44,011 nt of DNA. Origin: a virus. Below, in pieces: positions 1-44,011 of this stretch (within the stretch, counting starts at the first letter, position 1; each line of letters begins with the position of its first letter). The stretch spans positions 1 through 44,011 of IMG/VR virus record IMGVR_UViG_3300045257_000218; one strand, given 5' to 3'. Both the position numbers and the translations under genes were made by a program. The notes below the pieces were generated by a model, which saw only the letters and a list, made by a program, of their open reading frames with translations, did not search any database and had not been told where the DNA came from.

Positions 1-127
1 GTACACTTAACCGAAAAGCATGCAACCAAATCTCATTGTCTATTAAGCCAAATTCGCCTCCTGCCACCACGACGCTTCTTATATCATGGCGAGATGACGG
101 AGGGGCATGGGGCCAGCCTATTGAGGC
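1..127. repeat. Terminal overlap copy 1 (circular contig)
   Basis: These 127 bases are identical to 43885-44011, in the same orientation. The copy lies inside a coding frame that continues across the join. The length matches a common maximum assembler k-mer, so it most likely marks a circular assembly rather than a packaged terminal repeat. Confidence 0.97.
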
Positions 128-266
128 TATTATTGACGGAAATGTCTCTGCGGCATTTAGAACCCTAGGCGTCTATCGAATGCGTCAATGGAAAATTGAA
201 TTCACCGATGCTGCCGCATTCACCTTTATTGGCATGATCGAAGAATATGAAGTGCTTGACTCATAA
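1..266 (+). CDS. P22 gp10-like tail hub protein, C-terminal part (continues from 42708)
   Basis: This is the 3' end of the gene that starts at 42708 and crosses the circular join. Joined, the frame is 1443 nt and encodes 480 aa, close to the 472 aa of P22 gp10. In this piece codons begin at base 3 and the stop is at 264-266. A TTG at 36 could pass for a start, but the frame is open upstream across the join, so it is internal. The tail of the protein is beta-rich (WRDDGG, RQWKIEF) and ends EYEVLDS. It is the packaged-DNA stabilisation or tail hub protein, sitting between the gp4-like adaptor gene and the ejection protein genes as in P22. The family call rests on the N-terminal part. Confidence 0.8.
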   Translation, partial: TLNRKACNQISLSIKPNSPPATTTLLISWRDDGGAWGQPIEAIIDGNVSAAFRTLGVYRMRQWKIEFTDAAAFTFIGMIEEYEVLDS

Positions 267-315
267 TGGACTTGACTATCAGGGTAACCGCTGAGAGCCT
301 GACACGGAGGGAACC

Positions 316-666
316 ATGAGCGCATGGGATTGGGTAAAGGACATAGGAATTACCGCAGTAGGCGGCGGTCCCTATGAGGCCTATAAGCACTTTTACAAGG
401 ACCCTGCCGACAAGGAGGCAGCAGCTCTTGCAAATGCCCAGAGCCAGTCAAATGCACAGGCTCAATACATTAGACAACTTATGCTTTCTGGAGCCAATAG
501 AGGACTGAGCTTTTACGGTCCAGCTAGAGATGTCCTGAGGCAAATGATGGGAGGTACCCCGCCGAGCGGATATGGCGTTACCAGCCAGGGCCCGACTGCT
601 CAACCTGTATCTCCTAATGTAACTGGCGCATCTACTAAAGCGCCTGGAATTGGGACGAGTCTCTAA
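316..666 (+). CDS. Small virion/ejection-type protein, 116 aa
   Basis: A good ribosome site (GGAGGG, 6 nt from the ATG) starts this gene 49 nt after the tail hub stop. The protein begins MSAWDWVKDIG with a short amphipathic helix. It continues into an Ala/Gln-rich helical stretch and ends in a Pro/Ser/Thr-rich tail. I do not recognise a family. Its place directly after the gp10-like gene and before three large Ala-rich proteins is where P22-type phages carry gp14/gp7/gp20/gp16 DNA-transfer proteins, so a role as an internal virion or injected protein is inferred from context. Its stop overlaps the next start (TAATG). Confidence 0.6.
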   Translation: MSAWDWVKDIGITAVGGGPYEAYKHFYKDPADKEAAALANAQSQSNAQAQYIRQLMLSGANRGLSFYGPARDVLRQMMGGTPPSGYGVTSQGPTAQPVSPNVTGASTKAPGIGTSL

Positions 667-1466
667 TGGCAAATGCTCCGTCAAGGGGAAATGGCACTGC
701 CGCGGCCCCTGGTATCACAGCGCCGCCGCCTCCGCCGACTACCACTCCTCCGCCTGCGGCGCCAACTTCTGCTAAAGATCCATATGGATATGCAGCTAGT
801 ATCGCGAAGAGATTTGGCGCCTCGCCTGGCGTAGTTAATACAATAACCAACGCTGGGGCCCCGCTACAGGCACCTCCGCCACCCACGCCAACCGATCCAA
901 ACAACAATCTTCTTACAGAAGGAAATGCAGAGAAGTTTTACGATACTACGAAAAATGATTACATGACTCCTGGCTTGACGGAAAATCTCGCCGGCCAGGG
1001 AATTGGTGGTCAGCTTAACGATTACTATGAGTTTGCAAACAACAAGCTCCAGGACCAATTTGCGGCTCAGGGTGGTGCAAACTCTGGCGCCCTACTTCGC
1101 GGCACTCAGGAACTTCGCGCAAACCAAGCCCATGATATGGAAAGTCTTGCGCAGGCAGCAGACGCCGAGCGATTGGGCCGCCTAAGCGCTGGCGAAGGTG
1201 CTGCTACGTCCGCTGACTCCGGCCGCCTGGGACGCCTGGGTTTAGACTTTAGCTCTGCTATCGGACTGGCAAACGGGGAAGCCAATACACTCGGCGGATT
1301 CTATACCGGTGCAGTATCTGGATCTAATCCGTTTATCGAAGAAGGCATTAATGCAGGCGTCCAGGATTCCTCCCTGAATCCGGGAGGAAACTTTTTCAAG
1401 GATAATCTTGGGGCGGCCCAGACGGCAGTCAAGGCTTACTACGGCCGAGGCCAAGGCAATAATTAA
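666..1466 (+). CDS. Putative ejection (internal virion) protein, 266 aa
   Basis: The ATG overlaps the previous stop by one base (TAATG). Residues 1-45 are very rich in Pro, Ala and Thr. The rest is Gly/Ala/Asn-rich with helical patches and no recognisable enzyme motif. A central helical region (about residues 105-180, with LRGTQELRANQAHDM) and a small-residue C-terminus resemble DNA-transfer proteins such as P22 gp7/gp20 in composition only. Context supports this: it is the second gene of a four-gene block after the tail hub. Confidence is moderate for a virion role and low for any specific homologue. Confidence 0.6.
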   Translation: MANAPSRGNGTAAAPGITAPPPPPTTTPPPAAPTSAKDPYGYAASIAKRFGASPGVVNTITNAGAPLQAPPPPTPTDPNNNLLTEGNAEKFYDTTKNDYMTPGLTENLAGQGIGGQLNDYYEFANNKLQDQFAAQGGANSGALLRGTQELRANQAHDMESLAQAADAERLGRLSAGEGAATSADSGRLGRLGLDFSSAIGLANGEANTLGGFYTGAVSGSNPFIEEGINAGVQDSSLNPGGNFFKDNLGAAQTAVKAYYGRGQGNN

Positions 1467-3430
1467 TGGGCTTCATAGACTACAGCAGAATCGGTGCGCC
1501 ATCTTATTACAAGGAGATTACTGGCGTTGGCGATGCCTTGTTCGAAGCCATGAAAATGAACGCTCAGAAGCGCCAAGAAGATGAAAAAGAACGCCACAAC
1601 AAGGCCCTTGAGGACTATAACCAGCAGATCGTAAAAAACAATCAGGCCCAGAATGACAGGCTCGTTACGGTCGAAGAAAACAGAAACAATAGAGAGGTTA
1701 ATAAGGCTGCCTCTGGTGCCATTGCACAGGCTCGTAAGCAATTCGGCTCTGGCGATGTGACGGGCGCCAAGGCTACTCTTGCCGCGGCTGGCGTGAGGGA
1801 TAGTGAGCTTCATAGTGGCCAGGAGCCATCTCTTGGTCCAGTACCGCTAGAGGTTGGCCCAGAGCCACAGATTCCGCCGGCTGTGGCCCACCAGGCCATT
1901 TCCATGCTCCCCGGGATGCCTGAGGCATACCGCAGAACTGCCGCGGGCGAGAACATCCAATCCGCGCCCACGGAAGATCACGCTGGCAAGGTCTTCGTTG
2001 ACCGCATGGAGGGCGATCCTGGTTCAGAAAAGGCCGTCATCATGGCTGGCCCAGACGGCGAAGAGGTATTCGATCACCCAGCAGCCGCCCTGCCACCTGG
2101 CACCAAAGAAGGCGATTGGATCGACGATCCCAGAAGGCCAAGTGCTCCCACGGAACCGCCACCGGTTGATCCGTCGTCTGGCGCTCCAATCCCGGTGCCA
2201 CCTGGCGCCGCCGCTGCCCCTGCAAAGCCGACATCGGAAGGTCCACCGCCAGAGAACGAGGTCCAAATCCAGTCTGGCCGCTATCAAACTGAGCTTCGCG
2301 GCTATCGCTCGCGCCAGGAAGCCCAGAAGAAATACGAAGAGGACCAGGCAAATCTTCCCGCCGCTCAGCGTGCCTATCGAGATGCCACGGTGCATGAGCT
2401 TACTCTGCCAAATGGGCAGAAGGTTAAGGTCGGGGAAGGCGAAGCGCGCCACGAGGCGACCGTAACCGCCGCCCAGGATATGCAAGATGCCATCATGCCT
2501 GAGCTACAGCGGCAGCTTTCGATGGCTCGCAGCCTGCCTGACGAGCAGGCGTCTGCGCATGCTGAATCGGAAGTAAATCGCCAAATTGGCCTCTTTCAGC
2601 AACACCTTGCAGCCGTGGCCTCCGGCGCCGAGAAGCCAGCGGACGCCATGAAGGGCTATCGCGCCGACGTCCAGGATCGCCAGCACGAGGCCCGCGTCGT
2701 CTCCGAGGGGGCGCTCAATCGCGTTAGTGCTGAGCGTCGCGCTGCGACCATGGCGTCTCATCAGACGACCAAGGAAGAGCAGAGTGATGCTCGCCTGGCC
2801 CTTTCTCAGGATGATGCCTTTCGCAAGAGAGCAGACGACCTGAACAAGGAATGGAATACTCCCAAGGATCTATTGGCATACAATGGGCTATCCCACGCTG
2901 TCCAGGACGCTTCGTCGACTAATGCCCTTTTGCAGTCAGGCGTCAAATACAACCTCGCTCGCGCTCTCCAGGGCGTTGGTCCTCTCACTGACCGCGACCT
3001 CGATCGCCTTCGCTCTCAGCCTGGAATTGGCGCACGCCTCCAGTCGATGGCCCAGCAGCTTGAGGACGCAACCCTGGGAGAAGCGGAACAAAAGACACTG
3101 ATCGATGCCAGCGCCAAGATGCTGGCTCAAAAGGACCAAGACGTAAAGAGAGGCGTCAAGGCATACCACCAACTCTATAATGAATCTCTACCCTGGATCA
3201 ATATCCTCGGCAAGGGATATCTGGATGCTGAGGGCCAGGCTCGTTTTGGCGATTTGTGGGTTCCTCCAGAGAGGTCCGCAGAGGGCAGTGGTGACCGTCT
3301 TCCTGGGCGCTCCAGCGTTGGAACCAGGCATAAAACTGTCAGGTCTACCTCCACTAGAACCACTGGACAGCCGCCTTCTGACAATGAATCTAAATACAAG
3401 GCCATCATAGACAAGCTCATGAGTGACTAA
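1466..3430 (+). CDS. Putative ejection (internal virion) protein, 654 aa
   Basis: The start overlaps the upstream stop (TAATGG). The protein opens MGFIDYSRIGAPSYY. It then has a long charged helical region (about residues 25-100, Glu/Lys/Gln/Arg-rich, coiled-coil-like), a Pro-rich linker (about 205-260) and another long helical segment (about 270-590). No signal peptide, membrane segment or catalytic motif is visible. Such elongated helical proteins next to the tail hub gene are typical of podovirus DNA-transfer proteins that leave the capsid with the genome. The assignment is by position and architecture, not by a recognised signature. Confidence 0.6.
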   Translation: MGFIDYSRIGAPSYYKEITGVGDALFEAMKMNAQKRQEDEKERHNKALEDYNQQIVKNNQAQNDRLVTVEENRNNREVNKAASGAIAQARKQFGSGDVTGAKATLAAAGVRDSELHSGQEPSLGPVPLEVGPEPQIPPAVAHQAISMLPGMPEAYRRTAAGENIQSAPTEDHAGKVFVDRMEGDPGSEKAVIMAGPDGEEVFDHPAAALPPGTKEGDWIDDPRRPSAPTEPPPVDPSSGAPIPVPPGAAAAPAKPTSEGPPPENEVQIQSGRYQTELRGYRSRQEAQKKYEEDQANLPAAQRAYRDATVHELTLPNGQKVKVGEGEARHEATVTAAQDMQDAIMPELQRQLSMARSLPDEQASAHAESEVNRQIGLFQQHLAAVASGAEKPADAMKGYRADVQDRQHEARVVSEGALNRVSAERRAATMASHQTTKEEQSDARLALSQDDAFRKRADDLNKEWNTPKDLLAYNGLSHAVQDASSTNALLQSGVKYNLARALQGVGPLTDRDLDRLRSQPGIGARLQSMAQQLEDATLGEAEQKTLIDASAKMLAQKDQDVKRGVKAYHQLYNESLPWINILGKGYLDAEGQARFGDLWVPPERSAEGSGDRLPGRSSVGTRHKTVRSTSTRTTGQPPSDNESKYKAIIDKLMSD

Positions 3431-5205
3431 TGGGCCTCGAATCAGCAGTTACGCCGCCGACCTTACGGGAAAGGGTTGTACAAAAACTCTCTCCCGATGA
3501 GATTGAATTTCTACGCTCGCGTCTATATGAAGACGCGCCAAGGGATCCCCATGCGCTGAAACTGCTACAGGCTCTGCCTCCGCGGGAAGCTTCCGAGCGT
3601 ACGCCAGAAAGCAAGCAGCTTTCTCTTCCCGTCGATCAGGAAACCGCCCCCAAGAGAGAGGCATATCCTAGCGGCTTCAGCAAGCAAATCGGCGCTCCGC
3701 TTTATTCGATGGCCCGCGAAGCCATTCCTAAGGCCCTGAATGAATTTAAGCCGCAGGCTCAGCCTGATATCTCAACTGATGAGCAGGCCCGGCTTGCTTC
3801 AAATAAGCACCAGGCTGAATACGAGCACGCTGATCCGGAGACCCAGCGCCGCATGCGCGGCGAGCAAGACAATCCGCTCGCCGATGACCTGATCGGTCAG
3901 CAGATTGTCATGGGCCTCATGACTGCCCCCGCCTTCGCGGGCGCCAGGGCTCTGGGCGGGGCGATCCCTGCCGTCAGGGCGCTGGCCAACACGGGCCGTA
4001 TCGGTCGCACGGTCGTAGGCGCTGGAGAAGGCGCCCTGGCTGGTGATGTAGTGGCCAGGGCGACAGGGGCCGATCCCAACGCCGGACGCCTTCTGGGCGC
4101 CGCGGGAGGGGCCTTGGGTGAACAGTCAGCGGCCATCCGAGACCCTCGCTCGGAGACCGGGCAGATCATTCAAGACCTCGGCCGCGTCGGCGCGCGACCC
4201 GGCGTGGTCGCGTTCGAGCGCCCTGCTGTTGGCGGCGCCATGGATACGCCGGAATATCGAGCGCTTCCCCGCGGCGAGGCAGGCGATCTTGAGCTTGCCG
4301 TCCAGGCCCAGCGCGCCATCAATCAGGACATCGAGACCCGCTTCGCGCGCGCCAAGGGTGATATCGGTTCGGCAGAGCGCCGAGCCATGATTCGCCACGG
4401 CGCAGAGCCACAGGATACTACCGATGCTCTTATGACCCTGGAAGATGTAATGCGGCGCAATACCGCCAACGAGACTCCGATCAATCCCGCCCTTAATCGA
4501 GAGGCAGGTCACTATTCAAATCTTCTAACGCACAGAGAGGATTTCCCCGAAGTCCCTCCTGGAGAAACCTATGAAGGCTTCCCTACCGAAGGCCAGCCAG
4601 CTATTACGCGCGAGACTCCTGAGGTTCCATTTAGAGAGCTTGTGAACATCAAGAAGGGATTGCGAGAGGCCACTGAGCCTGGTCAGCCTGGGACGCTTGA
4701 GAATGCCCCAGCTCGTCGCCTAATGGGTGAGCTAAAGGACTTGGCCACAGGCGTAGACCCTAGATACGATGCTGCCGCTGGTCGCTACGGCCGAGAAATG
4801 GGTCAACTGGAACGTACAAATGATGTTCTGGTCGGCAAAAACGAAGCTGACTACGCAGACTCCGCCGCTCGCGAACGAGCCATGGTTCGCAATCTCCGTA
4901 CCGCCGGCAGAAACAGAGCCGATGAGCGACTACCACAGCTACGCGAGATCGCAGATACCCAGGGTCAGCCCTATAGCTATATCAATACCCTAATAGCTCG
5001 CAATGCTATGAAGGTCGGTAAACTCCAGCCCCAGCTTATGCCTGGAATGAGCCCGCTCTGGACCGCATTGCGCACGGCCCGCGAAGCTGGCCATGCCGTA
5101 GACCTTCGTCTTGTAGATCCATTGTCGCGAGCCGCCCGCTCTGTGGAACCATTCTATGCCTTACCGCTCGAAGCCATTCAGCACAGAGAGGAGAATAAGA
5201 AATAA
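3430..5205 (+). CDS. Putative ejection protein with Ala/Gly-rich hydrophobic core, 591 aa
   Basis: The start overlaps the previous stop (TAATGG). About residues 150-235 form a continuous Ala/Gly/Val-rich hydrophobic stretch (GLMTAPAFAGARALGG, then LLGAAGGALGE) that could insert in a membrane. The flanks are charged and helical. P22 gp16/gp20 and other pore-forming ejection proteins combine soluble helices with such a segment, so a role in forming the DNA translocation channel in the host envelope is a reasonable inference. No lytic transglycosylase or other enzyme motif was seen. It is the last large member of the block that begins at 316. Confidence 0.6.
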   Translation: MGLESAVTPPTLRERVVQKLSPDEIEFLRSRLYEDAPRDPHALKLLQALPPREASERTPESKQLSLPVDQETAPKREAYPSGFSKQIGAPLYSMAREAIPKALNEFKPQAQPDISTDEQARLASNKHQAEYEHADPETQRRMRGEQDNPLADDLIGQQIVMGLMTAPAFAGARALGGAIPAVRALANTGRIGRTVVGAGEGALAGDVVARATGADPNAGRLLGAAGGALGEQSAAIRDPRSETGQIIQDLGRVGARPGVVAFERPAVGGAMDTPEYRALPRGEAGDLELAVQAQRAINQDIETRFARAKGDIGSAERRAMIRHGAEPQDTTDALMTLEDVMRRNTANETPINPALNREAGHYSNLLTHREDFPEVPPGETYEGFPTEGQPAITRETPEVPFRELVNIKKGLREATEPGQPGTLENAPARRLMGELKDLATGVDPRYDAAAGRYGREMGQLERTNDVLVGKNEADYADSAARERAMVRNLRTAGRNRADERLPQLREIADTQGQPYSYINTLIARNAMKVGKLQPQLMPGMSPLWTALRTAREAGHAVDLRLVDPLSRAARSVEPFYALPLEAIQHREENKK

Positions 5206-5339
5206 TGCCCTGGACGCCAAAACAAGCCACCTTCATGAGATTTAACCACCCCTCTGTGTTCAAGCGAGAAGTACAAAAGTACGGGTCTGATATCATCAAG
5301 GCCCCGAAGGTCAAGGCTCCTAAGATCAAGAAAGTCTAA
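5205..5339 (+). CDS. Small basic protein, 44 aa
   Basis: The ATG overlaps the upstream stop (TAATG), and the next gene starts two bases after its own stop, so it fits the operon exactly. The product starts MPWTPKQATFMRFNHP and ends in a Lys/Pro-rich tail with repeated KAPK. It is strongly basic and could bind DNA or an acidic virion partner. No family is recognised. Confidence 0.6.
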   Translation: MPWTPKQATFMRFNHPSVFKREVQKYGSDIIKAPKVKAPKIKKV

Positions 5340-5340
5340 C

Positions 5341-5718
5341 ATGCAAAATCCTCAGCTTAAATATACAGGTGCGGCGCTTCCTGGCGCCGGTGCCACTATC
5401 ATCCTATTCCAGACGCCCGATACGGGGGTGCGCAATTTCCTGGCGCTAGCCAGCGCTGGCCGCTTCCAGATCGTGCTTCAGAACGATCAAGCACTTACCT
5501 TGCGCGCTTATTGGTCTGATGATTTTGGTGTCACCTGGAATCAGTACAATTCCCAGTCCGTGGCTATTCCTGCCGCCTCCACTTCCAGTGGTCCCTATGA
5601 CTATGATATATCGGCATTCCGGGATTGGAAGATCGATATGCTCAATGGCGGCTCCAACCAGACTACATTCAGAATTAACATGAGCCTCATTGATGGTCTG
5701 CGTCAGCCTGGCGTGTAA
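5341..5718 (+). CDS. Beta-rich virion protein, 125 aa
   Basis: The start lies just after the small basic gene and the stop overlaps the tailspike start (TAATGG). The protein is beta-rich (FQIVLQNDQ, LRAYWSDDFGVTW, FRDWKIDML) with no signal peptide. The WSDD..W and FRDWKI patterns resemble the C-terminal part of the gp10-like tail hub (WRDDGGAWG, RQWKIEF), suggesting a related beta-sandwich module; this similarity was judged by eye. Next to a tailspike gene, it may be an adaptor or accessory tail protein. Confidence 0.55.
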   Translation: MQNPQLKYTGAALPGAGATIILFQTPDTGVRNFLALASAGRFQIVLQNDQALTLRAYWSDDFGVTWNQYNSQSVAIPAASTSSGPYDYDISAFRDWKIDMLNGGSNQTTFRINMSLIDGLRQPGV

Positions 5719-7211
5719 TGGCATATATCGATATCCCATCTACGGCTGCTGCTAATACCAGCGCCAATTACAGGGACATACCATCATCCGGTATTAATAC
5801 CAATGCCGGATATGTGGCTATCCCGCCGGCAAATACAGGCATGGTCACACCGCCATTCGCGTCATCCCTGCGCGTTTGGTGGTCTGGGCTGAATTATGAC
5901 GGATCTGGGAATACGACTATCACTAGCGGAAACGAAGCAACCAGCATAGTTAATCTCGGAACACTAGGAGGCGTCCTTTCGAGGACTGGCACAGGACCCA
6001 ACTACAATAAGACTGCTAACAATCTTTGGGAGCTAACTTATCCGGGCGCGGACAGGCGGCTGGTTAATGCATTTTCTGCAATCTCGCAGCCATTTGTATT
6101 CTTTATCATCGTCCGTCGAAATACAGTGTCCACGCAGGGCCTCGTGGACGGTCTTTCACTGCACCGCGCAGTCATGTTCGACAATGGCGGTACGCAGCTT
6201 AACATTGGCAGTAATGCATTTGTATCTGCCGCTTCCCCGACTGTTACGTCCAAATACAACTGCGTCATAGGATACTTCAATGGTGGTCCATCATCATCGA
6301 CGCTAGATCTTAACTTTGGGTTCCCGGATACGGGGGCTTACCTGGCCACGGGAGACACCGGTATTCAGACTGTTACCGGTATCACGATTGGCGCGCTCAA
6401 TGATGGCTCATCTCCGCTAAACGGGGTCATTGTGGACGGTATGTTCTGGCAGGGCGTCCAGGGAACATCCGCGCCGACCTCTCAACAGATCTGGGATTAT
6501 GTAACCATTACCAGAGGCCCGGGTTGGCCCTGCGCTACCCTGTCTCAGTATTCATTGTCACCCCTTAGCACGGTCTCATTCCAGCTACACGGCGGGGACC
6601 TGTTAGACTTTATCGGCGATTCTATCACACAGGGAATATCGACGTCGCCATGGCAGAATCCATATATCACCTCTGTAAATGCAGCGCTTATCACGCCAAT
6701 AACAAATGTTAACAAAGGCGTAGGCGGCAATGTCATCGCTCAAATTGACACGCGGTGGGCCACCGATGTCACGGCGGTTGCGCCCCAGGCCTGCATCTGT
6801 CAGGCCGGCGTGAACGATCTTTTCGCTAAGACTCCACTAGATGAATTTATCGCTTCCTGGCAATCAATCTCTACTAAATGGACCACATCCGGCAGAGCCG
6901 CGAACAAGCTTGCACTTATGGGCATATTCTGCCAGAACGAATTCTACCCTGACCCAATTGCAATACAGGTAAACGCCTACAATAACGCCATCAATTACGT
7001 CGCCAACCTAAACGGCCACGCCTACATCGATGTGAGAACGCCACAGCAGGCATTCGAGGCTGCGAACAACACGCCGCCCCCGGGAAACTCTCACGATCCC
7101 GGGCCACTTGGGCAGACCCTGGCTACGCCAGACGGGAAACACCCAAGTGCGGCCGTGGGATGCCCTATCTTTTCAACGGCTGCTTTCAATAAGACTACGC
7201 TAACGGGGTAA
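5718..7211 (+). CDS. Tailspike with C-terminal SGNH/GDSL hydrolase domain, 497 aa
   Basis: The N-terminus (about 1-45) has short imperfect repeats of the type IDIPS/RDIPS/VAIPP that could be a virion anchor. Residues 46-285 look like a beta-sandwich, lectin-like domain. From 298 an SGNH esterase fold is clear: GDSIT at 300-304 (nucleophile Ser302), GGN at 336-338, GVND at 364-367 and DGKH at 472-475 (catalytic Asp/His). Such domains remove acetyl groups from capsular or O-antigen polysaccharide, as in some coliphage tailspikes. The lectin-plus-SGNH part is paralogous to the C-terminal 400 residues of the 37329-40385 protein. Its gene overlaps the upstream stop by one base. Confidence 0.8.
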   Translation: MAYIDIPSTAAANTSANYRDIPSSGINTNAGYVAIPPANTGMVTPPFASSLRVWWSGLNYDGSGNTTITSGNEATSIVNLGTLGGVLSRTGTGPNYNKTANNLWELTYPGADRRLVNAFSAISQPFVFFIIVRRNTVSTQGLVDGLSLHRAVMFDNGGTQLNIGSNAFVSAASPTVTSKYNCVIGYFNGGPSSSTLDLNFGFPDTGAYLATGDTGIQTVTGITIGALNDGSSPLNGVIVDGMFWQGVQGTSAPTSQQIWDYVTITRGPGWPCATLSQYSLSPLSTVSFQLHGGDLLDFIGDSITQGISTSPWQNPYITSVNAALITPITNVNKGVGGNVIAQIDTRWATDVTAVAPQACICQAGVNDLFAKTPLDEFIASWQSISTKWTTSGRAANKLALMGIFCQNEFYPDPIAIQVNAYNNAINYVANLNGHAYIDVRTPQQAFEAANNTPPPGNSHDPGPLGQTLATPDGKHPSAAVGCPIFSTAAFNKTTLTG

Positions 7212-7227
7212 CCGGGGGGATGCCTCA

Positions 7228-7329
7228 ATGACACCAAAACTATACGATTGGATAGCATTTGGAATCTTCGCAGTCACCGCCACGGTTATCGCCATCCTCC
7301 GGCTTGCCGGCCATTGGCGGCCGATCTGA
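7228..7329 (+). CDS. Small single-TM protein, 33 aa (lysis-type candidate)
   Basis: This short frame begins MTPKLYDWIAF, has one hydrophobic segment (about residues 9-26) and ends HWRPI. A purine-rich GGGGGGA lies upstream. It sits at the 3' end of the late operon after the tailspike, a usual place for lysis genes. The stop at 7327-7329 is followed in the +1 frame by an open, also hydrophobic frame to 7501. The two may be separate genes or parts of one holin-like protein joined by +1 frameshifting or broken by a sequence error. Confidence 0.45.
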   Translation: MTPKLYDWIAFGIFAVTATVIAILRLAGHWRPI

Positions 7330-7501
7330 AAATCCCTGGCTGACAGCACTGCGTATACTGATATCAAACGGAGGCGGCTTTGCCCTGGTTGTATTTGCTC
7401 ACGCACCCTGGTGGTGCGAGGCAGCGATCCTTGGCGTTACTGCCGTTCCCGCCCAGGCAGATATAATTGTCAGGAGATTTCTGGGCGCTCGCGGTCCCTA
7501 A
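7259..7501 (+). CDS. Holin-like membrane protein (start uncertain)
   Basis: The convincing part is the C-terminal 55-60 residues, from ENPWLTALRIL onward. It has two hydrophobic stretches (GGGFALVVFAHAPWW and AAILGVTAVPAQADIIV) and a basic end (RRFLGARGP). No ATG exists in the frame. TTG codons at 7259 and 7304 are possible but lack good ribosome sites, which is why fusion by frameshift from 7228-7329 is considered. Its stop shares bases with the stop of the convergent minus gene (7498-7671). A holin-like role is inferred from topology and position only. Confidence 0.4.
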   Translation: MESSQSPPRLSPSSGLPAIGGRSENPWLTALRILISNGGGFALVVFAHAPWWCEAAILGVTAVPAQADIIVRRFLGARGP

Positions 7502-7671
7502 ATAACGTCCGCAACGAATTCTACGACCACGGATGCAATGCATGCCGCCATAACTAAATTACCTATGTTATTGACATCCCCAGGCGAAAGTTTGCCGTCA
7601 GGGATAATCCATAGGGTAAAGATAACACCTATTACAAAGGCTGCAAGCATGTGTCCTGTTCGTAAATTCAT
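7498..7671 (-). CDS. Two-TM small membrane protein, 57 aa
   Basis: The ATG overlaps the RusA-like stop (ATGA), and the gene ends convergently with the late operon, the two stops overlapping by 4 bp. The product (MNLRTGHMLAAF...) has two hydrophobic segments, about 8-24 and 38-56, joined by a short polar PDGKLSPGD turn. It is the last gene of the leftward operon. No family is recognised. A holin or inner-membrane function is possible, but early-operon placement argues for a host-takeover or structural membrane role instead. Confidence 0.65.
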   Translation of the reverse strand: MNLRTGHMLAAFVIGVIFTLWIIPDGKLSPGDVNNIGNLVMAACIASVVVEFVADVI

Positions 7672-8060
7672 CCGATTTGCATACTCCGATCATGAATGAT
7701 TAACCCGACCCCTGGCCGTTCCTTGCTTACTTGGAATCTATCGGTCCAGGATTGAATTATTTTCCATCCATCACCTTGTAGCACGCCAGCCTTCACGAGA
7801 CCATCTAGAATCAGCTTTCTGCCTCCTGCTGCGACATTGTCTGGATCGCGCCGCTGGTTCTTCTCTATCCACGTGAAGTCGATAGATACGGGCCCTGGAA
7901 GCCTTGGCAGCCTCGCAGACAATGCCTCTCCCCATGCCCTATTCGTCCAGGCCAGCTTCATAGAAGAATAGCCGCCACCAGATCCACCGTGTCCCTTGGC
8001 GCTCTCTATTAGCTCATTTAGTCCTGGGAATGTTCCAGGGATCCACAGAGTAGCTGTCAT
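7668..8060 (-). CDS. rusA: RusA-like Holliday junction resolvase, 130 aa
   Basis: The family signature is in the middle: RRDPDN, then a Lys and LILDGL, then GVLQGDGW, matching the RusA pattern D-x-D-N...K...LDGL...aG(v/i)(l/i)..D with acidic metal ligands. One usual Asp after GVL appears as Gly-Asp (QGDG). Length (130 aa) is near the E. coli RusA size of 120. RusA-type dimers cut four-way junctions, and in phages they resolve branched replication intermediates before packaging. It fits with the ERF and SSB genes of the same operon. ATG at 8060 is the first good start. Confidence 0.8.
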   Translation of the reverse strand: MTATLWIPGTFPGLNELIESAKGHGGSGGGYSSMKLAWTNRAWGEALSARLPRLPGPVSIDFTWIEKNQRRDPDNVAAGGRKLILDGLVKAGVLQGDGWKIIQSWTDRFQVSKERPGVGLIIHDRSMQIG

Positions 8061-8142
8061 GGATGAAATATGCCGCGCGTGATCCCCGGCGCGGCTCGGG
8101 TCCCGTCACGCCGGATTACACACGGCACCGCGGGTAGGACAA

Positions 8143-8325
8143 CTAGACGGGCAATCTGCCAGCTTTGCAAAGATGCGAATACCTCGTCTTGCGGCTATCG
8201 ACGGTCATCGTCCGATAGCACACCGGGCAGATGCCGGTGGTTCGTTCTTCTCCTGCCGCCTTCATTCTCGCGGCCGTTTCCTGATCCTTTTGACGGCGCC
8301 GGGCGCCGCCACCTGAGTCCGCCAT
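8143..8325 (-). CDS. Small zinc-ribbon-like protein, 60 aa
   Basis: A near-perfect ribosome site (AGGAGGT) precedes the ATG. The N-terminal half is charged and helical (RRRQKDQETAARMKAAGEE). The second half carries CPVC, then a Cys 17 residues later preceded by a His (HLC), a small metal-binding pattern. Function is unknown. It belongs to a series of short Cys-rich proteins in this operon. Confidence 0.65.
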   Translation of the reverse strand: MADSGGGARRRQKDQETAARMKAAGEERTTGICPVCYRTMTVDSRKTRYSHLCKAGRLPV

Positions 8326-8376
8326 TGGTCACCTCCTAATTTGCAAGCATGACCAACCTCCTTTTCTTGTAATGAA

Positions 8377-8411
8377 GCTCCGGTATTTTATTTACACTTG
8401 CGCCCCGGAGC
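8377..8411. repeat. 7-bp inverted repeat upstream of the 60-aa zinc gene
   Basis: GCTCCGG at 8377-8383 and CCGGAGC at 8405-8411 can pair with a 21-nt AT-rich loop. It lies between the AT-hook gene stop and a minigene-like ATG (four codons, MLAN) that has its own AGGAGG. It may be an attenuator or RNA stabiliser; no U-run follows. Confidence 0.35.
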
Positions 8412-8427
8412 ACGGCGCTTACAACTG

Positions 8428-8931
8428 TTACTGATCTAGCTCATCCAGGTCGTCATCAGACGCAGTCGGCTGCCATCCTGGCGTGCGATGAGGGAGGGGA
8501 ACCGAGGGGGCGGTATCCTGCTGTTCAGCCGGCTCATCATCTACCGGAATGGCATCGGCGACGCCTTCAACGCCGGCAAGGGACTTGGGCTTGCGACCGC
8601 GATTCGCCTTCTTGGCCGTGCACCCATCCACGGAGCATGGCTCGCCCACGGCACCGGTCGGAAACTCGTGCCGGTGGTCAGCGGGCTTCGCCTCGGGCGC
8701 GGGCGCCGATGCATCAGCGCCGCCCTCTGCCGTTACCTTCGGAGCATTCTTTGATCCTGGCTTACGGCCTCGTTTCTTGCCAGTCTTCGGAGCCGGCGCA
8801 ACACCGCGGGCTATGTCACGGACTGCCCGGTTGGCCCTCACGGCCAACATCGCATCCTCGGTGGTCTCCGCGTTCATCGCGATTTCGCTCAGAAGATCCT
8901 GAATTCGCTGAAGTTCCAGTACGATCGTCAT
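8428..8931 (-). CDS. AT-hook DNA-binding protein, 167 aa
   Basis: The N-terminal 45 residues form a helical domain (MTIVLELQRIQDLLSEIAMN...). Two AT-hook cores follow: KRGRKPG near residue 53 and NRGRKPK near residue 110, with a CSVDGC motif just before the second. The C-terminus is acidic and ends DDDLDELDQ. AT-hooks bind the minor groove of AT-rich DNA, so a nucleoid-like or transcription-modulating role is likely. A ribosome site (AAGGG) precedes the ATG. The first 116 bp overlap, in another frame, the 3' end of the upstream zinc-protein gene. Confidence 0.65.
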   Translation of the reverse strand: MTIVLELQRIQDLLSEIAMNAETTEDAMLAVRANRAVRDIARGVAPAPKTGKKRGRKPGSKNAPKVTAEGGADASAPAPEAKPADHRHEFPTGAVGEPCSVDGCTAKKANRGRKPKSLAGVEGVADAIPVDDEPAEQQDTAPSVPLPHRTPGWQPTASDDDLDELDQ

Positions 8932-9241
8932 ATGCTACCCTTTCGCTGCCGCACCCGGCCTCATGGATAATTTCACCCTCGGGGCAGGCCAATCCCTGCT
9001 CCTCAGGAGCCCCACAGGAAGGGCAAAACTGACCGGTGCGACGCATAGCAATTGTTATATGCATCGTTTTTTCTGGATTGCAAGAAGAATCCATAAGCGT
9101 GTGTTTCTTGGACCTGCGCCAAGTCTCAGCTATCTGCCAAGTGACATTTGGGCCGCCCTCGGGCCTTAGGTTGCAATACCAGCAGGGGCACTCAAATAAT
9201 AGGCGGCGGCCACATGGTGAGCGGGAACGAACCTGTCTCAC
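8816..9241 (-). CDS. Cys-rich zinc-binding-like protein, 141 aa (GTG start)
   Basis: The GTG at 9241 overlaps the upstream stop (GTGA) and follows GGAGGCGGAG. The protein has ECPCWYC near residue 18 and a zinc-ribbon-like CPSCGAPEEQGLAC followed by HEAGC in the middle. After that the composition changes abruptly (Ser/Arg/Asp-rich) where the frame runs under the start of the AT-hook gene for 116 bp. Either this is a true long overlap, or the real gene ends near 8930 and the stop was lost. No family recognised. Confidence 0.5.
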   Translation of the reverse strand: MRQVRSRSPCGRRLLFECPCWYCNLRPEGGPNVTWQIAETWRRSKKHTLMDSSCNPEKTMHITIAMRRTGQFCPSCGAPEEQGLACPEGEIIHEAGCGSERVAYDDRTGTSANSGSSERNRDERGDHRGCDVGREGQPGSP

Positions 9242-9696
9242 CTCCGCCTCCCCCTCACCGGACACACGAGGTCCCCGTCAAGCTCCAGGACTGAGAGCAG
9301 GGAGGCCGGGGAGTAGGGGAGAGCGCGGGGCGGGGTGGCCGTCGGCGGTATCAGCTTGGCCTCGCACCGGTCGCACACGGCCATCGTCGGGTGTATCTCG
9401 GTCGTGCAAATGCGGCACTTGGGGGCCTCTGCTCGACGAAGCTCGCCACAGGAGCAGCACAACACGCCACCCTCCGATGCCACGGCGGGCGTGTTCTCGC
9501 ACCGCTGGCACATCGGCCGAGCCCTCGGACCCACTATGGCCGAGTTTTCCCATTCCAGGTTCCCTCGCATCCGCTCAAGGTCGGCGCGGGCCTGGGCGAC
9601 GGAGTCCTCTAATCGGCGAAATTCACACCTAATAAACTCGCACCCCATGCACTGACATAGTGCAACGGCAGGAGGCCGGTCAATGTCCGCGCTCAT
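9238..9696 (-). CDS. Cys-rich multi-zinc-ribbon protein, 152 aa
   Basis: The ATG at 9696 overlaps the previous stop (ATGA), which sets the start well inside a longer frame. Early CQCMGC is followed by a helix (RRLEDSVAQARADLERMRG). Then come three CxxC knuckles: CQRC, CCSC and CRIC, and finally CDRC. The spacing suggests two DksA/TraR-like or rubredoxin-like ribbons, but the family is not certain. It is one of four consecutive overlapping Cys-rich genes. Confidence 0.6.
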   Translation of the reverse strand: MSADIDRPPAVALCQCMGCEFIRCEFRRLEDSVAQARADLERMRGNLEWENSAIVGPRARPMCQRCENTPAVASEGGVLCCSCGELRRAEAPKCRICTTEIHPTMAVCDRCEAKLIPPTATPPRALPYSPASLLSVLELDGDLVCPVRGRRR

Positions 9697-10247
9697 CGCG
9701 TCCCTTGCGTTGGCTTGACTATCAGCGGACACGCCCATATGTGAGCCTCGCTTCCTCGCGCGCCGCACGTGCACGTTGGCGCTTTCGTTAGCTTGGCATG
9801 CTTCGCTGGGCACGCCGATTTGTGAATCGACAATACGAAGCCACACGTATTGCACGTTCTACCCGGCGCAGCCGATTCGCATGCTTTGCACAAATGCTGA
9901 CACCTGGGACAGTCCGTACGCGGGAACGGGCACATGCACGTCTCCGTCACTGCGGGGGCGGGCGGGGCGGCCTCCAGGGCACGACGGGCTGCGTGGGTTA
10001 TTCTGCTCAGCGTAAGGACAGCCCGGTGCATCCTGCGTCGATGGTCCATGCTTTCGTCTCCGAGGTCGGCGCACACCAGCTTCTCTATTCGCTCCAATGC
10101 CGCTAGTTCCCCCTCTCGCCTGGCCTCCTCGATGGCGGAGGCGATGGCCTCGCCGAGTAGCTTGACCTTCGGCCACTTCACGTCGTAACCGGGCTGCCCA
10201 TCGGTCTGATAGAGAATGTCGTTGGCGATTTCGAGTGGCGCTTTCAC
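9693..10247 (-). CDS. Helical protein with C-terminal zinc cluster, 184 aa
   Basis: The first 95 residues are helical (MKAPLEIANDILYQTDG, then LLGEAIASAIEEARREGELAAL) and resemble small phage proteins of unknown role. The last 75 residues contain at least ten Cys in CMC, CPRC, CKAC, CNTC and CTCG patterns with intervening His, clearly a metal-binding region. It overlaps both neighbours by 4 bp (ATGA), implying translational coupling. No named family. Confidence 0.65.
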   Translation of the reverse strand: MKAPLEIANDILYQTDGQPGYDVKWPKVKLLGEAIASAIEEARREGELAALERIEKLVCADLGDESMDHRRRMHRAVLTLSRITHAARRALEAAPPAPAVTETCMCPFPRTDCPRCQHLCKACESAAPGRTCNTCGFVLSIHKSACPAKHAKLTKAPTCTCGARGSEAHIWACPLIVKPTQGTR

Positions 10248-10648
10248 GCATCACCCCCTTCCCCGCCCTCAAGCTCGCGACGGGCGGCTGCGACCTCGGC
10301 CGCAAACGCGCGGCAGTCCTCCGCCTCCGCGCCGAAGCCCGAATCTTCGAATCGCTGCGCCATCGCCTCCAGGCTCGCAACCCGCCCCCGCACCTCCGCC
10401 TCTCGTTCACGCGTCGCGAGGAGGGAGGCCTGCTCCTGTCGCAGCCATAGCGCCCGGCGGATGCGCGAGGCGTGTCCCGGCGTCCAGTCGCGCGCATAGG
10501 GTGAGATGCAGCGACAGCCAGCGTTCGTATGCTGGCCTTGGGGCTTGCGAATGCAGCATCCGCCGTCGGAGCAGGCCAGCGTCGCAAGCTCGGCGTCGAT
10601 TTCGGCCAGGCGCTCCACCGTCGGCTCGGGTTGGTTGGGGGCGGTCAT
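10244..10648 (-). CDS. Coiled-coil protein with Cys cluster, 134 aa
   Basis: The start MTAPNQPEPTVERLAEID is chosen because its ATG overlaps the upstream stop (ATGA) and follows AAGAGG by 7 nt; the frame is open further upstream without support. Residues 10-45 hold CSDGGCC...CRC, and residues 60-130 form a long charged helix (RQEQASLLATREREAEVRG). Function unknown. Confidence 0.6.
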   Translation of the reverse strand: MTAPNQPEPTVERLAEIDAELATLACSDGGCCIRKPQGQHTNAGCRCISPYARDWTPGHASRIRRALWLRQEQASLLATREREAEVRGRVASLEAMAQRFEDSGFGAEAEDCRAFAAEVAAARRELEGGEGGDA

Positions 10649-10758
10649 GGAAACCTCTTGTCGCAGCGAAAGCAGAAGCGAGAAGTGCCGAGAATGCCAT
10701 CCCGCCTGTGCCCACGAACGAAACACACCAGGGCGAGCCACATCTCTGGGATGGTCAC
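10645..10758 (-). CDS. Tiny zinc-finger-like protein, 37 aa (GTG start)
   Basis: Both ends overlap neighbours: GTGA with the gene at 10755 and ATGA with the gene at 10244. A GGAGG lies upstream. The product reads MTIPEMWLALVCFVRGHRR, then a short linker, then CFRCDKRFP. The C..GH...C..C pattern is typical of very small phage zinc-finger proteins. It is too short for ordinary gene finders. Confidence 0.6.
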   Translation of the reverse strand: MTIPEMWLALVCFVRGHRRDGILGTSRFCFRCDKRFP

Positions 10759-11129
10759 CTCACACCTCCAGTACGGCCGGTGCCGCTATGCACGACTCCC
10801 TCGCACTCACATGGGTCGTCCCCGGTGCTCGCCTGGCACAGCCCCGTGCCTTCATAGTGAACGTCTGGCTGGTGTCCACAGTCACACAGCGTCCCACCCT
10901 CCCCGCTGGTTGGTGGCTCGGCGGTGAGGCTGGCCACGAATGAGGCGGCTACCTTCTCGCCGTATATCATGAGCGCCGCTACGACGCCTTCCAGCGCCCG
11001 CCGTCGTAGCTCAGGTGCAGCGACTGCGAGGGCAGCGGCCATGGACTGCGTCATGGTCGTGTCTTCGCCGTCGTCGTCACAGTCGTCCCAGGCCCTGACC
11101 ATCGCCTCAATCAACGCCTCGTCAGTCAT
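10755..11129 (-). CDS. Acidic helical protein with Cys-rich tail, 124 aa
   Basis: The N-terminal 75 residues are helical and acidic (MTDEALIEAMVRAWDDCDDDGED...). The C-terminal third carries CDCGHQPDVH and CECEG, another likely metal site. It overlaps the KGG gene by ATGA and the 37-aa gene by GTGA. No family is recognised. Confidence 0.6.
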   Translation of the reverse strand: MTDEALIEAMVRAWDDCDDDGEDTTMTQSMAAALAVAAPELRRRALEGVVAALMIYGEKVAASFVASLTAEPPTSGEGGTLCDCGHQPDVHYEGTGLCQASTGDDPCECEGVVHSGTGRTGGVR

Positions 11130-11320
11130 GTGTCGGTCCCTTTTGCGTTTTTTGATTTATACGCCGCCATCCCACCCTTCCTTCCTGCCTCCCTGGCTTG
11201 AGCCGGCGTGAATCTATGCGCCGTACCTCTTGCATGAGCAATCTTACCACCCTTAGAAGCAGCCGCCGCACGGACCTCAGGCGTCATCGCAGCAAATCCT
11301 CTTAGCTTCCCCTTTTCCAA
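11126..11320 (-). CDS. KGG-motif (stress-induced-type) small protein, 64 aa
   Basis: Two KGG repeats are visible: ASKGGKIAHARG and GRKGGMAAYKSK, with a conserved Phe-Thr-Pro helix start (HRFTPAQAREAG). This is the pattern of bacterial general stress KGG proteins (YciG/ConE-like). They are short, basic and often AT-rich-DNA or stress associated; the molecular role in phages is unknown. Strong AGGAGG-like spacing precedes the ATG at 11320, and the stop overlaps the next gene. Confidence 0.7.
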   Translation of the reverse strand: MEKGKLRGFAAMTPEVRAAAASKGGKIAHARGTAHRFTPAQAREAGRKGGMAAYKSKNAKGTDT

Positions 11321-11328
11321 AATACCTC

Positions 11329-11802
11329 CTAAATGTATTCGTTATCAAACAGCGGATGTACCACACGATCGTCTGCTCTACCAGAGTTTTTGATACAAAT
11401 ATGTGGTTCTATGAATTCACACACTGGGCATCGATCTAAATTAGGGGAATCCGATGGTAGTTTGCCATTTATTGATTGATACCCACCTCTTACTATGCCA
11501 GCCGATCTTAGCTTTACACACCATAGGCAACGTCTGGTTAACCCCCGTGCAATGGTACCATCTCGCCTTAGGTATTTCCCCATAAATATGGACACGTTTT
11601 TTCTATCCGTCGTATGCCCACATGGGAATGGTTTATTTAAATGGGTTCTTACATAAATAGCAACATCCCTAGCACGATCACGCTTTTTACAATGTTGGCA
11701 TGTCTTTTCGCTTCTACGTTTCCTTCGATGTCCGCAGGGGAATTTTCTCTCACTGTCAGATAATCTTACTCTTGATCCTCCTCCTGTCATTTTGCCTACC
11801 AT
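11329..11802 (-). CDS. Cys/His-rich protein with repeated CGH motifs, 157 aa
   Basis: The protein has two similar halves, FPCGHRRKRRSEKTCQHCKKRD and FPCGHTTDRKN...CLWC, followed by CPVCEF and CIKN. Each half is a C-G-H...C..C knuckle, so it likely binds two to three zinc ions. Duplicated CGH knuckles occur in phage HNH-like and nucleic-acid binding proteins, but no HNH catalytic His-Asn-His is evident. ATG at 11802 overlaps the upstream stop; an internal ATG at 11790 is an alternative start. Confidence 0.6.
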   Translation of the reverse strand: MVGKMTGGGSRVRLSDSERKFPCGHRRKRRSEKTCQHCKKRDRARDVAIYVRTHLNKPFPCGHTTDRKNVSIFMGKYLRRDGTIARGLTRRCLWCVKLRSAGIVRGGYQSINGKLPSDSPNLDRCPVCEFIEPHICIKNSGRADDRVVHPLFDNEYI

Positions 11803-11951
11803 TCTGGCTCATAGAGCCTATCCCGACACTTCCAGTGGAATACTTCTCCGGACTTTGTCGTATCAAACCAATTCTTCCAATCCAGCGGCTCTCCATCTTT
11901 CCAGCCCTCTATTACATTAAGACAGCCTATGCAAATTTCTTCATCAGTCAT
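11796..11951 (-). CDS. Small protein, 51 aa
   Basis: The product starts MTDEEICIGCLNVIEGWKDG and ends CRDRLYEPEW, with one CxxC and a Trp-rich middle. It overlaps the downstream gene (ATGGTAG) and an upstream 21-codon frame (ATGACTGA). It is absent from a standard ORF cut-off but fits the packing of the operon. Function unknown. Confidence 0.55.
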   Translation of the reverse strand: MTDEEICIGCLNVIEGWKDGEPLDWKNWFDTTKSGEVFHWKCRDRLYEPEW

Positions 11952-12009
11952 TTGACGATGAGCGAAATCGTTTCAATAGCTCTCTCTCATCTTTTGTTAA
12001 TTCAGGCAT
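11944..12009 (-). CDS. Possible 21-aa peptide gene
   Basis: The frame MPELTKDERELLKRFRSSSND overlaps the next start by 8 bp (ATGACTGA). It lies just after the methyltransferase stop. There is only a weak ribosome site. It is charged and would form one amphipathic helix. It may be a real micro-gene or only a coupling leader. Confidence 0.3.
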   Translation of the reverse strand: MPELTKDERELLKRFRSSSND

Positions 12010-12028
12010 GCTTATCCGGATCATGCAC

Positions 12029-12940
12029 TTAACCACAACCCGTAGCAACGTCCATGTACGCCCTCACGAACGCTTCGGCGACCGGCGCGACGAGCGCGTT
12101 GCCGGTGGCGCGCAGTCGTCCCACACGGTTGGCAATCCCATGAGCCAGCGGGAATGTGCCGGGTTCAACTGGCCTGTACCGATGGCCTCCCGGGTCACGG
12201 CAGTAGATGAGGTCTGCGGCGCCCCAGTATCCGCTGACAGCGCCTGTCTGGGCAGCGGCCGACCCTTCGATCGCGCGCCCTTCTCCGCATCGGCACTGCG
12301 CGTCGTTGGCCAGCTCGCCAGAAGCGCGATCTCGTTCAGGTTCGCGAAGCCTGGCGTGCGTCCCGTTCGTGCGTGGATCTCGCGCTTCATCTCCTCGACC
12401 TTCTCCGGGCTTTTGGCCGATGCGGCGTCGTGCGCCTGCGGCGTCGGCCACCCACCACAGTCGTTGACGGAGGTGCGGCGCGCCGAGCCCCGCAGCGCAG
12501 AGATCGATCGTCCCGACGGCGTAGTCCGCAGCTTCCAGGTCAGCTTGAACAACGTCGAGCCAAGCGAGCGCGTCATTGTTTGCAACCTGCTCGCCAAAGA
12601 GGACGTCAGGGCGACACTGCTCGATGAGCTTGGCCCAGACAGGCCAGAGGTGACGCTCGTCGGCGAAGCCTTGGCCGAGGCCCGCAACACTGAACGGCTG
12701 GCACGGGCAGCTCCCCGTCCAGACCTTGCGATCGTCGGCCCAGCCTGCGGACCGGAGGGCGTAGGACCAGACGCCGATGCCGGCGAAGAAGTGACACTGG
12801 TCATACTTTCGGAGGTCCGAGGCTTCAACTTCGACGATGCTGCGTTCATCCACGTCTCCTTCTGCGATGTGTCCGGCCTTGATGAGATTCCTCAACCACT
12901 GCGCCGCGTACGGCTCGATCTCGTTGTAGTAGGCGCCCAT
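12029..12940 (-). CDS. DNA cytosine-C5 methyltransferase (Dcm family), 303 aa
   Basis: The conserved motifs appear in order: motif [18 protein letters not shown] (51-67, cofactor), motif [11 protein letters not shown] (77-85, catalytic Cys80), motif VI GEQV (116-119, Glu117), motif [12 protein letters not shown] (159-166) and motif X TGNALVAP near 284. It transfers a methyl group from AdoMet to cytosine C5. The target-recognition region between VIII and X is short and Gly/Arg-rich, as in compact phage enzymes. The N-terminal segment [18 protein letters not shown] before motif I is typical of phage members. No restriction enzyme is nearby, so a protective (anti-restriction) role is likely. Confidence 0.9.
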
Positions 12941-12972
12941 CTACTTACGACCGCCGGTTACGCCGATAAGCG

Positions 12973-13524
12973 TCACCTGGACGCCTTCCTGAGAGCGGCT
13001 AGCTCGGCTATCTCACCAGGCGTCGCCTGACGGCCCGCAGCGGCCCGCAGCCGAGAGATCTGGACCTCGGTGGACCTGGAGAGCCTGTCGTCATCCGGGC
13101 GCCTCCTGTAGGGCGCCACAGCGCGCGGCTCATCGTTCCAGCGCTCCTGTTTCAGATAGCGAACGAAGTAGGGTGCGAAGTTCCAGTTGTCTCGCTCCCA
13201 GATCCGAGACTGCCAACGAAGCGAGGTGATAATTTGGGGTAGCAATAAAGCCTCACCGCCAAACTCTTGGCACTTCAGAAGCCATACACCAAAGGCTTCT
13301 AGCTTGCCCTCTTTCCTGCCGTACTCACGCCATGCTACCTCGAAAGCTGGCGTATAATCACGGGCTTTCCCTCTAACCCTTGGTGACTTGATGCGTCTAA
13401 TAGGGGGATCTATTCTCTGATCAGGATCCGGATCAGATCCTGAATCAGATACAAACTGATCAGATCTTACCCCCTTTTTGTACCCCCTAATTGAGACGCA
13501 GTGCGCACAATCGCATTCCACCAT
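12973..13524 (-). CDS. O-like replication protein, 183 aa
   Basis: A start at 13524 (MVECDCAHCVSIRGYKKG) is chosen because GGAG lies 8 nt upstream; the frame is open for 48 codons further up without support. Residues 1-12 have CDCAHC. Residues 40-75 are polar. From about 60 the pattern AFEVAWREYGRKEGKLEAF...LPQIITSLRWQ...NFAPYFVRYLKQERWNDEP matches the C-terminal domain seen in many phage replication-initiation proteins. No helicase or primase motif is present. The gene contains a striking GATC cluster, as phage lambda keeps its origin inside gene O. Confidence 0.6.
   Translation of the reverse strand: MVECDCAHCVSIRGYKKGVRSDQFVSDSGSDPDPDQRIDPPIRRIKSPRVRGKARDYTPAFEVAWREYGRKEGKLEAFGVWLLKCQEFGGEALLLPQIITSLRWQSRIWERDNWNFAPYFVRYLKQERWNDEPRAVAPYRRRPDDDRLSRSTEVQISRLRAAAGRQATPGEIAELAALRKASR
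13407..13466. other. GATC-rich cluster, candidate replication origin
   Basis: Seven GATC sites fall in 60 bp, at 13407, 13419, 13425, 13431, 13436, 13458 and 13463. Several are embedded in TGATCAG or AGATC repeats, followed by two TACCCCC repeats and a T-run. The cluster lies inside the 5' part of the O-like gene. Dense GATC is a hallmark of Dam-regulated origins. The cluster is seen directly; the origin role is inferred. Confidence 0.45.
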
Positions 13525-13586
13525 GTGTAATGCTCCAGACACACAAAAGCCGCCGAGTACCCGCCCCGCTCGAAACACCCAGGAGC

Positions 13587-13661
13587 TGTCTAGGACCCCA
13601 GATGAGAGGAGCGGATACCCCGCGGCTTTTGGTAGTGTGTTCCATACTGAAGTCCTAGACA
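13587..13661. repeat. 10-bp perfect inverted repeat upstream of the O-like gene
   Basis: TGTCTAGGAC at 13587-13596 is the exact reverse complement of GTCCTAGACA at 13652-13661, with a 55-nt spacer. It sits in a 199-bp stretch (13525-13723) with no supported gene, just upstream of the O-like protein. It could be a paired protein-binding site or a hairpin in the leader RNA. Confidence 0.45.
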
Positions 13662-13723
13662 ACGGCAAGATCCTCGATCCAGTGGCTAATGTCTACACAT
13701 TACCAGGTACTTGACTCAAGTTC

Positions 13724-14035
13724 CTAGATATGACCACGTTTCTCTAGTTCCACCCTGCGCTCATCGTCGCTATTCCAGGCCAGGACTACGTCCCCAGGAA
13801 AGAAGGCGTGCGGAGGACCCTGCACGAATAGGCGCTGGCGCCTGCCTGGGCCTCCGTCATCATCGCGAATCACAACGCGGATTGCATAGAAGTCTACATC
13901 ATGCCACCCGGCCAGCCTGCACGCTTCCCTATATGCAGGTATGCGCTCTGGCTTTAGCTTAACCTTGTCGCCTACAAATATATTCGTAGGCAATTTATCC
14001 GGTTTCTTTTTCTTAGCTGATGTCTTCGATGGCAC
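13724..14035 (-). CDS. Hypothetical basic-N-terminus protein, 103 aa
   Basis: The first 15 residues are Lys-rich (MPSKTSAKKKKPDKL). A small beta-barrel-like region follows (FVGDKVKLKPERI, FPGDVVLAW), reminiscent of a KOW/SH3-type fold. It overlaps the end of the 14013 gene by 23 bp. No family is recognised; nucleic-acid binding is a guess from composition. Confidence 0.55.
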   Translation of the reverse strand: MPSKTSAKKKKPDKLPTNIFVGDKVKLKPERIPAYREACRLAGWHDVDFYAIRVVIRDDDGGPGRRQRLFVQGPPHAFFPGDVVLAWNSDDERRVELEKRGHI

Positions 14036-14417
14036 GTTCTATTGCCTCCGTCATGCCAGTCCTCGTATATTCAACGGCACCAATAAGTAGTACCTTTTTG
14101 AATGCTTCTAGGACCTCGTCAAGCGCCCTTTTTCGTTCGTCAGTATGATGCATTTTAAGTTCGTGAAGCTCATCCTTTGCTGATTCAGCCGAATCCGTGA
14201 TTCGATCGACGCAATAAGCGCAAACTTCTGACGGCTGAGAAGACGTACACGTACTGGACTGACAGGGGCCATAAGACGAGAATGCATATGCCCGCCAGCA
14301 TCTACGACAAAGACCAGTATCCATGTCGCATTGATCTTCTGGATATACATAGTTGGATAAGCCACATGCCTTACACGGCTCGCGCGTTGCATCTATCCTC
14401 AGTTTAAAGACCAGCAT
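14013..14417 (-). CDS. Cys-rich protein with C-terminal helix, 134 aa
   Basis: The ATG overlaps the end of the ERF gene by 14 bp. Residues 17-70 hold many Cys in the patterns CKAC, C..D.GLCRRC and CAYC, likely two zinc sites. Residues 78-134 form a charged helical segment. It belongs to the same class of small metal-binding proteins as the genes at 8.1-11.8 kb. Function unknown. Confidence 0.55.
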   Translation of the reverse strand: MLVFKLRIDATREPCKACGLSNYVYPEDQCDMDTGLCRRCWRAYAFSSYGPCQSSTCTSSQPSEVCAYCVDRITDSAESAKDELHELKMHHTDERKRALDEVLEAFKKVLLIGAVEYTRTGMTEAIERAIEDIS

Positions 14418-15585
14418 TGCCTTGTCTCTCTAGGAATTTGTCCCGAGCATTCTCCCACTTGTCGCCACCGAGCTTAAAGGCCTGCAAGAGAATTATGAAA
14501 TCATGGTGTAGCTCTGTGGGGATGTCTGCTCGGCTTTCAAATCCGAATGGCAGCAACCAGGCCGTTTCTTCTCCGGCAGACGTGGGGAAGGCCTTGTCGA
14601 AAATATCGTCTATATTTATGTACTCACGAGCCTCGGGAACCGCCGCTGCTATCTGCCTTAGCATTTGGGCACTGCGATTGCCGTTTCTAGTGGAATTTGC
14701 CTCCATGGCCTTGATTAGATTTGCGGCCTGGTGCTCCTGAAGATCGTTGGCATGTCGACAACGGTCACCCTGGATATTGTAATAGGCACCGATCTTCTGT
14801 CGATAGAGTGGCCATTGCTTGGGGTCCCATTCATAGTGCTCGATGCCATTTACCCAATCAGCGAGACCAATCTCTTTCTTTAGAATGTGAATGCGCGCCA
14901 ACTGGTCTTTAGTGGCTAGACCAGCATTACGCAACGGAGGTACGTCAGTTGCCTTTAGGTAATTTTTTGTTTCCTGGCCCGACCCACCAGGAGTTTGCGT
15001 TTCCGAAACGACCTGTAAATTCGGCCCAGAGCTTGGATTCGGCTTCTCCGAAGTCTGAGGCTTCGTCCCAGATGAATAGGGCGATGCCTTCTGGGGGCCG
15101 AGTCTCTCTTTTCCCACGGCCGGGGCAGCCTCCTTGTTAAGTCCCTGCTTCTGAGCCGTCACCAGCCTACCTGGACGCTCACGCTCGGCTGCTTCGCCGT
15201 CGTCATCATCGGGCGCCACGCCTGCTACCGCTGCCAGTGAGTATCGTCGCAGGTAGGTGATGCACGAGCCGAGCGCCTGAGGCCCAGGGCGCTCCGGGGT
15301 GGCATAGACTACCGACTCCATCCATTGCCCGGAAAGGTGGAGCAGCGTTGTGCGGACGCCGACTTGGCCATTTTCGCCGTTCATTGGCTGCTGAACGACA
15401 GAGAGCCCGTTCTCGGTCAGCGGCCCTCTACACGCTTCCCAAATACTGGCAAGATCGGCGTAGGAACGATTGAAGTGTGGATTCAGCGAATCCTTACTGG
15501 CATACGCGATTTTGCTCTGCGCCAGCGCAAGAGCCTTTGCAAGTTCATTAATATCTATACTGCGATCTACACTGCGATCATTCAT
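14404..15585 (-). CDS. erf: ERF-family single-strand annealing recombinase, 393 aa
   Basis: The N-terminal 140 residues match the ERF core: ALAQSKIAYASKDSLNPHFNRSYADLASIWEACRGPL..NGLSV, then TTLLHLSGQWMES, then GSCITYLRRYSLAAVAGVAPDDDDGE. ERF proteins anneal complementary single strands, promoting phage recombination and circularisation; P22 Erf is the type member. The middle (140-230) is a Pro/Ser/Lys-rich linker. The C-terminal 150 residues are helical and unlike P22 Erf (204 aa), so the protein is nearly twice the usual size. SSB and RusA-like proteins are encoded in the same operon. Confidence 0.85.
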   Translation of the reverse strand: MNDRSVDRSIDINELAKALALAQSKIAYASKDSLNPHFNRSYADLASIWEACRGPLTENGLSVVQQPMNGENGQVGVRTTLLHLSGQWMESVVYATPERPGPQALGSCITYLRRYSLAAVAGVAPDDDDGEAAERERPGRLVTAQKQGLNKEAAPAVGKERLGPQKASPYSSGTKPQTSEKPNPSSGPNLQVVSETQTPGGSGQETKNYLKATDVPPLRNAGLATKDQLARIHILKKEIGLADWVNGIEHYEWDPKQWPLYRQKIGAYYNIQGDRCRHANDLQEHQAANLIKAMEANSTRNGNRSAQMLRQIAAAVPEAREYINIDDIFDKAFPTSAGEETAWLLPFGFESRADIPTELHHDFIILLQAFKLGGDKWENARDKFLERQGNAGL

Positions 15586-15721
15586 CTATGAACCTTTCTT
15601 TCAGTTTCTTGAACAATGCCGTACCAGCCTCAAATCCAAATATCATCCCAGCTCCGCAGAGCGCGAACCATATCGGAAGCAGGACTGACATGCCAATTAC
15701 AGTAAAGAAACCGCTAATCAT
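15578..15721 (-). CDS. Small single-TM protein, 47 aa
   Basis: The frame starts MISGFFTVIGMSVLLPIWFALCGAGMIFGF, one or two membrane spans, and ends in a basic tail (FKKLKERFIDE). It overlaps the upstream stop (ATGATTAG) and the ERF start by 8 bp. The tight coupling on both sides supports reality. Function unknown. Confidence 0.6.
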   Translation of the reverse strand: MISGFFTVIGMSVLLPIWFALCGAGMIFGFEAGTALFKKLKERFIDE

Positions 15722-15977
15722 CTTCGGTCTCCTCTAATTGCCAGATAGTTTCCCACTCGAACGCTGGCATTTCAAGCGGATTTTTGTCTGGATCAAGTCG
15801 ATGATTGCGCATCCAATCCATTTCGAACTTATCCAATTCGTCAATCTTGAGCTTAATGAAATCACGGAGCTTCAATATTGCCCTCTTTTGCGAGCGTTTA
15901 TATTCAAATTCTAGTTCTTCTAATGCTTTATCTAGCTCCTCGTCAGGCCACGTCCATGGCTTTTCAGGGTCGTACAT
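15714..15977 (-). CDS. Charged coiled-coil protein, 87 aa
   Basis: The product is a highly charged helix-forming protein (DEELDKALEELEFEYKRSQKR... LKIDELDKFEMDW) with a Trp-rich start (MYDPEKPWTWP) and acidic end (LEETEDD). It overlaps both neighbours. No family recognised; a protein-protein interaction role is plausible. Confidence 0.6.
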   Translation of the reverse strand: MYDPEKPWTWPDEELDKALEELEFEYKRSQKRAILKLRDFIKLKIDELDKFEMDWMRNHRLDPDKNPLEMPAFEWETIWQLEETEDD

Positions 15978-16131
15978 GAATTATACCGAATCGCTCGTCA
16001 CACTGCGGACAATGCCTAGGCTCGACGATTCGTGTCTGTGGCGCACTGGATGACCACCACCATCTTGCGCGCCACCTATGACCGAGGCGACACTCCACCC
16101 ACGCTACACTCTTGGCTATCTTCCTGGGCAT
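15964..16131 (-). CDS. Small zinc-finger-like protein, 55 aa
   Basis: The ATG overlaps the previous stop (TAATG), and the stop lies inside the next gene. The protein reads VECRLGHRWRARWWW...RHCPQCDERFG: a C..GH knuckle followed by CxxC, the classical small phage zinc-binding pattern, with a Trp/Arg-rich middle. It falls below usual ORF cut-offs. Function unknown. Confidence 0.6.
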   Translation of the reverse strand: MPRKIAKSVAWVECRLGHRWRARWWWSSSAPQTRIVEPRHCPQCDERFGIIHVRP

Positions 16132-16595
16132 TACCCTAGTTGGTATTGCCCACGCGCTACTTGTTTGATTAATTGTCGCTTTACCAGCCTATTCAGATGA
16201 CTCCAGGTTGTATGTCGATTACCAGTTTTTGCCGGTACTCGCTTGACGATTTCGGATGCGCGCCAAACCGTCTTGGGGTACCTCAAGAAAAATCCATATA
16301 GACGGCGTGTTTCTTTGTAAATGCGTTTATAGCCAGCGGCCTTAAGAAGAATCCCTACGCTATCTTCCTTGATCGTGACACCCGGACCGAGGTTGTTGTG
16401 CTCGCCTACTTCTCCCATCAGTCCGGAATCATAAACGACGCCATCCTTGGTTTTGGCCATGCGCGGCAGCGCCTTTGTCTTTTTGACCGCCCTCACGGTC
16501 ACGACTGCCTTTCCTCCGCGGAGGCGCCGCTGTAGTTCCAATGCCTCATCAAGGGAATCTGTTTCGATCTGTCCGTCGCTGTTTACGCGAAACAT
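16131..16595 (-). CDS. Winged-helix-like protein, 154 aa
   Basis: The C-terminal 60 residues (FFLRYPKTVWRASEIVKRVPAK...HTTWSHLNRLVKRQLIKQVARGQYQL) look like a winged-helix DNA-binding fold ending in a beta-hairpin. The N-terminal half is basic (RRLRGGKAVVTVRAVKKTKALP). The start overlaps the upstream stop (TAATG). A transcriptional role is inferred from the fold only. Confidence 0.55.
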   Translation of the reverse strand: MFRVNSDGQIETDSLDEALELQRRLRGGKAVVTVRAVKKTKALPRMAKTKDGVVYDSGLMGEVGEHNNLGPGVTIKEDSVGILLKAAGYKRIYKETRRLYGFFLRYPKTVWRASEIVKRVPAKTGNRHTTWSHLNRLVKRQLIKQVARGQYQLG

Positions 16596-16945
16596 TAAGC
16601 CGCTGCTTTCTGCTCAGCTACCGAAGATCGAACGCGGCGCAAAACTTCCTTGAGTCCCATTAGCCCTTCGAGTTGAATACCAGCTTCTGCGGCATATTCC
16701 TTGAGCATCAACGGATCCCAAGTGCCGTGAGAAAGCCTGAGCCGAATCGAGTGGTACACCAACGGGTCGCTCTTGTAGCGCGTCTCGATGGACGATGGAC
16801 GATGGACGAAAAGGATCTGGTTGCGAGACTTCGCAACGAAGCAAGCCACATCGCGCGGCCCTAGCTTTATGTCCTTTTCGACCTGGAGGTATAACGTCCG
16901 GTCATTGCGTCGGAAGTCCATTTCCTTGATCAATCTTACTCTCAT
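16595..16945 (-). CDS. Hypothetical protein, 116 aa
   Basis: The protein has a beta-rich N-terminal half (RLIKEMDFRRNDRTLYLQVEKDIKLG...CFVAKSRNQILFVHRP) and a helical C-terminal half ending in Ala. It is preceded by an AAGGA site and a 116-bp gap holding operator-like sequence. The codons for its residues around 45-55 include a three-copy 7-bp tandem repeat. No family recognised. Confidence 0.55.
   Translation of the reverse strand: MRVRLIKEMDFRRNDRTLYLQVEKDIKLGPRDVACFVAKSRNQILFVHRPSSIETRYKSDPLVYHSIRLRLSHGTWDPLMLKEYAAEAGIQLEGLMGLKEVLRRVRSSVAEQKAAA
16786..16806. repeat. Three tandem copies of a 7-bp repeat in a coding region
   Basis: CGATGGA is repeated three times head to tail, with a partial fourth (CGA). 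The unit is not a multiple of three, so gain or loss of a copy would shift the frame of the gene at 16595-16945. Confidence 0.8.
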
Positions 16946-16973
16946 TCATGGATCCTTTCAGGGTTGTAGTAGC

Positions 16974-16997
16974 GGTGTTAGCACATTCTGCCAACAG
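16974..16997. promoter_or_regulatory. Imperfect operator-like palindrome
   Basis: TGTTAGCA and TGCCAACA form a near-perfect inverted repeat (7 of 8 positions) about 6 nt apart. The left half, GTGTTAGCA, is the same as the arm of the perfect palindrome at 17974-17998. It lies just upstream of the 16945 gene start, in a 116-bp gene-free stretch. A shared repressor could bind both. Confidence 0.4.
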
Positions 16998-17061
16998 GTC
17001 AAGTACAATCGTTACGGGTCAAAACGGTATCTTCCCCCGTACTTCGGTCCCACCGTCCGGC

Positions 17062-17400
17062 CTACTGGATGCATGGCCAATCCCTAACGGTTATGGGTCC
17101 GCCAATGAGACGAAGGACCCTGTGATCGGTTTCTAGTGACAGCGCCTCCACCGCGGCGACTACTTCTTTCGGCACGGGTGAGAGCACATTGCGGTAGCTT
17201 CCTGAGGCCATGCGCACGCGGCGCGAGCCCTGGATGTAGGTGGCAAGGCTCTGGCGCGAGCGACCGACCTTGCGCGCCAGCCACGAAAGCGTGCGCGGCG
17301 GATCCATGGCATCAAGCCACATGTAAATCCGCGAGTGTTGGTTAGATCGATGCGCGCGGCCCAATTCGCGGCCGACCTTCCGGAGTGCTTCGTTGGTCAA
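17062..17400 (-). CDS. Helix-turn-helix DNA-binding protein, 112 aa
   Basis: The segment TLSWLARKVGRSRQSLATYIQGSRRV (about 38-63) has the spacing of an HTH, like Cro/C1-type regulators. Basic flanks precede it (KVGRELGRAHRSNQHSR). It overlaps the SSB stop by ATGA and is followed by the operator-like site at about 16980. It is a candidate for the repressor or activator that binds the GTGTTAGCA sites. Confidence 0.6.
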   Translation of the reverse strand: MTNEALRKVGRELGRAHRSNQHSRIYMWLDAMDPPRTLSWLARKVGRSRQSLATYIQGSRRVRMASGSYRNVLSPVPKEVVAAVEALSLETDHRVLRLIGGPITVRDWPCIQ

Positions 17401-17807
17401 AAGTCGGACTCCGGTTCTTCCTGTCCGGCTCTGTAATCAGCGATAGAGCTATCGCGCGGCGCCTTGGTTTCGTCGCTGGGCTCGGTTGCGTGGTCAAGGA
17501 AACGCACGAGGTTCGCGACTACTTTTGTAAAGTAGCGCGGTATGTCATCCTTGACATATTTGGTTGTCTTGATGCGACCTTCTACATAGACCATTCGGCC
17601 CTTGCCGAGATGCCTGTAACAGCTTTCGGCCTGAGGCCCGAATACCTCTACAGCGTGCCACTCTGTGCGCTCTTGCTTTTTGCCTGATTTATCGCGCCAC
17701 CGCTCAGTAGTGGCTAACTTAAGATCGCAAATAGGCGTCTTATTTGGCGTGTAGCTCATTCTCGGATCCATGCCGAGTCGCCCCACGAGAATCACTAGAT
17801 TGACCAT
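17397..17807 (-). CDS. ssb: Single-stranded DNA-binding protein (SSB), 136 aa
   Basis: The start at 17807 (MVNLVILVGRLGMDPRMSYTP) is chosen because AAGGGG lies just upstream and it gives the usual SSB N-terminus; the frame is open 44 codons further. The OB-fold core is clear: VGRLG.DP, KLATTERWRDKSG, TEWHAVEVFG, GRMVYVEGRIKTTKY. The end, EEPESDF, is an acidic tip with terminal Phe like bacterial SSB tails that recruit repair proteins. It coats ssDNA during replication and ERF-mediated annealing. Confidence 0.9.
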   Translation of the reverse strand: MVNLVILVGRLGMDPRMSYTPNKTPICDLKLATTERWRDKSGKKQERTEWHAVEVFGPQAESCYRHLGKGRMVYVEGRIKTTKYVKDDIPRYFTKVVANLVRFLDHATEPSDETKAPRDSSIADYRAGQEEPESDF

Positions 17808-17967
17808 GTATCCCCTTTTTTGGCTAGAGGTTGGGCCTTGCGGCCGGGAGGATTCCAGCCTTTCGCGTATCGACGATGAGGAGGTTACGCGGCACGGTTT
17901 CCCGTGCCCTCCCATGGCTATATCCGGACCCGTTTCCACCCCCTAAGTGTCTATCTCGGCCCGAACG

Positions 17968-18017
17968 CTAGGGGTGTTAGCATAGCCTATGCTAACACGC
18001 AACCACAAAACCCCTAG
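17968..18017. promoter_or_regulatory. Nested perfect palindromes upstream of ssb
   Basis: An 11-bp perfect inverted repeat (GTGTTAGCATA at 17974-17984 and TATGCTAACAC at 17988-17998, 3-nt centre) is nested inside an outer 8-bp inverted repeat (CTAGGGGT at 17968-17975 and ACCCCTAG at 18010-18017). The inner element has the size and symmetry of a repressor operator. It lies in the 206-bp gene-free stretch (17808-18013) before ssb, where an internal promoter is likely. Confidence 0.6.
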
Positions 18018-18292
18018 TTAGGGACCGATGCCCCTTTGCTATCGGTACCCTTGGCGTTTCTGGCCTCAAGTGCTTGTCTCACAATGGAGCTACCGGAGGC
18101 TAGGATAGCCGCGCAAACCTCGGCCAACCGAACGATCGGAAGATCGATGCTTACCGGGTCTCCGTCCCCATGAGGCTTGCAGGTGACCTTGACGCAGTCT
18201 GCGACCTCCCCGCAGGGGGAGACGTGCTTCCCAGGTTCGATCACCAATTCGAATGCACACTCTGGCTTGTGCTTATTGGGCTTGTCACTCAC
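18014..18292 (-). CDS. Hypothetical protein, 92 aa (GTG start)
   Basis: The GTG at 18292 follows GGAAGG by about 8 nt. The protein (MSDKPNKHKPECAFELVIEPG...) contains a beta-rich first half with four Cys and a helical second half (LAEVCAAILASGSSIVRQALEARN). No family recognised. Its stop lies in the outer arm of the palindrome upstream of ssb. Confidence 0.55.
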   Translation of the reverse strand: MSDKPNKHKPECAFELVIEPGKHVSPCGEVADCVKVTCKPHGDGDPVSIDLPIVRLAEVCAAILASGSSIVRQALEARNAKGTDSKGASVPN

Positions 18293-18307
18293 CTTGTAAC
18301 CTTCCTT

Positions 18308-18553
18308 TCATCCGTCAACCACAACACAGCATGAGCAATTGGCCTCAGAGATAGGCCACTCAGGCAGATCCCGAATGTCGGGATCGAAGATCGGAGGGAT
18401 GAGAATGGGTCCCGCGAGTCGCGGAATCACACGTTCTGCCCTCTTTCGGATGGTAACCCTAACTACTTCGATGATTCGCACAGTCTGATCAGCCGCAATG
18501 GCCTCCAACGCGAACATGACGATCGTAATGGTAATACTGTCGGCCGTATGCAT
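18308..18553 (-). CDS. Hypothetical protein, 81 aa
   Basis: The ATG at 18553 has GGGAGG about 9 nt upstream. The protein starts with a hydrophobic helix (MHTADSITITIVMFALEAIAADQ) and ends ANCSCCVVVDG. It sits between RadC-like and 18014-18292 in the same orientation. No recognisable family. Confidence 0.45.
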   Translation of the reverse strand: MHTADSITITIVMFALEAIAADQTVRIIEVVRVTIRKRAERVIPRLAGPILIPPIFDPDIRDLPEWPISEANCSCCVVVDG

Positions 18554-18574
18554 TTCCCCGGACCTCCCCGCTAC

Positions 18575-19144
18575 CTACTTCTTTGGCCTCTTGAGGCCAG
18601 CGGAATTGAGAGCCTTGTCAATCGCCTGTTTGGGAATGATTCGCTCCAGTTGCTCCAGGAGTCCCGTAAGCGCCGAGGTATAGTCTTCCCAGGATTTCGG
18701 CGGATTCCATGCACTGGAGTCTATGTTTCGAATGGAGGTGAAGCCCGTTGGCGTAGTCACCAGGTGATCCACTAGGTGGACGTCTATGATCTGGCATGCA
18801 ATTGCCAGATTGCGAGTCGTCATCTTGTCCGGATCGGAAGGGTCGGCCAACCCTTGGGGGTGATTATGGGAGACGCACATGGCAAACGCATTGGCCTCCA
18901 ACGCAGCTCTAAGCAGGGGCCTGAAAGGGACGTCCACCGTAGTGTCATTGCCGATGGCCACCACGAAATGGGAGATCACGAACCCATTCCCGTCCAGAAA
19001 CAGGGCCACGAAGGTCTCTTGCTCCCGATCTGCGAATCCATGATCCTTGAGGTACTGGTATGCCTCCGATGCACGTCTTACACGGCTGCCCGTAGGCAAT
19101 GCCGAAGGTTTGGACTCTGGTTGGTATTCCGGCTCGGTTTTCAT
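18575..19144 (-). CDS. radC: RadC/JAB-domain protein, 189 aa
   Basis: The JAMM metal motif is present as SHNHPQGLADPSDPD (H-x-H...S-x-x-D), with an upstream Glu in the beta strand region and the RadC-like lead EAYQYLKDHGFADREQETFVALFLDGNG. After the motif, VHLVDHLVTTPTGFTSI matches the RadC end. RadC-type proteins are JAB metalloproteins of unclear role in DNA repair or anti-defence. The start MKTEPEYQ at 19144 is preferred over an upstream TTG. A 45-residue helical C-terminal extension is unusual. Confidence 0.8.
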   Translation of the reverse strand: MKTEPEYQPESKPSALPTGSRVRRASEAYQYLKDHGFADREQETFVALFLDGNGFVISHFVVAIGNDTTVDVPFRPLLRAALEANAFAMCVSHNHPQGLADPSDPDKMTTRNLAIACQIIDVHLVDHLVTTPTGFTSIRNIDSSAWNPPKSWEDYTSALTGLLEQLERIIPKQAIDKALNSAGLKRPKK

Positions 19145-19221
19145 TGGTCTAATCGCCTCCCACAAACCCCCCACGCTTACCACGTGGGGAGCTTGCAATC
19201 GCGGTTAGCCGCGCCTCCTAA

Positions 19222-19824
19222 CTACGGACGTCGACTCTGCAAAGCCGCGTCTTCATCTCCGTCTTCCCCGTCGCTGTAGAGCGCGTCGGACGCGCTCTGG
19301 GGGAAGTCCCCTCCGTCGAACGAATCCTCGGCATCGATGTCCTCGCCCGAAGCGTCGTCTCCGACCATGGCGCCCATGCCCACCATCGCGGCGTAGGCCT
19401 CGATGTCCTCGGGCTGGATCCCGATCACGTTGACGGGCCCCTTGTCGCGGGTGGTTACCAGATCGTAGCGCCACGAATCCGCCGCCGAGAACGAATCCTC
19501 AGTTTGGGCCATGGTCTGAGCCATCTTCGGCAGGGTGGTCAACGCGAGATTCGCCGACTTGGCGTCTCCGAACGGCCCGCAGTAGGCCGACTGCGCTTTG
19601 TCGATCGTCCCGTCGGCCTCCTGATCGTAGGGCACGAGCCCCACACCGGCAGTGATCCGGACGTACAGCGCCGCGCCGTCCGGAATGGCGTCACCCGCGA
19701 ACGTCACGAATCGCGGCGAGGCGGACTCCCGCACGCTCTTGACGAGCTTGCGCGCCAGACGCTTGGCGTGCTTGTGGAGGGGATGACGCTTCGAGGCCTT
19801 GCCATTGTCTTTCTTGGTTCCCAT
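19222..19824 (-). CDS. Hypothetical protein with acidic tail, 200 aa
   Basis: The start at 19824 (MGTKKDNGKASKRHPLHKH) has GGAG 9 nt upstream. The first 40 residues are very basic, the middle is globular (FVTFAGDAIPDGAALYVRITAGVGLV), and the last 50 are acidic (DDASGEDIDAEDSFDGGD). No family recognised. The gene has a long structured leader (19825-20061), so its expression may be controlled at the RNA level. Confidence 0.6.
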   Translation of the reverse strand: MGTKKDNGKASKRHPLHKHAKRLARKLVKSVRESASPRFVTFAGDAIPDGAALYVRITAGVGLVPYDQEADGTIDKAQSAYCGPFGDAKSANLALTTLPKMAQTMAQTEDSFSAADSWRYDLVTTRDKGPVNVIGIQPEDIEAYAAMVGMGAMVGDDASGEDIDAEDSFDGGDFPQSASDALYSDGEDGDEDAALQSRRP

Positions 19825-19904
19825 GTGTGGTTCTCCAGTTTTGTGTGAATAGGGGACAGAGGGCACTTACCTATCGGTGCTTTTTGTTCCGCAGGGTGTC
19901 GTAT

Positions 19905-20050
19905 CCCCTGAGAGATCCACCTACCAAAGCAGATCGAAACCTCTGGGGCTTCGAGGCTTGGCCAAGCGGGGCCCCGAGATTTCGGGGAGACCACTGGGGT
20001 AGGTGGACCTTCCAGGGGACGCCAGGGATAGCCTTGCGGCCTCCTGGCGT
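19905..20050 (-). ncRNA. Candidate structured RNA in a 237-nt leader
   Basis: On the minus strand an 8-bp hairpin (ACGCCAGG/CCTGGCGT) with an inner GCC-GCAA-GGC tetraloop is followed by a long closing stem. That stem is CCCCTG/CAGGGG plus a symmetric 5-nt internal loop plus TCCACCTACC/GGTAGGTGGA, enclosing about 72 nt. Inside are a CCCCGA/TCGGGG hairpin and a GCTTGGCCAAGC palindrome. The gene-free stretch lies between the DUF3761-like gene and the 200-aa gene. It matches no class I recognise. Confidence 0.45.
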
Positions 20051-20061
20051 GCCCTAGGCGC

Positions 20062-20331
20062 CTACTTTCGCGGGGGGTTGAGGGGGACGGCGCGTCCGCG
20101 GATTGGCGAGCCGTCGGCCCACGCTTTGACACCCCCGTGACCGGAGCAGGCCCCCTTGTGCGCGGCGTGTCGCGAGCGCCACTCCGTTCCATCGTTGCAG
20201 GTGGCCAGCACACGGACGTCTCCGTCGGAGATGGTGGGGGTCTTGTCCTTCGGGGTGGGGACGGCCGACAACACCAGCGTCGGCGTCAAGAACAACAGAG
20301 CGAAAGCAGTGGACAAAATGAATTTGATCAT
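20062..20331 (-). CDS. Exported DUF3761-like protein, 89 aa
   Basis: A signal peptide is clear: MIKFILSTAFALLFLTPTLVLSA with an Ala-type cleavage site near residue 23. The mature part has C-N-D-G-T...R..H.AHKGACSGHGGV, the core of the small secreted DUF3761 family found in bacteria. The mature protein is about 65 aa with two Cys that could form a disulfide. Such proteins are periplasmic with unknown function. Its presence in a phage early operon suggests envelope modification or a moron-like gene. Confidence 0.65.
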   Translation of the reverse strand: MIKFILSTAFALLFLTPTLVLSAVPTPKDKTPTISDGDVRVLATCNDGTEWRSRHAAHKGACSGHGGVKAWADGSPIRGRAVPLNPPRK

Positions 20332-20358
20332 GGTGTGGTCTCCCGATTTGGAACGCGG

Positions 20359-20415
20359 CTAAGCGTTCGCGTTGAAAAGCAGTGACATGATGATGATGAG
20401 AACGACGAAAGTCAT
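20359..20415 (-). CDS. Hydrophobic 18-aa micro-gene
   Basis: The frame encodes MTFVVLIIIMSLLFNANA, a single hydrophobic helix ending in a signal-peptidase-like NANA. GGGAGG lies about 10 nt upstream. It is located between two other small membrane/exported genes on the same strand. It may be a membrane micropeptide or a degraded signal peptide. Confidence 0.4.
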   Translation of the reverse strand: MTFVVLIIIMSLLFNANA

Positions 20416-20444
20416 TTTGAGGGGCCTCCCAACCCCCAATTACC

Positions 20445-20467
20445 AGGTGCTTATGATTAAAGCACCT
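20445..20467. repeat. 8-bp inverted repeat (hairpin)
   Basis: AGGTGCTT and AAGCACCT are perfect reverse complements separated by 7 nt. The element overlaps the stop of the 41-aa gene. No U-run follows on either strand, so a processing or attenuation hairpin is more likely than a strong terminator. Confidence 0.45.
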
Positions 20468-20591
20468 ATTTGCGAACGTCAATTCCTTTTTGCATTTTCT
20501 TTCCCAGGCGCCAAAACAGATATCGAGCGTACAGCCAAGATCCAAGGCATCCACCTAGCAATGGCCATGCCCAATCAATGAAGGTTCTCAT
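20466..20591 (-). CDS. Small TM protein, 41 aa
   Basis: The ATG is two bases after the upstream stop, with GGAG 10 nt upstream. The product MRTFIDWAWPLLGGCLGSWLYARYLFWRLGKK has one membrane segment followed by a basic cytoplasmic end. It is missed by 60-codon cut-offs. Function unknown. Confidence 0.6.
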   Translation of the reverse strand: MRTFIDWAWPLLGGCLGSWLYARYLFWRLGKKMQKGIDVRK

Positions 20592-20593
20592 GA

Positions 20594-20779
20594 TTACTCG
20601 TCTCCGTGTGCGACGCCCATTTTGTCGAGGATACGCCAAGCATCTTGCAAATAGCGGACCCGTTCGTGTTCGTCCGTTTCGAGAAATGCAGCCGCGAGGT
20701 AGCTAGCGGCCAATGGGGCCTCAGGCATGTCCTTTTGCGGCGCGCGGTAACCGATCAAGAGCGTTGGCATACGTGGCAT
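20594..20779 (-). CDS. Hypothetical protein, 61 aa
   Basis: The ATG at 20779 overlaps the upstream stop (TAATG), which sets the start MPRMPTLLIGYRAPQKD. The rest is helical (LAASYLAAAFLETDEHERVRYLQDAWRILDKMG), resembling short helical repeat proteins. No family recognised. Confidence 0.6.
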   Translation of the reverse strand: MPRMPTLLIGYRAPQKDMPEAPLAASYLAAAFLETDEHERVRYLQDAWRILDKMGVAHGDE

Positions 20780-20919
20780 TACTTGCTCATTTCTTGACGG
20801 TGCAATAACATGAAATTCCTGCACCACGCACAGCGAGCGCTAACCTCCTGGAAACCCTGCAGGGTCACCATTTCCCCAAATTCACGGCAACTGCCATTCA
20901 CACAAGTCCATATTTCCAT
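20779..20919 (-). CDS. Small Cys-rich protein, 46 aa
   Basis: The start MEIWTCVNGSCREFGEMV follows the upstream stop by a few bases; the ribosome site is weak, so reinitiation is likely. CxxxxC at 6-11 and CAWC at about 31-34 make a compact zinc knuckle. Function unknown. Confidence 0.5.
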   Translation of the reverse strand: MEIWTCVNGSCREFGEMVTLQGFQEVSARCAWCRNFMLLHRQEMSK

Positions 20920-20923
20920 GGGG

Positions 20924-21136
20924 CTAGTACCGTTCGGCGTCATCCACGCCAGGTACGAACACGATGGCGGGGTTGGTGGCACTGGTGTCGATGCAGCCGC
21001 ACCCCATGTCTACCTTGATCTCGGCCGGATGCGCGGTAAACTCCGTCTCCGGGTAATTGGCGCGGTAGATCGCGATTCCGACGATCCCGAGCCAAAGTGC
21101 CACCATGCCGCAATACGTGATGATGAGTGAACGCAT
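20924..21136 (-). CDS. Membrane-anchored protein, 70 aa
   Basis: AGGAG sits 6 nt before the ATG at 21136. The N-terminal segment MRSLIITYCGMVALWLGIVGIAIY is a TM anchor. The outside part has an unusual MGCGCIDTS motif. No family recognised; likely an inner-membrane protein. Confidence 0.6.
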   Translation of the reverse strand: MRSLIITYCGMVALWLGIVGIAIYRANYPETEFTAHPAEIKVDMGCGCIDTSATNPAIVFVPGVDDAERY

Positions 21137-21144
21137 GAAATCTC

Positions 21145-21345
21145 CTAAATGACTGGGCTTTCGCCGCGTGTTCCCAGATCCATGCCAGCTGCACGCGCGG
21201 CACGTTGAATTGCCTTTTCCAGGCGAAACCACCTATCGTAGGCGGCATCGGAAGAAACGTTGCTTGCGCGAGCCCAGGCCAGCACGAGACGCGCGTGGCG
21301 CGCACGGGCCCGTTCGATGCGCATTGCGAGATAGGACGTTGTCAT
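21145..21345 (-). CDS. Helical basic protein, 66 aa (first gene of leftward operon)
   Basis: The start MTTSYLAMRIERARARHARLV is the first ATG, but its ribosome site is poor. The frame is open upstream through a sequence with CSRHWHKACF, starting possibly at a TTG at 21483. The ATG form is a basic Arg/Ala-rich helix. It is the promoter-proximal gene of the leftward operon. Confidence 0.5.
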   Translation of the reverse strand: MTTSYLAMRIERARARHARLVLAWARASNVSSDAAYDRWFRLEKAIQRAARAAGMDLGTRGESPVI

Positions 21346-21529
21346 GGGCGGCACGACCAAATTAGGGCCCCGATATCCACTAGAAACACGGTCCAGTAAA
21401 AGACCGTTTCGAGTCGCTGTTTCGTTTGGCTCGACATTGCGAGCCGAGACAAAGCACGCCTTATGCCAATGGCGCGAGCACAAAAGGCCCTGTGGATCTA
21501 ATGAGCGAACGGCGCGTCACCAATGCCAA

Positions 21530-21545
21530 TCTCAGAAATCTGAGG
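21530..21545. promoter_or_regulatory. Operator-like repeat copy 1
   Basis: TCTCAGAAATCTGAGG contains CTCAG/CTGAG inverted arms and matches the copy at 21606 in 14 of 16 positions. The paired copies in a divergent promoter region suggest a phage regulator binding site. Confidence 0.5.
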
Positions 21546-21605
21546 CGCAGAATTTGCGTTTCAATGATTACGCGTATTTGCGCTATGACATTTACATCAT
21601 AGTAA

Positions 21606-21621
21606 TCTCAGGAATTTGAGG
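21606..21621. promoter_or_regulatory. Operator-like repeat copy 2
   Basis: TCTCAGGAATTTGAGG is the second copy, 76 bp from the first start to start, with CTCA/TGAG arms. Spacing is near seven helical turns, compatible with looping. Confidence 0.5.
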
Positions 21622-21755
21622 GCAAAACGGAGCTTAGAGGCGGGAAATCAAAGGCAGGGATAGCTAGAGCCGTTGGCATAGAGACTGCAAAGTGTCCAAG
21701 GGCCATGAAAAAAGCAAAGCATGCGGAACGGTTCTTTGCACGGAGGGGTAAGACA

Positions 21756-21929
21756 ATGGATCCAGGACAAAGGGCGTTGGCGCCGTCGCCTAAGTGTCAC
21801 GTGCCTGGATGCGACGGAGAGCCTGGTAAGGACGGAGGCCGGCTTTGTAGGGGCGAGCCTCATGACATCGCCAGGCGGGCGGCTCGCGCAGCAGAGGATG
21901 CGGCACCGAAAGTGAGGTACATCAAGTGA
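21756..21929 (+). CDS. Small Cys-containing protein, 57 aa
   Basis: ATG at 21756 is favoured because GGAGGGG lies 8 nt upstream; an in-frame ATG at 21705 has only a weak site. The protein has CHVPGCDGEPGKDGGRLC, a possible metal site, followed by an Arg/Ala-rich helix. Its stop overlaps the GTG start of the next gene. Function unknown. Confidence 0.55.
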   Translation: MDPGQRALAPSPKCHVPGCDGEPGKDGGRLCRGEPHDIARRAARAAEDAAPKVRYIK

Positions 21930-22126
21930 AGGACACGCATCTTGCAAGGGACTACCGAACGTTCACACCTACTACAAGGGTTAGGTGGCACGAATTTGAT
22001 GAGAGCTTTCGGAGCATCAAGGTGCAGAGGGAGAACGATGCCCTGCACAAGCAAGCGGCCTACTTAGCGGGCCAAGCCCGGGAGGTAGAGCGCGAGCTTT
22101 GGCGTGCTCGATGGGGTCTGCGGTAA
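21926..22126 (+). CDS. Charged helical protein, 66 aa (GTG start)
   Basis: GTG at 21926 overlaps the upstream stop and has GAGG 8 nt before. The product (MKDTHLARDYRTFTPTTRVRW...) is highly charged and helical (LHKQAAYLAGQAREVERELWRAR). No family recognised. Its stop overlaps the next start by one base. Confidence 0.5.
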   Translation: MKDTHLARDYRTFTPTTRVRWHEFDESFRSIKVQRENDALHKQAAYLAGQAREVERELWRARWGLR

Positions 22127-22332
22127 TGGGGAGGCCTCCAAGGATCAAGCAACGGTGGACCGTCACCGAAGTAGCACGTTTCTTGCATGTAGATGCTAAG
22201 ACCGTGAAGCAAGCAATTGCAGAAGGGAGGCTGATAGCATCCAATTTGAGTAGCGCCAACCAGAGGCCAAAATGGAGGATAGCTCCGGAGGCAATAGAGC
22301 GTTGGCAATTGGAGTCTGAACAAAGGAGGTGA
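22126..22332 (+). CDS. HTH_17/excisionase-like DNA-binding protein, 68 aa
   Basis: ATG at 22126 is the start; the segment WTVTEVARFLHVDAKTVKQAIAEGRLIAS...KWRIAPEAIERWQ is the MerR-like helix-turn-helix with wing found in excisionases and phage regulators (HTH_17). No integrase accompanies it, so a transcriptional switch role is likelier than excision. It probably binds the nearby operator repeats. Confidence 0.75.
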   Translation: MGRPPRIKQRWTVTEVARFLHVDAKTVKQAIAEGRLIASNLSSANQRPKWRIAPEAIERWQLESEQRR

Positions 22333-22570
22333 GTAGGCGGGACTGCCTTAGTGGTAAGTCACCCCGACTCTCATCACCAGCCCCCAGCTACATCAACGCT
22401 ACATGTCAAGGTGTGGGTGCATGTACTACCGACTAAAGAGGGGGTACCCAGGGGGAAGGCGGGGGGCCATCGGCCCCGGGGCTTCTACCCAGCAATAGGG
22501 CTACACGAGGGGCCTCTGACGCACTGTGTAGTAGATAGCCCTCTGCGGACCAACGGGACCGCCTACTTGA

Positions 22571-22588
22571 GTCGCCGCCACAGGCGAC
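22571..22588 (+). terminator. GC-rich hairpin, possible terminator of the short rightward operon
   Basis: GTCGCC and GGCGAC pair perfectly around a 6-nt loop. It lies 240 bp downstream of the HTH_17 gene. No U-run follows, so intrinsic termination is doubtful. Confidence 0.3.
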
Positions 22589-22772
22589 GCCTCATGGCTA
22601 GTGGGCTTTGAGATTGCAGGGCGCTTACTTCGTGCGCTCAGTCTGACCTGACCCGCCCGCCCGCGTGGACGCGTGACTCATAGCAGAAACTACCAGGTGC
22701 GCGCAAGTCCCTGGGGTGTAGGCATGCCTGAGCTGTAAGCGTGCATTCTCATTGCCTTGGTGTAACGCGCTG

Positions 22773-22801
22773 TTCACTAAAAACGTATGGTAACATATAT
22801 G
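22773..22801 (+). promoter_or_regulatory. Sigma70-like promoter for the late operon
   Basis: TTCACT (22773-22778) and TATATG (22796-22801) are separated by exactly 17 bp, each matching four of six consensus positions. It points toward the first late gene. An ACATAT/ATATGT palindrome (22793-22810) overlaps the -10 element and could be an operator. Confidence 0.5.
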
Positions 22802-22833
22802 ACCATATGTGACTTTCACTGAACATTTGCTCT

Positions 22834-22842
22834 TTATCCACA
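22834..22842 (+). promoter_or_regulatory. Perfect DnaA box
   Basis: TTATCCACA, the strict DnaA consensus, lies 33 bp past the promoter-like -10. A single chance copy in a genome this size is possible, so function is uncertain. It could let host DnaA act at this region. Confidence 0.4.
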
Positions 22843-22896
22843 GGATCTCTTCTTACGTACTTGACTTTCTTTTCCAGCTCGTGTTACACCTCGGCC

Positions 22897-23106
22897 GTGG
22901 CCAAAGATCCCCACTCTCTCATCGGTACCTACTGGCGTAAGAAGGGAGGTGGCTACCCGTACCGAATTGTGTCGTGGCAGGAGAAAAAACACCGCTTTCT
23001 TATCCAGGGCGAACCCTATGAGCCGCTCGTTGCCATTCATTCTGGAATGCTCTTTGACCTTTGGGAACAGGTAGAACTTCGGCAAAGATGGGAGCCGGTG
23101 AAATGA
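22897..23106 (+). CDS. Hypothetical protein, 69 aa (GTG start)
   Basis: A GTG at 22897 starts MAKDPHSLIGTYWRKKGGGYPYRIVSW; a TTG at 22861 is an alternative. The protein has a small beta-barrel look (YRIVSWQEKKHRFLIQGEPYEPL). It overlaps the next gene by ATGA. No family recognised. It is the first late-operon gene. Confidence 0.5.
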   Translation: MAKDPHSLIGTYWRKKGGGYPYRIVSWQEKKHRFLIQGEPYEPLVAIHSGMLFDLWEQVELRQRWEPVK

Positions 23107-23312
23107 ATCGCCGCTCATTTATGGCCAGCGCCGCCTTGCTGCTGGTCGGCCGTAAGCTGCACCTGCCCTCTAAGCTTCTCGCTGCGCCTCCTCCGCCCCA
23201 ATATGTAAGGAGATATACGGTGAGGACGTATACAATGAGAATAGAACTTTCAGAGTATGTAGCTAAGATGAACCGGGATTGGATGGAAGCAAACACTAAC
23301 ACAGGATGTTAA
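23103..23312 (+). CDS. Exported protein with twin-arginine-like signal, 69 aa
   Basis: The N-terminus MNRRSFMASAALLLVG has the RRxFM pattern of Tat signals followed by a hydrophobic core. A Pro-rich stretch (AAPPPPQYV) follows the likely cleavage site. The mature part is only about 40 residues. A Tat-type signal on a phage protein this small is odd. Function unknown. Confidence 0.5.
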   Translation: MNRRSFMASAALLLVGRKLHLPSKLLAAPPPPQYVRRYTVRTYTMRIELSEYVAKMNRDWMEANTNTGC

Positions 23313-23314
23313 CG

Positions 23315-23530
23315 ATGGGATGGACACCGATATGGACTGACGATTATTTTCCTTCTGATTCTGCCAGGGACAATCAGCACGAAGATCGCATTAAAGAAAT
23401 TGAAGACCGACTTGGAATCAAACGGCCTGAGAAGAAGTCAGCAAGCTATAATTCACAAAATATAGAGCCAGCGCTTAAAAAGGCTATGATGGTCATTTAC
23501 AACAACGCATTCACAAAGGAAAGCAAATGA
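23315..23530 (+). CDS. Hypothetical protein, 71 aa
   Basis: ATG at 23315 has AGGA 8 nt upstream and is preferred over 23306. The product (MGWTPIWTDDYFPSDSARDNQ) has a helical middle (HEDRIKEIEDRLGIKRPEKK) and helical end. No family recognised. Its stop overlaps the next start. Confidence 0.5.
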   Translation: MGWTPIWTDDYFPSDSARDNQHEDRIKEIEDRLGIKRPEKKSASYNSQNIEPALKKAMMVIYNNAFTKESK

Positions 23531-24342
23531 AACGAATCATTGGAATCTTGAGTCTACTTGCATTGCTCGGTTCAAAGGCATATGGCCAGGCTCAGCCGCC
23601 GGTCAACGGCCCCGTTGCGCACTATCGTCCGGACAGCTCGAACATTCCAGGCAACGCTCCTGGCTACGTGACCACGCAGTCTCCCGGTCAGGTCTGGGGA
23701 GACACGAGCGTTCCGCTGCGCCCCAATCTCGGGTTCCCGGCGTGGGTGAGCAGCCAGGCGAATTGGCCCGGCTTCTACACGTACACCTCGCCAGCGAATT
23801 GCCCGAACGTCACTGGTTCGCCGGTCTACTGCATGGAGAATACGTTTGGGGCGCTCGACGTCGTTACCCAGGAGTATCCCGTCATCCCTGCGCCGAATCG
23901 CAGGGGCTATGGCTACGTCGCAATCGGAAGCAATGCCAGCCAGTACCACAACGCGCACCTTGCGGGGCCGCCGTCCAACATGTGGGCGAACGAGATTCCG
24001 CTTCGTAGCGCGACGCCGGGTCTTACCGTGAGCGGCTCCGTGTACACCATCGCCGACCTGGCCAACACGCACATGAATGACGTCGGGGGAAATCAGATCG
24101 CGTACGTGCTGATGGATTGGTACGCGCTGGTCCGAATTTGCGGCGGACCAAACTTCACCGGCGTGTGCAAGGACTACGGCTATGGCTGCCAGTACAGCGG
24201 CGGCATTTGCCACGGGGATACGACGGCCGAACGCAACGCCGAGGATGCGGGCGATAGAAGTAAGACCGACATCGTGTTCGATTCGTCGGTGCCGTCCTTC
24301 AACGCCCCTCATCCCTCCATAAGAATCGGGTACGGGTTCTAA
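23527..24342 (+). CDS. Exported protein of unknown function, 271 aa
   Basis: A Sec signal peptide is evident (MKRIIGILSLLALLGSKAYGQA, cleavage near AYGQ-A). The mature part is beta-rich with about ten Cys spread through (CPNV, YCMEN, CGGP, CKDYGYGCQYSGGICHG), likely disulfide-bonded outside the cytoplasm. No lysozyme, amidase or peptidase motif could be identified. It is at the head of the late operon. It could act in the envelope or be a divergent lysis factor; no evidence decides. Confidence 0.65.
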   Translation: MKRIIGILSLLALLGSKAYGQAQPPVNGPVAHYRPDSSNIPGNAPGYVTTQSPGQVWGDTSVPLRPNLGFPAWVSSQANWPGFYTYTSPANCPNVTGSPVYCMENTFGALDVVTQEYPVIPAPNRRGYGYVAIGSNASQYHNAHLAGPPSNMWANEIPLRSATPGLTVSGSVYTIADLANTHMNDVGGNQIAYVLMDWYALVRICGGPNFTGVCKDYGYGCQYSGGICHGDTTAERNAEDAGDRSKTDIVFDSSVPSFNAPHPSIRIGYGF

Positions 24343-24422
24343 GTTACTGCTGGCGCAGCTCGGAGAGCACCGCGAAGCCCAGAAGTTAGCGGATGACCAG
24401 GGTCGAGCCTGGCGCCAGCTCC

Positions 24423-24653
24423 ATGTCAGATCCAGATACCGATCCTGACGTATTTAAGTCTACCGAGAGGACTGCACGTAGGTGCCCAAAGTGTGGCACC
24501 GAGATCGAGCCTGACGATGGCTCTTTCCGCCGCGGCGCGATCCACATACTCGCGACGATACGGGATCTACTGGAAGAGCGCGGTGAGATGCCGCTGGCCG
24601 CCGAGGAGATAGCCCACGCCATCGCCGTCCGCGCTGGCATCACGCTGATTTAA
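24423..24653 (+). CDS. Zinc-ribbon-like protein, 76 aa (start uncertain)
   Basis: The body has CPKCGTEIEPDDG after an Asp-rich N-terminus (MSDPDTDPDVFKSTERTARR), then a helical region. An in-frame ATG at 24393 would add ten residues; neither has a good ribosome site. One CxxC is visible without a second pair. Function unknown. Confidence 0.45.
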   Translation: MSDPDTDPDVFKSTERTARRCPKCGTEIEPDDGSFRRGAIHILATIRDLLEERGEMPLAAEEIAHAIAVRAGITLI

Positions 24654-24692
24654 TACTTGACTCATCGGCTGCCCTGTGTACAGGGTATCCCT

Positions 24693-24935
24693 ATGTGGAA
24701 CCTGCCACCGTTTGAGCCGATGCTCCATGTCCCCAGGCCGGGCATGTTCAAGATGGTCAGGATCGGCGCGGAGTTTGAGCACTATCGGCGCCTATATGAG
24801 AGCCTGCCGATCTACGAATTCAACGGCCGGTGGCAACGGTCAAAGGAATTTACAAAGGCCATCTGTCACGAGGCTAATGAAATGACTGAGCTTGAAAAGG
24901 AATCGGCCTATCTAGGACTGAGATATCAAATCTGA
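24693..24935 (+). CDS. Hypothetical protein, 80 aa
   Basis: ATG at 24693 (MWNLPPFEPMLHVPRPGMF) follows an AGGG; a TTG at 24657 is an alternative. The C-terminal half is helical (EFTKAICHEANEMTELEKESAYLGL). No family recognised. It ends 9 bp before the vWA gene. Confidence 0.5.
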   Translation: MWNLPPFEPMLHVPRPGMFKMVRIGAEFEHYRRLYESLPIYEFNGRWQRSKEFTKAICHEANEMTELEKESAYLGLRYQI

Positions 24936-24944
24936 AAGGATCAC

Positions 24945-25586
24945 ATGAAAAACGATAGCACACTAATCATTCTTGTTCTGGACCGCTCTGGCTCCATGAG
25001 CCCAATCGCTGAGCAAACTATTGCAGGTGTAAATAGCTTTATCAAGGCACAAAAAGAAATTCCTGGTGACGCGAAGTTCACGCTAGTTCAATTCGATGAT
25101 CAGTTTGATACGATCCATTTCATGCTGCCCATGAACCTGGTTCCCAAGCTCACCAGTGCTCGCTATGTGCCGCGCGCATCCACTTCTCTTCTAGATGCGA
25201 TTGGCCAGACGATCGATAAGACTGGCAAGACCCTGGCTACCATGGATGAGGATTTTCGTCCGGGGCGCGTTATCTTTGCCATCATGACGGATGGCGAAGA
25301 GAATTCCAGTAAAGAATATACTCAGCCGCAAATTAATCAGATGATTAAACATCAGCGGGAGAAGTATAATTGGGAGTTTCACTTCCTCGGCGCTGGCCAG
25401 GATGCAATTAAGGTTGCGGCGAGTTATGCCATCCCAATGCAATTCGCGATGAACATCCAGGGAACGGCTAAGGGTATCGCGCGCGCCTTTGATACCTATA
25501 GCGCTAATATCGGTTCCAGTCGCTTAAGCGGACAGTCCGTTTCATATTCAGACATGGATCGGCTCAACAATAGCAAGGAAGACTAA
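24945..25586 (+). CDS. von Willebrand factor A-domain protein, 213 aa
   Basis: The complete MIDAS metal site is visible: DRSGS at 13-17 (Asp13, Ser15, Ser17), Thr80 in RASTSLLDA, and TDG at 115-117 (Asp116). The fold covers nearly the whole protein. vWA domains bind a metal and mediate protein-protein contacts, often with MoxR-type ATPases in bacteria. No ATPase partner is encoded here. A strong AAAGGA ribosome site precedes the ATG. Placed in the late operon just ahead of packaging genes, it may act in virion assembly or host takeover. Confidence 0.8.
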   Translation: MKNDSTLIILVLDRSGSMSPIAEQTIAGVNSFIKAQKEIPGDAKFTLVQFDDQFDTIHFMLPMNLVPKLTSARYVPRASTSLLDAIGQTIDKTGKTLATMDEDFRPGRVIFAIMTDGEENSSKEYTQPQINQMIKHQREKYNWEFHFLGAGQDAIKVAASYAIPMQFAMNIQGTAKGIARAFDTYSANIGSSRLSGQSVSYSDMDRLNNSKED

Positions 25587-25756
25587 TGGACTGGAAATAC
25601 CTCGGGACCGATCTCCATGGGCGTCCAATTAAGGCCCGTGCTTTCGAGAAGGCGGTAGCTGTTATGGTCGAAAACGAAGACGGCACGACAGAGCAGGTTT
25701 CCCTGACAAAGTTGGCTCTGCTGAAGCTTATTGAAATGCGGCCAATTAGCGAATAA
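25586..25756 (+). CDS. Small protein, 56 aa
   Basis: The ATG overlaps the vWA stop (TAATG), and its own stop overlaps the next ATG (TAATG). The protein MDWKYLGTDLHGRPIKARAFEKA... has one beta-rich half and one helical half (TKLALLKLIEM). It may be an accessory of the vWA protein. It is under usual ORF cut-offs. Confidence 0.6.
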   Translation: MDWKYLGTDLHGRPIKARAFEKAVAVMVENEDGTTEQVSLTKLALLKLIEMRPISE

Positions 25757-26157
25757 TGATAATCGCCAAATCAAATAAAGAGAAGCGCATGGAGCTTCTC
25801 CGCAAGCGCCTGGAGAGGCTTCAGCGCCATGACCAAGGAATCATGGCGGCCTCTCAGCTTGCGGCTGAATTTGGCGACGGAGAAGAGCCACCGGAAGAGA
25901 TCCAAGTAAATGGCATCGTCCACCGAAAGCTCACCAAGCGCGAGCGCCAGGTGGCCAAGGATGCCAGACAATCAAAAAGAAATGCTCCAGTTTATCTTGA
26001 GATGGCTCAGAGACGTTTCGAGGCTGTTCAAAGAATTGAAGCAGATAGGCCGCCAAGCATTACCATAAACGCTCATGCTATTCAATTCGTCAAGGGCAAC
26101 GTAGAGACCACGCAAAAATACGAAGCCATTGACGTCAGTCCAGAGGAGAGCAAATGA
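25756..26157 (+). CDS. Basic helical protein, 133 aa (small terminase candidate)
   Basis: The first 35 residues are a basic helix (KEKRMELLRKRLERLQRH). The middle is charged and helical, and the end (PPSITINAHAIQFVKGN) is beta-rich. No clear helix-turn-helix is seen. It is the best positional candidate for the small terminase subunit, being the basic gene nearest upstream of the large terminase, but the assignment is weak. Overlaps both neighbours. Confidence 0.5.
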   Translation: MIIAKSNKEKRMELLRKRLERLQRHDQGIMAASQLAAEFGDGEEPPEEIQVNGIVHRKLTKRERQVAKDARQSKRNAPVYLEMAQRRFEAVQRIEADRPPSITINAHAIQFVKGNVETTQKYEAIDVSPEESK

Positions 26158-26456
26158 AATTCAGAGATCTAAAAGAATTTGACATTCTCACTGTAGAGAC
26201 AAAGCTTGCATGTGGCATTCATCCTGGCACAGAAGCCACCGTTGTTCACATTGATCCTACTACAAGAACAGCTACCTGTATTATTCAATTCCAGCTTACC
26301 GCCGAAGAAGTAGACAGCGAGAAAGTTAGTCACAAGGGATATTATGTTTCACCGGTTGGTGTCGATGCTCCGCCTTCCTATGAAGAGATGGAGATGGCGA
26401 AAGAAGACAGAAAAGTTGGCGAATCGCTAATGGAGATCCCGCCGGATGGAAAATGA
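26154..26456 (+). CDS. Hypothetical protein, 100 aa
   Basis: ATGA overlap with the upstream gene fixes the start MKFRDLKEFDILTVETKLACG. The protein is beta-rich in the first two-thirds and ends in an acidic helix (YEEMEMAKEDRKVGES). No family recognised. Confidence 0.5.
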   Translation: MKFRDLKEFDILTVETKLACGIHPGTEATVVHIDPTTRTATCIIQFQLTAEEVDSEKVSHKGYYVSPVGVDAPPSYEEMEMAKEDRKVGESLMEIPPDGK

Positions 26457-26892
26457 GCTTCTTGGTCCGCGCTCTGGGACGTCTGGCAATGCTCCTCCGT
26501 GGTGGAAGCTCGGCGCGCGCGTCAAGCGTCGATTCGATGGGCAAGCCGGTATCGCCGGGTTCAGCGCTGAGGGAGAGCCCATGGTGCTCGTGGGCCGCGG
26601 GATTATGGGGACTCTCCGTATGGAGATCGACACGGCCGACTGGGAGGCGGATGATGAGAAGCTCATTCTCACACCTCTTCAGATCGCCAAGGTGAGCTAT
26701 GAGGCCGACCGCGCGGTAAGGATGTCGCTTGGCGTCCCCGGTGTGCCCGAGTGGGGCGCTCTCCATGAGCAAGATCGCCTTCAATGGATGTGGGGAGCCA
26801 TGAAGAATGAGTCCCTATCTGGAGATCACGCCCATTCAAGAACCAATCTCGTCCGTGCAATTGTCTCTGTATTGAGGGAGGAGATCAAGTAA
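26446..26892 (+). CDS. Hypothetical protein, 148 aa
   Basis: ATG at 26446 overlaps the previous gene by 11 bp. The N-terminal part is beta-rich with KLGARVKRRFDGQ...GFSAEGEPMVLVGRG. The C-terminal part is helical and contains WGALHEQDRLQWMWGAMKNE. No family recognised. The stop overlaps the next start by one base. Confidence 0.5.
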   Translation: MENELLGPRSGTSGNAPPWWKLGARVKRRFDGQAGIAGFSAEGEPMVLVGRGIMGTLRMEIDTADWEADDEKLILTPLQIAKVSYEADRAVRMSLGVPGVPEWGALHEQDRLQWMWGAMKNESLSGDHAHSRTNLVRAIVSVLREEIK

Positions 26893-27209
26893 TGGATGAA
26901 TTGGCAACCCTGGTTTTCCCAGATCGTATCACCGAGGAGAACGGTGAGCTTGATTTCAAGATCTCACAAGTGGTAGTTTATCATTCCGTCGAGCAGGGTC
27001 CTCCTGGAGCGCATGGCAAAAGGCCATTGTATATGAAATATGGCTTTGCAGCTATCGTGACACCAGAAGTATCAATAGTTAGCTCTGACGGCAAGCGAAA
27101 ATGCATACCAATTGCTCTTCCAGATTCTGGCATGATTAAGATGTCAGATCTAAAGAAGCGAGCAAATATAGCCTGGCGATTGGCTACTAATCAAGAACCC
27201 CGTGAATAA
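26892..27209 (+). CDS. Hypothetical protein, 105 aa
   Basis: The start overlaps the upstream stop (TAATG). The protein (MDELATLVFPDRITEENG...) is beta-rich with KRPLYMKYGFAAIVTPEVSIV. It overlaps the next gene by 8 bp. No family recognised. Confidence 0.5.
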   Translation: MDELATLVFPDRITEENGELDFKISQVVVYHSVEQGPPGAHGKRPLYMKYGFAAIVTPEVSIVSSDGKRKCIPIALPDSGMIKMSDLKKRANIAWRLATNQEPRE

Positions 27210-27666
27210 TACAATACAGCAACAGCTACCGTCGAAGGGAGTTTATCCAGAGGCAGTTGCTGAGTGGGTAAACTATGAGCTTCTGCAATTTTGCAACCAA
27301 GTTCGTAATCGTTTAAACAATGAATTCAATGTATCATTTGTAGGATTCACGGCGGCAACCGGTGCGACTGCTACAGTATGGACATCAAATCCCATGCCGA
27401 CCGGGTCCGCATGGGCGATTTATCTTAAGGTAGTTGCCGTAGACGTCACGGGCACATGGTCAAAGTTTGTTGAAAATTCCTATCTATTCATGCGGGCCGC
27501 TGGTGATGCATCTCTCGTTGCCGTCGTGAGCGTGATTAGTCTAGGAGGTCCTGGTGGTATCGTAAACTTCACCATTAGCGGCGCAACATTAATCCTAAGC
27601 GTTCAGGATGATGGTATCCACCAGACCAAGTGGAAGGTCCACATAGAGGTACGCGAGGCAGCATGA
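27202..27666 (+). CDS. Beta-rich virion-type protein, 154 aa (GTG start)
   Basis: GTG at 27202 starts MNNTIQQQLPSKGVYPEAVAEW. The N-terminus is helical (VAEWVNYELLQFCNQVRNRLN), then long beta strands follow (FVGFTAATGATATVW, AWAIYLKVVAVDV). Helix-then-beta architecture suggests a small structural protein, though its place before terminase is unusual. Overlap with the terminase start is ATGA. Confidence 0.5.
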   Translation: MNNTIQQQLPSKGVYPEAVAEWVNYELLQFCNQVRNRLNNEFNVSFVGFTAATGATATVWTSNPMPTGSAWAIYLKVVAVDVTGTWSKFVENSYLFMRAAGDASLVAVVSVISLGGPGGIVNFTISGATLILSVQDDGIHQTKWKVHIEVREAA

Positions 27667-29138
27667 GCTTATATGACCCCTCGCCTGTCCAGCAAGAATT
27701 CCACGCTCTCACCACGAGCGAGGCGCTACTGGGCGGTGCGGCGGGCCCAGGCAAAAGCCTATGTCTACTCTTAGATCCAGTTGAACAGATAGTGTTCGAG
27801 CACGGCCGCTTCTTATCCGGAGAGATTACACAGTCAGTAGGATGGGCCCTGCATCTTCGCCGCGAATTCCCTCGGCTTGAACAGACCATAGTTCGCGCCC
27901 ACAAATATTTCAGGGTCCTCGATCCAGCCGCCCGCTACGATTCGAAATCACACACATTCATATTCACAAGCGGCTACCGCTTTCAGTTTGGTCACATAGC
28001 AAGCAATTCAGATCTGCCTAATTATCAATCAAACGAATATACTCACATTGCATTTGATGAGCTAACCGAATTCGAGGAAGAGCAATACCGATTTATTACC
28101 ACTCGTCTTCGTACATCTGACGATAAGCTCAGGAAGATGTTGAGAGTACGCTGCGCCACCAATCCGATTGGCGAAGGCGTCATGTGGGTCAGGAAATATT
28201 TTGTTGAGCCCGCGCCGGAGGGACGGAAGATTCTTCGGCGTCGCATCTGGCTTGAAGATGCAAAGGAATGGGCGGTTCGCACCAGAATATATATTCCTGC
28301 CACCCTCAAGGACAATCCGATCCCTGAATTTCGCGTTCAGTATGAGGCCGAGCTTCGCGATAAGCCACCCCATATTAGAGAGGCTCTGTTAAATGCCAAT
28401 TGGTACGTGGTTGCCAATGCCTTCTATGCCGAAGAGTTTCAGACCGACGTCCACGTAAAGAGCTTCAAGAAACTATATCCAAAGGGTCTACCGTCTGGAT
28501 GGACTCGCGGGCGATCCATGGACTGGGGATACAAGTCCTGGTGTGTTGTACTTTATTGGGCCATTGATCCTGACAACAACATTTGGATTTTCCGCGAACT
28601 ATCCTATCGAAAGCTCGATGCTGCAAAGGTTGCAGACAAGCTAATCGAAGTAGAGAAATCACTTGACCTATGGGACTACAGGAATGACTGTAGCAAAATC
28701 CACGGACCAGCCGACAACCAGATCCGCGAACAACGCGGTAGTATCGGGGAGACGATAGATGAGACTTTCCGAAAAAAGGGAATCTTCTGGGATATGGCCA
28801 CAAAGAATCGTGCCGCTGCGGTTAATCAGTTTCGATCACGTCTTAATCAGCGCTCTGGTGAAGATCAGGATACGCCTGGCATTCTATTTGATGAGTCTTG
28901 CATTCATTGTAAGCGCACCATTCCTGCTATCCCCACTGATCCCGCTGACCCTGAGCTTCCCGCTGACGGTGGCGATGACCATTGGCTTGATACTGTCCAT
29001 TATACATGCATGTCAAGGCCATATGTTCCTGACTCGGATGAGGCGCCACCTAAGGATTACGATGACGAACTAGCCGAGTATCGCGAGAAGAAGAAACGAA
29101 AGAAAGAAAAGGGAGCAAGCTGGGGATACGGAAGATGA
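27663..29138 (+). CDS. terL: Terminase large subunit, 491 aa
   Basis: The start at 27663 (MSLYDPSPVQQEFH) overlaps the upstream stop (ATGA). The ATPase half has a Walker A-type P-loop GGAAGPGKS (24-32), Walker B HIAFDE (128-133) and the ATN coupling motif (165-167). The nuclease half has an RNase H-like first Asp at SMDWGYKSW (Asp287) and the late GDDHWLDTVHY motif. It drives DNA into the prohead and cuts the concatemer. About 490 residues is usual for P22-type TerL. It is followed at once by a tRNA-like element. Confidence 0.9.
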   Translation: MSLYDPSPVQQEFHALTTSEALLGGAAGPGKSLCLLLDPVEQIVFEHGRFLSGEITQSVGWALHLRREFPRLEQTIVRAHKYFRVLDPAARYDSKSHTFIFTSGYRFQFGHIASNSDLPNYQSNEYTHIAFDELTEFEEEQYRFITTRLRTSDDKLRKMLRVRCATNPIGEGVMWVRKYFVEPAPEGRKILRRRIWLEDAKEWAVRTRIYIPATLKDNPIPEFRVQYEAELRDKPPHIREALLNANWYVVANAFYAEEFQTDVHVKSFKKLYPKGLPSGWTRGRSMDWGYKSWCVVLYWAIDPDNNIWIFRELSYRKLDAAKVADKLIEVEKSLDLWDYRNDCSKIHGPADNQIREQRGSIGETIDETFRKKGIFWDMATKNRAAAVNQFRSRLNQRSGEDQDTPGILFDESCIHCKRTIPAIPTDPADPELPADGGDDHWLDTVHYTCMSRPYVPDSDEAPPKDYDDELAEYREKKKRKKEKGASWGYGR

Positions 29139-29215
29139 GGGCCTGTGTTGCTGGGCACAACGGGCCGCCTTAACTCTGTGACGGTTCCACAGGGGTTCGA
29201 ATCCCCGCTGGTCCA
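29139..29215 (+). tRNA. tRNA-like element, possible tRNA-His(GTG)
   Basis: The 3' half is tRNA-like: a GGGG-TTCGAAT-CCCC T-arm and an acceptor CTGGTCC plus discriminator A. An anticodon loop CTGTGAC gives GTG (His) with U33 and A37 in place and four stem pairs. The 5' acceptor GGGCCTG pairs six of seven. The D-side is about 6 nt too long, with a GGGCC repeat insertion, and CCA is not encoded. It lies right between terminase and portal. It could be a divergent tRNA or a captured 3' tRNA segment. Confidence 0.5.
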
Positions 29216-29230
29216 CTAAGGGATTAAATT

Positions 29231-31621
29231 ATGTCCACAGACGACAATAGCATTGGTGTTAATTCTAGAGATGGCGGCGCTCCGCCAGCGGCAGATCAGG
29301 GAGATGCAGCCGAAGAAGGCGGAGAGGCCAAGTCTGATGATATTACCGTTGACGTCGCCGACAAACCGATAAATATCCAAGGTGATGCAGAAGCATTCAA
29401 TCTCGTACCTCAAATGACCGAGGCATATCTTAGTGAGGCAGCCGATGTGGTCATGTCGTCATTTAAGACTATGTGGGATTCCACAGAGGACTACCGTGAG
29501 AAGCGTGTGCATCTCTATAAACTATTCCGTGGTAACCTCGATCCCAAGTCTGAACCGTTTGAGGATTGTGCAAACATTCACCTCCCGGTCGTTCTGCAAG
29601 CGATTGCTGCCCTTGTTCCGCGAGTGGTCACCGAGTTATTCCCTATCGATGACTACCTCTATCGGGCCTTGCCCACCGGACCAGAAGATCAAGAACGCTC
29701 AGATCTGTTGACCAAGCACGGAGACTGGCAATTCCGTCATGAGATGCCGGACTTCATTCCCCAGTTTGAAAGGATCGTAACAGAGTCGCTACTAATCGGC
29801 ACTGCCTATGCATATTCATGCTACGACATTACACTTAAGCGCAATGTGCATGAATTCATAAACTGCGAAGAGCTTGTGATGTCCTATACGGACAAGGCAA
29901 TTGCTCCTGATCTATCAGATGTAACCGAAAAGATCTTCGTTCGCAAATACCCACGCCACAAACTTGAGGCCATGGTTGCGAATGGCGCATTTGATGCCAA
30001 GGCAGTAGAGGAGCTTCTTGAGCCTGAAGAGCAGGCTGACATCAAACAAATTCGCGGCTCCAGGAATAAACAAGAGGACCACGATCTAATCGTCCGCGAA
30101 GAGGTAGAGGACGTGGAGGGCCATCATCGTCCCGATGACGATCCCACGGCTCCCTATAAGTTCTACGAGTACCATGGCTGGTATGTACTTCCGACCGAGA
30201 GCATGCAACGTCCAGTTGTCATAACTGTCGATCCAGGTACCAGAAAGGTCGTTTCCTTTTACGTTCGCGAGGACGACGATTGGCGCGACCGGGAACGATT
30301 TGACCGCGAGATCCAGGCCATCGCCGGCTATCAGCAGGCCTTCGATGCCTATCAGCAGATGGTCAGGAATCCTCAAGTTGTCCCGGACCCAGTGACTGGC
30401 CAACCAACGGTGCAGCCTCCGCCTCCTCCGCCTCCAGTGCCTCCGTCTGTCAAGCTGGACGAGTCTGGTAAGCCGATTCCACCTGAGCCTCCCAAAAAGG
30501 TGCCAATCGAATATTTCACCCGGTTCGATTGTATCTACGATCCGCATGGATCGCTTGGTATTGGCGTCGGCGACATGATTAGCGGCTTCAATATGATGGT
30601 AAATCAGCTCGGCAATCTGTTTATCGATGCTGCTTCCATTGGCAATAATCCTCCTGTCCTTGCCGCCCAGGGCGCATTGCCTCCAGGCGACATTCAGATC
30701 GGTCCCGGATACGTTGGTCGCTCTACACTTCCGCCTGAGCAGATCAAGAACGCCACTGCCACGATCTTTACCGGACAGGGCAATCCTCAGCTCCTTGAGG
30801 TTATGAACATGCTCATGGGAGCCGGCAAGGAGGTCGCTGCCACGCCCGATGTCTATTCTGGAGAGCCAGGCAAGTCCTCGGAGACCTGGAGAGGCATCGC
30901 GACCCGGGTGGAACAAGCCACCAAGCCGCTCACGGCAATCGCTCAGCGTCTTCTCCGGGGCCTTACCGAGCTTGTAAGAAAGAACGCTCGACTTAATTCT
31001 GTATTCTTGCCCGAGGAAGACATCATCAATGTCATTGACCCGAGCAAGGGCGTTCAAAGCCAGGTCACAATTAAGCGTTCAATATACATAGAAGACTATG
31101 ATATCACGTTCACTGCTGACACGCGATTTGTCAGTCAGCAGCAGAAAATGGACGAGGATATGCAGCTTATGCAATTTGCAACTCAATCGCCATTGTTCGC
31201 TGGCAATCCGATTCAGCAGAAGCAGTTTCTCTATGAGATCTCAACGCGCTATCTCAAGGACATGAAGCGCACCGAACTTATTCCGTTTCTTGGTCCTCGT
31301 CCCGTGCCGCCTCCTCCTCCGGCTCCAATCGCGCCGCATGAAGAGAATGCGCTATTTCTACAGGGGAAGGCGCCGGACATCAACCCGGCAGATGATGATG
31401 CTGCCCATGTCCAGGATCACCAGGCCTTCGGTGGATCGCAGGAAGGGGCATACCTAGACCCGCAACAGAAGAAGAATCTCGATCAGCATGTGCGCAATCA
31501 TGTTAGCGCAATGATAATGAAGACAGCGAAAGGAATGCCGAATGGAATCCCAGGAGCAAATGGAGGAGCGCCAGGAATGGCTCCAGCACCGGGTAACCCG
31601 GGTCCTCCTCCGCAGAATTGA
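29231..31621 (+). CDS. Portal protein (P22 gp1-like), 796 aa
   Basis: The protein is long and acidic at both ends, as in P22-type portals (725 aa). The order is right: after terminase and before scaffold and coat. The segment YEYHGWYVLP..., followed by FTRFDCIYDPHGSLGIGVGDMI and NMMVNQLGNLFIDAA, is typical of the portal stem and crown. A Pro-rich insertion at about 395-425 (PPPPPPPVPPS) is unusual. Twelve copies form the packaging and ejection channel. AAGGG lies before the ATG. Confidence 0.85.
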   Translation: MSTDDNSIGVNSRDGGAPPAADQGDAAEEGGEAKSDDITVDVADKPINIQGDAEAFNLVPQMTEAYLSEAADVVMSSFKTMWDSTEDYREKRVHLYKLFRGNLDPKSEPFEDCANIHLPVVLQAIAALVPRVVTELFPIDDYLYRALPTGPEDQERSDLLTKHGDWQFRHEMPDFIPQFERIVTESLLIGTAYAYSCYDITLKRNVHEFINCEELVMSYTDKAIAPDLSDVTEKIFVRKYPRHKLEAMVANGAFDAKAVEELLEPEEQADIKQIRGSRNKQEDHDLIVREEVEDVEGHHRPDDDPTAPYKFYEYHGWYVLPTESMQRPVVITVDPGTRKVVSFYVREDDDWRDRERFDREIQAIAGYQQAFDAYQQMVRNPQVVPDPVTGQPTVQPPPPPPPVPPSVKLDESGKPIPPEPPKKVPIEYFTRFDCIYDPHGSLGIGVGDMISGFNMMVNQLGNLFIDAASIGNNPPVLAAQGALPPGDIQIGPGYVGRSTLPPEQIKNATATIFTGQGNPQLLEVMNMLMGAGKEVAATPDVYSGEPGKSSETWRGIATRVEQATKPLTAIAQRLLRGLTELVRKNARLNSVFLPEEDIINVIDPSKGVQSQVTIKRSIYIEDYDITFTADTRFVSQQQKMDEDMQLMQFATQSPLFAGNPIQQKQFLYEISTRYLKDMKRTELIPFLGPRPVPPPPPAPIAPHEENALFLQGKAPDINPADDDAAHVQDHQAFGGSQEGAYLDPQQKKNLDQHVRNHVSAMIMKTAKGMPNGIPGANGGAPGMAPAPGNPGPPPQN

Positions 31622-31763
31622 AGAAGACTTGGCGATCAAGAAGCGAAATCTTATTTCAAATGCTCGCGTTCAGCCACTGGATAATATTAGATCGGCCGCC
31701 GGAGAGATCAGTGGATTGGAATGGGTAGTCGATCTGTTCAAGGGTGACAAATGGGTCAGATAA
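31542..31763 (+). CDS. Small protein overlapping the portal end, 73 aa
   Basis: The start lies inside the last 80 bp of the portal gene and the stop overlaps the GroES-like start. The product MESQEQMEERQEWLQHRV... is a charged helix ending in ISGLEWVVDLFKGD. No family recognised. The overlap in both directions supports coupling with its neighbours. Confidence 0.6.
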   Translation: MESQEQMEERQEWLQHRVTRVLLRRIEEDLAIKKRNLISNARVQPLDNIRSAAGEISGLEWVVDLFKGDKWVR

Positions 31764-32230
31764 CGCATTTCAATCCTCAGATTAAGCACAGATGTGAGCA
31801 GCTTAAGGTTAGTTCACTGCCGTACCAGCCGATTGGCGATAGGATGCTTATCAAGCGCATTGTCGATGATAAGTATGGAGGGAAAGATGGTACGATTATT
31901 AAGGCTGATAAATGGAAGGGTAACGAAACTCGTGGACTTCTATGTGCTGCCGGCCTGGGGGCCCTGGATTACCTTATCTCTCATGGCACTCTTGTCGGCG
32001 ATGTTGTTTGGATTGCAAAGTATGTCGACTGGGAAGAGGGTGGTTGGATTTTTGCTCGCACTGAGGAACTTTGTGGATCTGAAGATCTGACGATTAGAAT
32101 TAGGGGTAACAGCAAGGTCGGCGGCTTATATAAAGACGAGCCGCTTACAGCCGAAGACGTTGGTGGCCTTGTGACAATAGCTCTAGATTCAGAAGACAAA
32201 TACATCTATAGATTTGGAAAGGAACCGTAA
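31751..32230 (+). CDS. GroES-like co-chaperonin, 159 aa
   Basis: The N-terminal core YQPIGDRMLIKRIVDDKYGGKDGTI matches the Cpn10 start (PLGDRVLVK). The barrel continues [14 protein letters not shown] and HGTLVGDVVWIAKYVDWEE. Phage co-chaperonins (like T4 gp31) help the host GroEL fold the large coat protein. At 159 aa it is larger than GroES (97 aa), with a C-terminal extension. It lies between portal and scaffold, fitting a capsid folding role. Confidence 0.75.
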   Translation: MGQITHFNPQIKHRCEQLKVSSLPYQPIGDRMLIKRIVDDKYGGKDGTIIKADKWKGNETRGLLCAAGLGALDYLISHGTLVGDVVWIAKYVDWEEGGWIFARTEELCGSEDLTIRIRGNSKVGGLYKDEPLTAEDVGGLVTIALDSEDKYIYRFGKEP

Positions 32231-32231
32231 T

Positions 32232-33116
32232 ATGGCAAAGGAAGTTGACAGAGAAGAAGATGAGACCGAGGACAAGGAAGTTCTCGGGCCAAAACCATCT
32301 CGTGAAGTGTCTGGCCAAGAAACGGAAGTAGACCTCACGGAGGACGATGATGACGAAGCGGAAGGCCAGCAAGAAACCAAGAAAGAGCGCAGGAACAAGC
32401 GCTACTCCGAGCTTGAAGAGCGCGTCAGGGCTGCCGAGGAACGGTCACAGCGTTTTGAGCAAGAGCTTTCAGCGGCCCGCCAGCGAGCCGATATGGAAGC
32501 AGCAGCCCGTGCTCGCCCAGCAGAAGGAAAGGATGAGTACGAAGAGAAAATTAAGCAACTGAGCGATCAGCGCCTTTCGAAGCTTGCTCTTATTCGTCGT
32601 ACAGTCTCTGACCCTGACGCAACGCAAGCGCTGGCCAGAGAGTCGCTTGAGCTTGAGGGTCAGATTGCAGATCTGCGCTCTGAGCGTGCCGCCAGAAAAT
32701 TCGCCGCAACACAACCGCGCCAGGGTGGAGATACAATTTCCCAGATCCTACATGCTGAATTTCCGCAGTTTACAAGTAATCCAAAACTCATGAACTATGC
32801 CTATGGGGAATACATGCGGCTCACGGCTCGCGGAGAGCCAGAGGGACTTGAGACTGCCAGGAAGGCCAACCGTACGGCACTGACCGACATGGGCCTTGCT
32901 CCTCGACAGGTCACCGCGCCCACGGCCGCCCAGCAGATGCGACATGGTGGCCAGCCGTCTTCTCAGGGACCGGCGCCAGCATCCAGCAAGGTCAAGCTCA
33001 CGGGCTCCCTGCGCAAGCTTGCGCGCGCGAGAGAGGCTCTCCTCAATCCGAACGGTGACGACTCAGAGGCGGACAAGAAATTCGCGAAACGACTGCGAAA
33101 GGCGGACATTCTCTAA
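32232..33116 (+). CDS. Scaffolding protein, 294 aa
   Basis: ATG at 32232 is preferred over the upstream TTG because AAGGA lies 9 nt before. The protein is very acidic at the start (VDREEDETEDKEV), then has long coiled-coil helices (YSELEERVRAAEERSQRFEQELS) and a basic C-terminus (KLARAREALLNPN). This is the classical scaffold pattern: an internal helical core with a coat-binding basic tail, positioned just ahead of the coat genes. Confidence 0.75.
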   Translation: MAKEVDREEDETEDKEVLGPKPSREVSGQETEVDLTEDDDDEAEGQQETKKERRNKRYSELEERVRAAEERSQRFEQELSAARQRADMEAAARARPAEGKDEYEEKIKQLSDQRLSKLALIRRTVSDPDATQALARESLELEGQIADLRSERAARKFAATQPRQGGDTISQILHAEFPQFTSNPKLMNYAYGEYMRLTARGEPEGLETARKANRTALTDMGLAPRQVTAPTAAQQMRHGGQPSSQGPAPASSKVKLTGSLRKLARAREALLNPNGDDSEADKKFAKRLRKADIL

Positions 33117-33373
33117 TGCCTCCGTGCCTTGGCTGTGGGGCCAAGGCCAGGCAGCCCCACAACCCCGAATGCCACGAAGACTTCAGTGTTTCCAAGCAGA
33201 TGCGTTGGCAGCGCAGGAAGTTGCTTGAGGGGAAATGTGTGAAATGCGGCGGTGAGATAGATCGGCCTGGACGCCTAGGCGAAAGGGCCAATCTATGTCT
33301 GAAATGCTGTATCAAGCGGCGCAAGAATGTAAGTCAAGTATCAAAAAACTCCTTGCCACCAGATACGCAGTGA
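33116..33373 (+). CDS. Small zinc-ribbon protein, 85 aa
   Basis: The start overlaps the scaffold stop (TAATG). It has CLGCG at 4-8, a basic linker, and KCVKCGGEIDRPG...NLCLKCC: two or more zinc knuckles. Such a protein within a capsid block is unusual. Function unknown. Confidence 0.6.
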   Translation: MPPCLGCGAKARQPHNPECHEDFSVSKQMRWQRRKLLEGKCVKCGGEIDRPGRLGERANLCLKCCIKRRKNVSQVSKNSLPPDTQ

Positions 33374-33460
33374 TGTCAGCCTAAGGTCAGTTACCGACTC
33401 GCCCTGCAACCTTCCGCCGGTTGTGAACGGGTATCGGCGTCAGAGCGGAGAGGAAAATGC

Positions 33461-33919
33461 GTGGACGCCGATAAATCTGTCGAGCAGGCAACTGTACCCG
33501 AAAAGACCAAGAGAGCGGACGCCCCATCGATCCCGACTGACGGTGATCTGAGGCGAGATCAGCTCCGCGGTAAGGACAAGGATCGGGACTACATTTACGC
33601 CGATCCGCGGGTAGAGCAGTTTGGTGTGGCCGATTATATGGCCAAGGGATACACGGTTGAGAAGCGCCGGAGCGGCGGCGTTCGTCCCGTGATCGAGTCT
33701 CGCGATGCCGCCGAAGGCGCCGAGATCAAACAGATGGGCTGCGTGCTTTTGAGCCGCCCGAAGTCCATCGGACAAGCGGAATTCAAGGCTCAGCAGTCTA
33801 TTGCAGACAGTTTCGATCGGGCAATTCTTAAGCCCGGTGGCGCCGATGGTCTCCGTGGCGTCACCGGTTATACCGGGTTCCGAAATACATCCACTCAGCT
33901 TGAGCGCGACGAGGATTAA
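33461..33919 (+). CDS. Hypothetical protein in capsid block, 152 aa (GTG start)
   Basis: GTG at 33461 has GGAGAGG about 7 nt before; an ATG at 33457 in another frame gives only five codons. The product is charged and mostly helical with beta at the end (TDGDLRRDQLRGKDKDRDYIYADPR...). No family recognised. It lies between scaffold and decoration-like genes. Confidence 0.55.
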   Translation: MDADKSVEQATVPEKTKRADAPSIPTDGDLRRDQLRGKDKDRDYIYADPRVEQFGVADYMAKGYTVEKRRSGGVRPVIESRDAAEGAEIKQMGCVLLSRPKSIGQAEFKAQQSIADSFDRAILKPGGADGLRGVTGYTGFRNTSTQLERDED

Positions 33920-33922
33920 CCT

Positions 33923-34534
33923 ATGGCAAATATTTTTCAGGGTGGCTTTAGATGGAACCGCCAGAAGGACAGCGGGGAACAGCCTGGCTTTCTTCGTCTG
34001 CCCGTAGCGTCTGGCTACGGCACTGGCATCTTCCGCGGGGACCCGGTCAAGCGCATTTCCGACGGCTCGATCCAGGTCGCAGCGGCTGGTAACCCAATCG
34101 TGGGATTTGCATGGGGCGCCGAGCAGTATGTCGGGTCCGATGGTCTCTTCCGAAAGGGCGGCTCTTTCCTTCCGGCTTCGACCACCTATACCGGTGGCCT
34201 TATGGCTGAGCAGTGTTCCTACGTGCGCGTCATCCCGGCCATCGGCGCTTTGTTCGAGGTCGATGCCCTGGCGGCCACGGCCACGACCCTTGCTGGTTGG
34301 CAGGCATTCGTGGGCGAGAACGCCGACCTGAACGCTGGCGGCGGCGGAAACGTCACTACGGGTGTTTCGAGCTTCAGCCTGGACGTTTCCACGCACGCGA
34401 CCACCAATACCCTGGTGTTTCGTATCGAGGAAATTTCACTGCGCTTCGATGCAGACCCAACCGTGGCATCGTTCAAGCTCTTGGTGAGCGTGAACCTCTG
34501 CCAGGATACGCCCTACACCTCGACCGGTACCTAA
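33923..34534 (+). CDS. Capsid-associated (decoration-like) protein, 203 aa
   Basis: The protein has GYGTGIFRGDPVKRISDGSIQVAAAGNPIVGFAWGAEQY, the conserved core of small capsid-associated proteins found just before phage coat genes. It is beta-rich, without signal or membrane parts. Likely it decorates or stabilises the capsid; its position directly ahead of the coat gene supports this. Confidence 0.6.
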   Translation: MANIFQGGFRWNRQKDSGEQPGFLRLPVASGYGTGIFRGDPVKRISDGSIQVAAAGNPIVGFAWGAEQYVGSDGLFRKGGSFLPASTTYTGGLMAEQCSYVRVIPAIGALFEVDALAATATTLAGWQAFVGENADLNAGGGGNVTTGVSSFSLDVSTHATTNTLVFRIEEISLRFDADPTVASFKLLVSVNLCQDTPYTSTGT

Positions 34535-34546
34535 GGGAGAGCGACC

Positions 34547-35452
34547 ATGGCAATTGTCACTACATCAGCCGTTTATCGCTCCCTCAAGCTCACCTTGGAG
34601 GACATCTTTACGGATTCCTTCGAGAATGCGAAAAAGAACATGTGCTGGCCAAAGTACATGCCGCCGTCGAGCATGGAAGATTCCTATGTCGACGACCTGG
34701 AAATGGCAGGCCCGGGGCTTCTGACGGAAAAGCCAGAGGCCCAGGACAGTGCGGTGGGAACCATCATGGAAGGGTTCCCCACGCGTTATATCGCGCGGAC
34801 CTTCGCCATGCGCCTCCTCATCTCAGAGGAGGCCCTGGAGGACGAAAAGTACGACCAGGTGCTCGTCCAAGCGAAGCGCCTGAACTATAGCGCCATCAAG
34901 ACGCAGGAGCTTGATGCCGCGAACGTATTGAACCGCGCCACGAATACCTCCTACGTTGGTGGCGACGGGCAGCCTCTGGCAAGCGCGTCTCATGCTCTTC
35001 CCGGTGGCGGCACCTATTCGAACACGATGACCACCCCGTTCGCTCCCTCGCGCGCCGCGGTCATCATCGCTACCACAGCGATCCGCAAGCTCCCTGGGCC
35101 CTCGGGCATCATCGACAACTATATGCCGACGACCGTTGTTTTCCCGGTCGATCAGTGGGCGGCATGGGAAGGTATTCTCAATACTCCGAAGGTGCCTGAG
35201 TCGAACGCCAATGAAATCAACGCCGTCTATACGATGCTGGACATCAAGCCGGTGGCAGTTCCGTACTGGACGAATACGACCAACTACCTGTTCAAGACGG
35301 ATGCCCCGGACGGGCTCACCTGGAAGTGGCGGCGCAAGGTGCGGAATCGCACCTGGGTCGACAATGATGCCGAGGTGATGAAGTACAGCATCAGCTATCG
35401 CAGCGCGCGTGGCTGGTCGAATCCCCGCGGAGTGTTCTTCGTCAACGCCTAA
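34547..35452 (+). CDS. Major capsid protein, HK97 fold, 301 aa
   Basis: GGGAGAG precedes the ATG. The segment GGDGQPLASASHALPGGGTYSN is the loop seen in HK97-fold major head proteins. The rest (RYIARTFAMRLLISEEALEDEKYDQVLVQAKRL) is helical as expected for the spine helix. At 301 aa it is shorter than P22 coat (430 aa) and lacks the I-domain, so the capsid differs in detail from P22. It likely folds with the co-chaperonin encoded upstream. Confidence 0.8.
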   Translation: MAIVTTSAVYRSLKLTLEDIFTDSFENAKKNMCWPKYMPPSSMEDSYVDDLEMAGPGLLTEKPEAQDSAVGTIMEGFPTRYIARTFAMRLLISEEALEDEKYDQVLVQAKRLNYSAIKTQELDAANVLNRATNTSYVGGDGQPLASASHALPGGGTYSNTMTTPFAPSRAAVIIATTAIRKLPGPSGIIDNYMPTTVVFPVDQWAAWEGILNTPKVPESNANEINAVYTMLDIKPVAVPYWTNTTNYLFKTDAPDGLTWKWRRKVRNRTWVDNDAEVMKYSISYRSARGWSNPRGVFFVNA

Positions 35453-35464
35453 GAGGGCACCGAA

Positions 35465-36445
35465 ATGGCAAATCCCCAGATTCCACCGACCCAATTCTAT
35501 TACACCACGGGTCCTCAGCCTGGATTCGATCTGACAAATTATCTCATCATCAACGGTGGTGGGAACGTTTATCAAGTCAGAGAGGGTTCTGGACCCGCGA
35601 ACGGGGATCGTCCTGGTCTGCAAACGCGCATCTTCCCCACTCTAATCAGCGCTGTTTTGCAATGCCGGGCAAATCGCGGAGATGTGATTCAGGTCCTTGA
35701 GGGCTCCGTCACGAACATTTCGGCTACCAATTACCTAGCTGGATGTCCCGATGGCGTCACCATCATCGGAAACGGCATCGGCGCCTCACAGGCACAGATC
35801 AACTTCACCGCCGCCGCGTCTAACCTTGGCACGGCTGGCGGTCTCCTGGCGGCGAATAACGTCGTGATCGCCGGCTTCAACATGAATATGAATTCGACGG
35901 CCGCTACCCTGGTAACGGCGCCGTATTCTGTCACGGGGGCTGACTGTGCCTTCGTCGGCAATAGGGTCACGTTCTCGACTTCCGCCACGCAGCAGGCCAC
36001 GGCGCCGTTCACGGTTGGCGCTGGAGCAAATCGCTTCATCTTCGATCGAAATCTCTTTTACAACTGCGATGGCACTTTCGCCACTAATCCTACCAATGGT
36101 ATTCTGGTCTCATCTGCCGTATCTGGTTTCATTTGCAGCAACAGCCGCATGACGATGGCTACGAATGCCGTTGGCACCGGTGTTCTGCAATTCTCCGCGG
36201 CTGCGACTGACGCCCTGGTGGTCGGCAATTATATGACCAACAACAAGGCGGCATCTACCGCTGCGCTGGTTGGATTCGCTGCCGCCACTGGATATATTGA
36301 TAAAAATATGCTTGGCATCCAAGCTGCTACCGGCGGCGCGACCGCGATTGCCACCATCGGCAATTTCGTCCTGGGCCAAAATTGGGGCACCGCACTCGGC
36401 GGCGCTGGTCACACCGCGGTTCTTATCGGTACCGCCTCTTCATAA
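35465..36445 (+). CDS. Right-handed beta-helix virion protein, 326 aa
   Basis: GAGGG precedes the ATG, 12 bp after the coat stop. The sequence is dominated by short Asn/Thr/Gly/Ala repeats with alternating hydrophobics (NVVIAGFNMNMNSTAATLVT, FVGNRVTFSTSA, FICSNSRMTMATNA). That is the pattern of a parallel beta-helix. Its position directly after the coat gene, away from the tail genes, suggests a capsid-surface or fibre protein. Confidence 0.6.
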   Translation: MANPQIPPTQFYYTTGPQPGFDLTNYLIINGGGNVYQVREGSGPANGDRPGLQTRIFPTLISAVLQCRANRGDVIQVLEGSVTNISATNYLAGCPDGVTIIGNGIGASQAQINFTAAASNLGTAGGLLAANNVVIAGFNMNMNSTAATLVTAPYSVTGADCAFVGNRVTFSTSATQQATAPFTVGAGANRFIFDRNLFYNCDGTFATNPTNGILVSSAVSGFICSNSRMTMATNAVGTGVLQFSAAATDALVVGNYMTNNKAASTAALVGFAAATGYIDKNMLGIQAATGGATAIATIGNFVLGQNWGTALGGAGHTAVLIGTASS

Positions 36446-36453
36446 GATTTGCG

Positions 36454-36501
36454 CCTGGCCGGGCGCCTCACTTAATCCTTTCAAGGGGCATCTGGCCAGG
36501 C
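36454..36501 (+). terminator. GCCTGGCC/GGCCAGGC stem, terminator-like
   Basis: An 8-bp perfect inverted repeat with a 32-nt spacer is followed by CCTTTT. It lies between the two beta-helix genes, downstream of the coat gene. The long loop and short U-run make it a weak or partial terminator that would lower tail-gene expression relative to coat. Confidence 0.5.
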
Positions 36502-36519
36502 CCTTTTAGGAGTAAGTGA

Positions 36520-37332
36520 ATGGCAGCGGCAAATTGGTATCCGAATGGAGCGGGCGGCACAGTCGGCGATCCGCTGGCTACGCTGCCCAATCTCTATACT
36601 CCAGGTACCATCTGGTATGTAGGGAACGCCGGCACGGACGCCGCCGCGCCCGCTGGCAAGCGACGTGAGAAGCCGCTTAAGACCACTGGGCAGGCGAATA
36701 CGAATGCCGCGGCGGGAGACATGATCGTTTACCTCTCTGGCTTCACGGAGACGCTGGGCGCCTCAGTGGTGATCTCAAAGAGCGGCCTCTGGTTCGTGAG
36801 CGAGGGCACAGGCTCCTCGCGCGCGCGGCTGACTGCTGGCACAGGCGCTGGTGCCATGCTGGATATCACCGGACAGAGCGTGGTGCTCTCCAACCTGTAT
36901 TTCCCGGCGTCTACCGCCGTCCCCGTTGCGCGCGTGCGGACGGCTGCCGCTGACACCAATATATTGACCTGTTATTTCGAATGCGGCACCAATGACGTTG
37001 GTAGTGCAGTTGGAATTATAACTGGCGCATCTGCGATATATATCGATGACACCGTATTTATTTCGACCGCTGGATCTCCTGCTGCGCAGCCCACGATTGG
37101 GATTAATGTAATTAACGCCGTCACAGGTCTGATTATGGATAATGTCATTTTTGATGGTGGCGTATCCGGGTGGTCATCGTCCGCTCTTCTTGGAACGGCG
37201 GCAATTACTAATCTTCGAGCTACTAACATTGACCTAATGAATGATTCGGTTGCTTCGTTTGCAAGCGGATCTAATGGCAAGTTCTACCTGCGCAACAAAT
37301 CCGGTAACTCTGAGGTGATCTGGACGCCGTGA
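36520..37332 (+). CDS. Second right-handed beta-helix protein, 270 aa
   Basis: AGGAG lies before the ATG. The protein starts MAAANWYPNGAGG and has a beta-helix-like pattern of repeats (SGLWFVSEG, QSVVLSNLYFPAS, GLIMDNVIFDGG). Length and repeat style differ from the first beta-helix protein. It overlaps the next gene by GTGA. Likely another capsid or tail decoration component. Confidence 0.55.
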   Translation: MAAANWYPNGAGGTVGDPLATLPNLYTPGTIWYVGNAGTDAAAPAGKRREKPLKTTGQANTNAAAGDMIVYLSGFTETLGASVVISKSGLWFVSEGTGSSRARLTAGTGAGAMLDITGQSVVLSNLYFPASTAVPVARVRTAAADTNILTCYFECGTNDVGSAVGIITGASAIYIDDTVFISTAGSPAAQPTIGINVINAVTGLIMDNVIFDGGVSGWSSSALLGTAAITNLRATNIDLMNDSVASFASGSNGKFYLRNKSGNSEVIWTP

Positions 37333-40300
37333 ACTATGGTGGCAGTAGAAAGGGCAAGAATGATTACCTGCGAAGCTGTAGCTTCTGCGGGCGTCTTGTC
37401 CTGCGCTCTACCATGGTCAAAAAGGACGGATTCCTGGCATGTAAAGACGATGCCAGGGGACGCGAGCGTTTAACACTCGACAAAGAGAATGCGGCGAATC
37501 TAAAACGCCGTCGCTGGAATCCGGCCAGAGATCGTCTGTCAGACCGTGATAACGAACAGGACGTCTATCAGGCCGACGAAGCCGCGCTGTTCAATTTGAT
37601 CCTACAGAACCCGTTTGTGCCGTCGGTAGGCAACAATGGACGCGGGTCTGCGCTGGCGCCTGCGAACGCTGTCACTGCGGCTATTCATGCTAAGACGATG
37701 TATGACATCATCGCGGAGAATAAGCGCCCAGGGGCATGGATTGCCTCGGCGACATCTTTGATGTCATCGGCTGGAAACCTGATTCTTTCCAGCCAAAATC
37801 TTACCGACACCAAGAGCACGAATGCATTGTACGGATCGATCCCGTCTGTAACCCTTACGGGGCAATATACCGCCTTTGATGCGGGGTGGTGTGGTCTTGG
37901 GCTGCTTCGTTGCTATCAAGTGACCGGCTCCCAGGGCTATATTGCAGGCGCCAGAAGGATCGCTGGTTTTATTCGTAATCTACAAGCAAGCTCATTTGCA
38001 ACCATAGCCCCAACGTCTCTTGATGCCGCTGGTACGTCTCCATACTATACTGGATTTTGGAGTAATTCGATAGAGAACATCAGCGGGACGCCTCACTTCG
38101 ATCACTATCAAGACCCGATTAATCTGATAGCATTGGAGTTTTTAAGGTTACTGCTTTCTATTGATGGCGACGGAACCTATGGCGCTGATACAACCATATC
38201 AGGGTTCTTTACCAGGATTCCTCAGGTCGCCCTGTCACAGATGATAAGCGATGCGATGTTGCCATGGAACAATGGCCTGTTTAATTCCACTACAAATACT
38301 ACCGTAAATGGACTTTCGGCGACGACGCCATTCTGGAGATTTAACCCCTACCCTACTAACAAGCAGTCGCCGGTGTTCATTGCCCCAGGCACTGGCTCGT
38401 GGGAGCTAAATAACAATTGCATCAGCGTGAGAAGCTGGGCATACGGTATTCATGCCATCTGGGCAAGCGAGGGCGTTTCTAGCAGGATCACATCTCTTTG
38501 GAATTACCTGCAATCAGCCAAACCGAATCCGTCATTTGCGACTCCTGTCAACACAGGACCGAGTGTACTTTTTTCGTCCCAGACTGGAACATTTTATCCA
38601 ACGCTGGCACCGCCTCCGTTTATAGATGTAACGACAGGCCAAATGTCGCTATCTTCTACATATGATTGGGTGTCCTGGGGCCTTCTGTCTCCAATCCAGT
38701 CAGCCAAGAATTCTGCTCAGCTTAAGGCTGCGCGCGTCGTGCTAGGACAGAAGAAATATCGCATTTATAATAGCTCAGATCAGACTGTGCCAACTGACTT
38801 CATAGGCATGTATGGTACCTCCGGGCTTTCCTTCCAGACGGCTGCCAGCGCCGGAAACGCTGCCCCTGGTGATGCAGCTATCGTGGAATACAACTATCGC
38901 CAGGCGCCGATTCTATTCCCTATGCAGGATCCCGTTCCGGCAGCAACCGGCGTTTCTCCGGTCATCTTGTCTGGCTCGTCATCAGACTTACCGTCCCCGC
39001 CGCATCCCGAGAGCCTGGCCTATTGGATGGACGGACAGGACATGGATGGTCAGAGAAATGCCACGCTGACCGACGGTGCGCCGTCGACCTTTATTGTCAA
39101 CAAAGGCACGCGCGGCATCGGATGGTCTCCCGTCGGCATAGCGCCTCCAATCACTCGCCTTTCTGGCGGCTTCGGAAGCATAGAATACTTGGGCGCTGCC
39201 ACCGGTAGAATGGCGACACCAGCAGGCTCTAGGCTCGGCCACACAACTGTGCTGGTCTTGGTTCTGATGAGGACCGCCGTCCTTGGCGTCACGAACGTTT
39301 ATTGTGACGGGTTGGATGTGAATGGTCGCATTCAGGTAAATGACGGCGATGGCAATGATATGCTGCTTGTGGCAGGTGCAGGAAGCGCCCTACAAGCATT
39401 TAACATGCTCACGATTGGGAAATTCAATGTAATAACTCTTTATATGGATGGGACTGGATCTTCGTTTTGTGATATAAACTTTCCATTCGCTGACCAGGGC
39501 CATAGCGGCGTTGGCAATAGCGGCACTGACAGCGGATTCACCGGTATAACAATTGGCGACAGCCTGGGTGTTGATAAGCCATTCCAGGGTAAATTTGCTG
39601 CTTTGTTGTGCTGGAATAGTGCATCCACGGCTAGTCTGCCTGTTGCTCAGGATGTTTGTGATTTCGTGTCAGATTACTATTCCGTGGGGTGGCCGAAGAC
39701 GGCTCTATCTCACTTTTCGTTCCCTCCAGTTGCCACATCGCCGCTCCCGATTCATTCGTCAGATGTTGTAGCCTTTATGGGAGACAGCATCTCCACGTCT
39801 ATTCCAGGTGCCCGATGGTTTGATCCTGCTGTTACGACAATAAACTCTAAACTGTCATCCCCGATTACAGTGGTTCCCGCTGGCGTAGGCGGTAATACCT
39901 TCGCTGACCTGGTTGCCCGGGTCAATGCGGATATAATCAACCACATTCCTAAGCCTACGGTTGTTGTAATAGAATGTGGCGAAAATGACCTATTCCAAAG
40001 AATATCATTGGATACAATCATAACGAATGCGGAGACACTTGTTCTTAATCTACGGGCAGGTATCCCGAATGTCCGCATTGCAATGAATTCTATTCTCTGC
40101 CGCAACGAATATTATCCCGATCCGATCAAGCGCCAGGTTGACCAGATAAATAAAGCGATAGAATTTGTGTGCGCGCAGGTGGGCGCCACGTTCGTAGATA
40201 TTCGCTCTGCGCAACAGGCGTTCGAGGCTGCAAATAACTTCCCGCCTCCTGGGAATCCGCACGATCCTGGGCCGCCGCCGGGCAACAGGGCCCTTCTAAC

Positions 40301-40385
40301 CATCGACGGAGCGCATCTTACAGCGACCGGCCAAGCACTTTGGTCTTCAACATTCGTTGCTAGATGTGTAATATCTAACTCATGA
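37329..40385 (+). CDS. Multidomain tail enzyme: zinc knuckle, (alpha/alpha)-barrel, SGNH esterase, 1018 aa
   Basis: GTG at 37329 overlaps the upstream stop (GTGA). Residues 16-38 hold a CSFC...C knuckle in a basic N-terminus that may anchor it. Residues about 75-400 look like an (alpha/alpha)6 barrel (AGWCGLGLLRCYQVTGS..YIAGARRIAGF) as in glycosidases and lyases. From about 560 a lectin-like domain leads to an SGNH esterase: GDS at 818-820 (Ser820), GGN at 854-856, GEND at 884-887, D993/H996. The C-terminal 400 residues are paralogous to the tailspike at 5718-7211. It probably degrades and deacetylates a surface glycan. Confidence 0.7.
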   Translation: MNYGGSRKGKNDYLRSCSFCGRLVLRSTMVKKDGFLACKDDARGRERLTLDKENAANLKRRRWNPARDRLSDRDNEQDVYQADEAALFNLILQNPFVPSVGNNGRGSALAPANAVTAAIHAKTMYDIIAENKRPGAWIASATSLMSSAGNLILSSQNLTDTKSTNALYGSIPSVTLTGQYTAFDAGWCGLGLLRCYQVTGSQGYIAGARRIAGFIRNLQASSFATIAPTSLDAAGTSPYYTGFWSNSIENISGTPHFDHYQDPINLIALEFLRLLLSIDGDGTYGADTTISGFFTRIPQVALSQMISDAMLPWNNGLFNSTTNTTVNGLSATTPFWRFNPYPTNKQSPVFIAPGTGSWELNNNCISVRSWAYGIHAIWASEGVSSRITSLWNYLQSAKPNPSFATPVNTGPSVLFSSQTGTFYPTLAPPPFIDVTTGQMSLSSTYDWVSWGLLSPIQSAKNSAQLKAARVVLGQKKYRIYNSSDQTVPTDFIGMYGTSGLSFQTAASAGNAAPGDAAIVEYNYRQAPILFPMQDPVPAATGVSPVILSGSSSDLPSPPHPESLAYWMDGQDMDGQRNATLTDGAPSTFIVNKGTRGIGWSPVGIAPPITRLSGGFGSIEYLGAATGRMATPAGSRLGHTTVLVLVLMRTAVLGVTNVYCDGLDVNGRIQVNDGDGNDMLLVAGAGSALQAFNMLTIGKFNVITLYMDGTGSSFCDINFPFADQGHSGVGNSGTDSGFTGITIGDSLGVDKPFQGKFAALLCWNSASTASLPVAQDVCDFVSDYYSVGWPKTALSHFSFPPVATSPLPIHSSDVVAFMGDSISTSIPGARWFDPAVTTINSKLSSPITVVPAGVGGNTFADLVARVNADIINHIPKPTVVVIECGENDLFQRISLDTIITNAETLVLNLRAGIPNVRIAMNSILCRNEYYPDPIKRQVDQINKAIEFVCAQVGATFVDIRSAQQAFEAANNFPPPGNPHDPGPPPGNRALLTIDGAHLTATGQALWSSTFVARCVISNS

Positions 40386-41095
40386 CCACGTCAACGGCAA
40401 CGCTTCCTGATCTCCAGCGTGATGACGTCATTAAGGCGGCGCTCTATATTGCTGGGTATCTTGAATCTAGCATGCAACCAACTCCGGCCGATGTGGCTAT
40501 GGCCACGCAGCTTTTCCGCCTTTTACTGGATAGCCTCCAGGCCGAGGGCGTGATTTTGCGTACTATTGAACGAACGATTTTGCCGCTTGTTTCTGGCCAG
40601 TCTGAATATCCGCTGGACTCAGACACGATCGACGTTGACATAGATCAGGATGGCGTTGCGGGAATGATAATCCCGACTCAGGGGACGGGGGAGAGTCCGG
40701 TCATGGCCATGCGAGCAAATGAATGGATGCAAATCGGCAATAAACAGGTGGGGCCATCTCGGCCAACGTCTGTATATATTGAAAAGCTCGCGGGTATAAC
40801 GGCGGTGTTTTACCCGCCTCCTGGCTCTGAATCCGCATCTTTCAGGTATCGCCGTGTTCGTTTACTAAAAGACGTTGATACTGGGATCGTTACACAGGAT
40901 CTGCCATCTCGTTGGACCTATGCTACCGCTCATGGTCTAGCGGTATTAATTGCGCGATCAAAGTCTCTTCCTATCGCTCGCATTCAAGAGCTGAAATCCG
41001 AATATAAAGAGGCCAAGTTTGCCGCCAGAAACGAAGACGTAGAACGCGGCCCAAGCCGACTTAAGCTCGTTCACAATGGAAGGAATTGTCGGTAA
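40382..41095 (+). CDS. P22 gp4-like tail adaptor (head completion) protein, 237 aa
   Basis: ATGA overlap sets the start. The helical N-terminus (VIKAALYIAGYLESSMQPTPADVAMATQLFRLLLDSLQAEG) and the region YPLDSDTIDVDIDQ match the gp4-type adaptor that joins portal and tail hub and closes the channel after packaging. It precedes the tail fibre and the gp10-like gene, the P22 order with one insertion. In P22 gp4 is 166 aa; this one is longer. Confidence 0.75.
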   Translation: MTTSTATLPDLQRDDVIKAALYIAGYLESSMQPTPADVAMATQLFRLLLDSLQAEGVILRTIERTILPLVSGQSEYPLDSDTIDVDIDQDGVAGMIIPTQGTGESPVMAMRANEWMQIGNKQVGPSRPTSVYIEKLAGITAVFYPPPGSESASFRYRRVRLLKDVDTGIVTQDLPSRWTYATAHGLAVLIARSKSLPIARIQELKSEYKEAKFAARNEDVERGPSRLKLVHNGRNCR

Positions 41096-42708
41096 TGGCA
41101 CAGCTACTTCAAGCCCTTTCCATCTCCGGGGCGCTCAAGTTCGATGGCACCCAGGTATCTTCAGGACGTGCCTGGTTCTTTATCCCCGGATCCGCCAGTT
41201 CACAGCAGGTCGTTTATGCCGATGCCGATGGCCTCTACCCATTAGCGCAACCCGTTGCCTTCGATGCAGGCGGACGCTGCACGGTCTACACGAAGAGCAC
41301 CGTCAGAATCCAGATCGAAGATCAAAATGGCGTCCTCATCAACGTCTATGATCGCGGCAACACCACCGAGGCGCCCAGCGTCGAGATTGAGAACGTTGGC
41401 TACACTGGGATTATTCTGTCAGGCGGCGCCGCAGGGTCCACGGGCGCCGGAGGGAGGACCGACCTCGATACCGTCTTGGGCAGGCTATATGCCTCCACGG
41501 GAGGGGTAGACGGTCAATATCAGGTTCTCTCAACCTCCGGCGCCCGGATTGGTGCACCACGCCTGCTAACAGCTGCGATATCTGACATTTCTGTCAATGT
41601 CAAGTCATTCCTCTGTGGAGACGGTCTTCCTGTTGCCGGAGATGGCCTACATGTGGATACAACTGGCATCCAGGCTGTCATGAACTACGTTGCCAGCAAG
41701 GGTGGTGGAACCGTTCTTTTCCCTCCTGGAACATACTTAATCGATCAGCCGCTTACGCTTACCGCTGCAAATGCCGTTAGCCTGATCGGCGCTGGCCGCG
41801 GCGCCTCAATTATTAAAAATACGAATGGTATTACCGGTGCATTAGTATTTTCTACGTGTACTAATTTCATTATTTCAGGACTTAGGTTTACTTGCTCAGG
41901 AACGAGCACTGGAACAGCGATTTCTATCGCCACAAACTCTACCGGCATTATCCTAGATGGCATTGGCATAGATGATCAATCTGTGTCTACCGGCACATAT
42001 AGATTTGGTATAGATCTTGGCTCTGGATGCTCGCACATTCAATTTCGCCAATGTTCAATTATTACCGTTGCCGGAGATGCCGCCGCTCGCGGAATTAGAC
42101 TTGGCGTGACCGCTGGTCTAACCGATGTTAGTCTATTCGGGACATCTATAACCAGTAATGCAGGTGTAGCACTAGAGGCCGTACAGAATGCTACATCCGT
42201 GCAAATGTTCGGAGGTATATACCTAGGAGGCGCTGGCTCAATTAAATTTTCTGATGCTACCAGCGCCAGTTGGACTATTGTTTCTAGTCAAATAACTAGT
42301 ATCGACATGGCCGCAGTAGGATCTAACAATAGTCCAATAATCCTACAAACTGGAACATCGATTTCGTCTGCAAACGGATATTCGGTAGACATTGCCAGCG
42401 GTGGGACGGTAACACCGGATCTGTCTAGAGTTGGCACTGATGGCGGAGAGATTAGAATTCGTGCAACCTCTACGGGAGTGGCATTTACAATTAATGCTCC
42501 CACGCCGAGGCCAGTAGGAAGGGCATTTACTCTAAAGTTAATTTTCTTCAACAATGCTGGTGCACCGATTACGGGCTGGGGGTTAAACGCCATATATCAC
42601 GTATCGGCCAGTCCAAGCGTTACGGACAACCAATTCACTGGATATCTTTTAACCTGGGATCCTGACTCTGCGGTTTTAAGAGAACTTGGCAGATCAGTTA
42701 CTAGCTAA
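41095..42708 (+). CDS. Tail fibre/spike with pectate-lyase-fold beta-helix, 537 aa
   Basis: ATG at 41095 (MAQLLQALSISGALKF) overlaps the gp4-like stop. The N-terminal 120 residues (FDAGGRCTVYTKSTVRIQIEDQNG) form the adaptor found at the start of many tail fibres. Residues about 170-400 carry the pectate-lyase-3 entry signature (VKSFLCGDG...GIQAVMNYVASKGGGTVLFPPGTY) and beta-helix repeats. It is likely a polysaccharide-binding or -cleaving receptor protein. Insertion between the gp4-like and gp10-like genes is unusual. Confidence 0.75.
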   Translation: MAQLLQALSISGALKFDGTQVSSGRAWFFIPGSASSQQVVYADADGLYPLAQPVAFDAGGRCTVYTKSTVRIQIEDQNGVLINVYDRGNTTEAPSVEIENVGYTGIILSGGAAGSTGAGGRTDLDTVLGRLYASTGGVDGQYQVLSTSGARIGAPRLLTAAISDISVNVKSFLCGDGLPVAGDGLHVDTTGIQAVMNYVASKGGGTVLFPPGTYLIDQPLTLTAANAVSLIGAGRGASIIKNTNGITGALVFSTCTNFIISGLRFTCSGTSTGTAISIATNSTGIILDGIGIDDQSVSTGTYRFGIDLGSGCSHIQFRQCSIITVAGDAAARGIRLGVTAGLTDVSLFGTSITSNAGVALEAVQNATSVQMFGGIYLGGAGSIKFSDATSASWTIVSSQITSIDMAAVGSNNSPIILQTGTSISSANGYSVDIASGGTVTPDLSRVGTDGGEIRIRATSTGVAFTINAPTPRPVGRAFTLKLIFFNNAGAPITGWGLNAIYHVSASPSVTDNQFTGYLLTWDPDSAVLRELGRSVTS

Positions 42709-44011
42709 TGGCTTCAGGCCCAGTTGATTTTCAGGCAGGACAGTCGGACGAAGAGCCGCTTGGAGGCGCTCGTCCGCTGACTTGTAACATGGTCGTAGAT
42801 TCCCAGGGCACCATGCGCGTTCGTCCTGGCATCTCTACCTGGACAGATTTCCCGTCCACAATACCAAATGCCAGCCCGGTCGTTTCGATGGTGGTATGGC
42901 GGAACATGCTCGTCTATGTTACCCAAGATCGAAAGCTCTGGGTTGTGGACGTGCCAGGACATGTAACGGCCCTCTCAGATGACACGGCTCCCACTCAGCT
43001 AGACGGTTCCACTAGGCCAGTGGGGCTTCCGCTCAAGGCCAGGGTAGTGTTCGCTGGCGGCGGCGCTCCGCAGAAATGGGAAGGCGCCGGGCTCTCTGCT
43101 CGCCTACTGGGAAACAACACGGCACCGCCGCTTCCATCTGCCCCTCTGCCGCCTCCTACGACACACCTGGCATCGGTTGCTACGCGCCTCCTGGCTATCG
43201 ACAGATCTGTCACAGGCGCAGGTGCCGGGACCGTTTACTGGTCGAACACTCTCGATAGCGGCAACGAGGTATGGGACCCGGCAAACTTTCTAGAGGCATC
43301 TAGCAGGCCAGATAGGGCCGTGGCTCTCTATGACAATGCCAAGGAAGTTTTTGTCCTGGGAGAATCCACCACGGAGATGTTTCGGCCGGATGCAAATCAA
43401 GGGTTCGTTTCTGGTTTTTCTATGAATGCCGGCTGCGCGGCTCCATATAGCCCAATTAGATACGATGAGGATCTAACCTGGATAGCAGACCGACGGCGGT
43501 TCTTATTGTCCGGCGGCAGAGGATATACTGATATCGGCAAAGATGTCATGAATGGTTTCCTACAAAGCCAGGGTACATTATCGGATGCTTGGAGCTTCGA
43601 ACTTCGCTTTGCTCAATTCCGTCAGATTTGCTGGAATCTTCCTACAGCCGGCAGATGTTTCACGTGGAACAGAGATCATAGCAAATGGGGCGAATTTCGA
43701 AGCTTCTCATCCACTGGCTATCGGCCTCTGAATATATCTAGCTCAGTATTATGGCTGGATAATGATCGTAATATTAGTCTAGTCGGGCTGCCCACCGGTC
43801 AGATAGCTCAGTGGGATTCAACCGCAGTTACCGATCTTGGTCAGCCAATAAAGGCTGAAATCATTTCCGGATACCAAAATCGCGGTACACTTAACCGAAA
43901 AGCATGCAACCAAATCTCATTGTCTATTAAGCCAAATTCGCCTCCTGCCACCACGACGCTTCTTATATCATGGCGAGATGACGGAGGGGCATGGGGCCAG
44001 CCTATTGAGGC
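42708..44011 (+). CDS. P22 gp10-like packaged-DNA stabilisation / tail hub protein (N-terminal part)
   Basis: ATG overlaps the upstream stop (TAATG). The frame is open to the window end and resumes at base 3, giving 480 aa, close to P22 gp10 (472 aa). Core features match: VTWIAD-type LTWIADRRRFLLSGG, VLGESTTEMFRPD (P22: FGSSTIEYF) and CAAPYSPIRYDED. The protein forms the hexameric hub under the gp4 ring. It lies before the ejection protein genes, as expected. It is split only because the circular genome was linearised inside it. Confidence 0.8.
   Translation, partial: MASGPVDFQAGQSDEEPLGGARPLTCNMVVDSQGTMRVRPGISTWTDFPSTIPNASPVVSMVVWRNMLVYVTQDRKLWVVDVPGHVTALSDDTAPTQLDGSTRPVGLPLKARVVFAGGGAPQKWEGAGLSARLLGNNTAPPLPSAPLPPPTTHLASVATRLLAIDRSVTGAGAGTVYWSNTLDSGNEVWDPANFLEASSRPDRAVALYDNAKEVFVLGESTTEMFRPDANQGFVSGFSMNAGCAAPYSPIRYDEDLTWIADRRRFLLSGGRGYTDIGKDVMNGFLQSQGTLSDAWSFELRFAQFRQICWNLPTAGRCFTWNRDHSKWGEFRSFSSTGYRPLNISSSVLWLDNDRNISLVGLPTGQIAQWDSTAVTDLGQPIKAEIISGYQNRGTLNRKACNQISLSIKPNSPPATTTLLISWRDDGGAWGQPIE
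43885..44011. repeat. Terminal overlap copy 2 (circular contig)
   Basis: Identical to bases 1-127. Removing one copy leaves a circle of 43,884 bp in which the gp10-like gene is intact. Confidence 0.97.

What the first reader, a model, noticed from the sequence alone, without database searches (positions are those of the whole stretch)
19905..20050. Large structured RNA candidate with GNRA loop and multi-branch stem
A 16-bp closing stem with a symmetric internal loop encloses two further hairpins. A separate hairpin with a GCAA tetraloop lies just 5'. The amount of perfect pairing in 146 nt is well above chance, and the leader precedes a 200-aa gene of unknown role. It matches no riboswitch or ribozyme class I know.
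Basis: partly seen in the sequence, partly recalled or inferred. Interest (0 to 1): 0.75.

Follow-up and report, generated by a model that had tools for sequence, protein, structure and literature searches.

The report
Orphan RNA hairpin between phage genes
A real, very stable RNA fold sits between two genes at the start of a phage's DNA-replication operon; it has no detectable relatives and is most likely a cutting or protection site on the phage messenger RNA rather than a new riboswitch or ribozyme.

Summary
The structure is real. It belongs on the minus strand, which is the strand that codes there. The 146 nt fold at -88.3 kcal/mol (z -8.0 on the minus strand, -6.4 on the plus), and this is the strongest fold in the 44-kb phage genome. 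Anatomy on the minus strand: a GCAA-capped 8-bp hairpin (20050..20019), then a nearly continuous 20-pair closing helix with one A.C mismatch (20018..19998 / 19925..19905), around a 72-nt interior with two almost equally likely folds. It fills a 237-nt gap between an 89-aa DUF3761-like gene and a 200-aa orphan gene that heads the RadC/SSB/ERF/methyltransferase operon. No Rfam family matches. The predicted fold does not change access to the downstream ribosome site, and no U-tract follows, so neither a simple riboswitch nor a terminator is supported. The best reading is an intercistronic mRNA-processing or stability element, such as an RNase III-type site like those of T7 and lambda. A second long minus-strand hairpin in the same operon (13631..13544) fits this. 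Real but modest; function inferred.

The parts
20019..20050 (-). 5' hairpin: 8-bp outer stem, 4-bp inner stem (one G-U), GCAA (GNRA) tetraloop
   Evidence: probability 0.94 alone, about 0.75 in longer leaders
19998..20018 (-). 5' arm of closing helix (7 bp + A.C mismatch + 13 bp, 2 G-U)
   Evidence: (probability 0.84-0.98 in all contexts)
19905..19925 (-). 3' arm of closing helix
19926..19997 (-). 72-nt interior with two nearly isoenergetic folds: a three-way junction with hairpins 19994..19966 and 19958..19928, or one long irregular stem; contains the 12-nt palindrome GCTTGGCCAAGC
   Evidence: 0.54 versus alternative
19825..19904 (-). 80-nt linker with Shine-Dalgarno-like GGAG before the start codon; mostly not sequestered by the element
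19222..19824 (-). 200-aa downstream gene, basic N-terminus and acidic C-terminus, no family match
   Evidence: coding score 17.4
20062..20331 (-). 89-aa upstream ORF, signal-peptide-like N-terminus, weak DUF3761 match (below cutoff)
   Evidence: codon score is not positive (-2.6), so its status as a gene rests on the DUF3761 match and its ribosome-binding site
20445..20482 (-). sigma-70-like hexamers (TTGACG-18-AATCAT) overlapping the perfect palindrome AGGTGCTT-N7-AAGCACCT: possible repressible promoter of this transcript
   Evidence: promoter match alone is at chance level; palindrome 0 in shuffles

Best explanation
The element is a cis-acting structured segment of the phage's minus-strand early/replication polycistronic mRNA. 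It lies between the DUF3761-like cistron and the 200-aa cistron. The roughly two-turn closing helix would be cut by host RNase III (or, if uncut, would act as a block to exonucleases), so that the upstream mRNA ends in a stable hairpin and the 200-aa/RadC/SSB/ERF mRNA starts with a defined, protected 5' end. Shown: sequence, strong predicted fold, strand and gene context. Inferred: transcription across it, RNase III cleavage and the effect on stability.
For: Strongest fold in the genome, placed in a non-coding gap between co-directional ORFs. Closing helix of 20 pairs with one mismatch; R1.1 of T7, which drives maturation and protection of T7 mRNA, is an irregular hairpin, RNase III sites share no strong consensus, and a 12-bp stem can suffice (PMC8708148). 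RNase III sites are also known in lambda and T3 (PMC5371410). A second long minus-strand hairpin (13631..13544) lies in another gap of the same operon and is also better on the minus strand (stem score 57 versus 43). The RBS stays as accessible as without the element, and no U-tract follows.
Against: No homologues, so no covariation. RNase III selectivity cannot be judged from sequence. The fold is more elaborate than a plain RNase III hairpin needs. The strand preference of element A alone is modest (z -8.0 versus -6.4; its one mismatch would be a G-U on the plus strand). The host and its RNases are unknown.
Confidence: 0.42

Rival explanations
1. A regulated leader (riboswitch-like or protein-bound autoregulatory RNA) of the 200-aa gene: the bistable interior responds to a ligand or to the basic-tailed 200-aa protein and changes expression of the operon.
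For: It lies in the leader of that gene; the interior has two nearly equal folds (about 0.54/0.46); a GNRA loop is available for docking; the protein has a basic N-terminus.
Against: The element ends 80 nt before the start codon and predicted RBS access is the same with and without it (0.59 versus 0.58). No terminator follows. No conserved instances were found, unlike known riboswitches.
Confidence: 0.2
2. A stand-alone phage small RNA (packaging, decoy or antisense type) released from the operon transcript.
For: Compact, highly structured, 146 nt with defined ends; GNRA hairpin; 12-nt self-complementary segment that could allow dimers.
Against: No promoter or terminator of its own was found around it; no relative in phages with related terminases.
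Confidence: 0.13
3. A DNA-level inverted repeat (protein-binding palindrome, cruciform or replication feature, or a decayed mobile element) whose RNA fold is incidental.
For: Both strands fold well (z -6.4 and -8.0) and single-stranded DNA does too (z -5.7). The cumulative GC-skew minimum of the window falls near 20 kb.
Against: Only one copy in the genome. No flanking target duplication seen in the sequence. G-U pairs favour the coding strand in the A and B stems (9 versus 1, though the stems were picked on that strand). The skew minimum is confounded by the change of gene direction.
Confidence: 0.15
4. A chance or functionless stable fold in a high-GC gap.
For: The stretch is 64% GC, and the closing stem score is reached in 1 of 145 whole-genome shuffles, so it is not impossible by chance.
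Against: z -8.0, with an independent hairpin beside it; top-ranked of the 146-nt windows; placed exactly in an intercistronic gap.
Confidence: 0.1

Closest known systems
RNase III processing sites of T7/T3 early mRNA (e.g. R1.1) and lambda RNase III sites
   Same: Intercistronic or leader position in a phage polycistronic mRNA; a long imperfect helix; more than one such element in one operon
   Different: Larger and branched, with a preceding GNRA hairpin; cleavage not shown; no shared sequence; different phage lineage
5' stabilising stem-loops of bacterial mRNAs
   Same: Very stable hairpin upstream of a start codon, leaving the RBS free
   Different: Not at a known 5' end; more complex fold
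Riboswitches and other Rfam cis-regulatory leaders
   Same: Multi-branched fold in the 5' leader of a gene
   Different: No Rfam match, no conserved instances found, no visible expression platform

Membership tests
RNase III-type phage mRNA processing site | Helix long enough for RNase III (12 bp with a tetraloop sufficed in an R1.1 derivative) | tested here: met
   20 pairs over 21 positions, probability 0.84-0.98; criterion from PMC8708148
RNase III-type phage mRNA processing site | Located in or between cistrons of one transcript | tested here: inconclusive
   237-nt gap between two minus-strand ORFs at the head of the replication operon; position fits, co-transcription itself not shown
RNase III-type phage mRNA processing site | Cleaved by RNase III with staggered ends | not testable with these tools
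   Needs biochemistry or 5'-end mapping
Rfam families (riboswitches, ribozymes, phage RNAs) | Score above the family's gathering threshold | tested here: not met
   0 matches at gathering score; best sub-threshold matches are chance (E 0.63 and worse)
Riboswitch / regulated leader | Expression platform: RBS sequestration or terminator | tested here: not met
   RBS accessibility 0.59 with and 0.58 without the element; no intrinsic terminator with a U-tract after the element. Ligand-dependent refolding not testable here
Conserved structured RNA class | Compensatory base changes in homologues | tested here: inconclusive
   No homologue found
tRNA / tmRNA | ARAGORN match | tested here: not met
   0 genes
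Intrinsic terminator | GC-rich hairpin followed by a U-run | tested here: not met
   5' hairpin is followed by CCCC and the closing helix by AUACGACA on the minus strand; the scanner's one minus-strand call inside the element (19954..19934) has a poor tail, and terminator-like calls are at chance number

The most novel reading that the evidence does not exclude
A new class of phage structured RNA: a bistable three-way-junction element with a docking GNRA hairpin that switches expression of the replication operon, possibly bound by the product of the 200-aa gene it precedes, with a second, pseudoknot-capable RNA (13661..13544) later in the same operon.
Probability: 0.1. Interest if true: 0.7.

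Novelty: new member of a known kind. Interest (0 to 1): 0.33.

Why it matters
It documents that an uncultivated phage with no close sequenced relative carries a strongly structured RNA at the head of its replication operon. If it is a processing site it extends the T7/lambda style of mRNA control to another phage lineage; if it is a switch it would be a new RNA class. At present it is a well-supported structure with an inferred role.

Tried and rejected
Relatives of the 200-aa gene, RadC, ERF and DUF3761 proteins in IMG/VR: none. The 200-aa protein in GTDB genomes and phages: none; one weak partial plasmid match at E 0.1. DNA patterns of the closing stem: 0 in IMG/VR with 22 fixed bases; 6 in IMG/VR and 2 in GTDB genomes with shorter patterns, none matching the covariance model, so chance or unrelated hairpins. 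blastn against phages and plasmids: none. Covariance model R1 (built from the single known sequence, so only able to find fairly similar relatives) over terminase-related records, including a 47-kb relative with 56-58% terminase identity and MW202796: only the window itself. Intrinsic terminator, tRNA and transposable element were considered and not supported. RBS sequestration was tested and not supported. The terminase relatives hold no copy of the 200-aa gene.

Full report
What the window is. It is a 44,011-base virus record with identical 127-nt ends, so probably a complete phage genome. Genes at about 23-43 kb on the plus strand include terminase and portal. A minus-strand operon running from about 21 kb downward holds the DUF3761-like ORF, a 200-aa gene, RadC, SSB, ERF recombinase and a C5-cytosine methyltransferase. 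The closest terminases found are 56-59% identical, so there is no close relative in the searched collections.

The observation. The 146 nt at 19905-20050 fold to -88.3 kcal/mol on the minus strand (z -7.98) and -85.1 on the plus strand (z -6.40). Ranked by energy corrected for GC it is first of all 146-nt windows scanned. In a coarse z-score grid, which does not line up with the element, it ranked lower; after refining the top candidates it is first (-7.1; next best -5.7). A gapless stem search of the minus strand gives two stems above all others: element B at 13.6 kb (score 57) and this closing helix (51). In 145 shuffled genomes the best stem reached 51 once and 57 never.

Strand and anatomy. 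From 5' to 3': hairpin 20050..20019 with a GCAA loop; closing helix 20018..19998 with 19925..19905, made of 18 Watson-Crick and 2 G-U pairs and one A.C mismatch; and a 72-nt interior. The helix is predicted in every context tried (0.84-0.98) and the hairpin at 0.74-0.94. The interior splits about evenly (0.54 for the two hairpins) with one long stem.

Context. The element fills a 237-nt gap between ORFs 20331..20062 and 19824..19222, which is exactly 200 aa with GGAG ahead of its ATG. Frames running through the gap score as non-coding (-24.9 and -11.2). Upstream, a perfect 8+8 palindrome at 20467..20445 overlaps promoter-like hexamers; this could be the operon's regulated promoter, but the promoter match itself is at chance level.

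Relatives. None was found by protein, DNA pattern, blastn or covariance model in IMG/VR, the phage collection, plasmids or GTDB genomes. Rfam has no match.

How it probably works. The fold leaves the downstream ribosome site as open as it is without the element (0.59 versus 0.58), and no U-run follows it, so neither a simple translational switch nor a terminator is supported. A 20-pair helix in a cistron gap is of a size that RNase III can cut; in T7 the R1.1 hairpin drives mRNA maturation and protection (PMC8708148), and lambda and T3 have RNase III sites as well (PMC5371410). A second long minus-strand hairpin in the same operon (13631..13544, before the methyltransferase) makes a general role in operon RNA processing or stability more likely than a one-gene riboswitch. 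Over the two elements' stems, 9 wobble positions pair on the minus strand and 1 would pair only on the plus strand. This favours RNA over DNA function, with the caveat that the stems were chosen on the minus strand. Cleavage, transcription and stability effects are all inferred.

Verdict. A real, orphan, strongly folded intercistronic RNA; most likely a processing or stability element; not shown to be a new RNA class.

Noticed in passing
13544-13661 (-): Second strongly structured non-coding stretch: 28-position stem 13631..13604/13571..13544 (23 WC, 3 G-U) interleaved with a fully paired 15-bp stem 13661..13647/13601..13587 (13 WC, 2 G-U), i.e. a pseudoknot or a two-state switch, in the gap upstream of the methyltransferase gene.
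   Followed up: partly
20445-20467: Perfect operator-like palindrome AGGTGCTT-N7-AAGCACCT overlapping a sigma-70-like -10 on the minus strand.
   Followed up: partly
17935-18014: Perfect hairpin GTGTTAGCATA-GCC-TATGCTAACAC in the gap upstream of the SSB gene.
   Followed up: no
37311-37456 (+): Strongly folded stretch (z about -5.6 to -7.3) at the end of the gene ending at 37332 and the start of the next large plus-strand gene.
   Followed up: no
1-127 and 43885-44011: Identical 127-nt ends: complete, circularly assembled or terminally redundant genome.
   Followed up: no
33254-33299: Long palindromic hairpin in the 344-nt gap between structural genes.
   Followed up: no
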